A DNA stretch of 64,000 nt from Rhodospirillaceae bacterium (GTDB lineage: Bacteria > Pseudomonadota > Alphaproteobacteria > CACIAM-22H2), in the NCBI GenBank assembly GCA_022843945.1, contig JALHMR010000016.1:1-64000 (forward strand), read 5' to 3'. The notes beneath the pieces were generated by a model. It was given only the letters and a program-made list of their open reading frames with translations, did not search any database and had not been told where the DNA came from. Below are positions 1 through 64,000 of this stretch, one piece after another. The stretch's first letter is position 1; each line of letters starts with the position of its first letter. The position numbers were made by a program, and so were the translations under genes.

Positions 1-200
1 ACGCCGCCGCGGCCGATCACCGGGCCGCCGGCTGGCTTGCCGAATCCGCCGCCGGCGGTCGGTGTCGGCGGGGTCGGGGTCAGCGGGCGTGGAGCCGGGC
101 TGGGCCGCGGGGCGGCTACCGGCTCAACGGATGTCGCAGTGTCTTCGGCTGTCGGCTCCGGCTTCATCTCGTCTCCATCTTCGCGCTTACGACGGAACAT
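1..200 (-). CDS. Partial protein with charged start and Pro-rich linker (bactofilin-like N-terminus?)
   Basis: Reading the minus strand from an ATG at 198-200 gives an uninterrupted frame to the window edge, about 66 codons. A purine-rich ribosome binding site (AGGGAGA) lies about 10 nt before the ATG. The protein begins MFRRKREDGDEM, continues with an acidic stretch and a Pro/Ala/Thr-rich linker, and reaches a Gly-rich segment ending GGPVIGRGG at the edge. Codon use (G/C in third positions) matches the neighbours. A short charged start plus a Pro-rich tail before a globular domain is seen in bactofilins, but the domain itself is outside the window, so the identity is only a suggestion. Confidence 0.5.
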   Translation of the reverse strand, partial: MFRRKREDGDEMKPEPTAEDTATSVEPVAAPRPSPAPRPLTPTPPTPTAGGGFGKPAGGPVIGRGG

Positions 201-264
201 GCGTGGTGGTCTCCCTCTCGCTTCAGCCGTCACCCGGAGCGTAGCCGCTCCGTGCCCCAATCCA

Positions 265-924
265 TTATGCCGAGGTCCATGATCGGACCTGGTGGGTCAT
301 CGCCGCCGCCGCGATCAACGGCGCCGCGAGATTGACCACCGGAATTGTCGAAATGAAGGCAGCGCCGATTCCTAGAAGCAGAATTCCCGTTCGGCGGCGA
401 CGCCAGAGAAGGCGCATCGCCTGCGGGTCGAGCCGGCGCTGGGCCACCATCTCGAAATATTCCCGACCCAAAAGATAGCCATTGAGCGTGTAGAAAACCA
501 CCAGATTTACGCCCGGAATCAGATAAATCGGCAGCGCCAGCAGGTTGAACACCAGGGCCGAGCCGAGCAGGCGCAGCGCACGGCCAAGCTGTTCGGTCGA
601 CCCGACTCGGCGCGGCGACTCGAGCCCCGGATAGTGCCGCCGCTCCACCGCCTCGATCGCCTGGTCGAGGAACAGGCCCATGATCGCGGCGACCACCGCC
701 GGGTAGAGCAGGAAGGTCAGCAGCAGCGCTGCCAGCCCGCCGAAGGCGTCGAGCGTGGTGTCGAGCCAGGGCGTCTCGAACACCGCCGTATGCGTGAGCA
801 CCGCGACGATGGCGCTCCACAGCCCGGCGAAGACGGCCAGCGCCCCGGCCAGGCCGAGGAGCAGGGGCCGGCGGAAGGCCGGGTCGCCGAGCTGGGCAAA
901 GGCGCGGAAGAGGGCGGGGATCAT
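265..924 (-). CDS. EI24/CysZ-like integral membrane protein
   Basis: This predicted 219-residue inner-membrane protein has about four to six hydrophobic segments: residues about 18-40, 60-85, 115-140 and 185-210. It contains the pattern GVNLVVFYTLNGYLLGREYFE, shown here in part, which is typical of EI24-domain proteins (the CysZ/etoposide-induced 2.4 superfamily). CysZ in enterobacteria moves sulfate; the role of the alphaproteobacterial branch is not settled. The frame is open for 12 codons upstream, but the ATG at 924 immediately precedes IPALFRAFAQL, where the family usually starts. Nothing next to it suggests a sulfate pathway, so a transport role is inference. Confidence 0.75.
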   Translation of the reverse strand: MIPALFRAFAQLGDPAFRRPLLLGLAGALAVFAGLWSAIVAVLTHTAVFETPWLDTTLDAFGGLAALLLTFLLYPAVVAAIMGLFLDQAIEAVERRHYPGLESPRRVGSTEQLGRALRLLGSALVFNLLALPIYLIPGVNLVVFYTLNGYLLGREYFEMVAQRRLDPQAMRLLWRRRRTGILLLGIGAAFISTIPVVNLAAPLIAAAAMTHQVRSWTSA

Positions 925-1163
925 GGGCCGGGTTGTAGCAGGCGGGGGCGGGCCGCGCACTTAGCGACATATTGTCTTTGTGTCTTTAACAAGGCGGTTG
1001 CGATAATGAAAATTAATTCATTGAAAATAAAGTGTTCCACCGTGCTTGATCTATACATTTTGTATCATATCTATACCGGACGAGAGCGAAATTTGCCACT
1101 CCGGGGCCGGCCGGTATACTCGCCGGCACTTGATCGAATTGGATTCGCGGGAGCGTCACGAGG

Positions 1164-2165
1164 ATGAGCAGTTCGGGTTACGACGTCGTCGCCATCGGTA
1201 ACGCCATCGTCGACGTCCTGGCCAAGGCCGAGGATGCCTTCCTGGCGCAGCACAAGCTGAACAAGGGGGCGATGACCCTGATCGACGCGCCGACCGCCAA
1301 TCACCTCTACGCGGCGATGGGCCCGGCGATCGAGTGCTCGGGCGGCTCGGCGGCCAACACCATGGCCGGCATGGCCTCGCTCGGCGGGCGCACCTCGTTC
1401 ATCGGCAAGGTCGCCGCCGACCAGCTGGGCAGCGTGTTCAACCACGACATCCGCGCCGCCGGCGTCCACTTCGCGACGCCCCCGCACAAGGGCGGGCCGC
1501 CGACCGCGCGCTGCCTGATCGTGGTGACGCCCGACGGCCAGCGCACCATGAACACCTTCCTGGGGGCGTGCATCGAGCTCGGCCCCGACGACGTGACCAT
1601 GGAGCAGATCCAGGCGGCCCGGGTCACCTATCTCGAGGGTTATCTCTGGGACCGGCCGGAGGCCAAGGAGGCCTTCCGCAAGGCGATGAAGATCTGCCAC
1701 GCCTCGGGCCGCAAGGTGGCGCTGACCCTGTCCGACGCCTTCTGCGTCGACCGCCACCGGGCCGAGTTCCTCGAGCTGGTCGAGAAGGAGGTCGACATCC
1801 TGTTCGCCAACGAGGCGGAGATCCTGTCGCTCTACCAGGTCAGCGATTTCGACCAGGCGATGAGCCTCGTGCGGCGTAAGAAGAACCGCATCGCCGCCAT
1901 CACCCGCAGCGAGAAGGGGGCGGTGATCGTCGGCGGCGAGAACGTGCATACCGTGCCGGCCGAGCGCGTCTCGAAGGTGGTCGACACCACCGGGGCCGGC
2001 GATCTCTATGCCGCGGGCTTCCTCTTCGGCCTGACCCACGGCCATAACCTGCCCAGCGCCGGCCGCGTCGGGTCGATCTGCGCGGCCGAGATCATCTCGC
2101 ATTTCGGCGCCCGGCCGGAGGTCTCGCTCAAGGACCTGGTGCGGGCCAAGATGGGCCAAGGGTAG
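1164..2165 (+). CDS. PfkB-family carbohydrate/nucleoside kinase (adenosine kinase-like)
   Basis: This 333-residue cytosolic ribokinase-fold kinase phosphorylates a sugar or nucleoside using ATP. The N-terminal signature GGSAANT (residues 60-66) binds substrate. The C-terminal anion-hole and catalytic motif DTTGAGD (274-280) supplies the base Asp280, and FANEAE (214-219) is the internal PfkB landmark. Length and motif spacing fit the adenosine-kinase-like branch common in alphaproteobacteria, but the substrate cannot be read from sequence. A GAGG precedes the ATG closely. The 200 bp upstream are distinctly AT-rich for this genome (about 965-1080) and probably hold the promoter, although no clean -35/-10 pair was found. 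Confidence 0.85.
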   Translation: MSSSGYDVVAIGNAIVDVLAKAEDAFLAQHKLNKGAMTLIDAPTANHLYAAMGPAIECSGGSAANTMAGMASLGGRTSFIGKVAADQLGSVFNHDIRAAGVHFATPPHKGGPPTARCLIVVTPDGQRTMNTFLGACIELGPDDVTMEQIQAARVTYLEGYLWDRPEAKEAFRKAMKICHASGRKVALTLSDAFCVDRHRAEFLELVEKEVDILFANEAEILSLYQVSDFDQAMSLVRRKKNRIAAITRSEKGAVIVGGENVHTVPAERVSKVVDTTGAGDLYAAGFLFGLTHGHNLPSAGRVGSICAAEIISHFGARPEVSLKDLVRAKMGQG

Positions 2166-2253
2166 GGCTGCCAGCCGCGTTCGCCAGCCTGGCCGGGGCC
2201 GCTGAAAGTTAAGGACTTTTCCACAAGAGTCGGGTATATTGCGCCGCAATAGG

Positions 2254-2295
2254 GAACCGGGGCCGCCGAGAGCGCCCCGGTTCTTCTTTTATTTA
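2254..2295 (+). terminator. Strong hairpin with T-rich tail ahead of typA
   Basis: A perfect 10-bp stem (GAACCGGGGC at 2254-2263 with GCCCCGGTTC at 2274-2283) and a 10-nt loop are followed by a T-rich run at 2284-2294. It terminates the kinase transcript. A -10-like TATATT lies at 2235-2240, so it could also sit in the typA leader. Confidence 0.8.
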
Positions 2296-2328
2296 CCCAA
2301 TTCTCCCTTGTTTACAAAGTGTTACGCC

Positions 2329-4152
2329 ATGGACATCCGCAACATCGCGATCATTGCGCACGTCGATCACGGGAAAACCACCCTGGTTGACGCCCTGCTC
2401 AAGCAGTCGGGCTCGTTCCGCGCCAATCAGCAGGTGGCCGACTGCGCCATGGACTCCAACGACCTGGAGCGCGAGCGCGGCATCACCATCCTGGCCAAGT
2501 GCACCTCGGTCGAGTGGAGGGGTGTCAGGATCAACATCGTCGACACGCCGGGCCACGCCGATTTCGGCGGTGAGGTCGAGCGCATCCTGTCGATGGTCGA
2601 CGGCGTGGTCGTGCTGGTCGACGCGGCCGAAGGGCCGCTGCCCCAGACCAAGTTCGTCACCCAGAAGGCGCTGCGCCAGGGCCTCAAGCCGATCGTCGTG
2701 GTCAACAAGATCGACCGCGGCGACGCCCGCCCGCACGACGTCCACAACGCCATGTTCGACCTGTTCTCGGCGCTCGATGCGACCGAGGCGCAGCTCGATT
2801 TCCCGACCCTCTTCGCCTCGGGCCGCAACGGCTGGGCGGCGGAGAGCCTGGAAGCGCCGCGCGAGAATCTCGCCCCACTCTTCGATCTCATCCTCTCTTA
2901 CGTGCCCGCCCCCAAGCGCGACCTCGAGGCGCCGTTCTCGGTGCTGGTCACCACGCTCGAGTATGACTCCTATCTCGGCCGCATCCTCACGGGGCGCATC
3001 CATAGCGGCGTCGCCCGGGTCAACATGCCGGTGCGTGCTCTGGGCCGCGACGGCCAGGTCCTGGAAGAGGCGCGCCTCACCAAGCTGCTCGCCTTCCGCG
3101 GCCTCGAGCGCCTGCCCATCGAGCAGGCCGAGGCGGGCGACATCATCGCCATCGCCGGCCTGGGCAAGACCACGGTGGCCGACACCATCGCCGATCCCAC
3201 GGTGACCGCGCCGCTGCCCTCGACGCCGATCGATCCTCCGACATTGGCGATGACGTTCTCGGTCAACGATTCGCCGCTCGCCGGCCGCGAGGGCACCAAG
3301 GTCACCAGCCGCATGATCCGCGACCGCCTGCTCCGCGAGTCGGAAGGCAACGTCGCCATCCGCGTGCGCGAGACCGGCGACGCCTACGAAGTCGCCGGCC
3401 GCGGCGAGCTGCAGCTCGGTGTGCTGGTCGAGCAGATGCGCCGCGAGGGCTTCGAGCTGTCGATCAGCCGGCCGCGCGTCATCTACAAGACCGATCCGAC
3501 GACCGGCCAGCGGCTCGAGCCGATGGAAGAGGTGCAGGTCGACGTCGACGACGAGTTCACCGGCATCGTGGTCGAGAAGATCTCCAACCGCCGCGGCGAG
3601 CTCAGCGACATGCGCCCGTCGGGCGGCGGCAAGACCCGTGTCAGCTTCATCGCGCCGTCGCGCGGCCTGATCGGCTACCACGGCGAGTTCCTCACCGATA
3701 CGCGCGGCACCGGCCTGATGAACCGCGTGTTCCACGGCTACGCGCCCTACAAGGGCCCGATCGAGGGCCGGCACACCGGCGTGCTGATCTCCAACGCCTC
3801 GGGCATCTCCATCGCCTACGCGCTGTGGAACCTCGAGGATCGCGGCCCGATGATGATCCATCCCGGCGGTCCCGTGTATCCCGGCATGATCATCGGCGAG
3901 CACACGCGCGACAACGATCTCGACGTCAACCCGCTCAAGGGCAAGCAGCTCACCAACATCCGCACCACGTCGAAGGACGAGGCGGTGCGCCTGACCCCGC
4001 CCAAGATCCTCAGCCTCGAGCAGGCGATCGCCTACATCGCCGACGACGAGCTGGTCGAGGTGACGCCCAAGTCGATCCGCCTGCGCAAGAAGCTGCTCGA
4101 CCTCAACGACCGCAAGAAGGCCACGCGCCTGGCCGAGGCCGAAGCGGGCTGA
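2329..4152 (+). CDS. typA: Ribosome-associated GTPase TypA/BipA
   Basis: TypA is a translational GTPase of the EF-G/LepA class that binds 70S ribosomes and supports 50S assembly and growth under cold and other stress. The 607-residue product has the usual length. G1 is AHVDHGKTT (10-18), G3 is DTPGH (72-76) and G4 is NKID (126-129). EF-G-like domains III and V and the BipA-specific C-terminal domain follow. The ATG at 2329 is chosen because the family starts [18 protein letters not shown]; the upstream extension runs through the terminator hairpin. The last 56 codons plus stop recur as a near-exact copy at 7360-7531, so the gene end is the site of an insertion or duplication. Confidence 0.97.
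3981..4152 (+). repeat. 172-bp direct repeat, left copy (typA 3' end)
   Basis: This segment encodes the last 56 residues of TypA plus the stop. It matches 7360-7531 at 171 of 172 positions by direct reading. The single difference, C at 3996 against G at 7375, is a synonymous third-position change. The repeat ends exactly with the TGA codon: the next base is g here and c in the other copy. Confidence 0.97.
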
Positions 4153-4306
4153 GTCTCCGGCGGCACGTCTAGCCGCCGCGTCAGCCCGGCCGAGCGGCGC
4201 GCCTCACGGCTGCGCCCGCCTTGATAATGCAACCTATCCGGGCAATGATGTTCCGTGCCTAGACGGCTGCGCCGCCTCCGCCGCGGAGGGGTGCCGAGGG
4301 GGGGCC

Positions 4307-6001
4307 ATGGCTGCTGTGCGCAAAAGCTCATCAGGGGGCGCTGCCGCCCCTCACAAGCGCAAGCTCACCATCATTGCTGAGGATCCCGACGTTAAGGTCG
4401 GCGGCCGGATTTTGACCACCGAGGTTGAGATCCCGGCGGAGGAGCTGATTCCCGGTCCGCGCGGCTACCGGGTCAGCGTCGTCGACTACGATGCGACCAC
4501 GGATACGCTCTACAAGCCGGCCGAGCTCCCGGTCGTTGCCCACGGCAGCGACGAAGAGTCGTATTTCCTGAACGATCCCCGCTTCCATGCGCAGAACGTC
4601 TACGCGATCGTCATGCGCATCCTGGCGCGCTTCGAATTCGCCCTCGGCCGACGGGTGGCCTGGGGTTCGGACGGGCACCAGCTTCACGTCGCGCCGCACG
4701 CCTTTGCCGAGGCCAATGCGTTCTATTCGCGCGAGGATCGCGGCCTGTTCTTCGGCTACTTCACCGTCTCCCGGCCGGATGGGCCGGACAAGCCTGTCTT
4801 CACCTGCCTGTCGCACGACATCATCGCGCACGAGACGACGCATGCGATCCTCGACGGGTTGCGCCGTCGCTATCTCGAACCATCATCGCCCGATCAGGCC
4901 GCCTTCCACGAAGGGTTCGCCGATATCGTCGCCCTGCTATCGATGTTCTCCTTGCAGGACGTGGTGGGAGCATTGCTGGGCTCGGGCCCGGCGTCGCCTC
5001 TCATCCCGCAGCAGGACCTGGAGCGCGACAAGATCCGGCAGTCGGTGCTCTTCGGCCTGGCCAACCAGATGGGTTCGGAACTGTCACGGGTACGCGGCCA
5101 GGCGTTGCGCCGCTCGCTGGAGCTGACGCCGGGGAAGGCCCATCTGGACATGCCCGAGTTCCAGGAGCCCCACCGCCGGGGCGAGATCCTGGTGGCCGCA
5201 ATCATGAGCTCGTTCCTCGATATCTGGCTGGCGCGGCTGGAGCGCCTCGGCTTCCTCAAGGGGAGGGAAAAGGACCGCAGCCTGGTCGTCGAGGAAGGGG
5301 CCCGTGTGGCCGAGCATCTGCTGACCATGGCCATCCGCGCCATCGACTACAGCCCGCCGACGGACATCAACTTCTCCGACTTCCTGTCGGCGCTCCTCAC
5401 CGTGGACAAGGAGGTCGTGCCCGACGACACGAAGTACGGCTACCGCGGCACGCTGATCCGCAACTTCAAGGCATACGGGATCGAACCGGCCAGACAGGCC
5501 AATGACGACGGGACCTGGCGTCCTTCCGAGGGCACGTTCACCTACGCCCGGACACGCTACGACTCGCTGCTGCGCGACAAGGAGGAAGTGTTCCGCTTCA
5601 TCTGGGAGAACCGCGAGCAGCTGAAAATCGATGACGACGGCTACGTCGAGGTCGAGGCGATCCATCCCAGCATCCGGATCGGGCCCGACGGCTTCGTGCT
5701 GCGCGAGACGATCGCCCAATACGTTCAGATCATGACCCTGACGGTCGGCGAGCTGAAGGCAGAGCTCGGAATCGATCCGCCCGCGGACATGCCCGAGGAT
5801 CGCCGGGTCCGTATCTTTGGCGGCGGTGCCTTGATCTTCGACGACTATGGACAGCTCAAGTATCAGATTCGCAACCGCCTCGAAAGCAAGGAACGGCAAG
5901 ATGCCCGTCTGAAGTATCTCTGGGAAAACGGCTTCTTTGATCGACCTGCCGACGACCGGGCGCCCTTCGCGGCGCTGCATCTGGCGCGTGCGACAGGCTG
6001 A
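4307..6001 (+). CDS. Cytosolic thermolysin-like gluzincin metalloprotease
   Basis: This is a predicted zinc endopeptidase of 564 residues. The zinc motif is HETTH (175-179) within DIIAHETTHAILDGL, and the likely third ligand is Glu202 in HEGFADIVALL. NAFYSREDRGLFFGYF (137-152) matches the NAxY...FG strand that precedes the helix in M4/M36 peptidases. There is no signal peptide and no propeptide, unlike secreted thermolysins, so it should act in the cytoplasm and must be controlled another way. The C-terminal 250 residues match nothing I recognise. A purine run (GAGGGGGGG) lies just before the ATG. Eleven bases separate its stop from the MBL gene, implying one transcript. It sits inside the typA 3'-repeat cassette and is probably acquired; a role in phage or plasmid conflict is inference. 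Confidence 0.8.
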   Translation: MAAVRKSSSGGAAAPHKRKLTIIAEDPDVKVGGRILTTEVEIPAEELIPGPRGYRVSVVDYDATTDTLYKPAELPVVAHGSDEESYFLNDPRFHAQNVYAIVMRILARFEFALGRRVAWGSDGHQLHVAPHAFAEANAFYSREDRGLFFGYFTVSRPDGPDKPVFTCLSHDIIAHETTHAILDGLRRRYLEPSSPDQAAFHEGFADIVALLSMFSLQDVVGALLGSGPASPLIPQQDLERDKIRQSVLFGLANQMGSELSRVRGQALRRSLELTPGKAHLDMPEFQEPHRRGEILVAAIMSSFLDIWLARLERLGFLKGREKDRSLVVEEGARVAEHLLTMAIRAIDYSPPTDINFSDFLSALLTVDKEVVPDDTKYGYRGTLIRNFKAYGIEPARQANDDGTWRPSEGTFTYARTRYDSLLRDKEEVFRFIWENREQLKIDDDGYVEVEAIHPSIRIGPDGFVLRETIAQYVQIMTLTVGELKAELGIDPPADMPEDRRVRIFGGGALIFDDYGQLKYQIRNRLESKERQDARLKYLWENGFFDRPADDRAPFAALHLARATG

Positions 6002-6012
6002 GGAGAACGCGC

Positions 6013-7314
6013 ATGGCCACCTCTCCGCTGAGCGTCACCATCCGCAGCTACCAGGTCGGGTTCGGCGATTGTTTCCTGTTGAGCTTCCGCTATTCGGCAA
6101 GCGACGAGCGGCACGTGCTGATGGACTTCGGCTCCACGGGCCTGCCGGAGCACTTGCCCAAGACGCATATGCGCGACGTGGCGGAGCATATCCGCGAGCG
6201 GATCGGTAAAAACAACCGGCTGCACGCCGTGGTCGCGACCCATCGGCACAAGGATCACATCTCGGGTTTCGAGACCAAAGAGGATGGCAGCGGTCCCGGC
6301 GACATCATCCGGGCGTTGAAGCCTCTGGTCGTGGTCCAGCCCTGGACCGAGGATCCCAAGCTCAAGACCAACGCCACGGGGCCGGGCCGCCCGGCCCTGA
6401 CCGGCGAGCAGCGACATATTGCGATGCTCGCCTCCATGAATGACGTGGCCGAGTCCGCCCTGAGGGAGAGCGCGCAGCTCTATTTCGCCAAGGACGTGCA
6501 GGGACAGCTCGCCTTCCTGGGCGAGGACAACATCGCCAACCGCAGCGCGGTGAAAAACCTCATGGACATGGCGCCCAACGTCTATACGCATTGCGCTGGC
6601 GAATCCGGGCTGGAGCGAGACGACGTATTGCCGGGCGTGCGGGTCCACGTGCTGGGTCCACCGACCATCCAGCAAACCGATACGATCAAGAAGATGCGCA
6701 GCCGCGACGCGGATGAGTTCTGGCACCTCCAGGCGCGTGCCTTGCGGGACTTCGGCGCGTCCGGTGGCGGAGCGGCCGCGATCTTTCCGGAAGCCTATGT
6801 CCGGGCCCGCGGGTCGGGCTTTCCCATCGACGCCCGCTGGCTGATCTACCGGTCGCGCCGGCTGCGCGGCGAGCAGCTTCTGCAGATCGTGCGCATCCTC
6901 GATCAGCAGATGAACAACACGAGCCTCATTCTGCTGTTCGAGGTCGGCGACAAGCTGCTGCTGTTTCCCGGCGACGCCCAGCTCGAGAACTGGCAATACG
7001 CCCTCGGGCAGCAGCAATACAAAGACCTGCTGGCCCGCGTAAATCTTTATAAGGTCGGGCATCACGGCAGCCTCAATGCCACCCCGAAAACCCTTTGGCA
7101 GCTGTTCGACAACAAGTCGAAGGACAAGACGAACGACCGACGGCTCGTCTCCCTGATGTCGACGATGAAGGGGAAGCACGGCCACGAAGATCGCGAAACC
7201 GAAGTTCCCCGACGGCCCCTGGTCCAGGCGCTCAAGCGCGAGTCGTCGTTGCGTTCGACCCACGACTTCAAGGCCAAGGAACTTTATCGCGATACCGAAA
7301 TGGATTTCGGCTAG
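6013..7314 (+). CDS. ComEC/Rec2-type metallo-beta-lactamase-fold hydrolase
   Basis: This 433-residue soluble protein has an MBL fold of the ComEC/Rec2 kind. The strand motif [13 protein letters not shown] (13-25) matches the DVGQGD start of the family. The metal motif is HRHKDH (77-82, HxHxDH). A later metal-ligand segment is FPGDAQ (318-323), and KVGHHGS (347-353) is the typical C-terminal histidine signature. Such domains hydrolyse phosphodiesters or related esters with two metal ions. Unlike ComEC it has no membrane part and no DNA-uptake neighbours. About 90 residues (160-250) between the metal motifs look like a lineage-specific insert. It starts 11 nt after the protease stop, with GAGGA shortly upstream, so the two genes are probably co-translated parts of one system. 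Confidence 0.82.
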
Positions 7315-7359
7315 ATCCCTCATTCTCCCGGAAAAATCTGGCCTCGCCGCGCCGGCCCG

Positions 7360-7531
7360 GGCGGTGCGCCTGACGCCGCCCAAGATCCTCAGCCTCGAGC
7401 AGGCGATCGCCTACATCGCCGACGACGAGCTGGTCGAGGTGACGCCCAAGTCGATCCGCCTGCGCAAGAAGCTGCTCGACCTCAACGACCGCAAGAAGGC
7501 CACGCGCCTGGCCGAGGCCGAAGCGGGCTGA
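7360..7531 (+). repeat. 172-bp direct repeat, right copy (displaced typA 3' end)
   Basis: This is a second copy of the last 56 codons and stop of typA, 171/172 identical to 3981-4152. It has no start codon or upstream typA body and lies 45 bp after the MBL gene stop, so it is a gene fragment. It may be the original chromosomal 3' end displaced by the cassette. Confidence 0.95.
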
Positions 7532-7602
7532 CGGTGGCCCGGGGGGCGTTGACAGCAAGTGGCATTGGAGGCACACTTTTCTGGTAGGGGAGGATTCTGT
7601 GT

Positions 7603-7634
7603 CCGCTGAGCTTTCGAGTCAGCGGATTTTTTAT
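7603..7634 (+). terminator. Hairpin plus T-run
   Basis: The stem CCGCTGA (7603-7609) pairs with TCAGCGG (7619-7625), followed by ATTTTTTATT. It is the first terminator-like structure downstream of the cassette's right repeat. Confidence 0.7.
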
Positions 7635-7710
7635 TCACGAAAACGTGATGTTCCAAATTCCGGGTTTTCAGGTATAAAAAGTTATAGCATGGCGGAAGTG
7701 TTCGCCGAGA

Positions 7711-7738
7711 CCTGCAGCCTTGGGCGGCAGGTTTTTTT
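7711..7738 (+). terminator. Hairpin plus seven T
   Basis: CCTGC at 7711-7715 pairs with GCAGG at 7727-7731. Past one mismatch, an inner GCC/GGC closes a three-base loop. Seven T follow at 7732-7738. Confidence 0.65.
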
Positions 7739-7819
7739 ATGCCCGAGAACATCTATGCGGGCCGCTTGACGAGCCAATATCAGTGGATTAGGTGGACACG
7801 TATAGAGTCCAGAGTTACG

Positions 7820-7850
7820 CCCGCCCGGTGACGCCGCGGCGGGTTTTGTA
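7820..7850 (+). terminator. Weak hairpin with T-rich tail
   Basis: CCCGCC (7820-7825) pairs with GGCGGG (7838-7843), followed by TTTTGTATTT. The loop is 12 nt and GC-rich, and the T-run is interrupted, so it is weaker than its neighbours. Confidence 0.45.
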
Positions 7851-7937
7851 TTTCGGCCGCTTGATCTGCGCAGCTTCTATGGACATGCTTACCGAAGCCT
7901 AGTTCAGGCACCGATAGATACGCCCGTTTGAAGAGAT

Positions 7938-7958
7938 TGCTTGCTGTATCAGCAAGCA
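7938..7958. repeat. Perfect 9-bp palindrome with 3-bp spacer
   Basis: TGCTTGCTG (7938-7946), TAT, then CAGCAAGCA (7950-7958). It could be an operator or the foot of the neighbouring terminator structure. Confidence 0.6.
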
Positions 7959-7961
7959 GTG

Positions 7962-7993
7962 AACCCGGTAGGCATCCGCCGCCGGGTTTTTTT
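7962..7993 (+). terminator. Hairpin plus seven T
   Basis: AACCCGG (7962-7968) pairs with CCGGGTT (7982-7988), with a T-run at 7987-7993. It ends 22 bp before the start of the small membrane-protein gene. Confidence 0.65.
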
Positions 7994-8015
7994 GTGCCCG
8001 CACACGAGGAAGCGA

Positions 8016-8228
8016 ATGATCTTCGACTTGCTCGGTGTGATAGGCATCTTAGTGCCGTACGTCCCACTGCTCATGCAGATCGTCGGCTGGTTGCTAGCTG
8101 GACCAGAACGCCTTCGTCGCCCGACACCGACGAAGAGCTTCTGGTTTAGCGGAGCCTGCGAGATCCGCTATGAGAGCGGCCCAAAGATCGCCCATCGCCC
8201 GAGGAAGAAGAAGTCTCTGCGGCGCTAA
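8016..8228 (+). CDS. Small membrane protein with basic tail, unknown
   Basis: This 70-residue product starts at an ATG with a strong, well-spaced Shine-Dalgarno (GAGGAAG then 3 nt). Residues about 3-27 form one hydrophobic segment (FDLLGVIGILVPYVPLLMQI). A polar stretch follows, ending in a very basic tail (PRKKKSLRR). The frame is open upstream to 7941 but passes through a terminator hairpin, so the SD-preceded ATG is preferred. I do not recognise a family. Its size, its position just after hairpin-T units and its distance from core genes suggest a phage-derived or orphan gene. It has no functional partner apart from the adjacent cassette. Confidence 0.5.
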   Translation: MIFDLLGVIGILVPYVPLLMQIVGWLLAGPERLRRPTPTKSFWFSGACEIRYESGPKIAHRPRKKKSLRR

Positions 8229-8317
8229 GGCTCGCGAGACCTCGACCAGCGAATAATGGTGAGCAAAGTGTCGTGAATCATGCCGGCATATCGATAGGTA
8301 TTATTTCTTATTACCCT

Positions 8318-8345
8318 TTATCCTTCCATAAACACGACGTACAAT
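8318..8345 (+). promoter_or_regulatory. Candidate ampG promoter giving a leaderless mRNA
   Basis: TACAAT at 8340-8345 lies in an AT-rich stretch six bases before the ampG ATG (8352), and a weak -35 (TTATCC) lies at 8318-8323. No Shine-Dalgarno precedes the ATG, which fits a transcript starting at or next to the start codon. Confidence 0.4.
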
Positions 8346-8351
8346 CGCTCC

Positions 8352-9656
8352 ATGTCTACTTGGCTCGATTCGCTGCGCCTCTACCGCGAGAAGCGCGTCC
8401 TGGTCATGCTCTTCCTCGGCTTCTCGGCCGGGCTGCCGCTGCCGCTGACCGGCTTCACCCTGCGCCAGTGGATGAGCGAGTCGAACGTGGCGCTGGCCGC
8501 CATCGGCCTCACCGCCCTGATCGGCATCGCCTACAGCTTCAAATTCGTCTGGTCGCCGTTCATGGACCGGCTGAGCCTGCCCTGGTTCAGCGCCCGGCTG
8601 GGCCGGCGGCGCGGCTGGCTCCTGCCGGTGCAGGTGCTTCTCGCCCTGGCCATCGCCGGCCTGGCGCTGACCGATCCGGTGACGGCGCCGGTGGCCACGG
8701 TCGCCGTCGCCGTGCTGGTCGCCTTCCTCTCGGCCAGCCAGGACATCGTCATCGATGCCTACCGCATCGAGACCCTGGCGCCCGAGGAACAGGGGGCCGG
8801 GCTTGCCGCCTATATCTGGGGCTATCGCATAGCCCTGCTGGTGGCCAATGCCGGCGCCCTGTTCATCGTCGGCTTCGCCGGCTGGCCGGCGGCCTTCATC
8901 GCCATGGGCATCCTGGTCAGCGTTGGCATCGTCACTTGCCTGGTGATGAAGGAGCCGACCGTGGCGCCGCCCGCCGCCTCGACGCGCCACGGCATCGCCG
9001 CGGCCATCGACTGGATCAGGAGCGCCGTCGTCGGCCCGCTGCTCGATTTCACCAAGCGCGACGCCTGGGTGCTGCTGCTCGGCTTCGTGGTGCTGTTCAA
9101 GCTGGGCGAGGCGCTGGCCGGCATCATGACCGCGCCCTTCTACCGCTCGCTCGGCTTCAGCCGCGAAGAGGTGGCGGCAATCTCCAGCGTCTTCGGGCTC
9201 TTCGCTACCCTCGGGGGGGCTGCGGTCGGCGGCCTGGTCGTCTATCGGATCGGCGTCTTCCGCTCGCTGATCGTCACCGGCATCCTGCAGATGCTCTCGA
9301 ACCTGATGTACGTGGCCCTGGCCCATGCCGGCCACGATATCGGCATGCTCTGGCTGCAGGTCGGCGTCGAGAACTTCACCGACGGCCTGGCCGACGCGGC
9401 CTTCGTCGCTTACCTGTCGAGCCTGTGCAATGTCGCCTTCACGGCGACGCAGTACGCGCTGCTCTCCTCGCTCGCCGCAACGCCCTTGCGCACGCTGGGC
9501 GCCAGCAGCGGCTTCCTCGCCGAGGCGATGGGCTGGCCGTCGTTCTTCCTGCTGACCACGGCCGCCGCCCTGCCGGCGCTGTGCCTCGCGGTCTGGCTGA
9601 TGCGCCGGTTCCCGCTCGGCGCGGCGTCACCCCGGCCCTTCGTGGCGGCGGACTAG
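8352..9656 (+). CDS. ampG: AmpG-like muropeptide MFS permease
   Basis: This 434-residue inner-membrane protein of the major facilitator superfamily has about twelve hydrophobic segments. AmpG imports anhydro-muropeptides from the periplasm for cell-wall recycling and, in some bacteria, for beta-lactamase induction. The N-terminal patterns LFLGFSAGLPLPLTGFTLR, KFVWSPFMDR and LGRRRGWL are characteristic of AmpG, as is SASQDIVIDAYR in the fourth to fifth segment. The start is the ATG at 8352; there is no Shine-Dalgarno and a -10-like box sits directly upstream, so leaderless initiation is likely. The next gene is convergent, with stop codons overlapping at 9653-9656. The window also holds a VanX-like dipeptidase and a Bax-like hydrolase that could supply or use muropeptides. 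Confidence 0.85.
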   Translation: MSTWLDSLRLYREKRVLVMLFLGFSAGLPLPLTGFTLRQWMSESNVALAAIGLTALIGIAYSFKFVWSPFMDRLSLPWFSARLGRRRGWLLPVQVLLALAIAGLALTDPVTAPVATVAVAVLVAFLSASQDIVIDAYRIETLAPEEQGAGLAAYIWGYRIALLVANAGALFIVGFAGWPAAFIAMGILVSVGIVTCLVMKEPTVAPPAASTRHGIAAAIDWIRSAVVGPLLDFTKRDAWVLLLGFVVLFKLGEALAGIMTAPFYRSLGFSREEVAAISSVFGLFATLGGAAVGGLVVYRIGVFRSLIVTGILQMLSNLMYVALAHAGHDIGMLWLQVGVENFTDGLADAAFVAYLSSLCNVAFTATQYALLSSLAATPLRTLGASSGFLAEAMGWPSFFLLTTAAALPALCLAVWLMRRFPLGAASPRPFVAAD

Positions 9657-10654
9657 GGCTGCTTCGTCAGCAGCGTCTCGATCGCGGCATCGACCGCCTC
9701 GACCGGGATCGCCTCCATCGCCATGCTGCCGAAGGTGCGGGCCAGCACGGTGATCAGGGTCGGGGTCTGCGGCGGCGCCTTCTCCATCACCGTTGGGCCC
9801 CAGAGCGAGACCAGCGGCACGCCGCCGGCAGCGACCAGGTGCCCACCGCCGCTGTCGTTGGAGACGGCCGCTTTCATACGCGCGGCCAGCGCGATGGTCA
9901 GCAGCGCCGTCGGCTTGATGCCACGGCTCGGTGCTTCCTGCAGCGGGAAGCGCGCCTCGGGCAGGGCAGCCTTGAGTTCGTCGTGCCAGGGAATCTCGTC
10001 GGGGCCGAGGATCACCACCGGCACGCGGCCGCGCGCCGCCTGGCGCTTGCCGATCTCGACGAAACGCTCGCGCGGCCAGCATTTGTGCCGGCCCCCGGCA
10101 CCGGGGACGAGCCCGACATAGACCGAGCCGTCGGGCAGCAGCGCCGTCGCTCGAGCATATGAATCAGGATCGTAGAGCGGCGCGAGGCGCTCCTCGATTT
10201 TCTTGCCGCTGGCCACCTCGATCAGGTCGAGGATCTGGCGGATCATGGTCGTCGGCTTTTTATAGCCGCGCGGCGGCCGCACGCTGGAGAAGGCGAAGTC
10301 GGCCGCCCCGGAGATGAACGTGTCGCAGCGCAGGCGGCGCAGGATCATGGTGGTCAGCACCCGGCGCTGAGTGTCGATGACCAGGTCGAAATGGCGCCCG
10401 GCCAGCGGGCGGCGCAGGAGCTCGCTCCAGTCGCTGCCGATGCCCACGTCCTCGATCACCTCGTCGATCAGCCCCTTGACCAGGGGAGCCAGAGGGCCGC
10501 TGAACACCGTCTTGCCCTTGCCGGCGAGCCAGGTGATGCGCGCCTGCGGATAGGTGTCGCGCAAGGCCCGCACGAAGGGCATTTTCATCAGCGCGTCGCC
10601 CATGAGGTCGAGGCCGACATAAACGAGCACGGAACGGGGAGCGGAGACGGCCAT
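9653..10654 (-). CDS. Glycosyltransferase family 9 (heptosyltransferase-like)
   Basis: This 333-residue GT-B glycosyltransferase resembles ADP-heptose:LPS heptosyltransferases. The N-terminal segment SVLVYVGLDLMGDALMKMPF matches the GxGDxxxxxP nucleotide-sugar loop of GT9. The C-terminal donor site SNDSGGGHLVAAGGVPLVSL (shown to 20 residues) matches the usual NDSGPMHLAAA signature, with Gly in place of the usual Pro. It probably extends the LPS core or another surface glycan at the cytoplasmic face. The start is the ATG at 10654 rather than a GTG 45 nt upstream, because homology begins at SVLVYVG. It is divergent from alanine dehydrogenase and its terminus overlaps ampG by 4 bp. No other LPS genes are close. 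Confidence 0.8.
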   Translation of the reverse strand: MAVSAPRSVLVYVGLDLMGDALMKMPFVRALRDTYPQARITWLAGKGKTVFSGPLAPLVKGLIDEVIEDVGIGSDWSELLRRPLAGRHFDLVIDTQRRVLTTMILRRLRCDTFISGAADFAFSSVRPPRGYKKPTTMIRQILDLIEVASGKKIEERLAPLYDPDSYARATALLPDGSVYVGLVPGAGGRHKCWPRERFVEIGKRQAARGRVPVVILGPDEIPWHDELKAALPEARFPLQEAPSRGIKPTALLTIALAARMKAAVSNDSGGGHLVAAGGVPLVSLWGPTVMEKAPPQTPTLITVLARTFGSMAMEAIPVEAVDAAIETLLTKQP

Positions 10655-10736
10655 CGCGGAAAGGGCAGCGGAGTTGACCCGGAGCCCGGCCGACCCCACT
10701 CTTGCGCGGGGCTCACGGGCAAGCGGGATGTATCAC

Positions 10737-11849
10737 ATGCGCGTCGGCGTGCCGAAGGAAATCAAGAGCGAGGAAAACCGCGTCGGCCTGACGCCGGGTA
10801 GCGCGCGCGAACTCGTCCATCACGGCCACCAGCTCACCGTCGAGACCCATGCCGGTGAGGGCATCGGCTTCGACGATGCCGCCTACAAGGCCGCTGGCGC
10901 CACGATCGTCGCCACGGCCGACGAGGTGTTCGCCGCCGCCGACCTGATCGTCAAGGTGAAGGAGCCGCAAGCCGTGGAGATCAAGCGGCTGAAAGCCCAT
11001 CACACGCTGTTCACCTATCTGCATCTCGCCCCCGATCCGGTGCAGGCCAAGGCGCTGATGGCGTCGGGCGCCACGGCCATCGCCTACGAAACGGTGACCA
11101 ACGAACGTGGCGGCCTGCCTCTACTCGCTCCGATGAGCGAGGTCGCCGGCCGCATGTCGATCCAGGTTGGCGCCCACTGCCTGGAGAAGCGCCAGGGCGG
11201 GGCCGGCATCCTGCTCGGCGGCGTGCCCGGCGTTTCGGCGGCCAAGGTGGTGATCCTGGGCGGCGGCGTCTCCGGCACCAACGCGGCGCGCATGGCCATG
11301 GGTCTCGAGGCGCATGTCATCGTCATCGATAAGTCGCTGTCGCGGCTCTACGACCTCGACCTGCAGTTCGGCTCGCGCCTGCACACCAGTTTCGCGACGC
11401 GCGAATCGATCGAGAAGCACGTGGTCGAGGCCGACCTGGTGATCGGCGCGGTGCTGGTACCGGGGGCGGCCGCCCCCAAGCTGGTCACCCGCGAGATGAT
11501 CAGGCGCATGCGCCGCGGCTCGGTGGTGGTCGACATCTCGATCGACCAGGGCGGCTGTTTCGAGACCAGCCGTCCGACCACGCATGCCGATCCGACCTAT
11601 GTCGAGGAGGGCGTGGTGCATTACTGCGTCACCAACATGCCGGGCGGCGTCGCCCGCACCTCGGCCATCGCGCTCAACAACGCTACCCTGCCCTTCGTGG
11701 TGGCGCTGGCCGACAAGGGTATCAAGGCGGCGCTGGCCGCCGATCCGCATCTGCGCAACGGCCTCAACGTGGCACGCGGCCAGATCACGCACCCGGCCGT
11801 GGCCGAGGCGCTGAAGCTGCCGCTGATGTCGGCGGAGAAGGCGCTGTAG
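10737..11849 (+). CDS. ald: Alanine dehydrogenase
   Basis: Ald catalyses reversible NAD-dependent oxidative deamination of L-alanine to pyruvate and ammonium in the cytosol. The 370-residue product has the standard length. Key residues are in canonical positions: Arg15 and Lys75 bind pyruvate, His96 acts in catalysis, Asp270 is the second catalytic residue, and GGGVSG (175-180) is the dinucleotide loop. The ATG at 10737 gives the family start [10 protein letters not shown]; the longer frame upstream adds 21 unrelated residues. It is followed by an intergenic repeat element rather than a classical terminator. It may link alanine use to nitrogen and carbon status, but nothing nearby shows regulation. 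Confidence 0.96.
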
Positions 11850-11860
11850 CTCTCCCGGAG

Positions 11861-11966
11861 CACCCCCACCCCAACCCTCTCCATCAAGGGGAGGGGAAGA
11901 CTAAGGAGCACGGCCCATCCCTCTTATCCCCTCCCCCCTTGAGGGGAAGGGGATAGGGTGGGGGGT
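11861..11966. repeat. Intergenic C/G-tract inverted repeat element
   Basis: An imperfect palindrome of about 106 bp lies between the convergent ald and phoB genes. The outer arm CACCCCCACCCCAACCC pairs loosely with AGGGTGGGGGGT near the right end. Two inner hairpins are CCCTCTCC/GGGGAGGG (11875-11895) and CCCCTCCCCCC-TTGA-GGGG-AA-GGGG (about 11929-11952). This composition is typical of dispersed intergenic repeats in high-GC alphaproteobacteria and may end transcription from both sides. Confidence 0.7.
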
Positions 11967-12000
11967 AATGAGTGCGCACTGCTAGACAGCGCGCGCGGAT

Positions 12001-12717
12001 CTACTGCGTCAGCTCGTCGAGGGCGTAGCCGGCCGAGCGCACGGTGCGGATGATGTCCGTATCGTTCGGGCCGTTGAGCGCCTTGCGCAGGCGGCGGATG
12101 TGGACGTCGACCGTGCGGGCCTCGACATAGATCTCGCGACCCCAGACCGCGTCGAGCAGCTGCTCGCGGCTGTAGACCCGGCCTGGCCGCTCCATCAGGA
12201 AGCGCAGGAGCCGGAACTCGGTCGGACCGAGATGGACCGCGCGACCGTCGCGCAGGACCCGGTGCGACGACAGGTCCATGACCACGCCGGCATAGGTCAG
12301 CAGGTCGGCGGCGGTCGAGGGCTTGGACCGGCGCAGCACGGCGCGCACCCGGGCGATGAGCTCGGAGGGGCTGAAGGGCTTGGCCACGTAGTCGTCGGCG
12401 CCGACCTCCAGGCCGCGCACCCGGTCGGATTCCTCGCCTCGCGCCGTGAGCATGATGATCGGCAGCTCGCGCGTGTCCGGCTTGCGCCTGAGCTGGCGGC
12501 AGATCTCCAGGCCGGAGACCAGCGGCAGCATCCAGTCGAGGATTAGCAGGTCCGGCTGGTGCTCGTCGACCGCGGTCAGCGCGTCCTCGCCGTCGATGGC
12601 GGCGCTGACCTTGAATCCCTCTTTCTCGAGGTTATAGCGCAGCATCTCGACAAGCGCCGTCTCGTCCTCGACCACGAGGATGTGCGGCTTGGTCATAGTG
12701 GCGCCCGCATCGGCCAT
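12001..12717 (-). CDS. phoB: Phosphate regulon response regulator PhoB
   Basis: PhoB is an OmpR-class response regulator that binds PHO boxes when phosphorylated by PhoR. In the 238-residue product the receiver domain (about 11-125) has the acid pair Glu18/Asp19, phospho-acceptor Asp61 (LLILDWMLP), Thr91 and Lys113. The winged-helix domain (about 135-235) carries the SREQLLDAVWG and RTVDVHIRRLRKAL segments. The start at 12717 is chosen because this ATG lies 4 nt after the phoU stop, with GGGGGAC just upstream; an internal ATG at 12696 is the alternative. It is the last gene of the phoR-pstSCAB-phoU-phoB run. Confidence 0.96.
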   Translation of the reverse strand: MADAGATMTKPHILVVEDETALVEMLRYNLEKEGFKVSAAIDGEDALTAVDEHQPDLLILDWMLPLVSGLEICRQLRRKPDTRELPIIMLTARGEESDRVRGLEVGADDYVAKPFSPSELIARVRAVLRRSKPSTAADLLTYAGVVMDLSSHRVLRDGRAVHLGPTEFRLLRFLMERPGRVYSREQLLDAVWGREIYVEARTVDVHIRRLRKALNGPNDTDIIRTVRSAGYALDELTQ

Positions 12718-12721
12718 GGCG

Positions 12722-13450
12722 TCAACGTCCCCCGCCGGCGCCGGCCGGCTTGATGACCGCGAAGCTGGTCTCGTCGTGCTTGGGGCGCTCCTCGCGCAGG
12801 GGACGGCCCTCGACCAGGAAGTGGATGGTTTCCGCGATGTTCGTCGCATGATCGCCGATCCGCTCGATGTTCTTGGCGATGAACAGGAGATGGGTCGAGG
12901 CCGTGATGTTGCGCGCGTCCTCCATCATATAGGTCAGGAGCTCGCGGAACAGGCTCGAATACATCTCGTCGAGCTCCTCGTCGCGGTTCCACACCCGGAT
13001 CGCCTTGTCGACGTCGGCGTTGACGTAAGCATCGAGCACGTCCTTGATCATCTCCTTGACCACCTGGCCCATGCGCGGAATGGCGTGGACGGGCCGCACC
13101 ACGGGCACCTGGTTGAGGGCGATGGCGCGCTTGGCGACGTTGGCGGCGTAGTCGGCGATGCGCTCGAGATCGGCGCTGATCTTGAGCGCCGAGAGGATGG
13201 TGCGCAGATCCACCGCCACCGGCTGGCGCAGGGCCATGATATGGACGACGAGGTCGTCCACCTCGCGCTCGAGGTCATCGACCTTCTGATCGCCGCGCAC
13301 CGTGGTGGTGGCGAGCTCGGTATCGCGATCGGCCACGGCCTGGATCGCCGCGGCGAGCTGGGTCTCGGCCAGACCGCCCATGCGCGCGATCAGGCTCTGC
13401 AGGCGCTTGAGCTCCTCGTCGAAGGACTTGGCGGTGTGGTGCATCGGCAT
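12722..13450 (-). CDS. phoU: Phosphate signalling protein PhoU
   Basis: PhoU is a cytosolic protein of two three-helix bundles that links the PstSCAB transporter to the PhoR kinase and restrains Pho signalling when phosphate is plentiful. The 242-residue product has the usual length. Both repeats of the metal-binding signature are visible: ISADLERIADYAANVAKR in the first half and IAKNIERIGDHATNIAE in the second. The ATG at 13450 follows GGAGG at 5-nt spacing; an ATG two codons later is the alternative. The gene lies between pstB and phoB on the same strand. Confidence 0.96.
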   Translation of the reverse strand: MPMHHTAKSFDEELKRLQSLIARMGGLAETQLAAAIQAVADRDTELATTTVRGDQKVDDLEREVDDLVVHIMALRQPVAVDLRTILSALKISADLERIADYAANVAKRAIALNQVPVVRPVHAIPRMGQVVKEMIKDVLDAYVNADVDKAIRVWNRDEELDEMYSSLFRELLTYMMEDARNITASTHLLFIAKNIERIGDHATNIAETIHFLVEGRPLREERPKHDETSFAVIKPAGAGGGR

Positions 13451-13461
13451 CCTCGCCTCCC

Positions 13462-14295
13462 TCAGCCGAACCGGCCGGTAACGTAATCTTCGGTCTGCTT
13501 CTTGTTCGGCTTGGTGAAGATCTTCTCCGTCTCGGCGTACTCGATCAGCTCGCCCAGATACATGAAGGCGGTGAAATCGGCGGTGCGCGCCGCCTGCTGC
13601 ATGTTGTGGGTGACGATGGCGATGCAGTAGTCCGAGCGCAGCTCGTGGATCAGCTCCTCGATCTTGGAGGTCGAGATCGGGTCGAGCGCCGAGGCCGGCT
13701 CGTCGAGCAGCAGGATCTCGGGCTTCAGCGCGATGGCTCGGGCGATGCAGAGGCGCTGCTGCTGGCCGCCGGACAGGCCGAGCCCGCTCTGCTTCAGCTT
13801 GTCCTTGACCTCGTTCCACAGGGCGGCGCGCTGCAGCGCCTGCTCGACCCTTCCGTCGAGCTCGCTCGCCGGCAGGGTCTCGTAGAGGCGGATGCCGAAG
13901 GCGATGTTGTCGTAGATCGACATGGGGAAGGGTGTCGGCTTCTGGAACACCATGCCGACCTTGGCGCGCAGCAGGTTCACGTCGTAGCCGGGCTCGAGCA
14001 CGTTGCGCCCGTCGATGATCACCTCGCCCTCGGCGCGCTGCTCGGGATAGAGATTGTAGATGCGGTTGAACACGCGCAGCAGGGTCGACTTGCCGCAGCC
14101 CGACGGGCCGATGAAGGCGGTCACCCGCCGGTCATAGAGCGGCAGGGAGATGCCCTTGAGCGCCTCGAACTTCTTGTAGAAGAAATGCACGTTGCGGATA
14201 TCGGCCTTGATCGCCGGCGCGGGCTCGGTCCGGCGTTCGGCCGGCACCAGGGGGCGGGTCAGGGGACGGGCGGCGGGCGGGCTGAGGACGGTCAT
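13462..14295 (-). CDS. pstB: Phosphate ABC transporter ATP-binding protein PstB
   Basis: This is the ATPase of the high-affinity phosphate importer, 277 residues. The Walker A motif is GPSGCGKST (63-71), the ABC signature is LSGGQQQR and Walker B is [13 protein letters not shown]. The Q-loop segment [20 protein letters not shown] is diagnostic for PstB. The ATG overlaps the pstA stop in an ATGA arrangement, which implies translational coupling. A 30-residue N-terminal extension rich in Pro and Arg precedes the ABC core; this is slightly longer than in enterobacteria. Confidence 0.97.
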
Positions 14296-15134
14296 CGTTT
14301 GACGCTGCTCCAGCTGGCGACGAGGCGGGCGCCGATGTTGAGGACGAGGATGACGGTGGTGATCAGCAGTGCTCCGCCCCAGGCGAGGGTCTGCCAGTCG
14401 GCATAGGGGCTGAGCGCGAACTGGAAGATGACCACCGGCAGGTTGGCCATCGGCGCGTTGAGATCGGTGCTCCAGAACTGGTTGTTGAGGGCGGTGAAGA
14501 GCAGCGGGGCGGTCTCGCCGCTGATCCGCGCCACCGCCAGCATGATCCCGGTGACGATGCCCTGCAGGGCGGCCCGGTAGGAGATCTGCACCACCGTGCG
14601 CCATTTGGGCGCGCCCAGGGCGGCGGCCGCCTCGCGCAGGGTGTCGGGGACGAGGCGCAGCATGTCCTCGGTGGTGCGCACCACGACCGGCACAACGATG
14701 ATGGCCAGCGCCAGCGCCCCGGCCCAGGCCGAGAAATGGCCCATGCGCAACACCACGACCTCGTAGACGAACAGGCCGATGATGATCGAGGGCGCGCTCA
14801 GCAGGATGTCGTTGATGAAGCGGATGACCTCGGCCAGGCGGCTGCCGCGGCTGTATTCCGCGAGATAGGTGCCGGCCAGGATGCCGACCGGCGTGCCGAT
14901 CAGGGTGGCGATGCCGGTCATCACCAGGCTGCCGAAGATGGCGTTGGCCAGGCCGCCCTGGCTGCCGGGCGGCGGGGTCATCTGGGTAAAGAGATCGGCG
15001 CTCAGCGCCGTCAGGCCGTTGGCCAGCAGCGTCGTCAGGATGGCGGCCAGCCAGAACAGGCCGAGCGCCGTGGCGGCCAGCGACAGACCGAGCACGACCT
15101 GGTTGGACAGGCGGCGGCGCTGGTAGAGAGTCAT
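14292..15134 (-). CDS. pstA: Phosphate ABC transporter permease PstA
   Basis: This inner-membrane permease of the PstSCAB importer has 280 residues with about six hydrophobic segments. The cytoplasmic coupling segment [20 protein letters not shown] matches the EAA loop of PstA, and [13 protein letters not shown] near the C-terminus is typical of the family. Its start lies 2 nt after the pstC stop and its stop overlaps the pstB start, so pstCAB form a tight translational unit. Confidence 0.96.
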
Positions 15135-15136
15135 CT

Positions 15137-16117
15137 TTACGTCCCCTGCTGGCGCTGCAGGCGCAGCAACAGGAGCTTGGCGAGCACCAGCACGCCGAAG
15201 GTGATGACGAACAGGATGAGGCCCAGCGCGATCAGCGACGACAGGTAGAGATCGGTCGTCGCCTCGGTGAACTCGTTGGCCAGGGCGGCCGAGATCGTCG
15301 TGCCGGGGGCCAGCAGCGAGGCGTGAATGTCGTGGGCGTTCCCGATGACGAAGGTCACAGCCATGGTTTCACCCAGCGCCCGGCCGAGGCCGAGCATGAC
15401 GCCGCCGACCACGCCGATGCGCGTATAGGGCAGCACGATGCTCCACATCACCTCCCAGGTGGTGGCGCCCAGCCCGTAGGCCGATTCCTTGACCATCGGC
15501 GGCACGGTCTCGAAGACGTCGCGCATCACCGAGGTGACGAAGGGCAGGACCATGATGGCGAGGATCAGGCCGGCGGTAAGCACGCCGATGCCCAGCGGCG
15601 GGCCGGCGAAGAGGAATCCCAGGCCCGGGACTTCGCCCAAGGTGTCGATGAGGAAGGGCTGCACCGTCTCCTGCAGGAAGGGCGCGAAGACGAACAGGCC
15701 CCAGATGCCGTAGATGATGCTGGGGATGCCGGCGAGCAGCTCGATCGCCGTGCCGATCGGGCGCTTGAGCCAGGGCGGGCAGAGCTCGGTGATGAAGAGC
15801 GCGATGCCGAAGCTGATCGGCACGCCGATCAGCAGGGCGATCGCCGAGGTGACGAGCGTGCCGTAGATCGGGGCGAGCGCGCCGAACTCGTCGGTCACCG
15901 GGTTCCATTCCTCGGTGGTGACGAAGCTCGGTCCGAAATGCCGCAGCGCCGGCCAGGCGCCTTCGACCAGGGCGACGATCACGCCACCGAGCAGCACGAG
16001 CACGAGAAAGGCAAAGAGCGCCGTGCCCAGGCGGAACACCGTATCGAGCCGGCGCTGGCCGCGCGCCCACCGGCCGATGCGCGCCTCGAGACTGGTCGTG
16101 GTGGGGATGGCGGTCAT
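15137..16117 (-). CDS. pstC: Phosphate ABC transporter permease PstC
   Basis: This inner-membrane permease partners PstA; 326 residues with about six to seven hydrophobic segments. The motif [19 protein letters not shown] is the EAA coupling loop and [18 protein letters not shown] is the PstC signature. The gene follows pstS after 39 nt that contain a strong hairpin (16124-16149). The bases directly before the ATG are pyrimidine-rich and lack a Shine-Dalgarno, so translation may be weaker than that of pstS. Confidence 0.96.
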
Positions 16118-16123
16118 GGGAAG

Positions 16124-16149
16124 GGAGGCCGGACCGGGGCCCGGCCTCC
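16124..16149 (-). promoter_or_regulatory. pstS-pstC intercistronic hairpin
   Basis: A perfect 9-bp stem (GGAGGCCGG / CCGGCCTCC on the plus strand) with an 8-nt loop and no T-run lies between the pstS stop and the pstC start. Such structures usually protect the upstream message from 3' decay, so the binding protein is made in excess over the permeases. Confidence 0.65.
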
Positions 16150-16156
16150 GGTCTCC

Positions 16157-17203
16157 TTACATGCCCGCCGCGCCGGTCCAGACCGGCTTGCCGTCGGGCC
16201 CGGCGATGCCGCGCCAGGCGTTCTGCACCAGCTGCACGACCTTGCCCGGCATGGGCACGTAGTCGAGCTGCTCGGCCAGCGCCGCGCCGTTCTTGTAGGA
16301 CCAGTCGAAGAACTGCAGCGCCTGCCTGGAGGCTTCCGCCTTCTCGACCTTGGCGTGCATCAGGATGAAGGTGGCGCCGGTGATCGGCCAGCTGGCCTTG
16401 CCCGGCTGGTCGGTGAGCAGCAGGTTGAAGCCCGGCGCCTTGTCCCAGGCGGCGTTGGCGGCGGCGGCCTGGAAGGTCTCGCTGTTGGGCGCCACGAACT
16501 GGCCGTCGCGGTTGGCCATCAAGGCGTGCGCCATCTTGTTCTGCTTGGCATAAGCGTACTCGACATAGCCGATGGCGCCGTTGGTGCGCACGGTGGTCGC
16601 GGCAACGCCTTCATTGCCCTTGCCGCCGAGGCCGGTCGGCCATTTCACCGAGGTGCTGGCGCCGACCTTTTCCTTCCATTCGGGGCTGACCTTCGACAGG
16701 TAGTCGGCGAAGATGAAGGTCGTGCCCGAACCGTCGGAGCGGTGCACCACGGCGATCGCCTGGTTGGGCAGGGCGAGGCCGGGATTGAGATCGGCGATGG
16801 GCTTGTCGTTCCACTTCTTGATCTTGCCGAGGAAGATGTCCGCCAGGACCGGGCCGGTGAGCTTGAGCTGGCCGGGTGCGAGGCCCTTGACGTTGATCAC
16901 CGGCACGACGCCGCCCATGACCATGGGGAACTGGACGAGGCCGGCTTCCTTCAGCTCCTCGACCGGCAGCGGCATGTCGGAGGCGCCGAAATCGACCGTC
17001 TTGCTCTTGATCTGCTTGATGCCGCCGCCCGAGCCGATCGACTGGTAGTTCATCTTGATGCCGGTCGCGGCGTGGAACGCCTCGGCCCATTTGGCGTAGA
17101 GCGGATAGGGGAAGGTGGCGCCGGCCCCCGAGACCTGTTGGGCCTGCGCGGGAGAGGCGAGCAGGGCGGCCGTGGCGGCCACCATCAGTATTCGTTTGAA
17201 CAT
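16157..17203 (-). CDS. pstS: Phosphate-binding protein PstS
   Basis: This periplasmic phosphate-binding protein of the PstSCAB importer has 348 residues. A signal peptide is evident (MFKRILMVAATAALLASPAQA, cut before QQVSGAG). GAGATFPYPLYAKW and VHRSDGSGTTFIF are hallmark PstS segments contacting phosphate. The start is the ATG at 17203, preceded by GGAG at 8-nt spacing; a GTG three codons earlier is less likely. A PHO box lies about 90 bp upstream, so induction by phosphate limitation through PhoB is expected. Confidence 0.97.
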   Translation of the reverse strand: MFKRILMVAATAALLASPAQAQQVSGAGATFPYPLYAKWAEAFHAATGIKMNYQSIGSGGGIKQIKSKTVDFGASDMPLPVEELKEAGLVQFPMVMGGVVPVINVKGLAPGQLKLTGPVLADIFLGKIKKWNDKPIADLNPGLALPNQAIAVVHRSDGSGTTFIFADYLSKVSPEWKEKVGASTSVKWPTGLGGKGNEGVAATTVRTNGAIGYVEYAYAKQNKMAHALMANRDGQFVAPNSETFQAAAANAAWDKAPGFNLLLTDQPGKASWPITGATFILMHAKVEKAEASRQALQFFDWSYKNGAALAEQLDYVPMPGKVVQLVQNAWRGIAGPDGKPVWTGAAGM

Positions 17204-17283
17204 GAGCGACACTCCGTAGTCGGGAAGAGGATCGGGGTGTGACCCCGACGCTCCGGACGCTAGACCCGCCCCGGGACACTTAT

Positions 17284-17312
17284 GCTACCGGCATATTACA
17301 GTTTGATGACAC
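17284..17312 (-). promoter_or_regulatory. PHO box and promoter of pstSCAB-phoU-phoB
   Basis: On the minus strand TGTCAT (17311-17306) and TGTAAT (17300-17295) are spaced 11 nt start to start, matching the direct-repeat PhoB site CTGTCAT-N4-CTGTCAT. TAGCAT five bases downstream (17289-17284) is a plausible -10. The box lies between phoR and pstS. Confidence 0.72.
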
Positions 17313-17361
17313 ATCGCCGGATATTGTGGACGAGGGCGTTTTCTTCAATATAACCCGTGGT

Positions 17362-18816
17362 TTAAGGGCGTCCGCCGGGCAGCCAGACGGTGAACACCGA
17401 GCCCCGCCCGACCTCCGAGTCGACCGCGACTCCGCCCCGGTGGCGGTTGAGGATGTGCTTGACGATGGCCAGGCCCAGCCCGGTCCCGCCGAGCTGGCGC
17501 GAGCGCGCCGCGTCGACCCGGTAGAAGCGTTCGGTCAGGCGCGGCAGATGCTCGCGGGCGATGCCTTCGCCGTCGTCGGCCACCGCGACCGAGACCCAGT
17601 AAGGCGGCAAGGGCTGGCCGCGGCCACGCGCCGCGTTGGTGATGACGCGCGCCGGGGCGCTCGCCGTCTTGCGGCCGGCGATCCGCACCTGGCCGCCGGT
17701 GCGCGCATACTTGATGGCGTTGTCGAGCAGGTTCTGCAGCACCTGCGCCAGCTGGTCGGCGTCGCCGGTCAGCGCCGGCACATCCTCGGCGATGTCGACC
17801 TCCACCGTGACACCCTTCGCCTTGGCCTGCAGGGCCAGGGTGTCGACGACGCTGCCCACCACGCGGCGGATGTCGATGGCCTCGGTCGGCGGCGTGTGCT
17901 CGAGCTCCTCGATGCGCGACAGCGACAGGAGATCGCGCACCAGCCTGGTCATGCGCTGCGCCTGCTCGTGCATGATGCCCAGGAACCGCTCACGGGCGGG
18001 CGCATCGTCGCGCGCCGGTCCGCGCAGGGTCTCGGTGAAGCCGAGCAGGGCCGAGAGCGGCGTGCGCAGCTCGTGGCTGACATTGGCCACGAAATCGGCG
18101 CGCATGCGCTCGGCCTGCTTGAGCGCCGTGACGTCATGCAGCACCAGCAGGAAGCCCTCGCTGGGGCCGGCATCGGGCAGCGGCGCGAAGCGCACCACGA
18201 AGTGCCGGTCGGGCGGGCCGGGCCAGGCGATGTCGATGGTCGCGGCACCCGGCCGGCCGGCCAGATACTCGTCGGCCATCTCCAGCACGTCCGGGTGGCG
18301 CAGCACGGTGTCGAGGTCGCGTCCGGCCAGGGTTTCGCCGAACAGGGCGCGCGCCGCGTTGTTGGCGCGGGTCACCCGGCGATCCCCGTCGACCAGGATC
18401 AGCGGGCTGGGGATGGCCTCGAGGATGGCCGCGTTGGCCGCCGAGACCGAGCGCAGCACGTCGCGGCCGCGCGACCAGGTGCGGTCGAGCTCGGCGACCG
18501 CCTCGGCGAGGCCGAAGGCCGAGCCCGGCATCCCGCCGTGCCCCTCTTTGCTGGAATGGGGCTCGTCGCGGGACAGCGCCTCGATGCGCCGGCGCACCGC
18601 TTCGAGGGCGGTGGCGTGGCGATAGGCGATGATGCCGAGGCCGGCGACCAGGGCGACGAAGGCGAGGGCGGCATGGGGCAGGGCCAGCCCCGCGTAGCCG
18701 ACCAGCGCCAGCAGCACCAGGGCGACCGGCGCCGCCAGGACGGCCGTGGCGCGGATGACGCGGGCGGGCGAGACGGGTGCCGCCAAATCGGAGCCAACGG
18801 GGCTGGGCTCAGCCAT
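17362..18816 (-). CDS. phoR: Phosphate sensor histidine kinase PhoR
   Basis: PhoR phosphorylates PhoB under phosphate limitation. The 484-residue product has two N-terminal hydrophobic segments (about 21-41 and 47-64), a linker, a PAS domain (about 125-230) and a HisKA domain with FVANVSHELRTPL (His248). The HATPase domain carries the N box NLLDNAIKYA, DDGEGI and GGTGLGLAIVKHI. The ATG at 18816 opens a reasonable membrane-anchored N-terminus. The gene lies upstream of pstS on the same strand, with the PHO box between them, so it may have its own basal promoter. Confidence 0.94.
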   Translation of the reverse strand: MAEPSPVGSDLAAPVSPARVIRATAVLAAPVALVLLALVGYAGLALPHAALAFVALVAGLGIIAYRHATALEAVRRRIEALSRDEPHSSKEGHGGMPGSAFGLAEAVAELDRTWSRGRDVLRSVSAANAAILEAIPSPLILVDGDRRVTRANNAARALFGETLAGRDLDTVLRHPDVLEMADEYLAGRPGAATIDIAWPGPPDRHFVVRFAPLPDAGPSEGFLLVLHDVTALKQAERMRADFVANVSHELRTPLSALLGFTETLRGPARDDAPARERFLGIMHEQAQRMTRLVRDLLSLSRIEELEHTPPTEAIDIRRVVGSVVDTLALQAKAKGVTVEVDIAEDVPALTGDADQLAQVLQNLLDNAIKYARTGGQVRIAGRKTASAPARVITNAARGRGQPLPPYWVSVAVADDGEGIAREHLPRLTERFYRVDAARSRQLGGTGLGLAIVKHILNRHRGGVAVDSEVGRGSVFTVWLPGGRP

Positions 18817-18827
18817 GAGCCCGGGTG

Positions 18828-18852
18828 TAGCGGGATTCGCCCAATCCCGCTA
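18828..18852. repeat. Perfect 10-bp hairpin upstream of phoR
   Basis: TAGCGGGATT (18828-18837) and AATCCCGCTA (18843-18852) flank a 5-nt loop. There is no T-run on either side. It separates phoR from the upstream membrane-protein gene and may be a weak terminator or processing site. Confidence 0.6.
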
Positions 18853-18863
18853 TGGCGAACCCG

Positions 18864-20000
18864 CTAGCTCGCGGGCGTCATCCCGCCGGCCTGCAGGGAG
18901 CCGTAGGACGCCGGCGCCGCGCGATAGCGCGCCACCAGCCGGGCCGCCGCCTGCCAGCTGAACACGGCGAGTCCGATGGCCATGAACAGCTCGCCGTATT
19001 CCGAGTTGTCCCACATGCGCACGAAGCCGGAGCCCAGCGCCAGGAACGTCGCCTGGCCCAGCACGACGAAGGCGGCAAGGGCGGTGAACAGCACCATCTC
19101 CTCACGGTCGCCGCGGCGCCGCGCGGCCAGCGCGTAATACGCCAGGATGAACACGGTCAGGAAAACCGTGACCGGCGTCAGAAAGAAATTCCAGCCGTTG
19201 TAGTTGTAGGCCGCGAACGGCGCGCTGATGGCCAGCACGAAGCGGCTCGGCACGAAATCCTCCAGCAGGTCGAACAGCCGGTTCTTCGGGGCGACGTCGA
19301 CGATGAAGGGCAGGACGATCAGCCCGGCATACATGGCGAGCTTGTGCGCCGTGCCGATGACGATCGAGTGCATGTTGTGCAGGTTCATCTCCTGCTGCTG
19401 GTTGCCGGCGAAGGCCGCCGGCGTGGCGATGCCGAAGACCCGCTGCATCCAGGAGATCTCCTCCATGCCGATGACGAACAGGCCCAGCGCGAACAATCCC
19501 GTGAGGACGAGCATCAGGAGGCGGCGGAGGTCGCGCCGCTCCGCACGCAGGATGCGCCAGAAAGCGTAGGCCATGAGCAGGCTCGAGGCCAGGGGAAGAA
19601 GCGCCGACGCCCATTCCAGCGCCTCGTCTTCCAGGGCGAGCTCGTAGAACAGCCAGGGATTGGCGACGAACAGGAGGACGCAGGCCGCCGTCGCCGCGAG
19701 CATGGTGTAGGAAGCGGCGCGCTTGGCGGCCGACAGCGCCGGGCGACGGATGGTCGCCGCACTGGCCTGCAGACGGTAGAGACCGGCGACCAGCAGCCAG
19801 GACAGCGCCAGCGCCAGGAGCATCCGCGCCAGGTAGTAGGGCGTGTAGAGCGGCGCCTTGCCGATGGCCAGGCTGTGCTCGCCGAGCACCGTCCGTTCAT
19901 ACAGGGAGGAGGCGACGAAGCCGGCGCCGATGACGAGCAGGAGGCCAAGGAGGAAGGCGAAGAAGCGGAAAACCTCCGGCTTCCGGTCGGCGTCTTGCAT
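18864..20000 (-). CDS. Polytopic membrane protein with EEISW/NLHN motifs, unknown
   Basis: This 378-residue protein has about ten hydrophobic segments. A polar signature lies mid-protein: IGMEEISWMQRVFGIATPAA, followed about 15 residues later by EMNLHNMHSI. I associate similar EEISWxQR...NLHN patterns with uncharacterised bacterial membrane proteins; the charged residues next to membrane segments suggest an active or binding site. The ATG at 20000 (MQDADRKPEVFRFF) is preferred because the upstream extension is a run of Arg/His codons without hydrophobic character. No Shine-Dalgarno is evident. It sits between phoR and maeB without a clear operon partner. Confidence 0.7.
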   Translation of the reverse strand: MQDADRKPEVFRFFAFLLGLLLVIGAGFVASSLYERTVLGEHSLAIGKAPLYTPYYLARMLLALALSWLLVAGLYRLQASAATIRRPALSAAKRAASYTMLAATAACVLLFVANPWLFYELALEDEALEWASALLPLASSLLMAYAFWRILRAERRDLRRLLMLVLTGLFALGLFVIGMEEISWMQRVFGIATPAAFAGNQQQEMNLHNMHSIVIGTAHKLAMYAGLIVLPFIVDVAPKNRLFDLLEDFVPSRFVLAISAPFAAYNYNGWNFFLTPVTVFLTVFILAYYALAARRRGDREEMVLFTALAAFVVLGQATFLALGSGFVRMWDNSEYGELFMAIGLAVFSWQAAARLVARYRAAPASYGSLQAGGMTPAS

Positions 20001-20197
20001 GGAGATGGCTCGCTCTGTGTGGTGCCGGTGCCGGCCGTGCCGGCGCGCGGAGAGGCGCATGACCGGTCGGCGCAACTTCGATGACTGTAATGTTATGCTT
20101 CGCAGCGGCGCCGGACTGCGTCAAAAGCGGTCACACGACTCCCTTCGGTCGTACCCCGCTTGGCTAGGGAGGCCGACCGTTCGGGCTGCGCGGCTCG

Positions 20198-22507
20198 TCA
20201 GCGCTTGGCGGGAATCGCGTCGTAAGCGGCGAGGGCCGCGGTATTGACCAGGTCGCCGACCGTCGCCCCCAGGGTGACGATCTGCGCCGGCTTCGACAGG
20301 CCGACCAGCAGCGGCCCGATCACCGTGCCGCCGCCCAGCTTCTCCATCACCTGGCTGGTGATGTTGGCCGAATGCAGGCCGGGCATGACCAGCACGTTGG
20401 CCGCGTCGGAAAGCCGGCAGAACGGGTACATGCTCCGCATCAGGTCGCGGTCGAGGGCGATTTCCGCCGACATCTCGCCGTCGTACTCGAAATCGATCCC
20501 GGCGCGGCCCGCCGCCTTCATGCGGTCGAGCTCGGCCGCCGCTTCGCGCACCGTCAGCGCCAGCTCGCGCACCGGATTGCCGAAGGTCGAAAAGGACAGC
20601 ATGGCGACACGCGGCTCGTGGCCAAGCCGCCGGGCGAGGCCGGCCACCATCACCGCCGTCTCCGCCATGTCGCGCGGCGTGGGCAGCTCGGTCACCGTCG
20701 TATCGGCGACGAAGGCCGTGCCGAACTTGGTCACCATGATCGAAACGCCGATCAGGCGTTGACCGGGGAGGGGATCGATGGCGCGGCGGATCTCGTCCAA
20801 GGCCACGTAGTAGCCGCGCGTGACACCGGTGACCATGGCATCGGCGTCGCCGCAGGCGACCATCGCCGCGGCGAAGACGTTGCGATCCTGGTTGATCATG
20901 CGCTGGCAGTCGCGCCACAGGTAGCCCTGGCGCTGCAGGCGCCCGTAGAGAAAATCGCTGTAGCGGCGGTTGTCGGTGGAGAGCCGCGCGTTGTGGATCT
21001 CGAGCCCGGCGACGCTGCGGCCGAAGCCGATCGCCTCCATGGTCTGCGAGATGCGCTCCTCGCGGCCGATCAGCACCGGCTTGCCGTAGCCTGCGTCGCG
21101 GAAGTTGATGGCGGCGCGGATGACCTTCTCCTCCTCGCCCTCGGCGAAGACCACGCGGCGCGGATTGGCCCGCACCGCCTCGAAGATGAGCTGCAGGGCG
21201 GCGGCCGTCGGATCGCGGCGCGAGGCCAGCGCCCGCCGATAGGCTGGCATGTCGGCGATCCGCCGGCGCGCGACACCGGAATCGATCGCCGCCTTGGCCA
21301 CCGCCGCCGGCACTACCGAGATCAGGCGCGGATCGAAGGGGGCGGGGATGATGTATTCCGGGCCGTAGCGCAGGTGCTTCCCGGCATAGGCGGCGTCGAC
21401 CTCGTCCGGCACTTCCTCGCGCGCCAGCGAGGCCAGCGCCTCGGCGGCGGCGATCTTCATCTCGTCGTTGATCGTGCTGGCGCGTACGTCGAGCGCGCCG
21501 CGGAAGATGTAGGGGAAGCCCAGGACGTTGTTGACCTGGTTGGGATAGTCGGAGCGGCCGGTGGCGATGATCGCGTCGGAGCGCACCTCGCGCACTTCCT
21601 CCGGCGTGATCTCGGGATCGGGGTTGGCCATGGCGAAGATGATCGGCTTGTCGGCCATCGACTTGACCATCGCCTGGGTGATGGCGCCCTTGGCCGACAG
21701 GCCGAACACGACGTCGGCGCCGACCATGGCCTCGGCCAGGGTGCGCGCCTTGGTCGGCGCGGCATGGGCCGACTTCCACTGGTTCATCGTCTCGGTGCGG
21801 CCCTGGTAGATGACGCCCTTGGTGTCGCACAGGATGACGTTGTCGTGCGGCAAGCCCATGCGTTTGAGGAGCTCGACGCAGGCGATCGACGCCGCTCCGG
21901 CGCCGTTGACCACCATCTTGATCGTCTTGAGGTCGCGGCCGGTGAGGTGCAGCGCGTTGATCATGCCGGCGGTGGCGACGATCGCCGTGCCGTGCTGGTC
22001 GTCATGGAAGACCGGGATGTCGAGATACTCGCGCAGCCGCTGCTCGATGATGAAGCATTCCGGCGCCTTGATGTCCTCGAGATTGATGCCGCCGAAGGCC
22101 TTGCCGATGAAGCGCACGCAGTTGACGAACTCGTCGACATTCTTGGTGTCGACCTCGATGTCGAAGGCGTCGACATCGGCGAAGCGCTTGAACAGGCAGG
22201 CCTTGCCTTCCATGACCGGCTTGGCGGCCAGCGCCCCGATATCGCCGAGACCGAGGACCGCCGTGCCGTTGGTGATGACGGCGACCACGTTGCCCTTGGA
22301 GGTGTAGTCGTAGGCGAGGTCGGGATTCTTGGCGATGTGCAGGCAGGGCCAGGCAACGCCGGGCGAGTAGGCCAGTGTCAGGTCGCGCTGGGTGGTCAGC
22401 GGCTTGGTCGGGGCGAGGGCGATTTTTCCCGGCTGGCCCTTGGCGTGGAAGCTGAGCGCGTCCTCTTCAAGTTTGTTCGTAAACTTGGAGTCTATGTCGT
22501 TGGCCAT
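20198..22507 (-). CDS. maeB: NADP-dependent malic enzyme, MaeB type
   Basis: This enzyme oxidatively decarboxylates malate to pyruvate with NADP, supplying NADPH and pyruvate during growth on organic acids. The 769-residue product has the bipartite MaeB architecture. The N-terminal malic domain contains SPGVAWPC and FHDDQHGTAIV, and the NAD-binding domain (about 165-430) contains NGAGAASIAC. A C-terminal phosphotransacetylase-like domain (about 430-769) contains VMPGLHSANI; this domain is regulatory and not known to be catalytic. The ATG at 22507 gives the usual short N-terminus. Confidence 0.95.
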   Translation of the reverse strand: MANDIDSKFTNKLEEDALSFHAKGQPGKIALAPTKPLTTQRDLTLAYSPGVAWPCLHIAKNPDLAYDYTSKGNVVAVITNGTAVLGLGDIGALAAKPVMEGKACLFKRFADVDAFDIEVDTKNVDEFVNCVRFIGKAFGGINLEDIKAPECFIIEQRLREYLDIPVFHDDQHGTAIVATAGMINALHLTGRDLKTIKMVVNGAGAASIACVELLKRMGLPHDNVILCDTKGVIYQGRTETMNQWKSAHAAPTKARTLAEAMVGADVVFGLSAKGAITQAMVKSMADKPIIFAMANPDPEITPEEVREVRSDAIIATGRSDYPNQVNNVLGFPYIFRGALDVRASTINDEMKIAAAEALASLAREEVPDEVDAAYAGKHLRYGPEYIIPAPFDPRLISVVPAAVAKAAIDSGVARRRIADMPAYRRALASRRDPTAAALQLIFEAVRANPRRVVFAEGEEEKVIRAAINFRDAGYGKPVLIGREERISQTMEAIGFGRSVAGLEIHNARLSTDNRRYSDFLYGRLQRQGYLWRDCQRMINQDRNVFAAAMVACGDADAMVTGVTRGYYVALDEIRRAIDPLPGQRLIGVSIMVTKFGTAFVADTTVTELPTPRDMAETAVMVAGLARRLGHEPRVAMLSFSTFGNPVRELALTVREAAAELDRMKAAGRAGIDFEYDGEMSAEIALDRDLMRSMYPFCRLSDAANVLVMPGLHSANITSQVMEKLGGGTVIGPLLVGLSKPAQIVTLGATVGDLVNTAALAAYDAIPAKR

Positions 22508-22835
22508 TCGGCGTTTGATCCCTGGGTAAGCGGCGGGCCGTTGGGCCTCGCGAAATTCCTAAATTCTAGGCTTACCCGGCGAGTGCCGTCAAAGGATTGG
22601 CCTGACCAGTACAGCCGAGTTTGGCGCCAATCCGCCTGCTCGCTGCGTTGCGGGACGCGCCGCTCGACGCGGGCTGCCAATTGCTCGCCGCCTTTTCCCG
22701 ATATTCCCTCGTCTTGGGAGCCGTCGACATCCCCTGCCACTACCCATTGGTGCGCCGCACACCAAACAACGGCAGCCGAATTGGCGCGCAGCAGGTTCCT
22801 GGGCCGACCGGCCTATATTCGGCATCGAACAGAAG
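22508..22835. other. Intergenic region upstream of maeB, no gene seen
   Basis: About 330 bp between maeB and the small gene at 22836. Frames on both strands have irregular composition and no ribosome binding sites. A short palindrome TTGGCGCCAA lies near 22622-22632. I see no tRNA, riboswitch or convincing promoter; the maeB promoter presumably lies here. Confidence 0.5.
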
Positions 22836-23090
22836 TCAGGCTTGGCTTTCGGGCGGCGTCTTGCCGGCCGCGGAAGCCGGCGACGATGCGTCCTGGCGAC
22901 GGGCCATGTCCTCGTAGGTCGTCGCGAGATGTCGCAGCGTCACCCGCGCGGCGGTGTCGTGGACCTGTTCGGCGGCCGAGCGCAGCTGCGCGGCGCGCTC
23001 CCGCCAGCGCTGCGCCTGTTCGCGGCGGCTCAACACGATGGTCTGTTTGAATCGGGGCGCGGGGCTGTCATCGGCGCCGTTCTTCCGCAT
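22836..23090 (-). CDS. Small helical hypothetical protein
   Basis: This 84-residue product is dominated by a predicted amphipathic helix (QRWRERAAQLRSAAEQVHDT) followed by RVTLRHLATTYEDMARR. The pattern WRxRAxxxRxxAEQxxDxxARxxLxxLAxxYxxMAxR recurs in small hypothetical proteins of alphaproteobacteria, which I take as support for a real gene. The start is uncertain: ATG at 23090 or a TTG nine codons earlier, neither with a good Shine-Dalgarno. There is no membrane segment or metal motif. It stands alone between maeB and the SPINDLY-like gene. Function unknown. Confidence 0.6.
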   Translation of the reverse strand: MRKNGADDSPAPRFKQTIVLSRREQAQRWRERAAQLRSAAEQVHDTAARVTLRHLATTYEDMARRQDASSPASAAGKTPPESQA

Positions 23091-23222
23091 GCCGCAAGCG
23101 AGGTCCCGCCCCTGCAACGGAATTTACCAATCAGTTGGTCTGCGGCACGACTGCTCTTTCGGCCAGCGCCTCTCAATCATGGGAGGTTATGTGACCATCG
23201 GAGTACGACGCCGGTGGAGCCA

Positions 23223-25421
23223 TTAGACGTTCGGCGTAGACGCGCACCATTCGCGCCACAAACGGCGAAGCTCGACTTCAAGCTGGCGCGTCAGCCTCGT
23301 TGCATCGCACACGGGCGAGCGGGCGAGCCGGCCGCGCAGCGTGGCGCGCAAATCGGCCAGGGCCGGCAGGTCGCTCGCCATGCGAGTCGCGATTTCGAGA
23401 TAGGCGTCGCCGTCTTCCGCGATCCATTCGCCCAGACCGGCGCGCGTCAGCAGGCTGGCGCCGACCCGGCTCATATGGGCGTTGCCGGCCTGGGTGAGGA
23501 CGGGCACGCCCATCCACAGCGCTTCACAGGTCGTCGTCGTGCCGTTGTAGGGAAACGAATCGAGCGCGATGTCCACCTTGTTGTAGACCGCAAGGTGGCC
23601 TTGCGTGTCCGGCAGGAAGGCGAAGAGATCGAGGCGGGCCGGATCGATACCATGCCGGACGAAGCGCGCGCGCAGGGTCTCGCGCACCCGTGCGACCGCC
23701 AGCCCGCGATGCTTGATGATCAGGCGAGAGCCGGGGATGCGCCGCAGCAGCTCGGCCCAGCGATCGAGCGTCGCGGTGTTGAGCTTGCCGCCGAAATTGA
23801 AGCTGCCGAAGGTGACGTGGCCGTTGCCTGACGCCGGCAGGGGCGCCACGTCGGGCGCACGCGTCGGCGGCCGGTAGGCGTTGAAGCCGCCGGGCAGGCG
23901 CAACTGGCGCTCGCTGAACTGCGCGTCGGTCAGGCCGGGCGGGTCCGCCCATTCGTCGGTGATGCGCCAGTCGATTTCGGGAAGGCCGGTGGTCGCCGGA
24001 TAACCGATCCAGGTCGCCTGGATGGGTGCCGGGCGGCGGGCGAAAGCCGACAGCCGGGTGCCGACCGTGTGGCCGGCCAGATCGATGAGGATGTCGATGT
24101 CGTCCTTGCGGACCGCCTCGGCCAGCTGCTCGTCGCTCAGGGCGCGCGTGTCGCGCCAGTGATCCGCGTGGTGCTGCAGGCGCTCGGTGACCGTGTCGGG
24201 GTTGCGGACATTGGCGTAGCAGAACACTTCGACGGCGGTGCGATCGTGCGCGGCAAGCACCGGCTCGAAGAAATAAGCCACCGAATGCCGGCAGAGATCC
24301 GGCGACACATAGCCGACCTTCAGCCGGCGCCGGGCATCGCGATCGTGCGCCGAAAAATCAGGTATGCCGCGCGGCAGGGTGGCGGACCAGGTGCGCAGCC
24401 GGTCGAGCGGCGGGCGAGCCGGATCCTGCGTATAGAGCGTGATGAAGAACGCCGCGTGCGCGGTGGCTGGCAGGGCGGGGGCGAGCTGGCGCGCCCGCTC
24501 CAGATGGACGCGCGCCTCTTCGTTGAGGCCGACCGCCAGCAGGGCGCTGCCGTAGTTGAGGCGCAGCAAGGCGGCCTCGGGCGCCAGGGCGACGGCCTTG
24601 TCGTAGGCGGCCAGCGAGGCTTCGATGTCGTTTTTATCCTCGAGCAGGTTGGCGAAGTTGTTCCACAGCTCCGCCGCTCCGGCCGCGTCGGTGCCGGTAT
24701 GGGTGAGCGCCCGCTCGAACACGGTCCGGGCATCCGCCGTCTTGCCGTGCCGCCGCAGCAGCAGGCCGAGATGATTCCACGGCTTGAGATAGAACGGATT
24801 GGCCTCGATCGCCTGCCGCCAGGCGCGCTCGGCCGCCACGTCGTCGCCGCCGCGATCGAGGGCAAGTCCGAGATTGTAGTGCGCCTCGGCAAGGTGGCCG
24901 TCCAGGCGCACGGCCTGGCGCAGGGCCTGGATGGCTGCCGGAAGGTCGCCCTCGCGCAACAGGGCCGTCCCGAGATAGGCGTGTGCTTCCGCGGCATCGG
25001 GCATCAGCTCGACGGCGCGACGAAAAGTCCCGACAGCGTCGCGGCCGCGCCCGCGCAGCAGCCGCGTCTGCCCGAGATTGAGCCACGCCGCGCCGTATTC
25101 GGGATTGAGCGTCGTCGCCGCCGTGAAATCCGTCTCGGCCCCTTCGAGATCGCCGGTCTCGCGCAGGACGAGGCCGCGACTGTTGGGAAAGTCAGGCACC
25201 GCCGGCGCGGCCTGCATCGCGCGACCGATCTGCCGGATGGCGTCCTTGTGGCGGCCGCGCTGGAAGGCGACGACGCCGGACAGGTGAAGCGCGTCGGGAT
25301 GGCGGGGATCGAGGGCCAGCGCTTCGGCGTAAAGTTTGGCGGCCTTGTCGAGGGCGCCGGCACGATGGGCGGCGACGGCGGCGCGCAGCCGGTCGGTCGC
25401 GTTAGAAGATTGAGGGGCCAC
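23223..25421 (-). CDS. TPR protein with SPINDLY/O-GlcNAc-transferase-like domain (GT41)
   Basis: This 732-residue protein has about nine tetratricopeptide repeats (residues about 8-340, for example AEAHYNLGLALDRGGDD) fused to a GT41 catalytic domain (about 370-715). Catalytic-domain landmarks are KVGYVSPDLCRHSVAYFFEP with the conserved His, IDLAGHT, WIGYPATTGLPEIDW, the UDP-site segment FGSFNFGGKLN and DIALDSFPYNGTTTTCEALW. In eukaryotes and some bacteria this architecture attaches GlcNAc or fucose to Ser/Thr of proteins. Bacterial versions act on cytosolic, flagellar or surface proteins. The target here cannot be inferred, as no flagellar or S-layer gene is adjacent. Confidence 0.9.
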   Translation of the reverse strand: MAPQSSNATDRLRAAVAAHRAGALDKAAKLYAEALALDPRHPDALHLSGVVAFQRGRHKDAIRQIGRAMQAAPAVPDFPNSRGLVLRETGDLEGAETDFTAATTLNPEYGAAWLNLGQTRLLRGRGRDAVGTFRRAVELMPDAAEAHAYLGTALLREGDLPAAIQALRQAVRLDGHLAEAHYNLGLALDRGGDDVAAERAWRQAIEANPFYLKPWNHLGLLLRRHGKTADARTVFERALTHTGTDAAGAAELWNNFANLLEDKNDIEASLAAYDKAVALAPEAALLRLNYGSALLAVGLNEEARVHLERARQLAPALPATAHAAFFITLYTQDPARPPLDRLRTWSATLPRGIPDFSAHDRDARRRLKVGYVSPDLCRHSVAYFFEPVLAAHDRTAVEVFCYANVRNPDTVTERLQHHADHWRDTRALSDEQLAEAVRKDDIDILIDLAGHTVGTRLSAFARRPAPIQATWIGYPATTGLPEIDWRITDEWADPPGLTDAQFSERQLRLPGGFNAYRPPTRAPDVAPLPASGNGHVTFGSFNFGGKLNTATLDRWAELLRRIPGSRLIIKHRGLAVARVRETLRARFVRHGIDPARLDLFAFLPDTQGHLAVYNKVDIALDSFPYNGTTTTCEALWMGVPVLTQAGNAHMSRVGASLLTRAGLGEWIAEDGDAYLEIATRMASDLPALADLRATLRGRLARSPVCDATRLTRQLEVELRRLWREWCASTPNV

Positions 25422-25493
25422 TAGCGAAGATCATCCGCGGCATATCCATGCGGAAAGCATAGCATGGGGCCGCGGACCGGCAGGCAAGGCGCC

Positions 25494-26366
25494 TCAGGCG
25501 ATGTGGCTCCAGCCCTGGTAGCCCAGGTAGAGACCGATGCAGATGATGAGCGCGCTCGAAAGATAGGGCAGGCGCCGCGCGAGCGCGTCGAAACCCGGCC
25601 AGCGGCGGGCGGCATGATGCATGCCCCAGGCAGCCGTCGCGCCCGAGACCAGCAGCGTCAGCGCCAGTCCGACGCTGAAGCACAACACCAGGACAATGCC
25701 GAGCCAGAACTGCTGCAGCTGCAGGCAGAGCAGCAGCACGGTGACCGCGGCCGGACAGGGCAGGAGTCCGCCCGTGAGGCCGAACAGGGCGATCTGCCCC
25801 GTCGTCACGTTGCGATTGGCGAAGCGCTGCCGGATCTCCGCAGCGTGAGCGCGCTGATGCGCGTCCTGGTACCCCGGGTCATCGAGATCGAGACCGCCGT
25901 GGTTGTGAGCCGGCTGCGCTCCGCCATGCGAATGACCGCCGCCAGGGCTATGGCCACTGTGGTTGTGACCGGCGTGATCGTCACGGCCATGCGTATGCGC
26001 GGCCGCCTGCCGGGCCACCTGCTGGTCCCGGTAGGTGCGGACCAGCATCCATACCGCGATGCCGACGATGATCGCCGCCGAGGCAAGCTGGAAATAGGGC
26101 TCGCTGGTCTCGGTATTCCACTGGCTGCCATAGGTTAGGCCGACCAGCGCCAGGGCCCAGACGATAGCCGTGTGCGAGATTGTCGCGGTGATGGCCAGCA
26201 GCGCCGCCTGCCAGACCGTGCCGCGGATGGCGACGATGAAGGCCGCCATCATGGTCTTGGAATGACCCGGTTCCAGACCATGTAGCGCACCGAGCAGGAT
26301 GGCGCTGGGGATGAACAGCCAGGCGCTGGCCGCGCCTTGCTGCACCAGCTCGGCGAAGGGGGTCAC
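25494..26366 (-). CDS. rcnA: Nickel/cobalt efflux protein RcnA
   Basis: This inner-membrane NiCoT-superfamily exporter has 290 residues and about six hydrophobic segments. Segment one carries GALHGLEPGHSKTMM, the HX4DH-like nickel/cobalt signature in its RcnA form. The cytosolic loop is strongly His-rich (HTHGRDDHAGHNHSGH and further repeats), as expected for Ni/Co capture. GLTGGLLPCPAAVTVLL is the second conserved motif. The start is a GTG at 26366, 7 nt after AAGGA, directly behind the repressor stop codon; no ATG fits. It forms an operon with the metalloregulator upstream. Confidence 0.9.
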   Translation of the reverse strand: MTPFAELVQQGAASAWLFIPSAILLGALHGLEPGHSKTMMAAFIVAIRGTVWQAALLAITATISHTAIVWALALVGLTYGSQWNTETSEPYFQLASAAIIVGIAVWMLVRTYRDQQVARQAAAHTHGRDDHAGHNHSGHSPGGGHSHGGAQPAHNHGGLDLDDPGYQDAHQRAHAAEIRQRFANRNVTTGQIALFGLTGGLLPCPAAVTVLLLCLQLQQFWLGIVLVLCFSVGLALTLLVSGATAAWGMHHAARRWPGFDALARRLPYLSSALIICIGLYLGYQGWSHIA

Positions 26367-26376
26367 GGCGGCGTCC

Positions 26377-26700
26377 TTAGAGGTACTTGGTGATTTCCTT
26401 GAACTGGCCGATGGTGGCCCGGTCGACCCGCTTGGTCGGTCCCATCGCCGCCTCGAGGCAGTGGTCGATGTGATCGTGGATGAAGGTCTCCTTGGCCCCT
26501 TCCAGCGCCCGGATGACCGCATGCATCTGCTGCGCGACATCGACGCAGGCACGTCCGCCTTCGATCATTCCGATGATCGTCTGCAGATGGCCGTCAGCCC
26601 GTTTCAGGCGGTTGATGACGTCCTTGTGGGTTCCGTGGACGCCATGATCGTGGGGGGCAACCTGAACGTCGGCGCGTTTGGCGGTTTCGGCACGCGGCAT
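26377..26700 (-). CDS. CsoR/RcnR-family metalloregulator, InrS-like nickel sensor
   Basis: This 107-residue all-helical repressor of the DUF156 family loses DNA affinity when it binds metal. Candidate ligands are Cys52, His77 and Cys81, with spacing +25 and +29 from the Cys. That is the Cys-His-Cys set of CsoR and of the cyanobacterial nickel sensor InrS. RcnR has His in the last position and FrmR has Glu. A His-rich N-terminal tail (HDHGVHGTH, 17-25) could supply the fourth ligand, as in InrS. Linkage to RcnA favours nickel over copper. The ATG at 26700 has GAGG 6 nt upstream. A G/C-tract palindrome lies 35 bp upstream. Confidence 0.88.
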   Translation of the reverse strand: MPRAETAKRADVQVAPHDHGVHGTHKDVINRLKRADGHLQTIIGMIEGGRACVDVAQQMHAVIRALEGAKETFIHDHIDHCLEAAMGPTKRVDRATIGQFKEITKYL

Positions 26701-26734
26701 GTCAGCCTCTTGTCGTGGGACGCACGAGCCGGTA

Positions 26735-26753
26735 TATCCCCTCCCCGGGGATA
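26735..26753. promoter_or_regulatory. Probable operator of the InrS/RcnR-like repressor
   Basis: A perfect inverted repeat TATCCCC-TCCCC-GGGGATA lies in the 72-bp divergent spacer. A/T-flanked G/C tracts are the usual CsoR/RcnR-family operators. It is 34 bp from the repressor start and 19 bp from the start of the divergent gene, so one site could control both directions. Confidence 0.7.
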
Positions 26754-26772
26754 GGTCAACGTCGGAGACCCC

Positions 26773-27123
26773 ATGTCAAACCTCGCCCGACGCTTCATCG
26801 TCAGCCTGGCGTTTGCGTCCGCCGTCACCATCCTGGGGCTGGGGCCCGTGGACGCGCATCCGGGCGGCCACGGTCCGATCGATTACGAACAAGCAATGGA
26901 ATCGGGCGCCATGGTTCTGGAGGAGATGGTCGAAGGCAAATACGTGGATGCCAGCTGGCATGGCGTGCGGCCCCTCAGCGCCGAACGCACGGTCCGCAAT
27001 CAGGAAAACGTCTGGATGGTGACCCTGAGGAATCCCGAAGCGCCGGACCCCGCCAAGCGGATGCTCTATATTTTCTTCGACGAGTTTGGCGACTATCTCG
27101 CCGCGAACCACACGGGGCGTTGA
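26773..27123 (+). CDS. Periplasmic DUF6488-like protein of the nickel/cobalt locus
   Basis: This 116-residue secreted protein has a signal peptide (residues about 1-28, cut after VDA) and a His-rich mature start HPGGHG. The remaining domain carries YEQAMESGAMVLEEMVEGK, DASWHGV, a strand WMVTLRNP and the C-terminal YIFFDEFGDYLAANHTG. This resembles the DUF6488 family from memory, with moderate certainty. GGAG lies 7-8 nt before the ATG. It opens a three-gene operon (DUF6488-like, HupE/UreJ-like, membrane-anchored protein) divergent from the repressor. A metal-binding periplasmic role is inferred from the His-rich start and neighbours. Confidence 0.72.
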   Translation: MSNLARRFIVSLAFASAVTILGLGPVDAHPGGHGPIDYEQAMESGAMVLEEMVEGKYVDASWHGVRPLSAERTVRNQENVWMVTLRNPEAPDPAKRMLYIFFDEFGDYLAANHTGR

Positions 27124-27127
27124 CCGC

Positions 27128-27844
27128 ATGGCTGCACGCAGGAATACGGCCGGACCTGGGCGCGTTGTCTCGCTGCTGCTCCTCGCCATGACGGTCTTGG
27201 CGCTCACCAGTGGCCCGGCGCTCGCTCACGCCGTTGCCGAAGGCGATAAGGGCTACATCCAGGAGATCACCGGTGTGCACGTCATCCCCTTCATGTATCT
27301 GGGGGCGAAGCACATGGTGACCGGCTATGACCATCTGCTGTTTCTGTTCGGGGTGATTTTCTTTCTCTACCGCCTCAAGCACATCGCGCTCTATGTCAGC
27401 CTGTTTGCCATCGGCCATTCGACGACCATGTTGCTCGGCGTCTACGTCAATGTGGGCGTCAGCAGCTATCTGATCGACGCGATCATCGGCCTCTCTGTCG
27501 TCTACAAGGCGCTGGACAACCTCGGCGCCTTCCAGCGCTGGTTCGGCCATCAGCCCGATACCAGGCTCGCGACGCTGATCTTCGGCCTGTTCCACGGCTT
27601 TGGACTGGCGACCAAGATCATCGACTACGACATCTCGTCAGAGGGACTCCTGCCCAATCTCCTGGCCTTCAATGTCGGGGTGGAGATCGGCCAGCTGGTG
27701 GCCTTGACCGGCATCCTGATCGCCATGGGCTATTGGCGCCGCACCGATGCATTTTTGCGCCACGCCTACACCGCCAACGTCGTTCTGATGACTGCCGGTT
27801 TTGTTTTGATCGGCTATCAGCTCACCGGCTACTTTGTTACCTGA
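27128..27844 (+). CDS. HupE/UreJ-family membrane protein
   Basis: This 238-residue inner-membrane protein has an N-terminal signal-like segment and about six further hydrophobic helices. The segment GAKHMVTGYDHLLFLFGVIFF carries the conserved His and Asp of the HupE/UreJ_2 family, and GLFHGFGLATKI contains a second conserved His. Family members are linked to nickel or cobalt passage for hydrogenase or urease, or to other metals. The ATG at 27128 is 4 nt after the preceding stop; the frame is open further upstream but overlaps the previous gene. The next gene follows after 19 nt. Confidence 0.85.
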   Translation: MAARRNTAGPGRVVSLLLLAMTVLALTSGPALAHAVAEGDKGYIQEITGVHVIPFMYLGAKHMVTGYDHLLFLFGVIFFLYRLKHIALYVSLFAIGHSTTMLLGVYVNVGVSSYLIDAIIGLSVVYKALDNLGAFQRWFGHQPDTRLATLIFGLFHGFGLATKIIDYDISSEGLLPNLLAFNVGVEIGQLVALTGILIAMGYWRRTDAFLRHAYTANVVLMTAGFVLIGYQLTGYFVT

Positions 27845-27863
27845 GATCACGAGGAGCGCTCCC

Positions 27864-28496
27864 GTGTACAACCTCGATACTCCGACCCGCGCCGAGCTTC
27901 CAACCTCCCGCCAGCTGATCCGCTCGACCGTCCTCGCGGTCATCGCCGCGGCCGCGATTCTCGTGACCCTGGTTCTGCCTGCCGAATACGCCATCGACCC
28001 GACCGGTATCGGCCGGATGCTGGGGCTAGCCGAGATGGGTCAGATCAAGCAGCAGCTCGCCAAGGAGGCCGAGGAAGATCGCCGGCGCGATCGTGGCGAA
28101 GTCGTGCCCGAGCGCCGCTCGTCTTTGCCCGGAATCCTCGGCGCGCTGTTCATCCGCCCGGCCTTCGCACAGGCCGTGCCGCAGGCAAAGAGCGACGAGA
28201 TGTCCATCGTCCTCAAGCCAGGCGAAGGCGGGGAGATCAAGCTGGAAATGAAGAAGGGCGCCAAGGCGACCTATGCCTGGACCGCGACCGGTATGGTCAA
28301 CTACGACCTGCACGGCGACGCCTCCGGCAAGGAGACGAGCTACAAGAAAGGACGCGGCGTGGCGAAGGATGAAGGCACCTTGGCCGCGCAGTTCGACGGG
28401 CATCACGGCTGGTTCTGGCGCAACCGCGGCAGCAAGGACGTCACGGTGACGGTCCGCGCCAGCGGCGACTTCGCCGAGATGAAACGGATGATGTAA
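27864..28496 (+). CDS. Membrane-anchored protein with periplasmic C-terminal domain
   Basis: The 210-residue product starts at a GTG with GAGGAG 7-8 nt upstream. The N-terminus YNLDTPTRAELPTSRQLIRS precedes one hydrophobic segment (about 26-46). A charged stalk rich in Glu, Lys and Arg follows, then a domain of about 100 residues with YAWTATGMVNYDLHGD and DGHHGWFWRNRG. I recall the same N-terminal pattern in proteins annotated only as transmembrane anchor protein beside HupE/UreJ genes. The external domain resembles no enzyme I know. Its place as the last gene of the operon suggests it partners the HupE-like protein. Confidence 0.72.
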   Translation: MYNLDTPTRAELPTSRQLIRSTVLAVIAAAAILVTLVLPAEYAIDPTGIGRMLGLAEMGQIKQQLAKEAEEDRRRDRGEVVPERRSSLPGILGALFIRPAFAQAVPQAKSDEMSIVLKPGEGGEIKLEMKKGAKATYAWTATGMVNYDLHGDASGKETSYKKGRGVAKDEGTLAAQFDGHHGWFWRNRGSKDVTVTVRASGDFAEMKRMM

Positions 28497-28631
28497 CTGC
28501 CCGGTGTTGCTGTACGAGGCGCGTTAGCTCGACCGTTTCCGGAGCTTGGCCAAGTTATCCCCAGCGAGTCTGCGGGCCGCGCTTTGGTCGTTAGACGCTC
28601 GCTAGCCGGGTGGGTTAAGAACGACTCACCC

Positions 28632-31340
28632 ATGAACGACTCGACGCCCTCCGTCCCTGTGCCCGCGTCGCCGGCGCCCGATCCGGCGCCGGCCACGCCG
28701 ATGCTGGCGCAGTACCTGGAGATCAAGCGCGCCCATCCCGGCTGCCTGCTGTTCTACCGCATGGGCGATTTCTACGAGCTGTTCTTCGAGGACGCGGTCG
28801 AGGCCTCGCGTGCCCTCAACCTGACGCTGACCAAGCGCGGCAAGCACGAGGGCGACGACATCCCGATGTGCGGTGTGCCGGTGCACGCCGCCGAGACCTA
28901 TCTGCCGCGCCTGATCCGCCAGGGCTTCCGCGTCGCCGTCTGCGAGCAGACCGAGGATCCGGCCGCCGCCAAGAAGCGCGGCGCCAAGTCCGTGGTACGC
29001 CGCGAGGTGGTGCGCATCATCACGCCCGGGACGCTGACCGAGGATTCACTGCTCGACGCGCGGCGCCACAACTATCTCGCCGCGGTGGCCGAGACCGGCG
29101 GCACCGGCACGCAGGCCTTCGGCCTGGCTTGGCTCGATCTCTCCACCGGCGAATTCTGGCTGCAGCCGGTCGATCCGTCGCGCCTGGCCTCGGCTCTGGC
29201 CCGACTGGCGCCGGGTGAGCTGCTGGTTCCCGATCGCCTGATCGAGCGGCCGGAGCTGTTCGAGAGTTTTGCCCCGTGGAAAGCCGCGCTGACGCCGCAA
29301 CCGGCCTCGCGCTTCGACAGCGAGAACGGCCGGCGCCGGCTGGAGACGCTCTACGGCGTCAAGGCGCTCGATGGTTTCGGCAGCTTCAGCCGGGCCGAAC
29401 TGGCGGCCGGCGGGGCGCTCGTCGACTATGTCGAGCTGACTCAGAAAGGCCGCGCTCCGCGCCTGGCGCCGCCGGCCCAGGTCGCCGAGAGCGGCGTGCT
29501 GGAGATCGACCCGGCGACGCGGCGCAATCTCGAGCTGACCGAGACCCTGAGCGGCGAGCGGCGCGGCTCGTTGCTCCACACCATCGATCGCACGCTGACT
29601 GGGACGGGAGCGCGGCTCTTGGCCGCGCGCCTGGCTTCGCCGCTGACCGAGCCGGCTTCCATCGACCAGCGGCTCGACATGGTGCAGTGGTTCGCCGCCG
29701 ATACGCGCCGCCGCGAGGCGACGCGCGCGGCGCTCAAGGGAGTGGGCGATATCGAGCGGGCACTGTCGCGTCTCGGCCTGGGGCGCGGCGGCCCGCGCGA
29801 TCTCGCCGGCTTGCGCGACGCGCTCGACCAGACGCCCGCCCTCAAGGCCGTGATCAGCGATGGCGGGCTCGCCGGTATCCCCCAGGGGCTCGACGAGGCC
29901 AGGCGCGATCTTGGCGAGCACGGCGTGCTGGTCGAGCGGCTGCGCCGCGCCCTCGGTCCCGACCTGCCGCTGATGGCGCGCGACGGCGGCTTCGTCGCCG
30001 CCGGCTACTCGGCCGAGCTCGACGAATTCCGCGTGCTGCGCGACGAGAGCCGCAAGCATATCGCTGGATTGCAGGCGCGCTATGCCGACGAGACCAAGAT
30101 CGCCAGCCTCAAGATCCGGCACAACAACGTGCTCGGCTATTACATCGAAGTGACGCAGCTTCACGCCGACAAGATGCAGGGCGAGAAGACAGGCGGGCGC
30201 TTCATCCATCGCCAGACCATGGCCGGGGCCATGCGCTTCACCACGGTCGAGCTCAGCGAGCTCGAGAGCAGGATCACCAGTGCGGCCGACAAGGCTTTGG
30301 CCCTCGAGCTGGCGCTGTTCGAGGAGCTGGTGAAAGAGGTGCTGACACGCGCGGTCGAGATCGGCCTGGCGGCGCGGGCCATCGCGTCGCTCGACGTGGC
30401 GGCGGCGCTGGCCGAGCTGGCGGTCGAGCGGGCCTATGCGCGGCCGGTGGTCGACCTGTCGCGCGACTTCGCGATCAGCGGCGGCCGCCACCCGGTGGTC
30501 GAGGCGGCCCTGGCCGAAGCCGGCAATGCCGGCTTCGTGGCCAATGACTGCGACCTCGGCGCCAAGAAGATCTGGCTGCTGACCGGCCCGAACATGGCCG
30601 GCAAGTCGACCTTCCTGCGCCAGAACGCGCTGATCGCCATCCTCGCCCAGATGGGCTCGTTCGTGCCGGCGCAGAGCGCGCGGCTGGGGGCCGTCGACCG
30701 GCTGTTCAGCCGCGTGGGGGCGGCCGACGACCTGGCGCGCGGCCGCTCGACCTTCATGGTCGAAATGGTCGAGACGGCGGCGATCCTCAACCGGGCCAGC
30801 GACCGCTCGCTGGTCATCCTCGACGAGATCGGCCGCGGCACGGCGACCTTCGACGGGTTGTCGATCGCCTGGGCGACGGTCGAGCACCTGCACGAGGTCA
30901 ATCGCTGCCGGGCGCTGTTCGCCACGCATTATCACGAGCTCACCGCGCTGGCCGCGCGCCTCGCCGCTCTGGCCTGCTGGTCCATGCGGGTCAAGGAATG
31001 GCAGGGCGACGTCGTCTTTCTTCACGAGGTGGCGCCGGGGGCGGCCGACCGCTCCTACGGCATCCATGTGGCGCGGCTCGCCGGCCTGCCGGCGGCGGTC
31101 ATCGGCCGCGCCGAGGAAGTCCTGCGCAAGCTCGAGGCGGGCGAGCAGGCCGACGCGGCGGCGCGGCTGGGTGACGATCTGCCGCTGTTCAGCGCGGCGC
31201 GGCCGATTTCTTCCGGTCACGGTCCTGTCGCGCCGTCCGAGGCCGAGGCGGCGCTGCGCGCGCTCAATCCCGACGAGCTCAGCCCCAAGGAAGCGCTCGA
31301 GGCGCTCTACCGTCTGCGCGGCCTGCTGGACAAGTCCTGA
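28632..31340 (+). CDS. mutS: DNA mismatch repair protein MutS
   Basis: MutS recognises base mismatches and starts MutL-dependent repair. The 902-residue product has the mismatch-reading motif Phe47-Tyr48-Glu49 in [10 protein letters not shown], the connector and lever domains, and the ATPase domain with Walker [10 protein letters not shown] at about 651-659. Walker B is in [20 protein letters not shown] and the helix-turn-helix dimer segment is near the C-terminus. The ATG at 28632 is chosen; the frame opens 48 nt earlier with a TTG, without support. The first 24 residues are Pro/Ala-rich and not part of the conserved domain. Confidence 0.97.
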
Positions 31341-31386
31341 GACTCGTCGGTTCTCCCGCGGTGCCTCTCGGGGCTCGGCTCTTCGG

Positions 31387-31902
31387 TCAGGGTGTGCGGG
31401 GGGCCGGGGCGGGAATCTCGGCGCTGACGTTGTCGCTGGTCGTGCCGAACCGCAGGCGCACCGTCGTGCGCTCCCAGTTCTGCCGGTAGGCCGCCAGGTC
31501 GCTGATCGGGATGCGGGCCCGGTAGCGGGTGGGATTGGCCGGCGGTGGCGGCGGGCCGCTGCCCAGCGGGAATCCCAGGCCGATCCCGGTGCCGATGCCG
31601 CCGCCGCTCCCGCCGAAGACCCCGACTCCGACGCCGACCGGCGAGCCGCCATAGCCGGCGGTGGCGCTGTCGCGCTCAACGGCGCTCGCCGTGCCGATCA
31701 CCGCCCCGCCGGGACCGACCAGCTCGGCGGAGAGGAGGGGCTGTGGATGAGTTGCGGCGACGGCGACACCGGGCGGCGCGCCGTCGACGTAACTCACGCT
31801 GATGCTTGGACTTGTTGGCGCTGGAGCAGGACTCCCGCGCTCGCAGGCGCTCACCGCCAAGCAAAGCGCCAAGCCAAGGCCTACGGCGACACCGCGTTTC
31901 AT
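31387..31902 (-). CDS. Gly-rich lipoprotein, unknown function
   Basis: The 171-residue product has a lipoprotein signal peptide with lipobox LAVSAC (Cys about residue 20). The mature protein begins with a Pro/Ser linker and contains a conserved-looking segment PLLSAELVGPGGAVIGTASA. A long Gly-rich stretch then leads into a C-terminal strand region ending RTTVRLRFGTTSDNVSAEI. The start is the ATG at 31902 preceded by GAGGAAAATTC; the frame is open a further 30 codons upstream but has no signal character. It is probably outer-membrane anchored. It is convergent with mutS and divergent from glnD. Confidence 0.7.
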   Translation of the reverse strand: MKRGVAVGLGLALCLAVSACERGSPAPAPTSPSISVSYVDGAPPGVAVAATHPQPLLSAELVGPGGAVIGTASAVERDSATAGYGGSPVGVGVGVFGGSGGGIGTGIGLGFPLGSGPPPPPANPTRYRARIPISDLAAYRQNWERTTVRLRFGTTSDNVSAEIPAPAPRTP

Positions 31903-31937
31903 TGAATTTTCCTCGAAATTGGCGCGATTTTTCACAG

Positions 31938-31964
31938 TTGTTTGCTGATAAGCGCAACTATACT
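31938..31964. promoter_or_regulatory. Overlapping divergent -10 boxes between the lipoprotein gene and glnD
   Basis: ACTATACT at 31957-31964 reads TATACT on the plus strand (toward glnD) and TATAGT on the minus strand (toward the lipoprotein). On the plus strand TTGTTT at 31938-31943 is a possible -35, though the 15-bp spacer is short. The spacer is strongly AT-rich. Confidence 0.35.
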
Positions 31965-32015
31965 CTCGTTTAATAAACGCTTTTTTAACCATAACCTCCC
32001 TTGTCCGAGGCGCGA

Positions 32016-34877
32016 ATGGATGGCGGGGCGCCGCCGCGCGACATACCCCGTCAGCGCGACATCATCGATCGCCGGGTCGTCGCGGCGGCTCTGGAAGCCG
32101 TCGCGCGTGAGCCGGCCGCCTCGCCCGAGGCGCGCCTTATCCTGGTCCGCGAGGTCCTCAAACAGGCCCTGAATGACGGCCGCGCCGAGATTCGCCGCCG
32201 CTTCGAGCGCGGCGACGGGGCAGGCCAGCCGGGCGTGGGCACGGCCTGCGTGCGCGCCACCAGTTTCCTGGTCGATCAGCTCGTGCGCTTGGTTCACGAC
32301 TACGCCGACGGCCACGAATATCCCAACTCCAACCCGACCACGGCCGAGCATCTGGCGATCGTCGCGGTCGGCGGCTACGGCCGCGCCGAGCTCTGCCCGC
32401 AATCGGACATCGATCTCCTGTTCCTGCTGCCCTACAAGCAGACGCCGCGCGGCGAGCAGGTCATCGAGTTCATCCTCTACCGGCTGTGGGATCTCGGCCT
32501 CAAGGTCGGCCACGCCACGCGCTCGTTGCCCGAATGCCTGCGCCTGGCGCGCGAGGACATGACGATCCGCACCGGCCTCCTGGAGTCGCGCTTCCTGTGG
32601 GGCGACGACAAGCTCTATGCCGAGCTGCGCCGGCGCTTCCTCGCCGAGATCGTCAAGGGCAGCAACACCGAATTCATCGCCGCCAAGCTCGAGGAGCGCA
32701 ACGAGCGCCACAAGCGCCTGGGCGATTCACGCTACGTGCTCGAGCCCAACGTCAAGGAAGGCAAGGGCGGCCTGCGCGACCTGCACACCCTGTTCTGGAT
32801 CGCCAAATACGTCCACCGGGTCGAGCAGGTCGAGGACCTGGTCGGCAAGGGCGGGTTGCTCACCGCCGAGGAGGCGGCGAAATTCGCCAAGGCGCAGGAT
32901 TTCCTGCTCACCGTGCGCTGCCACCTGCATTACCTCGCCAATCGTCCCGAGGACCGCCTGACCTTCGACGTCCAGGGCCAGATCGGCCAGCGCATGAGCT
33001 ACACCGACCACCGCGGCACGCGCGGCGTCGAGCGCTTCATGAAGCACTACTTCCTGGTGGCCAAGGATGTCGGCGACCTGACGCGCATCTTCTGCGCCGC
33101 GCTCGAGATCGAATCCGAGGTCAAGCCGCGCTTCAGCCTGAGCGCGCTCGGCCGTTTCGGGCGCAAGGCCAAGACCATCGAGGGTTTCGCCATCGAGAGC
33201 GGGCGGCTGACCGTCGCCAAGACCACGGCCTTCGCCGACGATCCCGTGAATTTCCTGCGCCTGTTTCGCGTCGCCCAGGTCAACGGGCTCGACATCCATC
33301 CTTATGCGCTGCGCCTGATCCGCCAGAACCTGAAGCTGGTTGATGCCAAGCTGCGCGACAACAAGGATGCGAACCGGCTGTTCCTCGAGATGCTGACCGA
33401 TCCGCGCGACGGCGAAATCACGCTGCGCCGGCTCAGCGAGGCCGGCGTCTTCGGCAAATTCATTCCCGATTTCGGCCGCGTCGTCGCCCAGATGCAGCAC
33501 GACATGTATCACGTGTACACGGTGGACGAGCACACCATCTTCTGCATCGGCATCCTGCAGCGCATCGAGAGCGGCGAGCTCAAGGACGACCATCCGCTGG
33601 CCAGCGAGGTCATCCACAAGATCCAGTCGCGGCGCGCCCTCTATTTTGCGCTGATGCTGCACGACATCGCCAAGGGCCGCGGCGGCGATCATTCGGTGAT
33701 CGGCGCCGAGATCGCGCTGAAGCTCGGGCCGCGCATCGGCCTCAGCGAGGAGGAGACCGAGACCGTCGCCTGGCTGGTGCGCTGGCACCTGGCCATGTCG
33801 AACACGGCCTTCAAGCGCGACATCCAGGATGCGCAGACGATCCGCGATTTCGCCGAGCTGGTGCAGTCGCCCGAGCGCCTGCGCCTGCTGCTCTGCCTGA
33901 CCATCGCCGATATCCGCGGCGTCGGCCCGACCGTCTGGAACAACTGGAAGGCCGCGCTGCTGCGCGAGCTCTACTACCGCACCGAGGAGGCGCTGGCCGG
34001 CGTGCCGGTCGGTGCCGGCACCAAGGCGCGTGTCGCCCAGATCCATGCCGAGCTGCGCGCCGAGCTCAAGGACTGGCCGGCAGCGGAGATCGACGAGCAC
34101 CTGGCGCGCGGCTACGCCGACTACTGGCTGGCCTTCGATACCGCGACGCTGGCCCGCCAGGCCCGGCTGGTGCGCGAGGCCGATCGCAGCAAGACGCCGC
34201 TGACCGTCGACAAGCGCATCGATCGCGCCCGCGGCGTGACCGAAGTTGTCATCTACACCACCGATCATCCCGGCCTCTTCAGCCGCCTGTGCGGCGCCAT
34301 GGCGCTGGCCGGCGCCACCATCGCCGGCGCCCAGATCTTCACCATGTCCAACGGCATGGCCCTCGATACCTTTCAGCTCCAGTCGGCGGGCGCCGATGGC
34401 ACCGCCGGCGGCGCCTTCGAACGGCCCGAGCGCCTGGCGCGCCTCGCCACGCATATCGAGCAGGCGCTCTCGGGACGCATCCGCCTGCGCGACGCGCTGG
34501 CCAAGCGGCCGGCGATCGTCAGCCGGACGCGCGTCTTCCGCGTGCCGCCGCGCGTGCTGATCGACAACAAGGCCTCGGCGGGCGCCACGCTCATCGAGGT
34601 GAACGGCCGTGACCGGCCCGGCCTGCTCTTCGACGTGACCAGCACGCTGACGGCGCTCGGCCTGTCGATCACCAGCGCCAAGATCGCCACTTACGGCGAG
34701 CGGGTAGTCGACGTGTTCTACGTCAAGGACGTCTTCGGTCACAAAATCGACCAGGAAGCCAAGCTCAAGCGTATCCGTGAGCGGCTGCTGGTCGCCCTGA
34801 CCGATCCCGAGGAACGAGCGGCGGAAGGCGACGACCCCGGTCGACGCCGCGCCCCTTCCGAATCCCTCCCAGCCTAG
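32016..34877 (+). CDS. glnD: PII uridylyltransferase/uridylyl-removing enzyme GlnD
   Basis: GlnD senses glutamine and adds or removes UMP on PII proteins, controlling nitrogen assimilation. The 953-residue product has the standard order. The nucleotidyltransferase domain carries GGYGRAELCPQSDIDLLF (G-G...E...DxD), followed by the GlnD-specific linker. The HD hydrolase domain has VDEHTIFC and LMLHDIAKGRGGDHS. Two C-terminal ACT domains contain TDHPGLFSRLCGAM and NGRDRPGLLFDVTS. The ATG at 32016 has GAGG 6-7 nt upstream; a TTG five codons earlier lies closer to the AT-rich promoter and is less likely. Confidence 0.97.
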   Translation: MDGGAPPRDIPRQRDIIDRRVVAAALEAVAREPAASPEARLILVREVLKQALNDGRAEIRRRFERGDGAGQPGVGTACVRATSFLVDQLVRLVHDYADGHEYPNSNPTTAEHLAIVAVGGYGRAELCPQSDIDLLFLLPYKQTPRGEQVIEFILYRLWDLGLKVGHATRSLPECLRLAREDMTIRTGLLESRFLWGDDKLYAELRRRFLAEIVKGSNTEFIAAKLEERNERHKRLGDSRYVLEPNVKEGKGGLRDLHTLFWIAKYVHRVEQVEDLVGKGGLLTAEEAAKFAKAQDFLLTVRCHLHYLANRPEDRLTFDVQGQIGQRMSYTDHRGTRGVERFMKHYFLVAKDVGDLTRIFCAALEIESEVKPRFSLSALGRFGRKAKTIEGFAIESGRLTVAKTTAFADDPVNFLRLFRVAQVNGLDIHPYALRLIRQNLKLVDAKLRDNKDANRLFLEMLTDPRDGEITLRRLSEAGVFGKFIPDFGRVVAQMQHDMYHVYTVDEHTIFCIGILQRIESGELKDDHPLASEVIHKIQSRRALYFALMLHDIAKGRGGDHSVIGAEIALKLGPRIGLSEEETETVAWLVRWHLAMSNTAFKRDIQDAQTIRDFAELVQSPERLRLLLCLTIADIRGVGPTVWNNWKAALLRELYYRTEEALAGVPVGAGTKARVAQIHAELRAELKDWPAAEIDEHLARGYADYWLAFDTATLARQARLVREADRSKTPLTVDKRIDRARGVTEVVIYTTDHPGLFSRLCGAMALAGATIAGAQIFTMSNGMALDTFQLQSAGADGTAGGAFERPERLARLATHIEQALSGRIRLRDALAKRPAIVSRTRVFRVPPRVLIDNKASAGATLIEVNGRDRPGLLFDVTSTLTALGLSITSAKIATYGERVVDVFYVKDVFGHKIDQEAKLKRIRERLLVALTDPEERAAEGDDPGRRRAPSESLPA

Positions 34878-35015
34878 AGCGATACCGAGGGCACTGAGGG
34901 ACACATGATCAGAATAGTTCCGAAAATCGTGGTTAACGGTAATTAACCCCCGCGTTCCCATGTTGGAAAAAGCCAAACCCGACCTTTCTCAATTTCTTCC
35001 CGCAAAGGACTCACC

Positions 35016-35798
35016 ATGAGCGTGATCAAGATCCCGCGTCTTCCCGACCAGCTGACTCTCGATTTCGGCCCCATCGACCCCCTGGCTCGCTTCATTCTGA
35101 GGGCCGATCGGCTGCTGCGCGACAGTGGCATCCGACTGTCGCTCTCGACGGACTTTGCCGAGCTTTGGGAGATCAACGCCCGCGCCAAGGGTAAGGATTG
35201 GTACACGCTTCCACCGATGTTCGATCAAACCTTCAATGAGCTCGGCCCGAAGAACGGTTTCTGGCTGAAGGGTGTGAACCACGCCGGCGAAACCGTGCTG
35301 TCGCACGCCGTCCGGCTGTATGTATGGGCGGATACGGACCTGCGGCGCGAGACCGAATCGCTTCGCCTGCTGTACGGGCCGACCGTGGTCGATCTCGCCG
35401 GTGCGCGCGGCGAGGCCACGGCGGCCTCGGCATCCATGCTGACTGGCCGTATCGCTCACACCGGGGCGCTGTGGATCCGCAGCGATTTTCGCAACAAAGG
35501 CCTCGCGCGCACCGTCTCGCCGCTAACCCGGGCGCTCACCCTGTCGCGCTGGTATCCCGAGGCGATCTTTGGCCTGGTATCCCGGAAAACGGTGGAGGCG
35601 GGCATGGCGGCGGTCTACGGCTGGCCCGAATCGCGCGTCGAGCGATCGATAGTCTTTTCCGCTTTGCCTGGCTTCGAGTCCCGGCTGGAATTCTGTCTTT
35701 GCTGGATGACCACCGAGGAAGTCGAGGCCGCCGTCATTGCAGCGGTGCCCGAGGTCGCGTCGGAAACGAGGCCGATGCCCAGCATGGCCCTGTCGTGA
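35016..35798 (+). CDS. GNAT-like hypothetical protein
   Basis: This 260-residue soluble protein is preceded by AAAGGA at 6-nt spacing. The C-terminal half holds a possible acetyl-CoA loop, WIRSDFRNKGLARTVSPL, where RNKGLA resembles the R/QxxGxG/A motif of GNAT enzymes. The following helix and YPEAIFGLVSRKTVEAGMAA fit a GNAT fold. The N-terminal half has no clear domain. I do not recognise a named family. It lies between glnD and a minus-strand PAS-like gene in a patch of poorly conserved genes. Confidence 0.6.
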   Translation: MSVIKIPRLPDQLTLDFGPIDPLARFILRADRLLRDSGIRLSLSTDFAELWEINARAKGKDWYTLPPMFDQTFNELGPKNGFWLKGVNHAGETVLSHAVRLYVWADTDLRRETESLRLLYGPTVVDLAGARGEATAASASMLTGRIAHTGALWIRSDFRNKGLARTVSPLTRALTLSRWYPEAIFGLVSRKTVEAGMAAVYGWPESRVERSIVFSALPGFESRLEFCLCWMTTEEVEAAVIAAVPEVASETRPMPSMALS

Positions 35799-35823
35799 GA
35801 GGCGCCGGCGTCGAAGGCCGGAA

Positions 35824-36708
35824 CTAGGAGAGAACGAGGTCCGGATCGGTCTTGTACGAGAGCGTCGTCACCATCCGGACTTCGCCTTCGTTGCTTCGCC
35901 ACGGCAGCAGCAGCCTGTCGTAGCGGTGGCGGCGCGCGCCTTCGGTATCGCGGATGACCGCATCAACGTGATCGAAGGCCGGCTCGTTCTTATCCAGGGA
36001 GTTGCGAAACGCCAGCTCCGTGTACTTGGCGACATTCGGATCGGGCTGCGCGCTGACCGGCTGGCCGGCCATCCTGAAATTCCAGCCCTCTTCCTGATGC
36101 CCGGCGTAGAGGTTGATGTTGAGACCGATATGCTGAAAGACGAGCGAGCTCTGGCTTTCTGCGGCAATGACGGCGCGATCCAGGATGCCGAAACGCACCA
36201 TGAACTGGGCAAAATCCGGTGTGAAGACGCCACTGGTCATGCGCCATTTCTTGAACAGCAGCGCGAACAGGTCTTCGTGCTGATCAAGAGAGTTCAGCCG
36301 GCGCTCGCTCAGACTGCTCAGACCCCGGGGCAGAGTCGTGATGTCCCGGAATGTGCCGGCGAGGGTGGGGCTACCGGAGGACAGCCATGACAGCGCGGCG
36401 TCGGCATCGGGGAAGGAGAACTCCTCCCACTGCTCCGTCTCGCACATGATCTTGATGGGGCCGTTGGGCAGCGTCGCGATAAGCCGCCGGGTGACGGACA
36501 AGGCGGTATCCGTCAAGCACAGCCGTCGAAAGCGGATGAGGGCCGCGAACTCGCCGGCGCCTTGCGCATCCACGGACACGAAGCCGAGGTTGCGCACCGC
36601 GTATTCAATGATGTCGTAGTCGGGATCGGGGTCGCCGAGCTCCTGCAGGAGCCCATGATCGTAGGGATCCCATACCCGGCCGGCGCTGTCGACGAGATAG
36701 CGGGCCAT
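35824..36708 (-). CDS. Hypothetical protein with PAS-like C-terminus
   Basis: This 294-residue soluble protein ends with RYDRLLLPWRSNEGEVRMVT, which resembles the final strands of the PAS domain found in many alphaproteobacterial proteins; the middle of the protein is unassigned. The start is uncertain. The frame is open to 36870, but a good promoter (TTGTGG-17-TAAAAT at 36861-36833, minus strand) implies transcription from about 36826, making the ATG at 36708 the first ATG in frame; no Shine-Dalgarno is seen. It is convergent with the GNAT-like gene. A sensory role is only a suggestion. Confidence 0.55.
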   Translation of the reverse strand: MARYLVDSAGRVWDPYDHGLLQELGDPDPDYDIIEYAVRNLGFVSVDAQGAGEFAALIRFRRLCLTDTALSVTRRLIATLPNGPIKIMCETEQWEEFSFPDADAALSWLSSGSPTLAGTFRDITTLPRGLSSLSERRLNSLDQHEDLFALLFKKWRMTSGVFTPDFAQFMVRFGILDRAVIAAESQSSLVFQHIGLNINLYAGHQEEGWNFRMAGQPVSAQPDPNVAKYTELAFRNSLDKNEPAFDHVDAVIRDTEGARRHRYDRLLLPWRSNEGEVRMVTTLSYKTDPDLVLS

Positions 36709-36832
36709 CGGTCGCACTACGACTGTGAGCGGCAGAGCGCCGCTGATGCGCCGCTGTGTCGCTTCGGCGCGGAATATAAATGGTCGCGGTTCAAGACCCC
36801 ACCGCCCGCCCTGGAACGTTTCTAAGCTGGCA

Positions 36833-36861
36833 ATTTTACCCCGCCCAAATCTTTTCCACAA
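36833..36861 (-). promoter_or_regulatory. Sigma-70-like promoter of the PAS-like gene
   Basis: On the minus strand TTGTGG (36861-36856) and TAAAAT (36838-36833) are separated by exactly 17 bp in an AT-rich patch. It implies a 5' leader of about 120 nt before the ATG at 36708. Confidence 0.5.
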
Positions 36862-37121
36862 TTCAAACAAGCAAGTATTTTTATAATGAAATCAATATAT
36901 TGCCGGTCCATGCGAAGGTCGGTGGAGCGGATACGGGTTCCGGAGCGCCCCCGCGGAAGAGCTGCCAGGGCTGTACCCTCGTCGGCTCCGGACCACGGGC
37001 GGACCGAGAGGCTGCCGGGATCCAGGCGGGCAGACGTCTCAAGCAGCCTTGAATCGCGCCCGGGCGCGTGAGAGGGCGTGGACGCCATGGCATCCGCGAC
37101 GAAATCATGGTCGAGTGCCTG

Positions 37122-37139
37122 TTGTCGCGCCTGCGACAA
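37122..37139. promoter_or_regulatory. Palindrome upstream of the solute-binding protein gene
   Basis: TTGTCGC (37122-37128), GCCT, GCGACAA (37133-37139). It lies about 60 bp before the ATG at 37202 and has no T-run, so an operator is more likely than a terminator. Confidence 0.45.
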
Positions 37140-37201
37140 TGAGCAACACGGATAGGGATCGCGCTTTGCGTTGGCAGAGCCAAGCACGGATAGGACGAGG
37201 A

Positions 37202-38791
37202 ATGGCCTTACGGCAGCGATTGTGGTTCGGCGTCTTGCTGGGCCTGACAGCTGGCAGCGTTCTCCCTGCCATGGCCGCCGGGCTTCAGGTCGGCCTCGCC
37301 ACCGATGCCGGCACCCTCGATCCACACGCCCTCAATGCCGGCCCGACCATGCTGGTCACGCGCCAGATCTACGAGCCGCTGATCGCGCGCGACCGCAACA
37401 TGGAAAAGGTCCCCGGTCTGGCCGAGTCCTGGCAGCTGGAGGAGCCGACGCGGTGGCGCATCCGGTTGCGCCCGGGTGTGCGTTTTCACGACGGGGCGCC
37501 GTTCGACGCCGACGACGTGATCTTCTCCATCAACCGCGCTCTGGCTCCAACATCCGACCTCAAGGTGCAGGTCGACGGAATCCGCGATATCCGGCGCATC
37601 GACGACAGAACCGTCGACCTGGTGACAGAGGGACCGGACCCCATCCTGCCGGATAAGCTGACCCGCGTCCTGATCATGGATGCCGGGTGGAGCCGGCAAC
37701 ATGGCGTGTCGGTGCCGCAAGACTTCCGAGCGCGCGAAGAGACCTATGCGGTACGCCAGGCCAACGGGACCGGGCCGTACCGCTTGCTGCGGCGCGAGCC
37801 CGACAGCCGGACAGAGTTCGTGCGCTTCGACGGCTGGTGGGCGACCGCCAGCGGCGGCAACGTCGAGCGGCTCACCTTCAACACGATCGCCAACGACGCG
37901 ACACGTCTCAGCGCGCTGCTGTCGGGAGAAATCGACTTCGTGCTCGACGTGCCGCCCCAGTCCCTGCCGGCACTTCAGCGCGACCGCCGTGTCAGGGTGC
38001 TCACCGGGCCAGAAAATCGCACCGTGTTTCTCGGCATGAATCAGAAAATGGAGAAGCTGCCGGCTTCCGCGGGCGCCGACAGCAATCCGTTCAAGGACGT
38101 TCGCGTCCGGCGCGCCGTCTATCACGCCATCGATATCGACTCCCTGCATCGCCAGACGATGCGCGGTCAGTCGCTGCCGACCGGTTCGATGTGGGCGCCA
38201 TCGATCAAGGGGTATGCCGCCGAAGACGACGTGCGCCTGCCGTTTGACCGTGCTGCCGCGCGCGGATTGCTGTCCGAGGCGGGCCTCGGCGCGGGCTTCA
38301 CCGTCACGCTGGATTGCCCGAACAATCGCTACGTCAACGACGAGCATATTTGTACCGCTCTTGCCGCCATGCTGGCGCATGTCGGCATCGATGTCCGCGT
38401 GAACCTGCAGTCCTTTGGGGCGATGATGACCAGGGTGCAGCGACGCGAGAGCGCCTTTTATCTGCTGGCCTGGGCCCCGGCGACGTTCGACGCGCTGGTG
38501 ACATTGCAGGCGATCATGCGCTCGCCCGGCCAGGGCGCCGATGGTAGTGGAAATTTCTCGGGATACTCAAATCCCGCCGTGGACCGGTTGATCGATGCCG
38601 TCAAGACCGAGGTCGATCCCGGGCGGCGGCTGGCAACGATCCGCCAGGCCCATCGTCTTCATAACCAGGATGTCGGTCACATCCCGCTCCATCATCAGGT
38701 GATCGCCTGGGCCATGCGAGCGGGTATCGATGCCGTCATCCAGCCGGAGAACCAGGTCGACATCAAGTGGGTCACGGTCGGCCCGCGCTAG
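37202..38791 (+). CDS. ABC-type peptide/nickel-family solute-binding protein (SBP_bac_5)
   Basis: This 529-residue periplasmic binding protein has a signal peptide (MALRQRLWFGVLLGLTAGSV, cut after AMA). The family-5 landmarks are GLQVGLATDAGTLDPHALN, RWRIRLRPGVRFHDGAPFDA and VRRAVYHAIDIDSL. Such proteins deliver peptides, nickel chelates or glutathione to ABC permeases. No permease or ATPase gene is adjacent, so it is an orphan that must share a transporter. The ATG at 37202 has AGGACGAGGA directly upstream. A palindrome at 37122-37139 could be its operator. Confidence 0.85.
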   Translation: MALRQRLWFGVLLGLTAGSVLPAMAAGLQVGLATDAGTLDPHALNAGPTMLVTRQIYEPLIARDRNMEKVPGLAESWQLEEPTRWRIRLRPGVRFHDGAPFDADDVIFSINRALAPTSDLKVQVDGIRDIRRIDDRTVDLVTEGPDPILPDKLTRVLIMDAGWSRQHGVSVPQDFRAREETYAVRQANGTGPYRLLRREPDSRTEFVRFDGWWATASGGNVERLTFNTIANDATRLSALLSGEIDFVLDVPPQSLPALQRDRRVRVLTGPENRTVFLGMNQKMEKLPASAGADSNPFKDVRVRRAVYHAIDIDSLHRQTMRGQSLPTGSMWAPSIKGYAAEDDVRLPFDRAAARGLLSEAGLGAGFTVTLDCPNNRYVNDEHICTALAAMLAHVGIDVRVNLQSFGAMMTRVQRRESAFYLLAWAPATFDALVTLQAIMRSPGQGADGSGNFSGYSNPAVDRLIDAVKTEVDPGRRLATIRQAHRLHNQDVGHIPLHHQVIAWAMRAGIDAVIQPENQVDIKWVTVGPR

Positions 38792-38812
38792 CCGACCGAC
38801 GCCGCGGCCTGC

Positions 38813-39361
38813 CTAGTGGCGACGGTGGCCGCCGTGCTGGACGCCGGCCGGCGTCGAGTGATAGCCGCGTCGTCGTCCGTATTCGGCGACCTGGGCCGGC
38901 GTCAGTAACGCCGCCTGCTCCAGATGGGCCGCGAGGTGGACGGCGCGCAGCTTCCCCTGAAGGATCGCGATCGCCGCCGTGGCCGCCTGTAGGCTCGCCA
39001 GGTCGATATGCCGATGCTGAAAGCGCTGCTCGAGTTCACTTTCCGCCTGGAGGATGGCCGCCCCCAGGCGCCTGGCTTCAGCCTGCATGCGATGGAAAAG
39101 CGCCTCGGTCGCGGCGCGCTGATCGGGTGTGAGTTGCAGGGGTTCCGCCAGCTCCAACACATGAATCATGCCGGGATAGCCATTGAGCTCAGCCGCCTTG
39201 GCCAGTCCCATGCCGCGGCCTTCCGTCAGATCGCGCATGTCTTCGGCGGACAATGACTTGATCATGCGATGCTGCTGGCCCGCGTAGGGCGATTCCGGCG
39301 CTTGCGCGAGGGCGGGGGCGACAGCGGCTAAAATCGCAAGAACAGGAACCATTCGGCGCAT
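38813..39361 (-). CDS. Periplasmic Spy/CpxP-like (heavy-metal resistance type) protein
   Basis: The 182-residue product has a signal peptide (residues about 1-19, cut before QAPES). The mature part is a helical domain with LQLTPDQRAATEALFHRMQAEA, the LTxxQ pattern of Spy/CpxP/CnrX-like proteins, a second LLTPAQVAEYGRRRGYH, and a His-rich end (QHGGHRRH). Such proteins act as periplasmic chaperones or metal sensors. The ATG at 39361 has GGAG upstream at about 8 nt. It lies 64 bp downstream of a Crp/Fnr-type regulator on the same strand, with a TGAT-N4-ATCA site in between. Confidence 0.75.
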   Translation of the reverse strand: MRRMVPVLAILAAVAPALAQAPESPYAGQQHRMIKSLSAEDMRDLTEGRGMGLAKAAELNGYPGMIHVLELAEPLQLTPDQRAATEALFHRMQAEARRLGAAILQAESELEQRFQHRHIDLASLQAATAAIAILQGKLRAVHLAAHLEQAALLTPAQVAEYGRRRGYHSTPAGVQHGGHRRH

Positions 39362-39392
39362 GGAGATCTCCTCGGTTTGGCCGTGGAGTGTG

Positions 39393-39410
39393 CCGCCTGA
39401 CAATAGGCGG
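39393..39410. repeat. Hairpin in the crp-spy spacer
   Basis: CCGCCT (39393-39398), GACAAT, AGGCGG (39405-39410). No T-run follows. It may slow transcription between the two genes. Confidence 0.5.
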
Positions 39411-39415
39411 GGCAT

Positions 39416-39429
39416 ATGATTGCAATCAT
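39416..39429. promoter_or_regulatory. FNR/CRP-type palindrome at the end of the regulator gene
   Basis: ATGATTGCAATCAT is a perfect 14-bp palindrome whose core TGAT-N4-ATCA matches the FNR-class site. It overlaps the stop codon of the Crp/Fnr-family gene and lies about 55-68 bp before the Spy-like ATG. Confidence 0.6.
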
Positions 39430-40043
39430 GGCCGCGACATCAGGCGGATGGTGCGGCCGCGGCGGCGGATGCGTCCGTCCTTGGCCAAGGCAGCGAGGGC
39501 CCGGTAGAAGGCTTCGTGCGTCAGGCCGATCTCGGCGGCGACATCCTTGAGCGGCCGGTCGAGGGTCAAAACCGGATTCATCGCGCTGCTGAGTAGCAGC
39601 TTCTGCCAGACCCGCTCGCGGGCGTTTCGGATGTTCCGCAGCTCCAGCCGCTGGCGGAGATCCTGAACCTGGCGCGCCAGGCGAGCGGTCAGGGCTTCGG
39701 CAACCTGCGCGTTCTCCCGCATCAGGCGCCGTAACGCCGGCTTGGGAAACTCAATCACCACGGCGCGGCTCTCGGCGATGGCATCGCAGTGATAGGCGTC
39801 GGCGAAAAGCGCTGCTTCGGCCAGGCTGTCGCCCTGCTGGGCCGTGAAGAGCACGAGGCGCCGCCCGTCCGCCGCGTGCCGGGTGAGGGTCAGGCGCCCT
39901 TCCTCGATCACGAACAGGGCGCGCGCGGGATCGCCCTGGCGAAACAGGGCTTCGCCACGGACCAGCCGGCGGCGCGTGGCGCGCAAGCCTGCAGGCGCTC
40001 TCCCGAGGCCCAGGGCCGCCCAGGCGCCGTTCGTCTCGTTCAT
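39426..40043 (-). CDS. Crp/Fnr-family transcriptional regulator
   Basis: The 205-residue product has an N-terminal cyclic-nucleotide-binding-like beta domain (about 25-115, with ALFRQGDPARALFVIEEGRL), a dimer helix, and a C-terminal HTH_Crp (about 145-200) with LKDVAAEIGLTHEAFYRALA as recognition helix. The RxSR-type cAMP-contact segment is not obvious and no cluster of Cys for an Fe-S centre is present, so neither true CRP nor FNR sensing is expected. The ATG at 40043 starts a typical N-terminus. It is divergent from murJ and upstream of the Spy-like gene, which it may control. Confidence 0.85.
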   Translation of the reverse strand: MNETNGAWAALGLGRAPAGLRATRRRLVRGEALFRQGDPARALFVIEEGRLTLTRHAADGRRLVLFTAQQGDSLAEAALFADAYHCDAIAESRAVVIEFPKPALRRLMRENAQVAEALTARLARQVQDLRQRLELRNIRNARERVWQKLLLSSAMNPVLTLDRPLKDVAAEIGLTHEAFYRALAALAKDGRIRRRGRTIRLMSRP

Positions 40044-40102
40044 GGAGGCATCGTAGCGTCCGCGCCTTCTTTTCGCCCGGCGAATCGGTTACTTAGCGGG
40101 GA

Positions 40103-41650
40103 ATGGCTCTGCTCCGCTCGGTCGCCACCATTGGCGGCTACACGCTGATCAGCCGCGTGCTCGGCTTCCTGCGCGACGTGCTGGTCGCCGCCTATCTGGG
40201 TGCCGGGCCGGTGGCCGACGCCTTCTTCATCGCCTTCAAGTTCCCCAACTTTTTCCGTCGGTTGTTTGCCGAGGGCGCCTTCAACGCGGCCTTCGTGCCG
40301 ATCTTCGCCGGTACGGTGGCGACGGCTGGCCGCGAGGCCGCCCGGCGCTTCGCCGAGGACGCCATGGCCGTGCTGCTGGCCGTGCTGTTCCTGCTGCTTG
40401 TCGTGGCGGAGATCGCCATGCCCTGGATCATGCGCGGCCTGGCGCCGGGCTTCGTCGGCGACCCGGCGAAATTCCAGCTCGCCGTCGATCTCACGCGCAT
40501 CACCTTCCCCTATCTCCTGTTCATCTCGCTCGTCTCACTGCAGGGCGGGGTGCTGAATTCTCTTGATCGCTTCGGGGCCGTGGCCTTCGCCCCGGTGCTG
40601 CTCAATCTCTGCCTGATCGGCGCGCTGATCGGCCTCACCGGGATGATGCCCACACCCGGCCACGCGCTGGCCTGGGGTGTGGCCGGTGCGGGTGTCGCGC
40701 AGTTCCTCTGGCTCGCCTGGGCGACGGGCCGCACCGGCATGGGGCTGGCGCTACCCTTCCCGCGGCTCACGCCCGAGGTGCGGCGCCTGCTGACGCTCAT
40801 GCTGCCGGCGGCCCTGGGGGCGGGCGTGGTGCAGGTCAACCTGCTGATCGACATCATCATCGCCTCGCTGCTGCCGACCGGCGCCGTCTCCTACCTCTAC
40901 TACGCTGACCGCATCTACGAGCTGCCGCTGGCGGTGATCGGCATCGCCATCGGCACCGCCCTGCTGCCGGCGCTCTCGCGCCAGACGCGGCGCGGCGAGA
41001 CCGCGGCGGCCATCGCCACGCTCAACCGCGGCCTTGAAGCCTCGCTGCTGCTCTCGCTGCCGGCTACGGTCGCTCTCGTCGTGCTGCCGCTGCCGATCAT
41101 CAGCGTGCTGTTCGAGCGCGGCGCCTTTGGCGCCAGCGAGGCGGCGGCGACGGCGGCGGCCCTCGCCGCCTATGCCATCGGTCTGCCGGCCTACGTGCTG
41201 ATCAAGGTGCTGACTCCCGGCTTCTATGCGCGCGAAGACACCAAGACGCCGGTCAAGATCGCGGTGGTCTGCGTCATCTCCAATACGGCCGTGGCCCTCG
41301 CCCTGATGGGGCCCTTCGCCCATGTCGGCATCGCCTTCGCCACGGCTGTCTCCGCCTGGATCAATGTCGCGGCCCTGGCGGTGATCCTCAAGCGTCGGGG
41401 CCACCTCATTCCCGATACTGCCCTGCTCAAGCGCACGCCGCGCATGGTCCTGGCGAGCCTGGTCATGGGCGGTGCTCTCTGGGCGCTGCTGCCGTGGCTG
41501 GCGGGCTGGCTGCGGGCCGGCCTCATGCTCCGCGCCTCTGCCCTGGTGATTCTGGTCGTGGTCGGGATGGCGGTGTTCGGGGCCGCCGCGCTGCTGACCG
41601 GTGCCGCCGACCGCGCCGAGATCAAGCGGCTCTTCAGGCGCGCGCAATAG
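40103..41650 (+). CDS. murJ: Lipid II flippase MurJ
   Basis: MurJ (MviN) flips the peptidoglycan precursor lipid II across the inner membrane. The 515-residue product has about fourteen hydrophobic segments and the signature FKFPNFFRRLFAEGAFNAAF. Charged residues of the central cavity are visible in the first segments (SRVLGFLRDVLVAAYLG). GCGGGGA lies directly before the ATG at 40103. It is divergent from the Crp/Fnr gene and convergent with the RraA-like gene. Confidence 0.96.
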   Translation: MALLRSVATIGGYTLISRVLGFLRDVLVAAYLGAGPVADAFFIAFKFPNFFRRLFAEGAFNAAFVPIFAGTVATAGREAARRFAEDAMAVLLAVLFLLLVVAEIAMPWIMRGLAPGFVGDPAKFQLAVDLTRITFPYLLFISLVSLQGGVLNSLDRFGAVAFAPVLLNLCLIGALIGLTGMMPTPGHALAWGVAGAGVAQFLWLAWATGRTGMGLALPFPRLTPEVRRLLTLMLPAALGAGVVQVNLLIDIIIASLLPTGAVSYLYYADRIYELPLAVIGIAIGTALLPALSRQTRRGETAAAIATLNRGLEASLLLSLPATVALVVLPLPIISVLFERGAFGASEAAATAAALAAYAIGLPAYVLIKVLTPGFYAREDTKTPVKIAVVCVISNTAVALALMGPFAHVGIAFATAVSAWINVAALAVILKRRGHLIPDTALLKRTPRMVLASLVMGGALWALLPWLAGWLRAGLMLRASALVILVVVGMAVFGAAALLTGAADRAEIKRLFRRAQ

Positions 41651-41669
41651 CGCCGCCCAAGCGCCAGGC

Positions 41670-42389
41670 CTAGCCCGGCACGAGCTTGCGGATATGGCCG
41701 TAGCGGTCGCCCGCCTTCAGCGCCTGCTCGCGATCGACGCCGCGGCGGATGGCGGCCAGCACTTTCTTCTCGCGCGGCACCAGTTTGTCGGCGGCCGCGA
41801 TGACCTCGGCGACGATGGCCTGCGGAATCACCACCACGCCCGAGGCATCGCCCAGGATCAGGTCTCCAGGGTGGACGATGACCTCCTCGCCGTCCTGTCC
41901 CGGCATGGCTATCGCTTCGCCGAAGGCGACGACGTTCCAGCGCCCGCCCGGCCGCCGCGGCGTGACATGCGTGGCGAAAGCCGGCAGCAGCCGGCGGATT
42001 TCCCCCGGGTCGCGCAGGGCCCCGTCGATCACCACGCCGGCCGCGCCCCGCTTACGGTAGGAGGCGGCGATGTTGCCGCCGATGATGGCTGAGCCGGTGT
42101 AGCCGCCGGTCGCCATGACCACCACGCAGCCCGGCGTCAGGGCCCGGTCGACCGCGTATTGGACGGTCCGCGCCGGCTGGCCGGGCTCGAGGCTCCTGCC
42201 GTGCACGCAGAAGGCCGGGCCGACGAGGCGCGCGCCGGGCACAATGGGGCGGATCGACGCCGCCAGAACCTGGCCAGGCAGTCCCATGACGTCGAGCACG
42301 TCGCTGATCGTCTCGCTGGCGTGACGGCGCAGCCGCTTGAGCAGGGCGGTGTGCGAAGCGGCGCGCTGCTTGGGCTTCCGGGCGGGCAT
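41670..42389 (-). CDS. RraA-like / HMG (4-hydroxy-4-methyl-2-oxoglutarate) aldolase-family protein
   Basis: This 239-residue protein of the RraA fold has GGNIAASYRKRGAAGVVIDG followed by ALRDP, the G-N...R...DG..RD active-site motif of class II pyruvate aldolases such as HMG/CHA aldolase. The C-terminal VHPGDLILGDASGVVVIP is also canonical. True RraA (RNase E inhibitor) proteins are shorter, about 160 residues, so an aldolase or oxaloacetate decarboxylase activity is more likely. The ATG at 42389 is preferred to a TTG two codons upstream. Confidence 0.85.
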   Translation of the reverse strand: MPARKPKQRAASHTALLKRLRRHASETISDVLDVMGLPGQVLAASIRPIVPGARLVGPAFCVHGRSLEPGQPARTVQYAVDRALTPGCVVVMATGGYTGSAIIGGNIAASYRKRGAAGVVIDGALRDPGEIRRLLPAFATHVTPRRPGGRWNVVAFGEAIAMPGQDGEEVIVHPGDLILGDASGVVVIPQAIVAEVIAAADKLVPREKKVLAAIRRGVDREQALKAGDRYGHIRKLVPG

Positions 42390-42485
42390 CGTCAAACCTT
42401 AGCCGTGGCATGCCGGCAGCGCCATCCCGTGCGTTGACCCCGGCCGTGCCAGCGGCGATAACTGCCGCCGTTTCAGGGGATCGTT

Positions 42486-43484
42486 ATGAACCGCATCTTT
42501 TCCGGCATCCAGCCGACCGGCAACCTGCATCTCGGCAACTACCTCGGCGCGATCCGCAACTGGGTCAAGCTGCAGAAAGACTACGACTGCATCTTCTGCG
42601 TCGTCGACCTGCATGCCATCACGCTGCCGCAGGATCCCGCCCAGCTCAAAGCGGCGACCCGCGAGGTCACGGCCGCCTACATCGCCAGCGGCATCGATCC
42701 CGAAGCCTGCATCCTGTTCAACCAGTCGACCGTCTCGGGCCATGCCGAGCTGGCCTGGATCCTCGGCTGCCTGACGCCGCTGGGCTGGCTCAACCGCATG
42801 ACCCAGTTCAAGGAGAAGGCCGGCAAGCAGCGCGAGGAGGCCGGCCTCGGCCTCTATGCCTATCCTGCCCTGATGGCGGCTGACATCCTGCTCTACAAGG
42901 GCACGCATGTGCCGGTCGGCGAGGATCAGAAGCAGCATCTGGAACTCGCCCGCGACCTGGCCGGGGCCTTCAACCGGCGCTACGGCGTCGAGTTCTTCCC
43001 GCTGCCCGAGCCGCAGATCTTCGGCGCCGCCACGCGGGTCATGTCCCTGCGTGACGGCACCAAGAAGATGAGCAAGTCCGATGCCTCGGACCAGAGCCGC
43101 ATCAACCTGACCGACGGGCCCGAGGCCATCGCCCAGAAGGTCAAGCGCGCCAAGACCGATCCCGGCAACCTGCCGGAGGACCTGAAGGGCCTCGAGGGCC
43201 GGCCGGAAGCCGAGAACCTGCTCGGCATTTACGCGGCGCTGACCGACAAGACCATGGAGCAGGCCGTGGCCGAATTCGCCGGCCAGCAATTCTCGGCCTT
43301 CAAGCCGCGGCTGGCGGACGTCGCCGTCTCGGTGATGGGGCCGATCGGCACGGAGATGAAGCGGTTGATGGCCGATCCCGGCTATGTCGACGGCATCCTG
43401 CGCCGGGGCGCCGAGCGGGCGAACGCCATTGCTGCGCCGCACCTGCGCGAGGTCTTCGACATCGTCGGCTTCCTGCGCCCGTAA
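42486..43484 (+). CDS. trpS: Tryptophanyl-tRNA synthetase
   Basis: This class I aminoacyl-tRNA synthetase charges tRNA-Trp. The 332-residue product has the usual length. The HIGH-type motif is TGNLHLGNY (residues about 12-20) and the KMSKS loop is KKMSKSD. Further conserved segments are [13 protein letters not shown] and [25 protein letters not shown] lies 4 nt before the ATG. Confidence 0.97.
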
Positions 43485-43661
43485 TCAGGCAAAAACGGCC
43501 ATATTTCCTTGCACCGCCAAGGGCATGGGCGCAAAGTAACAATCCGATCTCGAATCCACCGGCGCGCCAAGCAGGGGCGAGGGAACCGCAGCCGGCGGGG
43601 GTGCCGCGTCTGAAGTGGGCGTTGCGTCTCGGTCGGGCGTTCTCTTCGCCGCCCGGGCCCG

Positions 43662-44594
43662 ATGCAAGTCTACCTGCCGATTGCCGAAATGTCGGTCGAC
43701 GTGTTCCTGATCCTGGGACTCGGCGGCGGTGTGGGTCTGCTCTCCGGCCTGTTCGGGGTGGGCGGCGGCTTCCTGATGACTCCTCTGCTGATCTTCGTCG
43801 GCGTGCCGCCGGCCGTGGCCGTCGGCTCCGAGGCGGCGCAGATCGTCGCCTCCTCGGTCTCGGGTGTCCTGGCCCATACGCGACGCGGCAATGTCGATTT
43901 CCGCATGGGGGCGGTGCTGCTCGCCGGCGGTATCGTCGGCTCGACGGCCGGCGTCCAGCTCTTCGCTTTCCTGCGCAGCGTCGGCCAGGTCGACCTGGTC
44001 GTCGCCCTGTCCTACGTCATCATGCTCGGGACCGTCGGCACACTGATGCTGCAGGAAGCGGTGCGCACGCTGATCCGTCACCGCCGCACCGGTGTGGCCA
44101 ACCGCGGCAAGCTGCATCAGCACAATTTCCTGCACGGCCTGCCGCTCAAGATGCGCTTCCCGAAATCGAAGCTCTACATCAGCTCGCTGCTGCCGCTCAC
44201 GATCGGCATGTTCGTCGGCGTGCTCTCCGCCCTGATGGGTGTGGGCGGCGGTTTCATCATGGTGCCGGCGATGATTTACCTGCTCGGCATGCCGACCTCG
44301 GTGGTCGTCGGCACCTCGCTGTTCCAGATCATCTTCGTCACCTCGAACGTCACCTTCCTGCAGGCCTATCAGAACCAGACCGTCGACATGGTGCTCGCAC
44401 TCCTGCTGGTCGCCGGCGGCGTGGTCGGCGCGCAGATCGGGGCGCGGGTCGGCGCCAAGCTGCGCGGTGAGCAGCTGCGCGGGCTGATGGCGCTGATGGT
44501 GCTGTCGGTGGCGATCAAGCTCGCCTGGGACCTGGTCTCCACGCCCGAGGACCTGTTCTCGACCGGCCTGCCGGAGAGCGGAGGGTCCCACTGA
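43662..44594 (+). CDS. TauE/SafE-family sulfite/organosulfur exporter
   Basis: This 310-residue inner-membrane protein has about eight hydrophobic segments and the two duplicated family motifs: GLLSGLFGVGGGFLMTPLLI near the N-terminus and GVLSALMGVGGGFIMVPAMI after the central loop. TauE/SafE proteins export sulfite, sulfoacetate or related anions. The start lies about 177 bp after trpS, and an alternative start at the ATG nine codons on is possible. Its TGA overlaps the next ATG, so it is coupled to the TIGR02186 gene, an arrangement I know from other alphaproteobacteria. Confidence 0.87.
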   Translation: MQVYLPIAEMSVDVFLILGLGGGVGLLSGLFGVGGGFLMTPLLIFVGVPPAVAVGSEAAQIVASSVSGVLAHTRRGNVDFRMGAVLLAGGIVGSTAGVQLFAFLRSVGQVDLVVALSYVIMLGTVGTLMLQEAVRTLIRHRRTGVANRGKLHQHNFLHGLPLKMRFPKSKLYISSLLPLTIGMFVGVLSALMGVGGGFIMVPAMIYLLGMPTSVVVGTSLFQIIFVTSNVTFLQAYQNQTVDMVLALLLVAGGVVGAQIGARVGAKLRGEQLRGLMALMVLSVAIKLAWDLVSTPEDLFSTGLPESGGSH

Positions 44595-45334
44595 TGCGTT
44601 GCGCGGCCGCACTCGTTATCGGGCTGCTCGTCCTGCTGATGGCGACACCGGCGCGCGCCCAGTCGCTGGTCTTCGATCTGTCGAGCCATCTCATCGCCAT
44701 CACCACGGGCTTTTCCGGCATCGAGCTGCTGCTCTTCGGCGCTACCGAAGGCGAGGGCGATGTCGTCGTCGTGCTGCGCGGGCCGGAGACGGCGCCCGTG
44801 GTGCGCAAGAAATCGCGCGTCGCCGGCATCTGGATCAACACCGAGCGCGCGCAGTTCAGCGGCGTGCCGGCTTTCTACCGGGTGGCCGCCAGCCGGCCCG
44901 TGGAGCAGGTCGCTCCGCCGCCGGTGCGCGCCCGCCACCAGATCGGTCTCGAGAACATCCGCATGACGCCGCCGACCGATGCGCGGCCCGAGGTCGCCGC
45001 TGCCTTCCGCGCCGGCCTGCTGCGCAACCAGGAAGCGCGCGGGCTGTTCTCCTCCGAGGTCGGGCGCGTCACTTTCCTGGGGCCGCGCCTGTTCCGCACG
45101 CGCGTGTTCCTGCCGGCCAACGTGCCGCCCGGCGCCTACACGGCCGAGGTGCTGCTGCTGCGCAACGGCCAGGTGATCGCGGCGCAGACCACGCCGATGT
45201 TCGTCAGCAAGATCGGGCTGGGCGCCGAGGTCTACGACTTCGCCCATCGTCACGCCGCTCTCTATGGCATACTCGCCATCCTGCTCGCCGCGGCCTCGGG
45301 TTGGGGTGCGAGCGTGGCATTCCGCAAGGCCTGA
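44594..45334 (+). CDS. TIGR02186 alphaproteobacterial membrane protein
   Basis: The 246-residue product has an N-terminal signal peptide (about 1-22, cut after ARA), a periplasmic beta-rich domain (SSHLIAITTGFSGIELLLFG, VVVLRGPE, FLPANVPPGAYTAEVLLL) and a C-terminal hydrophobic anchor (about 222-243). This is the TIGR02186/Alph_Pro_TM family, regularly found after a TauE-like gene. It probably assists the transporter or links it to the envelope; no activity is known. Start and stop overlap the preceding gene in TGATG. Confidence 0.85.
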   Translation: MRCAAALVIGLLVLLMATPARAQSLVFDLSSHLIAITTGFSGIELLLFGATEGEGDVVVVLRGPETAPVVRKKSRVAGIWINTERAQFSGVPAFYRVAASRPVEQVAPPPVRARHQIGLENIRMTPPTDARPEVAAAFRAGLLRNQEARGLFSSEVGRVTFLGPRLFRTRVFLPANVPPGAYTAEVLLLRNGQVIAAQTTPMFVSKIGLGAEVYDFAHRHAALYGILAILLAAASGWGASVAFRKA

Positions 45335-45341
45335 TCGAACG

Positions 45342-45821
45342 ATGCCGTCCAAAGCCAAGCATACTCAGCGCATCTTTCTCGTGGTCGTCGACCAGAGTCC
45401 GGAGATGAAGGTCGCGCTGCGCTTTGCCTGCAACCGCGCCAAGGCAACCAACGGCCGCGTGGCGATGCTCTACGTCACCGAGCCGGCCGACAGCGAGTGG
45501 GCCGCCGTCGGCGAGCTGATGCGCGAGGAACGCCGCCAGGAAGCCGAGGCGCGGCTGCAGGAGCTTGCCGCCCAGGCCCAGGCCCTGTCGGGCATGATGC
45601 CGATGCTCTATGTGCGCGAGGGCGAGGCCCCGGCCGAGCTGCTCAAGCTGATCGACGAGGAGCCGAGCATCTCGGTCCTCGTGCTGGCGGCGGATGTCGG
45701 TCCCAAGGGGCCGGGCCCGCTGGTCGCCTCGCTGGCCGGCAAGTCGGTCGGCCAGCTCCACGTGCCGCTCACCATCGTCCCCGGCAGCCTGACCGAGGAC
45801 GAGATCGACGCCATCACCTAA
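45342..45821 (+). CDS. Universal stress protein UspA-family
   Basis: The 159-residue product has a UspA-type alpha/beta fold: N-terminal RIFLVVVDQSPEMKVALRFA, middle RVAMLYVTEP, and a C-terminal nucleotide-loop region SLAGKSVGQLHVPLTIVPG. The ATG at 45342 is preferred to an upstream frame overlapping the previous gene, because the fold starts at RIFLVVV. It is probably co-transcribed with the TauE and TIGR02186 genes. Its last 8 bp overlap the end of the convergent cyclase gene. Confidence 0.85.
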   Translation: MPSKAKHTQRIFLVVVDQSPEMKVALRFACNRAKATNGRVAMLYVTEPADSEWAAVGELMREERRQEAEARLQELAAQAQALSGMMPMLYVREGEAPAELLKLIDEEPSISVLVLAADVGPKGPGPLVASLAGKSVGQLHVPLTIVPGSLTEDEIDAIT

Positions 45822-47055
45822 GCGCTTCGTCCGCTTCCTGCAGGCCGAAGATCTCGACGGGATCGGCCACGCCGCGAAGGGGATGGCTGCCCAGCGGGTC
45901 GAGCTTCTGGCCGCAGACCTTGGCGAACTCAGAGGTCATCAGCACGCGCCGATGAAGAGTCTTCGAGAGCTGGTCGACTCGGCTCACCAGGTTGACCGCC
46001 GGCCCGATGACCGTGAAATCCAGCCGCTCGGCCGAACCGACATTGCCGTAGAAGACGTCGCCCAGATGCAGCGAGACGCATAGCTGAGGGACCGGTTCGC
46101 CGGCCAGCGAGGCATGGCCAGCGAGAGCATCGACGTCGGCGATCGCCGCGCGCGCGGCCTCGCAGGCGCGCCTGGTCGCGTTGGCCGAGAGCTCGATGTC
46201 GGGCACCGGGAAGATGGCGATCAGCCCGTCGCCCAGGAACTTCAGCACCTCGCCGTCGCGCGCATACACGGCACTCACCACGCGCTCGAAATAGGCGTCG
46301 AGGAAGGCCACGACATTCTCGTCCGGCAGGCGTTCCGATAGCGCCGTGAATCCGCGCAGGTCGCAGAACCAGATGACGGCGCGGATGGTCTCGCCCTGGC
46401 CGCGCACCACCTCGCCGTTCAGCACGCGCTGTCCGGCCTGCGGGCCGACGTAGGCGTCGAGCAGGTTGCGCGTGATGCTGCGCTGGACGTGGATCTCGAG
46501 CAGCGGCACGAGCAGAAGCAGCAGCGGCTCGATGGCCTCGAGCTCGTCCTCGTGGAAGCCGCCCTCGCGCGCGGTGGCCAGCGTGATGGCGATGCGCCGG
46601 CGATCCGAGAGCTCGAAGGGCAGGGCGATGTAGTCGGTCATGCCCTCGGCCGCGAGCTCGGCCAGAACCGGGAAGTCGAGCTGCGCGCCCGAGCCGCTCA
46701 GCGCGCGGCGCACCCGCTCGCCGCGCTCGAAAACGCGCTGCATGGGGCTGTTGCGGAACATGGCGGTTTCGCGAATGCCGTGGGCGATCTGGGTCTCCTC
46801 GCAGCGGCCCAGGGCCAGCGACCAGCGATAGCCGGTATTGAGAAACTGCGGATGCAGGGTTGGCAGGCTGACGATGACCCGCGCCAGCGGCATGCCGGCG
46901 GAGTGCAGGCGCCAGCAAAGTTCGTCCACCAATTCGAGAGTGTCGGAGAGCCGGCGCGCCGGTCCGGTGAGCCAGGCGCGCACGTCGTCGAGCGAACGCG
47001 CCCGTGGCCGCTCCCCCGCTGGGCGCTCGAGTGCACGCTTGCTTTTAACCAACAT
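45814..47055 (-). CDS. Class III adenylate/guanylate cyclase
   Basis: The 413-residue product has an N-terminal sensory region (about 1-220, soluble, GAF-like length but without clear motifs) and a C-terminal class III nucleotidyl cyclase domain. Metal and catalytic landmarks are WFCDLRGFTALSERLP (metal Asp), GEVLKFLGDGLIAIFP (second metal Asp) and FTVIGPAVNLVSRVDQLSK (transition-state Asn and Arg). The frame is open to a TTG at 47133; the ATG at 47055 is preferred but lacks a Shine-Dalgarno, so the start is uncertain. It makes cAMP or cGMP in response to an unknown signal. Confidence 0.87.
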   Translation of the reverse strand: MLVKSKRALERPAGERPRARSLDDVRAWLTGPARRLSDTLELVDELCWRLHSAGMPLARVIVSLPTLHPQFLNTGYRWSLALGRCEETQIAHGIRETAMFRNSPMQRVFERGERVRRALSGSGAQLDFPVLAELAAEGMTDYIALPFELSDRRRIAITLATAREGGFHEDELEAIEPLLLLLVPLLEIHVQRSITRNLLDAYVGPQAGQRVLNGEVVRGQGETIRAVIWFCDLRGFTALSERLPDENVVAFLDAYFERVVSAVYARDGEVLKFLGDGLIAIFPVPDIELSANATRRACEAARAAIADVDALAGHASLAGEPVPQLCVSLHLGDVFYGNVGSAERLDFTVIGPAVNLVSRVDQLSKTLHRRVLMTSEFAKVCGQKLDPLGSHPLRGVADPVEIFGLQEADEALR

Positions 47056-47259
47056 CGAGTCGCCGGCGGGGGGCCTGGCGTCCGCCCACGCGCCTGTGGA
47101 TAAGTCACGAATCGTCAGGGCAGCTTCCTTCAACGCAACAATCAGTCGAGTCGCGGTAGTATGATATCCGCAAGAGTCGAAAAGCGTTGACCGCGCGCGT
47201 TCCTACCACCATTTAGCGTTGAGCTAATCTAGTGAGTGAGCCAGCGGAGGCGAGAGCCA

Positions 47260-47808
47260 ATGTTCATCCAAACCGAACAAACGCCCAATCCGGCCACCTT
47301 GAAATTTCTCCCCGGCCGCGAAGTCATGGCCACGGGCACGGCTGACTTTCCGTCGGCGGAGCAGGCTCGCCGCTCGCCGCTTGCCGAGCGCCTGTTCGGC
47401 ATCGAGGGCGTCGCCGGTGTTTTCTTCGGCAACGATTTCATTACCGTCACCAAGGGCGCCGACAAGGACTGGCATCTGATGAAGCCGGCGATCCTCGGCG
47501 CCATCATGGAGCACTTCACCGCCGGCAAGCCGATTCTGGCGGAAAGCGCCGCTGCATCGGCGCAAGGCGCGGAGGAGGACTCCGAGATCGTTACGCAGAT
47601 CAAGGAGCTGATCGATACGCGCGTGCGTCCGGCCGTGGCCCAGGACGGCGGCGACATCGTCTTCGACAGCTTCACGGATGGCGTCGTCTATCTGCACATG
47701 CAGGGCTCGTGCTCGGGTTGCCCGAGTTCCACGGCGACGCTCAAGTCGGGCATTGAGAACATGCTCAAGCACTACGTACCCGAGGTTCTCGAGGTTCGCG
47801 CGGTCTAG
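47260..47808 (+). CDS. Nfu-type iron-sulfur scaffold/carrier protein
   Basis: The 182-residue product has an N-terminal Nfu_N domain (MFIQTEQTPNPATLKFLPGR onward) and a C-terminal NifU-like domain with the cluster-binding pair Cys151 and Cys154 (GSCSGCPSS). Such proteins pass Fe-S clusters to target enzymes. The ATG at 47260 is the family start and has GGAGG upstream. In many alphaproteobacteria this gene precedes tsaB as it does here. Confidence 0.93.
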   Translation: MFIQTEQTPNPATLKFLPGREVMATGTADFPSAEQARRSPLAERLFGIEGVAGVFFGNDFITVTKGADKDWHLMKPAILGAIMEHFTAGKPILAESAAASAQGAEEDSEIVTQIKELIDTRVRPAVAQDGGDIVFDSFTDGVVYLHMQGSCSGCPSSTATLKSGIENMLKHYVPEVLEVRAV

Positions 47809-47842
47809 CCCGGCTATCCGGCGCTTCCGCGAGATTCCATAG

Positions 47843-48781
47843 ATGTTGGCTGTCCTGAAGACCGCGCGCGCGTGGCGAGCGCGTTTGTTCGCCGTTCTGG
47901 CTTTCCTGCTGGTCGTGATCGGCATCGCAGCGCTCGGCCGGTCCGGGCTGTTCGCCGCGGATCCCGTCAGCACGCTGGCCCGCCGCGAGGTGTTCCTGCC
48001 GGCCGTGCTGGCCCTGCCCACGCCCCTGCCGGTACCCGATCTCGGTTCCCAGGCCCTGCATGGCGAGCTCGTGTCGCGCGGCTACACGCTCGATGGCGTG
48101 CGCACGGCCGAGGTCGACGTGCCGCGCATGTTCGCCGCCAGGCTGCCGCCGGACCTGCCGGATCTCGATGTCATCGACCTGCGCAAGCAGGTTTTCGTCA
48201 AGCTCATGCTGCCGCTCATTCTTGCCGAGAACGAGCGCGTCCTGGCGGATCGCGAGCGCATTCTTAAATTGCGCGATCAGATGCATGTCGGCGAATTGCT
48301 GGAAGCGACGGACGTGGCCTGGCTGGAAGCGGTGTCCGCCCGCTACAACATCCGCTTCCGCGTACCGGAAGCCTTTACCGAGCTCGTGCGCCGTGTTGAC
48401 GCCGTGCCGCCATCGCTGGCCATCGGCCAGGCGGCGCTGGAAACCGGCTGGGGCACCAGCGCCGTCGCCCAGCGCGGCCACGCGGTGTTCGGGCAGATGG
48501 TCGTGCTCGCCGACGGTGACACCCTCGCGGTGCGCCGCTTTGCCCACCTGGCTCACGCGGTCGAGGCCTACGCGCTCAACCTGAACACGCACAGGGCCTA
48601 TGGCCGCTTCCGGGCCAAGCGGGCGGAGATGCGCAGCAAGGGCCAGATCCCGGACGGCTATGAGCTGACGCTCGCGCTGGCCAGCTACTCGGAACGCAAG
48701 TCGGACTATATCCGGGATGTGCGCAGCATCATCCGTGTCAACCGGCTGCGGCCGCTCGACGCGGCCCGGCTGGGTGGTTGA
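47843..48781 (+). CDS. Bax-like glucosaminidase-domain protein
   Basis: The 312-residue product has an N-terminal membrane anchor (about 17-33) and a periplasmic glucosaminidase-type domain in the C-terminal half: PPSLAIGQAALETGWGTSAV with the catalytic Glu, then GHAVFGQ and a C-terminal YSERKSDYIRDVRSIIRVN. This is the architecture of the E. coli Bax family, peptidoglycan hydrolases of the GH73/lysozyme superfamily. The ATG at 47843 starts the anchor. It lies 34 bp after the Nfu gene. Confidence 0.8.
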   Translation: MLAVLKTARAWRARLFAVLAFLLVVIGIAALGRSGLFAADPVSTLARREVFLPAVLALPTPLPVPDLGSQALHGELVSRGYTLDGVRTAEVDVPRMFAARLPPDLPDLDVIDLRKQVFVKLMLPLILAENERVLADRERILKLRDQMHVGELLEATDVAWLEAVSARYNIRFRVPEAFTELVRRVDAVPPSLAIGQAALETGWGTSAVAQRGHAVFGQMVVLADGDTLAVRRFAHLAHAVEAYALNLNTHRAYGRFRAKRAEMRSKGQIPDGYELTLALASYSERKSDYIRDVRSIIRVNRLRPLDAARLGG

Positions 48782-48824
48782 ATTCGCAGGCGGCTGAGCC
48801 TGCCTCCTCGCGACAGACTGCCGC

Positions 48825-49376
48825 TCACATCATCCCGCCCTCGACGTCCGCGTTGCCCAGCACCGGGTAACGGCGCGCGTCGAAGAGCTGATAGTGCCAC
48901 CACTCGTTGCGATAGAAATCCCACCCTGCCGAGGTCATCAGGCCGAGCAGCAATAAGCGGTTGCGCTGGGCCGCGGCCGCTATCTCCGTGTTGGCGTGGT
49001 GCGACTGCCTTTTGAAGGTGTCGAAAGCCGTGCCCATGTCGAGCTCTTTCCCGCTCGCGTCGATCAGCGTCAGATCGACCGCGGCGCCCCGCGAATGGGG
49101 CGACCCACGCCGCGGATCGGCTAGGAATTCGGGATCGGGAGTGTGGTTCCACATCTTCCACTGTGCTTCCGCCGGGCGGAAAGCGTCGAAGATCTTGAGT
49201 CTGAGCCCCTGCTCGTGCGCCAGCGCAATGGCGCGGGTCAGCGCCGCGGCGGCGTCCGGATGCAGATAGGCCGCTGCCCGCCGATAAATCGGCGCACCGG
49301 TGAAATTCCGGCTGGTGGCATAGGCGATATCGAGATCGACATCGTAAGCAGGCGGAACAATAGGCACGAGGGGCAT
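48825..49376 (-). CDS. D-Ala-D-Ala dipeptidase (VanX/DdpX family, M15D)
   Basis: This 183-residue zinc dipeptidase cleaves D-Ala-D-Ala. Zinc and catalytic motifs are SPHSRGAAVDLTLID (SxHxxGxAxD) and NEWWHYQLF (catalytic Glu and the third ligand His). YATSRNFTGAPIY is the usual N-terminal strand. The ATG at 49376 has GGAGG at 5-nt spacing. No van resistance genes are nearby, so a housekeeping role in cell-wall recycling is likely. It is divergent from tsaB. Confidence 0.92.
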   Translation of the reverse strand: MPLVPIVPPAYDVDLDIAYATSRNFTGAPIYRRAAAYLHPDAAAALTRAIALAHEQGLRLKIFDAFRPAEAQWKMWNHTPDPEFLADPRRGSPHSRGAAVDLTLIDASGKELDMGTAFDTFKRQSHHANTEIAAAAQRNRLLLLGLMTSAGWDFYRNEWWHYQLFDARRYPVLGNADVEGGMM

Positions 49377-49442
49377 GCAATCCTCCGTTGGTCCTTGTAG
49401 CATCACGCCACCGGCCCGCAAGCCATTGGTCGCCTCGGCATC

Positions 49443-50126
49443 ATGAAAATTCTGGCACTCGATTCGGCGACAGCAGCCTGCTCCGTGGCGGTATGGGCCG
49501 ACGGTATCGTGCTCGCCGTCGAGCGCACGATCCAGGAACGCGGCCAGGCCGAGGCACTGCTGCCGATGGTCGAGCGCGTTCGCGACCAGGCCGGGCTCGA
49601 TCTCGTTACGATCGACCGCCTGGCGGTGACGATCGGCCCGGGACATTTCACGGGCCTGCGCGCCGGCCTGGCGACGGCCCGTGGCCTGTCCCTTGCCCTC
49701 GGGCGGCCCTTGATCGGGATCACCACCCTGGCGGCGGTGGCCGCCGGCGTGCCGGCCAGCGAGTGGCCGGGTGCCGTCATCGTGGTGGCGCTCGATTCAA
49801 AACGCGCGGAACTCTACGTGCAGGCCTTCGACGAGCGTCTTCGACCGCTGACGAGTCCGGCGGCGCGGCAGGCGGCCGATATTGGCGCAGAGCTGCTCCG
49901 GCTCACGGCGCCCCGATATGTTCTTGCCGGCGACGCGGCTGATGCGCTGGCCGCGGTTCTCCTGGCCGCCGGCGCCGTCGTCCATACGACCGCGCCGGCC
50001 CGACCGGACGCCGCCGTTGTAGCCGCGCTCGCCGCGGTTGCGCCTCTACCCGGTGAGCCGCCCGCCCCGCTCTACCTCCATGCGGCGGAAACGACATCGC
50101 CGCGGCGCGCACCGCCCGCGGTATGA
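49443..50126 (+). CDS. tsaB: tRNA threonylcarbamoyladenosine biosynthesis protein TsaB
   Basis: TsaB partners TsaD in making the t6A modification of tRNAs reading ANN codons. The 227-residue product begins MKILALDSATAACSVAVW and has GPGHFTGLRAGLATARGLSL, the diagnostic TsaB/YeaZ segment. It lacks the iron-binding His of TsaD, as expected. The ATG overlaps no other gene; its TGA overlaps the ATG of rimI (ATGA). Confidence 0.95.
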   Translation: MKILALDSATAACSVAVWADGIVLAVERTIQERGQAEALLPMVERVRDQAGLDLVTIDRLAVTIGPGHFTGLRAGLATARGLSLALGRPLIGITTLAAVAAGVPASEWPGAVIVVALDSKRAELYVQAFDERLRPLTSPAARQAADIGAELLRLTAPRYVLAGDAADALAAVLLAAGAVVHTTAPARPDAAVVAALAAVAPLPGEPPAPLYLHAAETTSPRRAPPAV

Positions 50127-50599
50127 GCGAGGCGACCCGCATCGTACCGGCGGGAGTGCCACACGCCGGCGTCCTGTCTGCCCTGCAGACGCAATGCTTC
50201 GACGACGCCTGGTCCCCGTCATCGATTGCGGAAGTTCTCGTGTCGCCCGGCGCTTTCGCCCTCCTGGCAGTGCAGGGCGATGCCGTGCCTGTCGGCTTTG
50301 CCGTAGCGCGCGTGGCGGGCGACGAGTCCGAGCTGCTGTCCCTCGGGGTCGTGGCCTCGCAACGCCGCAAGGGCATCGCGAAGATGCTTTTGGCGTCAGT
50401 CATCGAGCGCGCGGTTGCTGCGCGCTCGCGCGCTCTCTTCCTGGAGGTAGCGGAAAGCAACGATGCCGCGCGGCTGCTCTACGGTGCTCGCGGCTTCACG
50501 GCTGTGGGCCGTCGGCCCGACTACTATCGTCGGCCGAACGCGGTGCCCATCGCGGCGCTGACGCTGCGCCTGCTTCTTTCATCCAGATCGGCGCCGTAA
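50123..50599 (+). CDS. rimI: Ribosomal-protein S18-type N-acetyltransferase RimI
   Basis: This 158-residue GNAT acetyltransferase has the acetyl-CoA loop SQRRKGIAKMLL (Q/RxxGxG/A) and the C-terminal LYGARGFTAVGRRPDYY, both characteristic of RimI. RimI acetylates the N-terminus of ribosomal protein S18. Coupling to tsaB by an ATGA overlap is the common arrangement. Confidence 0.92.
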   Translation: MSEATRIVPAGVPHAGVLSALQTQCFDDAWSPSSIAEVLVSPGAFALLAVQGDAVPVGFAVARVAGDESELLSLGVVASQRRKGIAKMLLASVIERAVAARSRALFLEVAESNDAARLLYGARGFTAVGRRPDYYRRPNAVPIAALTLRLLLSSRSAP

Positions 50600-50679
50600 C
50601 TCTGCAAACGTGTGCAAAGGGATGTTAGTCGAAATACCAATCTGACATAGACTAAAGCAATAATTCGTCTTTCGGTCTA

Positions 50680-50707
50680 TTGCAAAAAGAAGCGATACAA
50701 TTATAGT
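50680..50707 (+). promoter_or_regulatory. mucR promoter
   Basis: TTGCAA (50680-50685) and TATAGT (50702-50707) are spaced 16 bp in an AT-rich block. Transcription would start near 50714, leaving a leader of about 55 nt before the mucR ATG. Confidence 0.6.
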
Positions 50708-50767
50708 CCGCGCAATGTTCTCTCCCTTAGATTCAATGAAATTTGGCCTGAGCGGGTCCCGGCGCCC

Positions 50768-51181
50768 ATGAGCGACGCAGCGAATAACGAGGATCTTCTG
50801 GCTCTCACAGCGAAGATCGTCGCCGCGCATGTTTCGAACAATTCCGTCGCGCTCGGTGATCTGGCGGGGTTGATCCAGCAGGTGCATCAGGCTTTGCGGA
50901 GCATCGGCTCGACGACGGTGACGCCGGCGCGTCCTCAGCCGGCGGTGCCGATCAAGCGATCGGTCCTGCCGGACTATATCGTCTGCCTGGAAGACGGGAA
51001 GAAGCTGAAGATGCTCAAGCGGCACCTCAAGACCGCCTACAACCTGTCGCCGGAGCAATATCGCGAACGCTGGGGCCTGCCGCCGGATTATCCGATGGTG
51101 GCTCCCAACTACGCCAAACAGCGCAGCCAGCTTGCCCGCGATCTTGGGCTGGGCACCAAGAGCAAGCGCAAACGCGGCTGA
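50768..51181 (+). CDS. mucR: MucR/Ros-family transcriptional regulator, atypical zinc site
   Basis: This 137-residue regulator of the Ros/MucR family controls exopolysaccharide, motility and virulence genes in alphaproteobacteria and acts as an H-NS-like silencer. The N-terminal oligomerisation region (about 8-46) and C-terminal single finger are present. The finger reads CLEDGKKLKMLKRHLKTAY: Cys73, Asp76, His86, Tyr91. The second Cys and second His of canonical Ros are replaced by Asp and Tyr, so zinc binding is doubtful, as described for some Mesorhizobium homologues. The C-terminus is basic. A sigma-70-like promoter lies upstream. Confidence 0.93.
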   Translation: MSDAANNEDLLALTAKIVAAHVSNNSVALGDLAGLIQQVHQALRSIGSTTVTPARPQPAVPIKRSVLPDYIVCLEDGKKLKMLKRHLKTAYNLSPEQYRERWGLPPDYPMVAPNYAKQRSQLARDLGLGTKSKRKRG

Positions 51182-51225
51182 TCCGGAGATCGTGCCGCCG
51201 GGTAGGCTTACGCGGCGGTTTGGTT

Positions 51226-51231
51226 TATAGT
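51226..51231 (+). promoter_or_regulatory. -10 box of fur (leaderless start)
   Basis: TATAGT ends 7 nt before the GTG start of fur, and no Shine-Dalgarno separates them. The -35 region is weak. Confidence 0.4.
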
Positions 51232-51238
51232 TTCCGGC

Positions 51239-51706
51239 GTGGAATCGAGAAAGCTAGCGCCCTCTGCGTCCGGTCCGTCACGGCTTGAGCAGCTGTGCAT
51301 CGACAAGGGCCTCAAGATGACCGGTCAGCGCCGGATCATCGCCCGTGTCCTGTCCGAGGCCTCCGATCACCCGGATGTCGAGCAGGTCTATCGCCGGGCC
51401 GCGGCCATCGATGCGAAGATCAGCATCGCGACCGTGTATCGCACCGTGCGTCTCCTCGAAGAGGCGAACATCATCACGCGCCACGATTTCGGTGACGGGC
51501 GGGCGCGCTACGAGGAAGCAGACGAGCACCATCACGACCATCTGATCGACATCAAGACCGGTGAGGTCATCGAATTCCAGAACGCGAGAATCGAGACCCT
51601 GCAGGAAGAAATCGCGCGTGAGCTCGGCTTCCAGCTCGTTGGCCATCGCCTTGAGCTGTTCGGCACGCGGGTCGACGGCGCTTCGGCTCGGCGGAAGAAA
51701 TCATGA
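51239..51706 (+). CDS. fur: Fur-family metalloregulator
   Basis: This 155-residue Fur-superfamily repressor has a winged helix in residues about 15-90 (KMTGQRRIIARVLSEASDHP, ISIATVYRTVRLLEEANIIT). The C-terminal dimer domain carries the metal segment ADEHHHDHLIDIKTGEVIEF. It lacks both C-terminal CxxC zinc pairs; the only Cys is Cys20, as in alphaproteobacterial Fur/Mur proteins. The GTG start is supported by the domain limit and by a -10 box 7 nt upstream, implying a leaderless message. Iron or manganese as signal cannot be decided from sequence. Its stop overlaps the next ATG (ATGA). Confidence 0.9.
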   Translation: MESRKLAPSASGPSRLEQLCIDKGLKMTGQRRIIARVLSEASDHPDVEQVYRRAAAIDAKISIATVYRTVRLLEEANIITRHDFGDGRARYEEADEHHHDHLIDIKTGEVIEFQNARIETLQEEIARELGFQLVGHRLELFGTRVDGASARRKKS

Positions 51707-52578
51707 TTGCCCGACCCGTCGACCAGGCGTCGCCGGTATCGGCCAGTGCTTCCGATGTCGTCTCTGCGGGTACGCTGGAAGTGCGCCTCGCGGTAGATAC
51801 CGCGGAGATCGACGCCGCGCAGGCGCTCCGCTACCGGGTGTTCTACGAAGAGATGGCGGCCCGGCCCACGGTGGAAGCGGTCGCCGCGCGCCGCGACCGG
51901 GATAATTTCGACGCCTGGTGCGATCACTTGCTGGTCATCGACCGGCGCCGCGGCGAAGGGGCCGCCGGTGTCGTCGGCACGTATCGGCTGATGCGGCGCG
52001 AAGCGGCGGCCAAGGCCGGCGGGTTCTATACCCAGACCGAGTTCGATATCGCGCCGCTTGTCGCGATGCCGGGACCCATCCTCGAACTGGGCCGGTCCTG
52101 CGTCGACGTGGCCTATCGCAACCGCCCAACCATGCAGCTCCTCTGGCGCGGCATCGCAAATTACGTTTTCCGTCACGACATTCGCCTGATGTTCGGCTGC
52201 GCCAGCCTGCCTGGCACCGATCCGGACGTCCTCGCACCGTCGCTGTCCTATCTCCATCACTATCATCTGGCGCCGCCAAGCCTGCGGGCGCGAGCCCTGC
52301 CGGACCGTTATGTAGAGATGAACCGGATGTCTCCGGGAGAGATCGACACCGAAACGGCGGTCGCCCAGCTTGATGCGCGGGCCGCCCTTGCCGCCCTGCC
52401 GCCCCTGATCAAGGGCTATTTGCGCCTTGGCGGCCTGGTGGGCGAAGGCGGCGTGATCGACCGCCAGTTCAACACGACCGACGTGTGCATCATCGTGGTG
52501 ACGGACCGGGTGACGGACAAGTATTTCAATCATTACCGGCGGACGGCAGGCGGCGGCACAGCGGCCGCAGATTTCTGA
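51703..52578 (+). CDS. olsB: L-ornithine N(alpha)-acyltransferase OlsB
   Basis: OlsB transfers a 3-hydroxyacyl group from acyl carrier protein to ornithine, making lyso-ornithine lipid. The 291-residue product resembles GNAT/autoinducer-synthase-fold OlsB proteins: AQALRYRVFYEEM near residue 40, then DNFDAWCDHLLVID, VGTYRLMRRE, and PILELGRSCVDVAYRNRPTM, a core OlsB/hemolysin-like acyltransferase motif. The ATG overlaps the fur stop. It is followed by the second acyltransferase OlsA, which completes the lipid. Ornithine lipids replace phospholipids under phosphate limitation in many alphaproteobacteria. Confidence 0.87.
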   Translation: MIARPVDQASPVSASASDVVSAGTLEVRLAVDTAEIDAAQALRYRVFYEEMAARPTVEAVAARRDRDNFDAWCDHLLVIDRRRGEGAAGVVGTYRLMRREAAAKAGGFYTQTEFDIAPLVAMPGPILELGRSCVDVAYRNRPTMQLLWRGIANYVFRHDIRLMFGCASLPGTDPDVLAPSLSYLHHYHLAPPSLRARALPDRYVEMNRMSPGEIDTETAVAQLDARAALAALPPLIKGYLRLGGLVGEGGVIDRQFNTTDVCIIVVTDRVTDKYFNHYRRTAGGGTAAADF

Positions 52579-52587
52579 CCCGCGTTC

Positions 52588-53421
52588 ATGGTGAGCTCCG
52601 CGCCGCGCGCCATCCTGCGTCTGGTCCTTTATCTGGCGCTGACGATTCCCCTGATGCCGGTGCAGGCGCTTCTGCTGGTCGTGCGCTCACCGCTCGCCCG
52701 CCGTCTGCCGCACGCTTATCACCGGCTGTGCTGCCGCATCTTCGGCATCGACGTGGAGGTCGTCGGCGCGTTGTCCGCGACCCGGCCGACGCTCTTCGTG
52801 GCGAACCATGTCTCGTATCTCGATATCGAGGTGCTGTCGGCGACAGTCGAGACCTGCTTCGTTGCCAAGCGCGAGATCGCCGGATGGCCGTTCTTCGGCT
52901 GGCTGGCGAAGCTGCAGCAGACCGTGTTCGTCGAGCGTCGCGCGGCAGGCGTTGCCGGCGAGCGCGACGAGCTGGCGCGCCGGCTCGATGAAGGCTCGAA
53001 CGTCGTCCTGTTCGCCGAAGGAACCAGCAACGATGGCAATCGGCTCCAGCCCTTCAAGAGCGCACTCTTCAGCGTGGCGGAGCGGAGAGTCCATGATAGG
53101 CCGCTGACCGTGCAGCCGGTCACCATCGCCTATACGCGCCTGGACGGAATGCCGATCGGTCGTGCCATTCGGCCGTTCGTTGCCTGGTACGGCGACATGG
53201 ACCTGATGCCGCATCTGTGGTTCCTCCTCGGCATCGGCCGCCTTACCGCCGTATTGCAATTCCACGAAACGGTGACCCTGGCCACCGTCGGCAAACGCAA
53301 AGACCTGGCCATGCATTGTCAGGCTGTCATCGCCGAGGCGCTCGAGGCGGCCAATTTCGGGCGCCCGCTTCCGGCCGCGCTCGCCGCCTCTTCGCTTCCG
53401 TCGCCCGGCCACTTGCCTTGA
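52588..53421 (+). CDS. olsA: 1-acyl-glycerol/lyso-ornithine-lipid O-acyltransferase OlsA (PlsC family)
   Basis: This 277-residue membrane-associated acyltransferase has the PlsC motif I NHVSYLD (Asn73, His74, Asp79: HX4D) and motif III FAEGTS. One or two N-terminal hydrophobic segments lie at about 8-31. Pairing with olsB 9 bp upstream indicates that it acylates lyso-ornithine lipid; it may also serve phosphatidic acid synthesis. The ATG at 52588 is in frame with a plausible membrane start. Confidence 0.85.
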   Translation: MVSSAPRAILRLVLYLALTIPLMPVQALLLVVRSPLARRLPHAYHRLCCRIFGIDVEVVGALSATRPTLFVANHVSYLDIEVLSATVETCFVAKREIAGWPFFGWLAKLQQTVFVERRAAGVAGERDELARRLDEGSNVVLFAEGTSNDGNRLQPFKSALFSVAERRVHDRPLTVQPVTIAYTRLDGMPIGRAIRPFVAWYGDMDLMPHLWFLLGIGRLTAVLQFHETVTLATVGKRKDLAMHCQAVIAEALEAANFGRPLPAALAASSLPSPGHLP

Positions 53422-53485
53422 TAGCCGGTAAAGCCGAATGGTACCTTGCCGCTAACTCCCTTCCTTTCCGTTTCGGCCGGGTGAC

Positions 53486-54826
53486 TTGAGCAAAAAAGCC
53501 TTCATTAGATCATACGGTTGCCAGATGAACGTCTATGACTCCGCGCGTATGGCGGAGCTCCTGGCACCTCTTGGCTACGACGCCACGCAGCGCCCGGAAG
53601 AGGCCGACCTGGTCATCCTCAACACCTGTCACATCCGCGAAAAGGCGGCCGAGAAGGTCTATTCGGACCTCGGCCGCCTGAAGCCGGTGAAAAGCGAGCG
53701 CGGCGCACTGATCGCGGTCGCCGGTTGCGTCGCGCAGGCGGAGGGAGAAGAGATTCTCCGCCGCGCTCCCTATGTCGACATGGTCTTCGGGCCGCAGAGC
53801 TACCATCGCCTGCCGGAGATGATCGCCCGGGTGCTGCGCGGGGCGGGACGGGTGATCGAGACGGATTTTCCGGCCGTGCCGAAATTCGATTCCCTGCCGG
53901 CCGGCGTCGGCGCCAGCGAGGTCTCCGCCTTCCTGACCGTGCAGGAAGGCTGCGACAAGTTCTGCGCATTCTGTGTCGTGCCGTATACGCGGGGCGCCGA
54001 ATATTCGCGCGATGTCGCCGCGATCGAGGCCGAAGCCCGCTCGCTGGTTGCCCGCGGCGCGGCCGAGATCACCCTGCTCGGTCAGAACGTCAATGCCTAT
54101 CACGGGCGCGACGAAGGCGGCGCGGTCATCGGACTCGGCGCGTTGCTGGAGCGTCTGGCCCGGATCGAGGGACTGGCGCGCCTGCGCTACATGACATCGC
54201 ATCCGCGCGACATGGACGAGGCGCTGATCGCGGCGCATGCCGGCGAGCCCAAGCTCATGCCCTTCCTGCACCTGCCGGTGCAGTCCGGTTCCGACCGCCT
54301 GCTCGAGGCGATGAACCGCGGCCATTGCGCCGACGACTATCGCCGCCTCGTCGACCGGCTGCGGCGCGCGCGGCCGGACCTGGCGCTCTCCTCCGATTTC
54401 ATCGTCGGCTTCCCCGGTGAAACCGCCGCCGATTTCGAAGCAACCATGACCTTGGTCCGCGACACCGGGTTCGCGTCGGCGTACTCCTTCAAGTTCAGCC
54501 CGCGGCCGGGAACGCCGGCGGCGTCGCTCGACAGCCCGGTGCCGGAAGCGGTGAAGGACGAGCGGCTGCAGATCCTGCAGGCCGAGCTGCGGGTGCAGCA
54601 GGATCGCTTCAACCGCGCCGCCATCGGCCAGGTCCTGCCGGTGCTGTTCGAGAAGCCGGGGCGGCATCTTGGCCAGGTGGTGGGGCGTACGCCGTATCTC
54701 CAGGCCGTTCACGTCGATGCCCCGGCCTCCTGGATCGGCACGATAGCCGACGTCGCGATTGTCGGCATGAAAACCAACAGCCTCACCGGCGCGCCCGCCG
54801 ATGAGCGGAAAAGGATTCCGGCTTGA
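53486..54826 (+). CDS. miaB: tRNA-2-methylthio-N6-dimethylallyladenosine synthase MiaB
   Basis: MiaB is a radical-SAM methylthiotransferase modifying A37 of tRNAs. The 446-residue product has the N-terminal cluster Cys in SYGCQMN, NTCHIRE and AGCVAQ, the radical-SAM motif CDKFCAFC (CxxxCxxC) and a C-terminal TRAM domain. The start must be a TTG at 53486: no ATG or GTG in frame lies before the first cluster Cys, and the next ATG would remove it. Its stop overlaps the phoH start. Confidence 0.96.
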
Positions 54827-55827
54827 GACCTCCCCCTGCTCCGGTCGAAGCACCCCTTCACCTGCAGTTCGACGACAACACGTTGCTGCCGATGCTCTTT
54901 GGCGAGCACGACCGCCACCTGGTGCGTATCGAGCAGAAGCTCGGCGTCTCGCTGCTGTCGCGGGGTAATCGTGTCGCTGTTTCCGGCCCGCCCTCGGCGG
55001 CCGAACGCGCCCGCGACGCCCTGCTCTTTCTGTACGAGCGGCTGCGGCGCGGGCTGACGGTCGACATGGGCGAGGTCGACGCCGCCATCCGCCTGTCGAG
55101 CGAGGAGACCAGCGGTGCCAGCGATCTGTTCGGCTCCGAGGAGCTCTCGATCCGCACGCGCAAGCGCCATATCGGGCCGCGCTCGCCCAACCAGGTCGGT
55201 TATCTCAAGGCTTTGCGCGACCACGAGATGGTCTTCGGCCTCGGCCCCGCCGGCACGGGCAAGACCTATCTCGCCGTCGCCGCGGCGGTGCAGATGCTCA
55301 GCGCCGGCCGCGTCGACCGCATCATCCTGTCGCGGCCGGCGGTGGAAGCCGGCGAGCGGCTTGGTTTTCTTCCCGGCGATTTGCGCGAGAAGGTCGATCC
55401 GTACCTGCGGCCGCTCTACGATGCGCTCCACGACATGCTGCCCGGCGAGCAGGTCATGAAGCGCCTGGCCTCGGGCGAGATCGAGATCGCGCCGCTGGCT
55501 TTCATGCGCGGCCGCACGCTGGCCAATTCCTTCGTCATCCTCGACGAAGGCCAGAACACAACTCCGGTGCAGATGAAGATGTTTCTCACCCGGCTGGGCG
55601 AGAACAGCCGCATGGTCGTCACCGGCGATCTGTCCCAGATCGATCTGCCGCCCGGGGCGCGTTCGGGGCTCTACGACGCGCTGGAGGCCCTGGACGGGGT
55701 CGAGGGTATCGGCGTCGTGCGCTTCGGCGCCGAGGACGTGGTTCGCCACCCGCTGGTCACCAAGATCGTCCGCGCCTACGACGCCCATGAATCGAAACGG
55801 CGCGACAAGCCTGCCAAGCCGCGATGA
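54823..55827 (+). CDS. phoH: PhoH-like ATPase/NTPase
   Basis: This 334-residue P-loop protein of the PhoH (YbeZ) type has an N-terminal KH-like region, Walker A GPAGTGKT, Walker [14 protein letters not shown], and [11 protein letters not shown]. It is thought to work with YbeY and MiaB-linked RNA metabolism. The start is a TTG overlapping the miaB TGA (TTGA); both neighbours are coupled the same way. Its TGA overlaps the ybeY ATG. Confidence 0.95.
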
Positions 55828-56363
55828 GCAAACGGGCCGCCACCCCACCTGCGCGCGTGTCGCCTCGCCATCGCATCGCGGTGGTCGTCGCCGCGCCCGA
55901 ATGGCCGCGCCGGCTGCGGGGGGCCGCCTCGGTGGCCCGCAAGGCCGCCCGCGCCGCGCTCGGCGCCGGGCGTACCCGGCGGGCGGGGGAAGTCTCCGTG
56001 GTCCTGGCCGATAACCGCCTGTCGCGCCGCCTGAACCGAACGTGGCGCGGCAAGGACAAGCCGACCAACGTCCTGTCGTTTTCAGCCGCGGATTCAGCGG
56101 CGCCCAAGGCGGCGCCGCGGCTGCTCGGCGATGTGGTGATCGCCGGCGGGGTCGTGGCGGCCGAGGCCAGCGCCCAGGGCAAGCGGCTTTCCGCGCATCT
56201 CACGCATCTGGTGGTTCACGGCGTGCTGCACCTCCTCGGGCACGATCACGAGCGTGATGCCGACGCAAGGCGCATGGAGGCGCTGGAGATCCGGATTCTG
56301 CGCGGGCTTGGCGTGCCCAACCCCTACGAAGCCGGGCCCTACGAAGCCGGGGAAGCGCCATGA
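55824..56363 (+). CDS. ybeY: Endoribonuclease/16S rRNA maturation factor YbeY
   Basis: This 179-residue zinc protein is needed for 16S rRNA 3' maturation and ribosome quality control. The zinc motif is HGVLHLLGHDHERD (HGxLHLxGxDH). The segment TWRGKDKPTNVLSF precedes it, as usual. The ATG overlaps the phoH stop and the TGA overlaps the corC start. The C-terminus carries a short duplicated peptide (two copies of PYEAG). Confidence 0.95.
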   Translation: MSKRAATPPARVSPRHRIAVVVAAPEWPRRLRGAASVARKAARAALGAGRTRRAGEVSVVLADNRLSRRLNRTWRGKDKPTNVLSFSAADSAAPKAAPRLLGDVVIAGGVVAAEASAQGKRLSAHLTHLVVHGVLHLLGHDHERDADARRMEALEIRILRGLGVPNPYEAGPYEAGEAP

Positions 56364-57265
56364 GCGATCCGGCGCGCCCCTCGCCGCCGGCTCCGCTGGC
56401 GGACCGGCCGTCGCGGCGCCGGCTGGTTGAGCGCCTGTGGGCGGTCCTGCGCCCGCGCTCGAACGAGCCCGACCTGCGCGAGACGATCGAGGAGCTGATC
56501 GAGGAATCCGCGGCGGCGCCCGCGGAATTCGACGCGCGCGAGCGCGAGCTGCTGCGCAACATCTTCAAGCTGCGCGAGATCACCGCCTACGACGTCATGA
56601 TCCCACGCGCCGACATCGTCGCGGTGCGCCACGACGTGACGCTCGCCGATCTGGTGCAGAAGCTGGCGCACGAATCGCATTCGCGCATGCCGGTCTATCG
56701 CGAGACGCTCGACGACGTCATCGGCTTCGTTCACATCAAGGATGTCATCCCGTTCTGGGGCGGCACGAAGGAGTTCAAGCTCGAGGATGTGCTGCGCCGG
56801 GTACTGTTCGTGGCGCCCTCGATGCACGTCCTCGACCTGATGCTGGAGATGCGCAAGACCCGCATCCATCTGGCCATGGTCGTCGACGAATACGGCGGGA
56901 CCGACGGACTGGTCAGCATCGAGGACCTGGTCGAGGAGATCGTCGGCGAGATCGATGACGAGCACGACGTCGATGAAGGCCCGCGCCTGGTGAAGGAGGC
57001 CAGCGGGGCCTTCCTCGCCGACGCGCGGCTGCCGCTCGGCGACTTCGAGGAAGCGGTCGGACCGGTCCTGACCCGCGAGGAGCGCGAGGCCGATCTCGAC
57101 ACGCTCGGCGGCCTGGTGGTCTCGCTTGCCGGCCGCGTGCCGGGACGCGGCGAGGTGATCGCCCATCCCGCCGGCTATGAATTCGAAGTCCTCGATGCGG
57201 ATCCGCGCCGCCTGAAGCGCCTGCGCGTTCGCCGCGTCACGCTGCCGCCGCCCGCGACGGCATGA
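56360..57265 (+). CDS. corC: CorC/HlyC-family CBS-domain protein
   Basis: The 301-residue soluble product has two CBS domains (about 75-205) starting at DVMIPRADIVAVRHDV and ending at SIEDLVEEIVGEIDDEHD, followed by a CorC_HlyC transporter-associated domain (about 215-295). It has no membrane segment, so it is the short CorC type implicated in magnesium/cobalt resistance rather than the membrane-bound CNNM type. Start and stop overlap ybeY and lie 19 bp before lnt. Confidence 0.92.
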   Translation: MSDPARPSPPAPLADRPSRRRLVERLWAVLRPRSNEPDLRETIEELIEESAAAPAEFDARERELLRNIFKLREITAYDVMIPRADIVAVRHDVTLADLVQKLAHESHSRMPVYRETLDDVIGFVHIKDVIPFWGGTKEFKLEDVLRRVLFVAPSMHVLDLMLEMRKTRIHLAMVVDEYGGTDGLVSIEDLVEEIVGEIDDEHDVDEGPRLVKEASGAFLADARLPLGDFEEAVGPVLTREEREADLDTLGGLVVSLAGRVPGRGEVIAHPAGYEFEVLDADPRRLKRLRVRRVTLPPPATA

Positions 57266-57284
57266 CGGTCTTGGGCCGCGGTCG

Positions 57285-58862
57285 ATGACCGCCTTGGCGG
57301 AGCGCATCCGCGGGCTGGCGGGCTGGCGGCGCTGGGCCCTGGCCGCTTGTCTCGGCGTCGCGGCGACCGGAGCGCTGCCGCCGCTTCATCTGATCCCCCT
57401 GGTCTTCGTTGCCTTCACCGGCCTCGTCTGGCTGATCGAGGCGGCCGGCGACGCGCCACGGCCTGTCCGCGCCGGCTTCCTCGACGGCTGGTGGTTCGGC
57501 GTCGGGCATTTCCTGACCGGGCTCTATTGGCTCGCACACGCCTTGCTGATCGATGCGGCGCAGTTCGGCTGGATGGTGCCGTTCGCCACCTTCGGTCTTT
57601 CGAGCTTGCTGGCCGTGTTTACCGGCGTTGCCACGGCCTGTGTCGCCGCAACGCGCGCGCGCGGCCTGACGGCAGTGCTCCTCCTCGCGGTGGCGTGGAC
57701 GGCCGCCGAATGGCTGCGGGGCCACGTGCTGACGGGTTTTCCCTGGAACCTGATCGGCACCGTGTGGGCGTCCTGGCCGGCGATGATGCAGCCGGCGGCG
57801 CTGGTCGGTCTCTACGGGCTGAGCCTGATCACGGTCCTCGTCGTAGCCTTGCCGGCGAGCCTCGGCTCGGCGCGCGGCGGCGCATGGCGCCGGGCGGGCG
57901 CCGCCTCTGCCGCCGTCCTGGTGATCGCCGGTTGGGCGGCTGGCAGCCTGCGGCTACCCGAGCAGGCGCTGCGGACGGACATTCAATTGCGCCTGGTACA
58001 GCCGAACGTGCCGCAGAGCCTCAAGTGGGACCCGGCGCAACGCGAGGCCAACCTGCGCAAGACCCTGGCGCTGACCACGGCGCCAGGCCTCGACACGCGG
58101 GTTCTGACGATCTGGCCCGAAACGGCCGTGCCGTTCGTGGTGACGGATTTCAACAGCAACGGCCCGGCGCTACGCGAGGCGTTGGCCTCGGCAACGCCCC
58201 CCGGCGGCTTGCTGCTGACCGGGGCGCCGCGCGCCGAGCGCGACCCCGAATCACGTCTCGCTCTGTGGAACAGCCTGCACGCCCTCGATCCATCCGGACA
58301 GATCGTCGCGACCTACGACAAGTTCCATCTGGTGCCGTTTGGCGAGTATGTCCCCTTCAGATCTGTCCTCGGCAGGTTCAACCTGAATGTCGGCACCGTG
58401 GATTTTCTGCCGGGGCCCGGCCTTCAGGCCTTGTCGCTTCCCGGCCTGCCGCCGGCCAGCCCGTTGATCTGCTACGAGGCGATCTTCCCGGGACGCGTCG
58501 TGGCGCCGGGCGCGCGGCCCGAATGGCTGCTCAACGTCACCAACGATGCCTGGTTCGGTCTTTCTTCGGGGCCTTACCAGCATTTCGCGGCCGCCCGCTT
58601 CCGCGCCGTGGAGGAAGGCCTCCCCCTGATCCGTGCCGCCAATAACGGCATCTCGGCGATCGTCGATCCGTACGGACGCGTCACGGCCGCGCTCGATCTG
58701 GGCGAGACGGGAATTCTCGACGGTACGCTGCCGGCCTCTCTTGCGCCGACGCTTTATTCGCGTTTTGGGGATACCATGGCCGCCGTGCTGGGATTGCTGA
58801 CCCTCGCCGGGGCTTTCTTCAGCCGGCGACTTTTTCGCTCTCAAGCGAGCAATATTGTATAA
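57285..58862 (+). CDS. lnt: Apolipoprotein N-acyltransferase Lnt
   Basis: Lnt adds the third acyl chain to lipoproteins in the inner membrane. The 525-residue product has about seven hydrophobic segments in the first 220 residues and a periplasmic nitrilase domain with the catalytic triad Glu279 (WPETAVPF), Lys346 (YDKFHLVPFGEYVPF) and Cys396 (PLICYEAIFP). A final hydrophobic helix ends the protein. The triad is complete, so activity is expected. Confidence 0.96.
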   Translation: MTALAERIRGLAGWRRWALAACLGVAATGALPPLHLIPLVFVAFTGLVWLIEAAGDAPRPVRAGFLDGWWFGVGHFLTGLYWLAHALLIDAAQFGWMVPFATFGLSSLLAVFTGVATACVAATRARGLTAVLLLAVAWTAAEWLRGHVLTGFPWNLIGTVWASWPAMMQPAALVGLYGLSLITVLVVALPASLGSARGGAWRRAGAASAAVLVIAGWAAGSLRLPEQALRTDIQLRLVQPNVPQSLKWDPAQREANLRKTLALTTAPGLDTRVLTIWPETAVPFVVTDFNSNGPALREALASATPPGGLLLTGAPRAERDPESRLALWNSLHALDPSGQIVATYDKFHLVPFGEYVPFRSVLGRFNLNVGTVDFLPGPGLQALSLPGLPPASPLICYEAIFPGRVVAPGARPEWLLNVTNDAWFGLSSGPYQHFAAARFRAVEEGLPLIRAANNGISAIVDPYGRVTAALDLGETGILDGTLPASLAPTLYSRFGDTMAAVLGLLTLAGAFFSRRLFRSQASNIV

Positions 58863-58877
58863 CCCCTTGCGACGATA

Positions 58878-58913
58878 GGGTCATTGACCCTCTACAATCG
58901 TATGCCTATGCTC
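58878..58913 (+). promoter_or_regulatory. Promoter of the XRE gene with overlapping palindrome
   Basis: TTGACC (58885-58890), a 17-bp spacer and TATGCT (58908-58913) form a sigma-70-like promoter. The perfect palindrome AGGGTCA-T-TGACCCT (58878-58892) covers the -35, suggesting an operator, possibly for autoregulation by the downstream XRE protein. Confidence 0.6.
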
Positions 58914-59005
58914 ATCCCGAGATCGTCCGTATACGTTTGATTCATGGCTTCCTTTTACAAGCTTCAGTGAAAGCCAAGTCTAAAGCCTTCGCCAAGGAGA
59001 AGAGA

Positions 59006-59494
59006 GTGCCGTCAGCAGCAGCAGGACGTGGCCGCGGCCGTGGCCGTGGACGTTCCCCGACCGGCAAACCCAACCCGATCGACATTCACGTCGGCAGCCG
59101 TATCCGTCTGCGCCGCACGCTGCTTGGCATGAGCCAGCAGAAGCTGGGCGAAGCCATCGGTCTGACGTTCCAGCAGGTGCAGAAATACGAGCGCGGGGCG
59201 AACCGGGTCGGCTCGTCACGCATGTTCGAACTGGCGCGCGTGCTGGATGTGCCGATCTCCTACTTTTTCGAGGAGATGGGAGCGGATACTGCGGCGCGCG
59301 GGCGCCAGCACGCCATGGGCCACGCGGTTGAGCTTCCCGATTCGGGCGAAGCCGATCCGATGACCAAGCGCGAGACGCTGGAGTTGGTGCGAGCCTACTA
59401 CAAGATCACCGACGCCAAGGTCCGCAAGCGCCTGTTCGAGATGACCAAGGCCCTGGCCGCGGCGTCTCCGGCCAGCGACCGCCGATCGAAATAG
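59006..59494 (+). CDS. XRE-family transcriptional regulator upstream of metK
   Basis: This 162-residue regulator has a basic Arg/Gly-rich N-terminal tail and an HTH_XRE domain (about 28-85: LRRTLLGMSQQKLGEAIGLT, FQQVQKYERGANRVGSSRMF). The C-terminal helical region ends ITDAKVRKRLFEMTKALA. Similar regulators are common in alphaproteobacteria. The start is taken as GTG 59006, which has AGGAG at 7-nt spacing; the frame is open further upstream with a GTG at 58967 and a TTG at 58937, neither with a ribosome site. A palindrome covers its promoter. Confidence 0.87.
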   Translation: MPSAAAGRGRGRGRGRSPTGKPNPIDIHVGSRIRLRRTLLGMSQQKLGEAIGLTFQQVQKYERGANRVGSSRMFELARVLDVPISYFFEEMGADTAARGRQHAMGHAVELPDSGEADPMTKRETLELVRAYYKITDAKVRKRLFEMTKALAAASPASDRRSK

Positions 59495-59506
59495 TCCCAT
59501 TCGGCC

Positions 59507-59525
59507 GCCCACCCGCCGGGTGGGC
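59507..59525. repeat. Hairpin in the xre-metK spacer
   Basis: GCCCACCC-GCC-GGGTGGGC is a perfect 8-bp stem with a 3-nt loop and no T-run. It is 13 nt after the xre stop and may be a weak terminator or part of the metK leader. Confidence 0.6.
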
Positions 59526-59535
59526 ATGACGGCTG

Positions 59536-59547
59536 TTGACGGGTCAA
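59536..59547. promoter_or_regulatory. TTGAC-GG-GTCAA palindrome in the metK leader
   Basis: The 12-bp palindrome shares the half-site GGGTCA (59541-59546) with the palindrome in the XRE promoter. It contains a possible -35 (TTGACG), although no good -10 follows. Confidence 0.4.
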
Positions 59548-59623
59548 TCAAAGCTTGCCACAAGAGCGCCGCGTTTCCGGGGCGCATCTTGCGTCCCGCG
59601 TTCGCTTTCTCGGAGGAAAGATC

Positions 59624-60817
59624 GTGCGCAAGGGCGATTTCGTTTTCACCAGTGAATCCGTATCCGAAGGCCACCCGGACAAGGTTGCCGACCGCATTTC
59701 GGATTCGGTCGTTGATCTGTTCCTGGGCGCCGATCCCGAGGCGCGCGTCGGCTGTGAGACCCTGGTCACCACCCAGCGCATCGTCGTCGCCGGCGAGGTG
59801 CGTGGTCCCAAGTCGGTCGTCGAGAAGAACGGCAAGGTCAAGGCCGCCAAGATCGAAGCGCTGGCCCGCAAGGCGGTCAAGGATATCGGCTACGCCCAGA
59901 AGGGCTTCCACTGGAAGACCGCCAAATTCGCCTGCTATCTGCATGCGCAGTCGGTCGACATCGCCCAGGGCGTCGACGCCAAGGGCAACAAGGACGAAGG
60001 CGCCGGCGACCAGGGCATGATGTTCGGCTATGCCTGCAACGAAACGCCCGAGCTGATGCCGGCTCCGATCCAGTACGCGCACAACATCCTGCGGGAGATG
60101 GCCGAGGCGCGTCACGCCGGCCGCACCAAGGAGCTCGAGCCCGACGCCAAGAGCCAGGTCACCCTGCGCTACGTCGATGGCAAGCCAGTCGGCGCCACCG
60201 CGATCGTCGTCTCCACCCAGCACAGCGCCAAGGTCGACCAGGACGAAGTGCGCGAGATCGTGCGCCCGTTCGTCAAGAAGGTGCTGCCGGAGGGCTGGTT
60301 CCCGCCCGAGAAGCACTTTTACGTCAACCCGACCGGCAAATTCGTGATTGGCGGTCCCGACGGCGATTGCGGCCTCACCGGCCGCAAGATCATCGTCGAC
60401 ACCTACGGCGGTGCCGCGCCCCATGGCGGCGGCGCCTTCTCGGGCAAGGATCCGACCAAGGTCGACCGTTCCGCCGCCTATGCCGCGCGTTATCTCGCCA
60501 AGAACGTCGTCGCTGCCGGCTTGGCCGACCGCTGCACGATTCAGCTGGCCTACGCCATCGGCGTGTCGGAACCGCTCTCGGTCTATGTCGATACGCAAGG
60601 CACGGGCAAGGCGGACGAGGAGAAGCTCTCCAAGGTCCTGCAGCAGCTCATGCGCCTGACGCCGCGAGGCATCCGGGAGCATCTGGGCCTCAACAAGCCG
60701 ATCTATACCCGCACCTCGTCTTACGGCCATTTCGGCCGCACCCCGGAGAAGGACGGCGGCTTCTCCTGGGAGAAGACCGACCTGGTGAAGGACCTCAAGT
60801 CCGCCTTCAACGTCTGA
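59624..60817 (+). CDS. metK: S-adenosylmethionine synthetase
   Basis: MetK makes S-adenosylmethionine from methionine and ATP. The 397-residue product has the usual length. Motifs are [14 protein letters not shown], the ATP-loop region [13 protein letters not shown], and [19 protein letters not shown] (methionine/phosphate loop). The start is a GTG at 59624 with GGAGG at 7-nt spacing; the frame is open upstream but unrelated to the family. No SAM riboswitch consensus was recognised in the 129-bp leader. A strong terminator follows. Confidence 0.96.
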
Positions 60818-60846
60818 GCGACGCCGCCGCCTCGTCGCGGCAAACC

Positions 60847-60884
60847 AAGGGCGCAGGGATCCATCCCTGCGCCCTTTGCTTTTT
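60847..60884 (+). terminator. metK terminator
   Basis: An 11- to 12-bp perfect stem (AGGGCGCAGGG with CCCTGCGCCCT) and a 6-nt loop are followed by TTTGCTTTTT. Confidence 0.88.
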
Positions 60885-60906
60885 GCGCTAGAGTCGCAAA
60901 CGCCGC

Positions 60907-61608
60907 ATGGAAACCGGTTCCCATCGCCTGATTCACAGCTACGGCCGCCGCCGCGGCCGGCCATTGCGCGCCAACCGCGCGGCCCTGATCGACGACCTGC
61001 TGCCGAGATTGACCATTCCAGCGGCTGCCCCGGAATCGCCGCTTGATCCGTCAACGCTCTTCCGGCCGGCTCCCGATGCCGTGTGGCTGGAGATCGGCTT
61101 CGGCGGCGGCGAGCACCTGGCTGCCCAGGCCGAGGCCCATCCGACCGTCGGTTTCATCGGCGCCGAGCCCTACATCAATGGGATGGCCCGCCTGCTGGCG
61201 CGTATCCAGGAGCGCAGTCTTGGCAATATCCGCCTTTGGCCGGATGACATAAGGCGGCTTCTGCCGGCCCTGAAGCCGGCTTCCCTGGGCCGTGCGTTCG
61301 TGCTCTTTCCCGACCCTTGGCCCAAGGCCCGGCACCACAAGCGTCGGCTGCTCGCGGCCCCTTTTCTGGACGAACTGGCCCGGGTTATGGCGCCGAACGC
61401 GGAACTCCGCTTTGCCACCGACGACCCTGGATATCTGGACTGGACGCTCGAGCGTCTGGCCGCGCACCCATCCTTCGAGCGCCTCGGGCCGGCCGATGAC
61501 CCGCATTTGCGCCCGGCCGATTGGCCCGCGACCCGCTATGAGGCGAAGGGGCTGGCGGGCCATCCGGCGGCTTTTCTGCGGTTTCGCCGCCGGGCCGAAA
61601 AGCCTTGA
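60907..61608 (+). CDS. trmB: tRNA (guanine-N7-)-methyltransferase TrmB
   Basis: TrmB methylates G46 of tRNAs. The 233-residue product has SAM motif I LEIGFGGGEHLAAQA, the tRNA/catalytic segment FPDPWPKARHHKRRL and the C-terminal FATDDPGYLDW. The ATG at 60907 lies 22 bp after the metK terminator, and a promoter for rimP overlaps its stop codon. Confidence 0.95.
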   Translation: METGSHRLIHSYGRRRGRPLRANRAALIDDLLPRLTIPAAAPESPLDPSTLFRPAPDAVWLEIGFGGGEHLAAQAEAHPTVGFIGAEPYINGMARLLARIQERSLGNIRLWPDDIRRLLPALKPASLGRAFVLFPDPWPKARHHKRRLLAAPFLDELARVMAPNAELRFATDDPGYLDWTLERLAAHPSFERLGPADDPHLRPADWPATRYEAKGLAGHPAAFLRFRRRAEKP

Positions 61609-61633
61609 TTTCACGGCCGCATCGCTATATTTT
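61605..61633 (+). promoter_or_regulatory. Promoter upstream of rimP-nusA
   Basis: TTGATT (61605-61610) and TATTTT (61628-61633, 17-bp spacer; or TATATT at 61626-61631 with 15 bp) overlap the trmB stop codon. A strong terminator lies 40 bp downstream, before rimP. Confidence 0.5.
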
Positions 61634-61673
61634 GCCCCGAAATAACGGTTCGGTCGGAGTGCGATCCGGCTAA

Positions 61674-61707
61674 TAAAAAAGTGGGCCAAACGGCCCACTT
61701 TTTTATT
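61674..61707. terminator. Bidirectional terminator in the rimP leader
   Basis: AAAAAAGTGGGCC-AAAC-GGCCCACTTTTTT is a perfect 13-bp inverted repeat with A- and T-runs on the two sides. It lies between trmB and rimP, downstream of the only promoter seen for rimP. Confidence 0.9.
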
Positions 61708-61786
61708 GCGCAAACGGCAACCGCGTCTTCCGGCTCCGCCGTTTCTGAACCGCAGCAACGCCACGTTGAGAGCTACAGAACGCCGC

Positions 61787-62287
61787 ATGGATCAGGCCGG
61801 CCTCGAAACGTTGATTGCGCCCATTCTCGACCGCATGGGCTATGCGCTCGTGCGCCTGCAGCTGGCCGGGGGTTCCGCCCGGTCGACGCTCCAGGTGATG
61901 GCCGAGCGGGTCGATGGCAGGAACATGACCCTCGAGGATTGCGAGACCATCAGCCGGGCCGTCTCGGAGAAGCTCGACGTCGAGGATCCGATCGCCGCCG
62001 CCTACACGCTCGAGGTCAGCTCCCCGGGCATCGACCGGCCTCTTTTGCGGCCCGCTGATTACCGGCGCTTTTCCGGCCACGTGGCCAAGATCGAAACCCG
62101 CACGCCCGTGGCTGGCCGCCGGCGCATTTCCGGCCGGATCGCCGCGGCGAGCGACAGCCATGTACGCCTGGCCGTCGAGGACGACGGCAGCGGCGAGGCT
62201 GGCGAACTGGAAGTAGCCTTCGCCGACATCGCCAAGGCGAAACTCAAGCTTACCGACGAGCTGATCGCCGCCGTGACCCGGCACTGA
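61787..62287 (+). CDS. rimP: Ribosome maturation factor RimP
   Basis: RimP is needed for 30S subunit maturation. The 166-residue product has the N-terminal alpha/beta domain (LETLIAPILDRMGYALVRLQ, then TLEDCETISRAVSEKLDVED and YTLEVSSPGIDRPL) and a C-terminal SH3-like barrel (ISGRIAAASDSHVRLAVED). The ATG at 61787 is the family start; the open frame further upstream runs into the terminator hairpin. It is followed by nusA in the standard order. Confidence 0.95.
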   Translation: MDQAGLETLIAPILDRMGYALVRLQLAGGSARSTLQVMAERVDGRNMTLEDCETISRAVSEKLDVEDPIAAAYTLEVSSPGIDRPLLRPADYRRFSGHVAKIETRTPVAGRRRISGRIAAASDSHVRLAVEDDGSGEAGELEVAFADIAKAKLKLTDELIAAVTRH

Positions 62288-62325
62288 TCCGCTCCGCGAA
62301 TCAACGCAAGAGACAGGACGCGACG

Positions 62326-63855
62326 ATGGAACGCACAACCGCCTACAACAAGATCGAGATGCTGCAGGTTGCCGATGCGGTGGCCCGCGAGAAGAGCATC
62401 GATCGCGAAGAAGTGCTCGAAGCCATGGAGCAGGCGATCCAGAAAGCGGGGCGCGCCAAGTACGGCCACGAGCACGACATCCGCGCCAACATCGATCGCA
62501 CGAACGGCGAGATCCAGCTCCTGCGTTATCGTCAGGTCGCCGATCCGATCGAGAACGAAGCGACCCAGATCTCGGTGGCCGAGGCCCAGGCCAAGAACCC
62601 GGACGCCAAGGTCGGCGATTTCCTGACTGATCCGCTGCCGCCCATCGATTTCGGGCGCATCGCGGCGCAGACCGCCAAGCAGGTCATCGTTCAGCGCGTT
62701 CGCGAAGCGGAGCGCAAGCGGCAGTTCAACGAGTATAAGGACCGCGTCGGCGAGATCGTCAACGGCCTGGTCAAGCGGGTCGAGTTCGGCAACGTGACCG
62801 TCGATCTGGGGCGCGCCGAAGCCATCCTGCGGCGCGATGAATGCATCCCGCGCGAGGTCTTCAAGCCTTCGGAGCGCGTGCGCGCCTACATCTACGACGT
62901 GCGCGAGGAAACCCGCGGGCCGCAGATTTTCCTGTCGCGCACGCACGGCCAGTTCATGGCCAAGCTGTTCGCCCAGGAAGTGCCGGAGATCTACGACGGC
63001 ATCATCGAGATCAAGGCCGTGGCCCGCGATCCCGGCAGCCGCGCCAAGATCGCCGTGATCTCCAATGACTCGTCGATCGATCCAGTGGGGGCGTGCGTCG
63101 GCATGCGCGGCAGCCGCGTCCAGGCGGTGGTCGCCGAGTTGCAGGGCGAAAAGATCGATATCATTCCCTGGTCAAACGATCCGGCGACCTTCGTGGTCAA
63201 TGCGCTGGCGCCTGCCGAAGTGACCAAGGTCGTGCTCGACGAAGAGGCACGCCGTATCGAGGTGGTGGTGCCCGACGATCAGCTGTCGCTGGCCATCGGC
63301 CGGCGTGGCCAGAACGTGCGGCTGGCTTCGCTGCTGACCGGCTGGGCCATCGACATCCTGACCGAGGCCGAGGAATCCGAGCGGCGTCAGGAGGAATTCA
63401 AGTCGCGTTCGGCGCTGTTCGTCGAGGCGCTGGATGTCGACGACGTGATCGCTGGCCTGCTGGTCACCGAGGGCTTCACCAAGGTCGAGGACATCGCGCT
63501 GGTGCCGGTGGACGAACTGGCCGGAATCGAGGGCTTCGACGAGGCCGTCGCCGGCGAGCTCAAGAGCCGCGCCGAGACCTGGCTCGAGACGCAGAACCTC
63601 AAGCTGACCGAGCGTTACAAGGAGCTTGGCGTCGGCGAGGATGTGGCCGCAATCGACGGGCTGTCGCCCGCGATGCTGGTGAAGCTCGGCGAGAAGGGCG
63701 TGAAGACGCTCGATGACCTGGGCGACCTGGCGAGCGACGAACTGATCGACATCGTCGGCAAGGACGAGCTCGACGAAGAGCAGGCGAATGCCGCGATCAT
63801 GGCGGCGCGCGCCCATTGGTTCGAGGGTGAAGGCGCGGAGGCCAAGCCGGCGTGA
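62326..63855 (+). CDS. nusA: Transcription termination/antitermination factor NusA
   Basis: NusA binds RNA polymerase and modulates pausing, intrinsic termination and rRNA antitermination. The 509-residue product has the N-terminal polymerase-binding domain, an S1 domain (about 135-200), two KH domains (about 230-345; [20 protein letters not shown] and [17 protein letters not shown]) and two C-terminal acidic repeats. Its TGA overlaps the GTG start of the ylxR gene (GTGA). Confidence 0.97.
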
Positions 63856-64000
63856 ACCTGGCAAGCGCCACCGTCACCGACCAGGACTCTGCCTCGGCGG
63901 CTCCGCCGCCGGCAGCGCCTGACGCGCCCACGCGGCGCTGTCTGGTGACGGGCGAGGAACGGCCGAAGGGCGAGCTGGTCCGCTTCGTGGTCGGTCCGGG
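63852..64000 (+). CDS. ylxR: YlxR/DUF448-family protein, partial
   Basis: A GTG overlapping the nusA stop opens a frame running off the window, about 49 codons. After an Ala/Pro-rich start it reads RRCLVTGEERPKGELVRFVV, the YlxR nucleic-acid-binding signature (CxxTG...K..L.RFV). YlxR, recently called RnpM in firmicutes, is encoded between nusA and infB in most bacteria, so infB should follow outside the window. Confidence 0.88.
   Translation, partial: MNLASATVTDQDSASAAPPPAAPDAPTRRCLVTGEERPKGELVRFVVGP

Follow-up and report, generated by a model that had tools for sequence, protein, structure and literature searches.

A co-evolving zinc protease and ComEC-type MBL hydrolase gene pair as a candidate protease-activated pro-nuclease module

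The window, that is, the whole stretch of 64,000 nucleotides that was analysed, carries a gene for a zinc protease followed closely by a gene for an MBL hydrolase, and the question raised by this locus is whether the two form a conflict system in which the protease controls a toxic enzyme. An earlier note on this DNA had proposed such a pair at 4307-7314, with the genes 11 bp apart on a likely acquired cassette. Both reading frames were found to be intact at these positions (protease, 4307-6001, + strand, 564 aa; hydrolase, 6013-7314, + strand, 433 aa), with 11 nt between the stop of the first and the start of the second. The proposed acquisition was also borne out, and the insertion site is laid out as follows.

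2239-4152: typA reading frame, a complete and intact gene
3981-4152, + strand: 3' end of typA, the first copy of a 172-nt direct repeat, which completes the intact typA (from repeat comparison)
4153-7359, + strand: inserted cassette, holding the two genes alone (from the flanking repeat and the gene order in relatives)
7360-7531, + strand: repeat copy 2, a leftover typA 3' end on the right border of the insert

The direct repeats that bracket the insert run up to the typA stop codon and are 99% identical over 172 nt, with one mismatch. Two relatives, G400 and G419, have the uninterrupted order of typA and then an MFS gene, and the same MFS gene lies beyond the insert in the window, from about 8361. 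The cassette was inserted here recently, and the extra typA copy must have come from a very close strain or from the same genome, since nucleotide identity to typA in the nearest relatives is just 78-86%. Mis-assembly at the typA repeat is unlikely, though the genome is a draft. No integrase or recombinase was found in the cassette (4153-7359), and no comparable flanking gene-end repeat was present at any other locus compared. Elsewhere, at locus L085, short palindromic repeats of ~85 nt flank the protease-MBL pair (around 9900 and 13370) and could be REP-like elements.

The first gene of the cassette encodes a protease with the following features.

4307-6001, + strand: M36/M4-like zinc protease, 564 aa, without signal peptide or propeptide
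4829-4843, + strand: HETTH zinc-binding motif, residues 175-179, with H175, E176 and H179 invariant
4910-4924, + strand: E202-G-F-A-D206, third zinc ligand and helix, invariant
5171-5173, + strand: H289, candidate transition-state histidine of the M4/M36 fold, invariant
5513-5911, + strand: extra C-terminal domain, about residues 403-535, with weak NTF2-like resemblance

The HETTH motif and Glu202 had been read from the letters, and both were recovered as near-invariant in the homologues, within the sequences H175-E-T-T-H179 and H201-E202-G-F-A-D206; the role of H289 we take to be that of the transition-state histidine from what is known of the M4/M36 families. When 48-59 homologues were aligned, the catalytic positions of both the protease and the MBL hydrolase were invariant or nearly so. 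A structure model of the protease (pLDDT 90, pTM 0.92) was compared with known enzymes by VIA-align, giving Z 26.4 over 312 residues with the M36 fungalysins and Z of about 19 with the M4 enzymes LasB and thermolysin; the HExxH and ExxxD catalytic set and the M36/M4 fold are both present. A Foldseek search with the same model gave no thermolysin match and weak NTF2-like matches. The model comparison placed an extra, weakly NTF2-like domain in about the last 160 residues. The enzyme was assigned as lacking signal and propeptide, as the earlier note had it, because its fold begins at residue 16-18, where mature secreted M36/M4 enzymes start, and none of 82 homologous pairs had a signal-peptide-like N terminus. 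Thus the protease shares its fold and catalytic residues with M36 fungalysins and M4 thermolysin, and differs from them in having no signal peptide, no propeptide, an additional C-terminal domain and no significant sequence match in Pfam or the PDB. At four other loci, the zinc protease beside the MBL gene carries a fused S8 subtilase domain at its N terminus (L022, 4717-7815; L097, 8222-11827; L156, 6273-9833; and L005).

The features of the second gene are given below.

6013-7314, + strand: ComEC-type MBL hydrolase, 433 aa, a candidate gated pro-nuclease
6241-6258, + strand: HRHKDH metal-binding motif, residues 77-82, invariant
6358-6426, + strand: candidate gating loop 1, residues about 116-138, of low pLDDT and an insertion relative to ComEC
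6673-6822, + strand: candidate gating loop 2, residues about 221-270, of low pLDDT, with W237 and F258 conserved
7051-7071, + strand: KVGHHGS motif, residues 347-353

The motifs H77-R-H79-K-D81-H82, G320-D321 and K347-V-G-H-H-G-S353 were all identified, and the closest structural match to the model of the hydrolase (pLDDT 85, pTM 0.86) was the nuclease domain of ComEC (Z 22.4, E 6.6e-8, 250 of 266 residues), in agreement with the ComEC-type assignment made before. Profile searches matched the Avs1a, 6A-MBL and ComEC models of NCBIfam, at scores far below the equivalog cut-offs, and the LmuA, PDC-M48B, RTasMBL and Avs1a models of PADLOC; the LmuA, RTasMBL and Avs1a models were matched by all 54 members of the MBL family. 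The window protein is therefore an MBL of the ComEC/Avs1a/LmuA kind with its metal site intact.

Relative to the ComEC nuclease domain, the model contains about 145 extra residues. The span from HxHxDH to HHGS, counted on the alignment, is 273 residues in the window protein against about 127 in ComEC (9ic4), and is 199-245 residues in other defence-type MBLs. A single insert at about 160-250 had been suggested for this protein, and this did not hold: the unusual parts are two loops, at about 116-138 and 221-270. The extra sequence forms two segments split by a conserved strand, a topology that is also seen in canu-like MBLs and in those linked to S8, M48 and patatin genes, and it includes the stretches modelled with low confidence, at about 118-140 and 225-265. 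By their topological position the two loops resemble the gating loops of MBL pro-nucleases and may cover the active site, and both are weakly conserved among homologues. A hydrophobic residue just past the cleaved bond is preferred by M4-type enzymes, and for this reason F258 in loop 2 may be guessed to be a cut site.

The association of the two genes was studied by a scan of 84,980 species, each represented by one genome, which returned at least 480 relatives of the protease. Among the best 80 of these, more than ten phyla were represented, including Pseudomonadota, Actinomycetota, Acidobacteriota, Planctomycetota, Verrucomicrobiota, Myxococcota, Chloroflexota, Gemmatimonadota, Nitrospinota and Desulfobacterota, together with a Bacteroidota MAG and an archaeal MAG. 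In 75 of these 80 loci the MBL gene lies directly downstream of the protease gene, and of the five exceptions, two run into the end of a contig. At L040, L041 and L083 the protease stands alone, its zinc site intact and no MBL gene close to it. The two genes overlap or are at most 4 nt apart in 65 of 85 pairs, a 4-nt overlap being the commonest arrangement, and the MBL family (E up to 1e-8) was detected in six of 398 Pseudomonadota genomes, the same six that gave strong protease matches. Tree distances of the two proteins were closely correlated (Mantel r 0.91, p 0.001, n 82), to which shared species history contributes. Co-occurrence across genomes, which the earlier note had proposed as a check, was thus clearly detected, and the view of an old, conserved, co-evolving and intracellular pair is well supported. 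The homologues are not mostly separate, secreted housekeeping genes, nor is the pair confined to a biosynthetic or nutrient-use context. A phage origin was also considered, and viral-contig scans with the protease and the MBL hydrolase gave weak matches and no clear pair.

Related MBL proteins have been shown to be pro-nucleases, in which a trypsin-like or caspase-like partner protein cleaves the loops (Tuck et al. 2025, PMC12799240). We consider it probable that the window pair is a metalloprotease-driven variant of such a protease-activated pro-nuclease module, acting inside the cell. The MBL hydrolase would be a ComEC-type DNase whose active site is blocked by two flexible loops, while the zinc protease, which has neither export signal nor propeptide, would stay silent until a signal of infection or damage arrives. 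Activation of the protease, in which its additional C-terminal domain or oligomerization might play a part, would lead it to cut the loops and so free the DNase, and degradation of DNA would cause the cell to die or stop growing before phage could spread. The claim that the protease controls a toxic enzyme fits the mechanism proven for the related pro-nucleases with trypsin or caspase partners (PMC12799240), and the cutting of the loops in the window protein is predicted by this likeness. Counted against a gated pro-nuclease are the lack of a sensor gene in the window cassette, the three protease loci without an MBL gene, the stable chromosomal context in Microbacterium and Sphingomonas and the weak conservation of the loops.

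The genes around plasmid copies of the pair suggest a role in defence. On plasmids, clear defence annotations were present in seven of eight windows around the pair and in one of eight control windows from the same plasmids (one-sided Fisher p 0.005, with defence keywords that were not chosen blind). These annotations comprised CBASS, SAVED, SIR2, DUF1837 with helicase, ThiF/multiubiquitin, restriction and nuclease-helicase sets, of which DUF1837 with helicase is the gene set of Hachiman (PMC12278908). On two rhizobial plasmids (L154, 6839-15184, and L155, 6839-15111), genes for a patatin, the protease and the MBL lie directly upstream of Hachiman-like DUF1837 and DEAD-box helicase genes, and the whole may be one joint system. 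Nearness to defence genes was seen for plasmid copies but not for five Microbacterium and three Sphingomonas loci, which keep their chromosomal context and have no defence neighbours. In genome G220 (L178, 6816-15477, contig C1), the protease gene, split by a frameshift, stands with MBL and patatin genes beside a convergent operon for a caspase, an unknown protein and an Avs1a-like MBL. The pair and patatin are about 1-2 kb from this canu-type caspase and Avs1a-like MBL locus, and two putative protease-nuclease systems are side by side.

Although the window cassette has no third gene, many other loci carry one in the same orientation, and its identity varies. It encodes a Tle1-like lipase (DUF2235) at 13 loci, a patatin at 10, an S8 subtilase at four (besides the N-terminal S8 fusions to the protease), an astacin-like protein at three and a tyrosinase at three, with single cases of a phospholipase D, a deaminase and a DyP-type peroxidase. 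VgrG, Hcp and PAAR, the type VI secretion context for Tle1-like lipases, were not annotated in any of the plasmid windows read. The description of the system as two-component thus fits the window cassette and is not strictly true of the family, because many loci add a third enzyme. A broader reading, possible but to be held tentatively, is that the fungalysin-like protease and the gated MBL form the centre of a widespread immune platform of its own. The metalloprotease would then turn on the DNase together with any exchangeable third enzyme that is present, for which the Tle1-like lipase, patatin, phospholipase D, subtilase, tyrosinase and peroxidase are candidates. With both switched on by one metalloprotease, DNA and membrane would be attacked together.

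It could instead be that the protease mainly activates the third enzyme (Tle1-like lipase, patatin, phospholipase D or subtilase), with the MBL as a regulator or second effector; a phospholipase would attack the membrane, and the window pair, on its own, would be a stripped-down version or would have its target encoded at another locus. This would account for the varied same-strand third genes and the S8 domains fused to the protease, and the host genome has a separate operon of patatin, S8 subtilase and defence-type MBL genes (L142, 5472-9947, - strand, G000, contig C40). However, the third gene is variable and often missing while the MBL gene is nearly always present and co-evolves with the protease gene, and such a role could supplement the gating of a nuclease instead of replacing it; we regard this explanation as unlikely. 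The host operon, of which a similar one occurs at L180, seems to be an equivalent of the window pair that uses a serine protease.

A pair with an everyday task in regulation or protein quality, and no part in conflict, would be in keeping with the conserved chromosomal context of the Microbacterium and Sphingomonas loci, with the ordinary neighbours at many others and with the position of the window cassette between typA and a transporter gene. This is quite improbable, as the pair is very patchy (six of 398 Pseudomonadota genomes), is absent from 60 relatives of the host, was inserted recently in the window and has plasmid copies that cluster with defence genes. Least probable of all is an MBL that is no DNase and acts with lipases on membrane lipids, as a phosphodiesterase or phosphorylcholine-esterase-like enzyme, for although the phosphorylcholine esterase Pce/CbpE was the second structural match (Z 18.9) and many third genes encode phospholipases, the ComEC nuclease domain was clearly better, the profile matches are to nuclease-type defence MBLs and many loci lack a lipase. 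The idea of a protease and MBL conflict system thus found support in a conserved, co-evolving, intracellular pair with conflict-type neighbourhoods, and in the form first proposed it stands in part, because the defence role comes from gene association, third enzymes occur, stable loci lack defence neighbours and the loops are two.

If the pair is a protease-activated pro-nuclease module, a third unrelated protease class, after trypsin and caspase, would have been recruited to activate this type of DNase, and proteolytic activation of a killer nuclease would count as a general principle of immunity. Because the two-gene form is small and self-contained, its trigger and cut sites are directly testable, and the assorted third genes supply candidates for effectors under protease control.

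Comparison with named systems sets the pair apart. The hydrolase scored 53.9 bits with the Avs1a equivalog (cut-off 420), and no trypsin and STAND gene was found in the cassette, as AVAST type 1 would have; the score with NF058524, the equivalog of the anti-phage 6A-MBL system, was 43 bits (cut-off 220). The name and MBL model of PDC-M48B in PADLOC suggest a link between an MBL and a metallopeptidase, and 52 of 54 MBLs matched one of its models. However, the window protease matched no PADLOC model at E up to 1, and the MBLs of true PDC-M48B systems form a separate clade with shorter inserts. No further literature on PDC-M48, 6A-MBL or a metalloprotease-MBL system was found. The main text of PMC12799240 refers to further MBLs that co-occur with proteases of "other diverse" families, leaves these unnamed and contains neither "metalloprotease" nor "thermolysin"; since these partners are assigned to its supplement, a clade of M36/M4-like proteases with MBLs may already be drawn there.

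With the trypsin-partnered MBLs of HamM/Hachiman, AVAST type 1 (Avs1a/Avs1b), Lamassu and DRT, for which that paper gives proven cut sites in HamM (I118 and I218) and tested sites in Avs1a (I134 and I234), the window pair shares adjacent, co-evolving protease and MBL genes and a ComEC-like MBL with two loop insertions and detectable homology. It differs in its protease, which has the M36/M4 fold with HExxH...ExxxD and is neither trypsin-like nor caspase-like; this zinc enzyme is encoded upstream of the MBL, alone and unfused to a sensor, unlike the sensor-fused proteases of AVAST, Hachiman and Lamassu, and no sensor gene (STAND, helicase or SMC) is present in the window cassette. The metal-binding motif is HxHxDH, in contrast to HxDxDH in the canu-like, S8-, patatin- and M48-linked MBLs compared. 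Canu (CanABC), as described in PMC12799240, shares with the window pair a free-standing protease gene upstream of an MBL that is gated or, in the window pair, predicted to be so, while the window pair has a different protease fold, no CanB-like gene and an MBL that belongs to a different clade.
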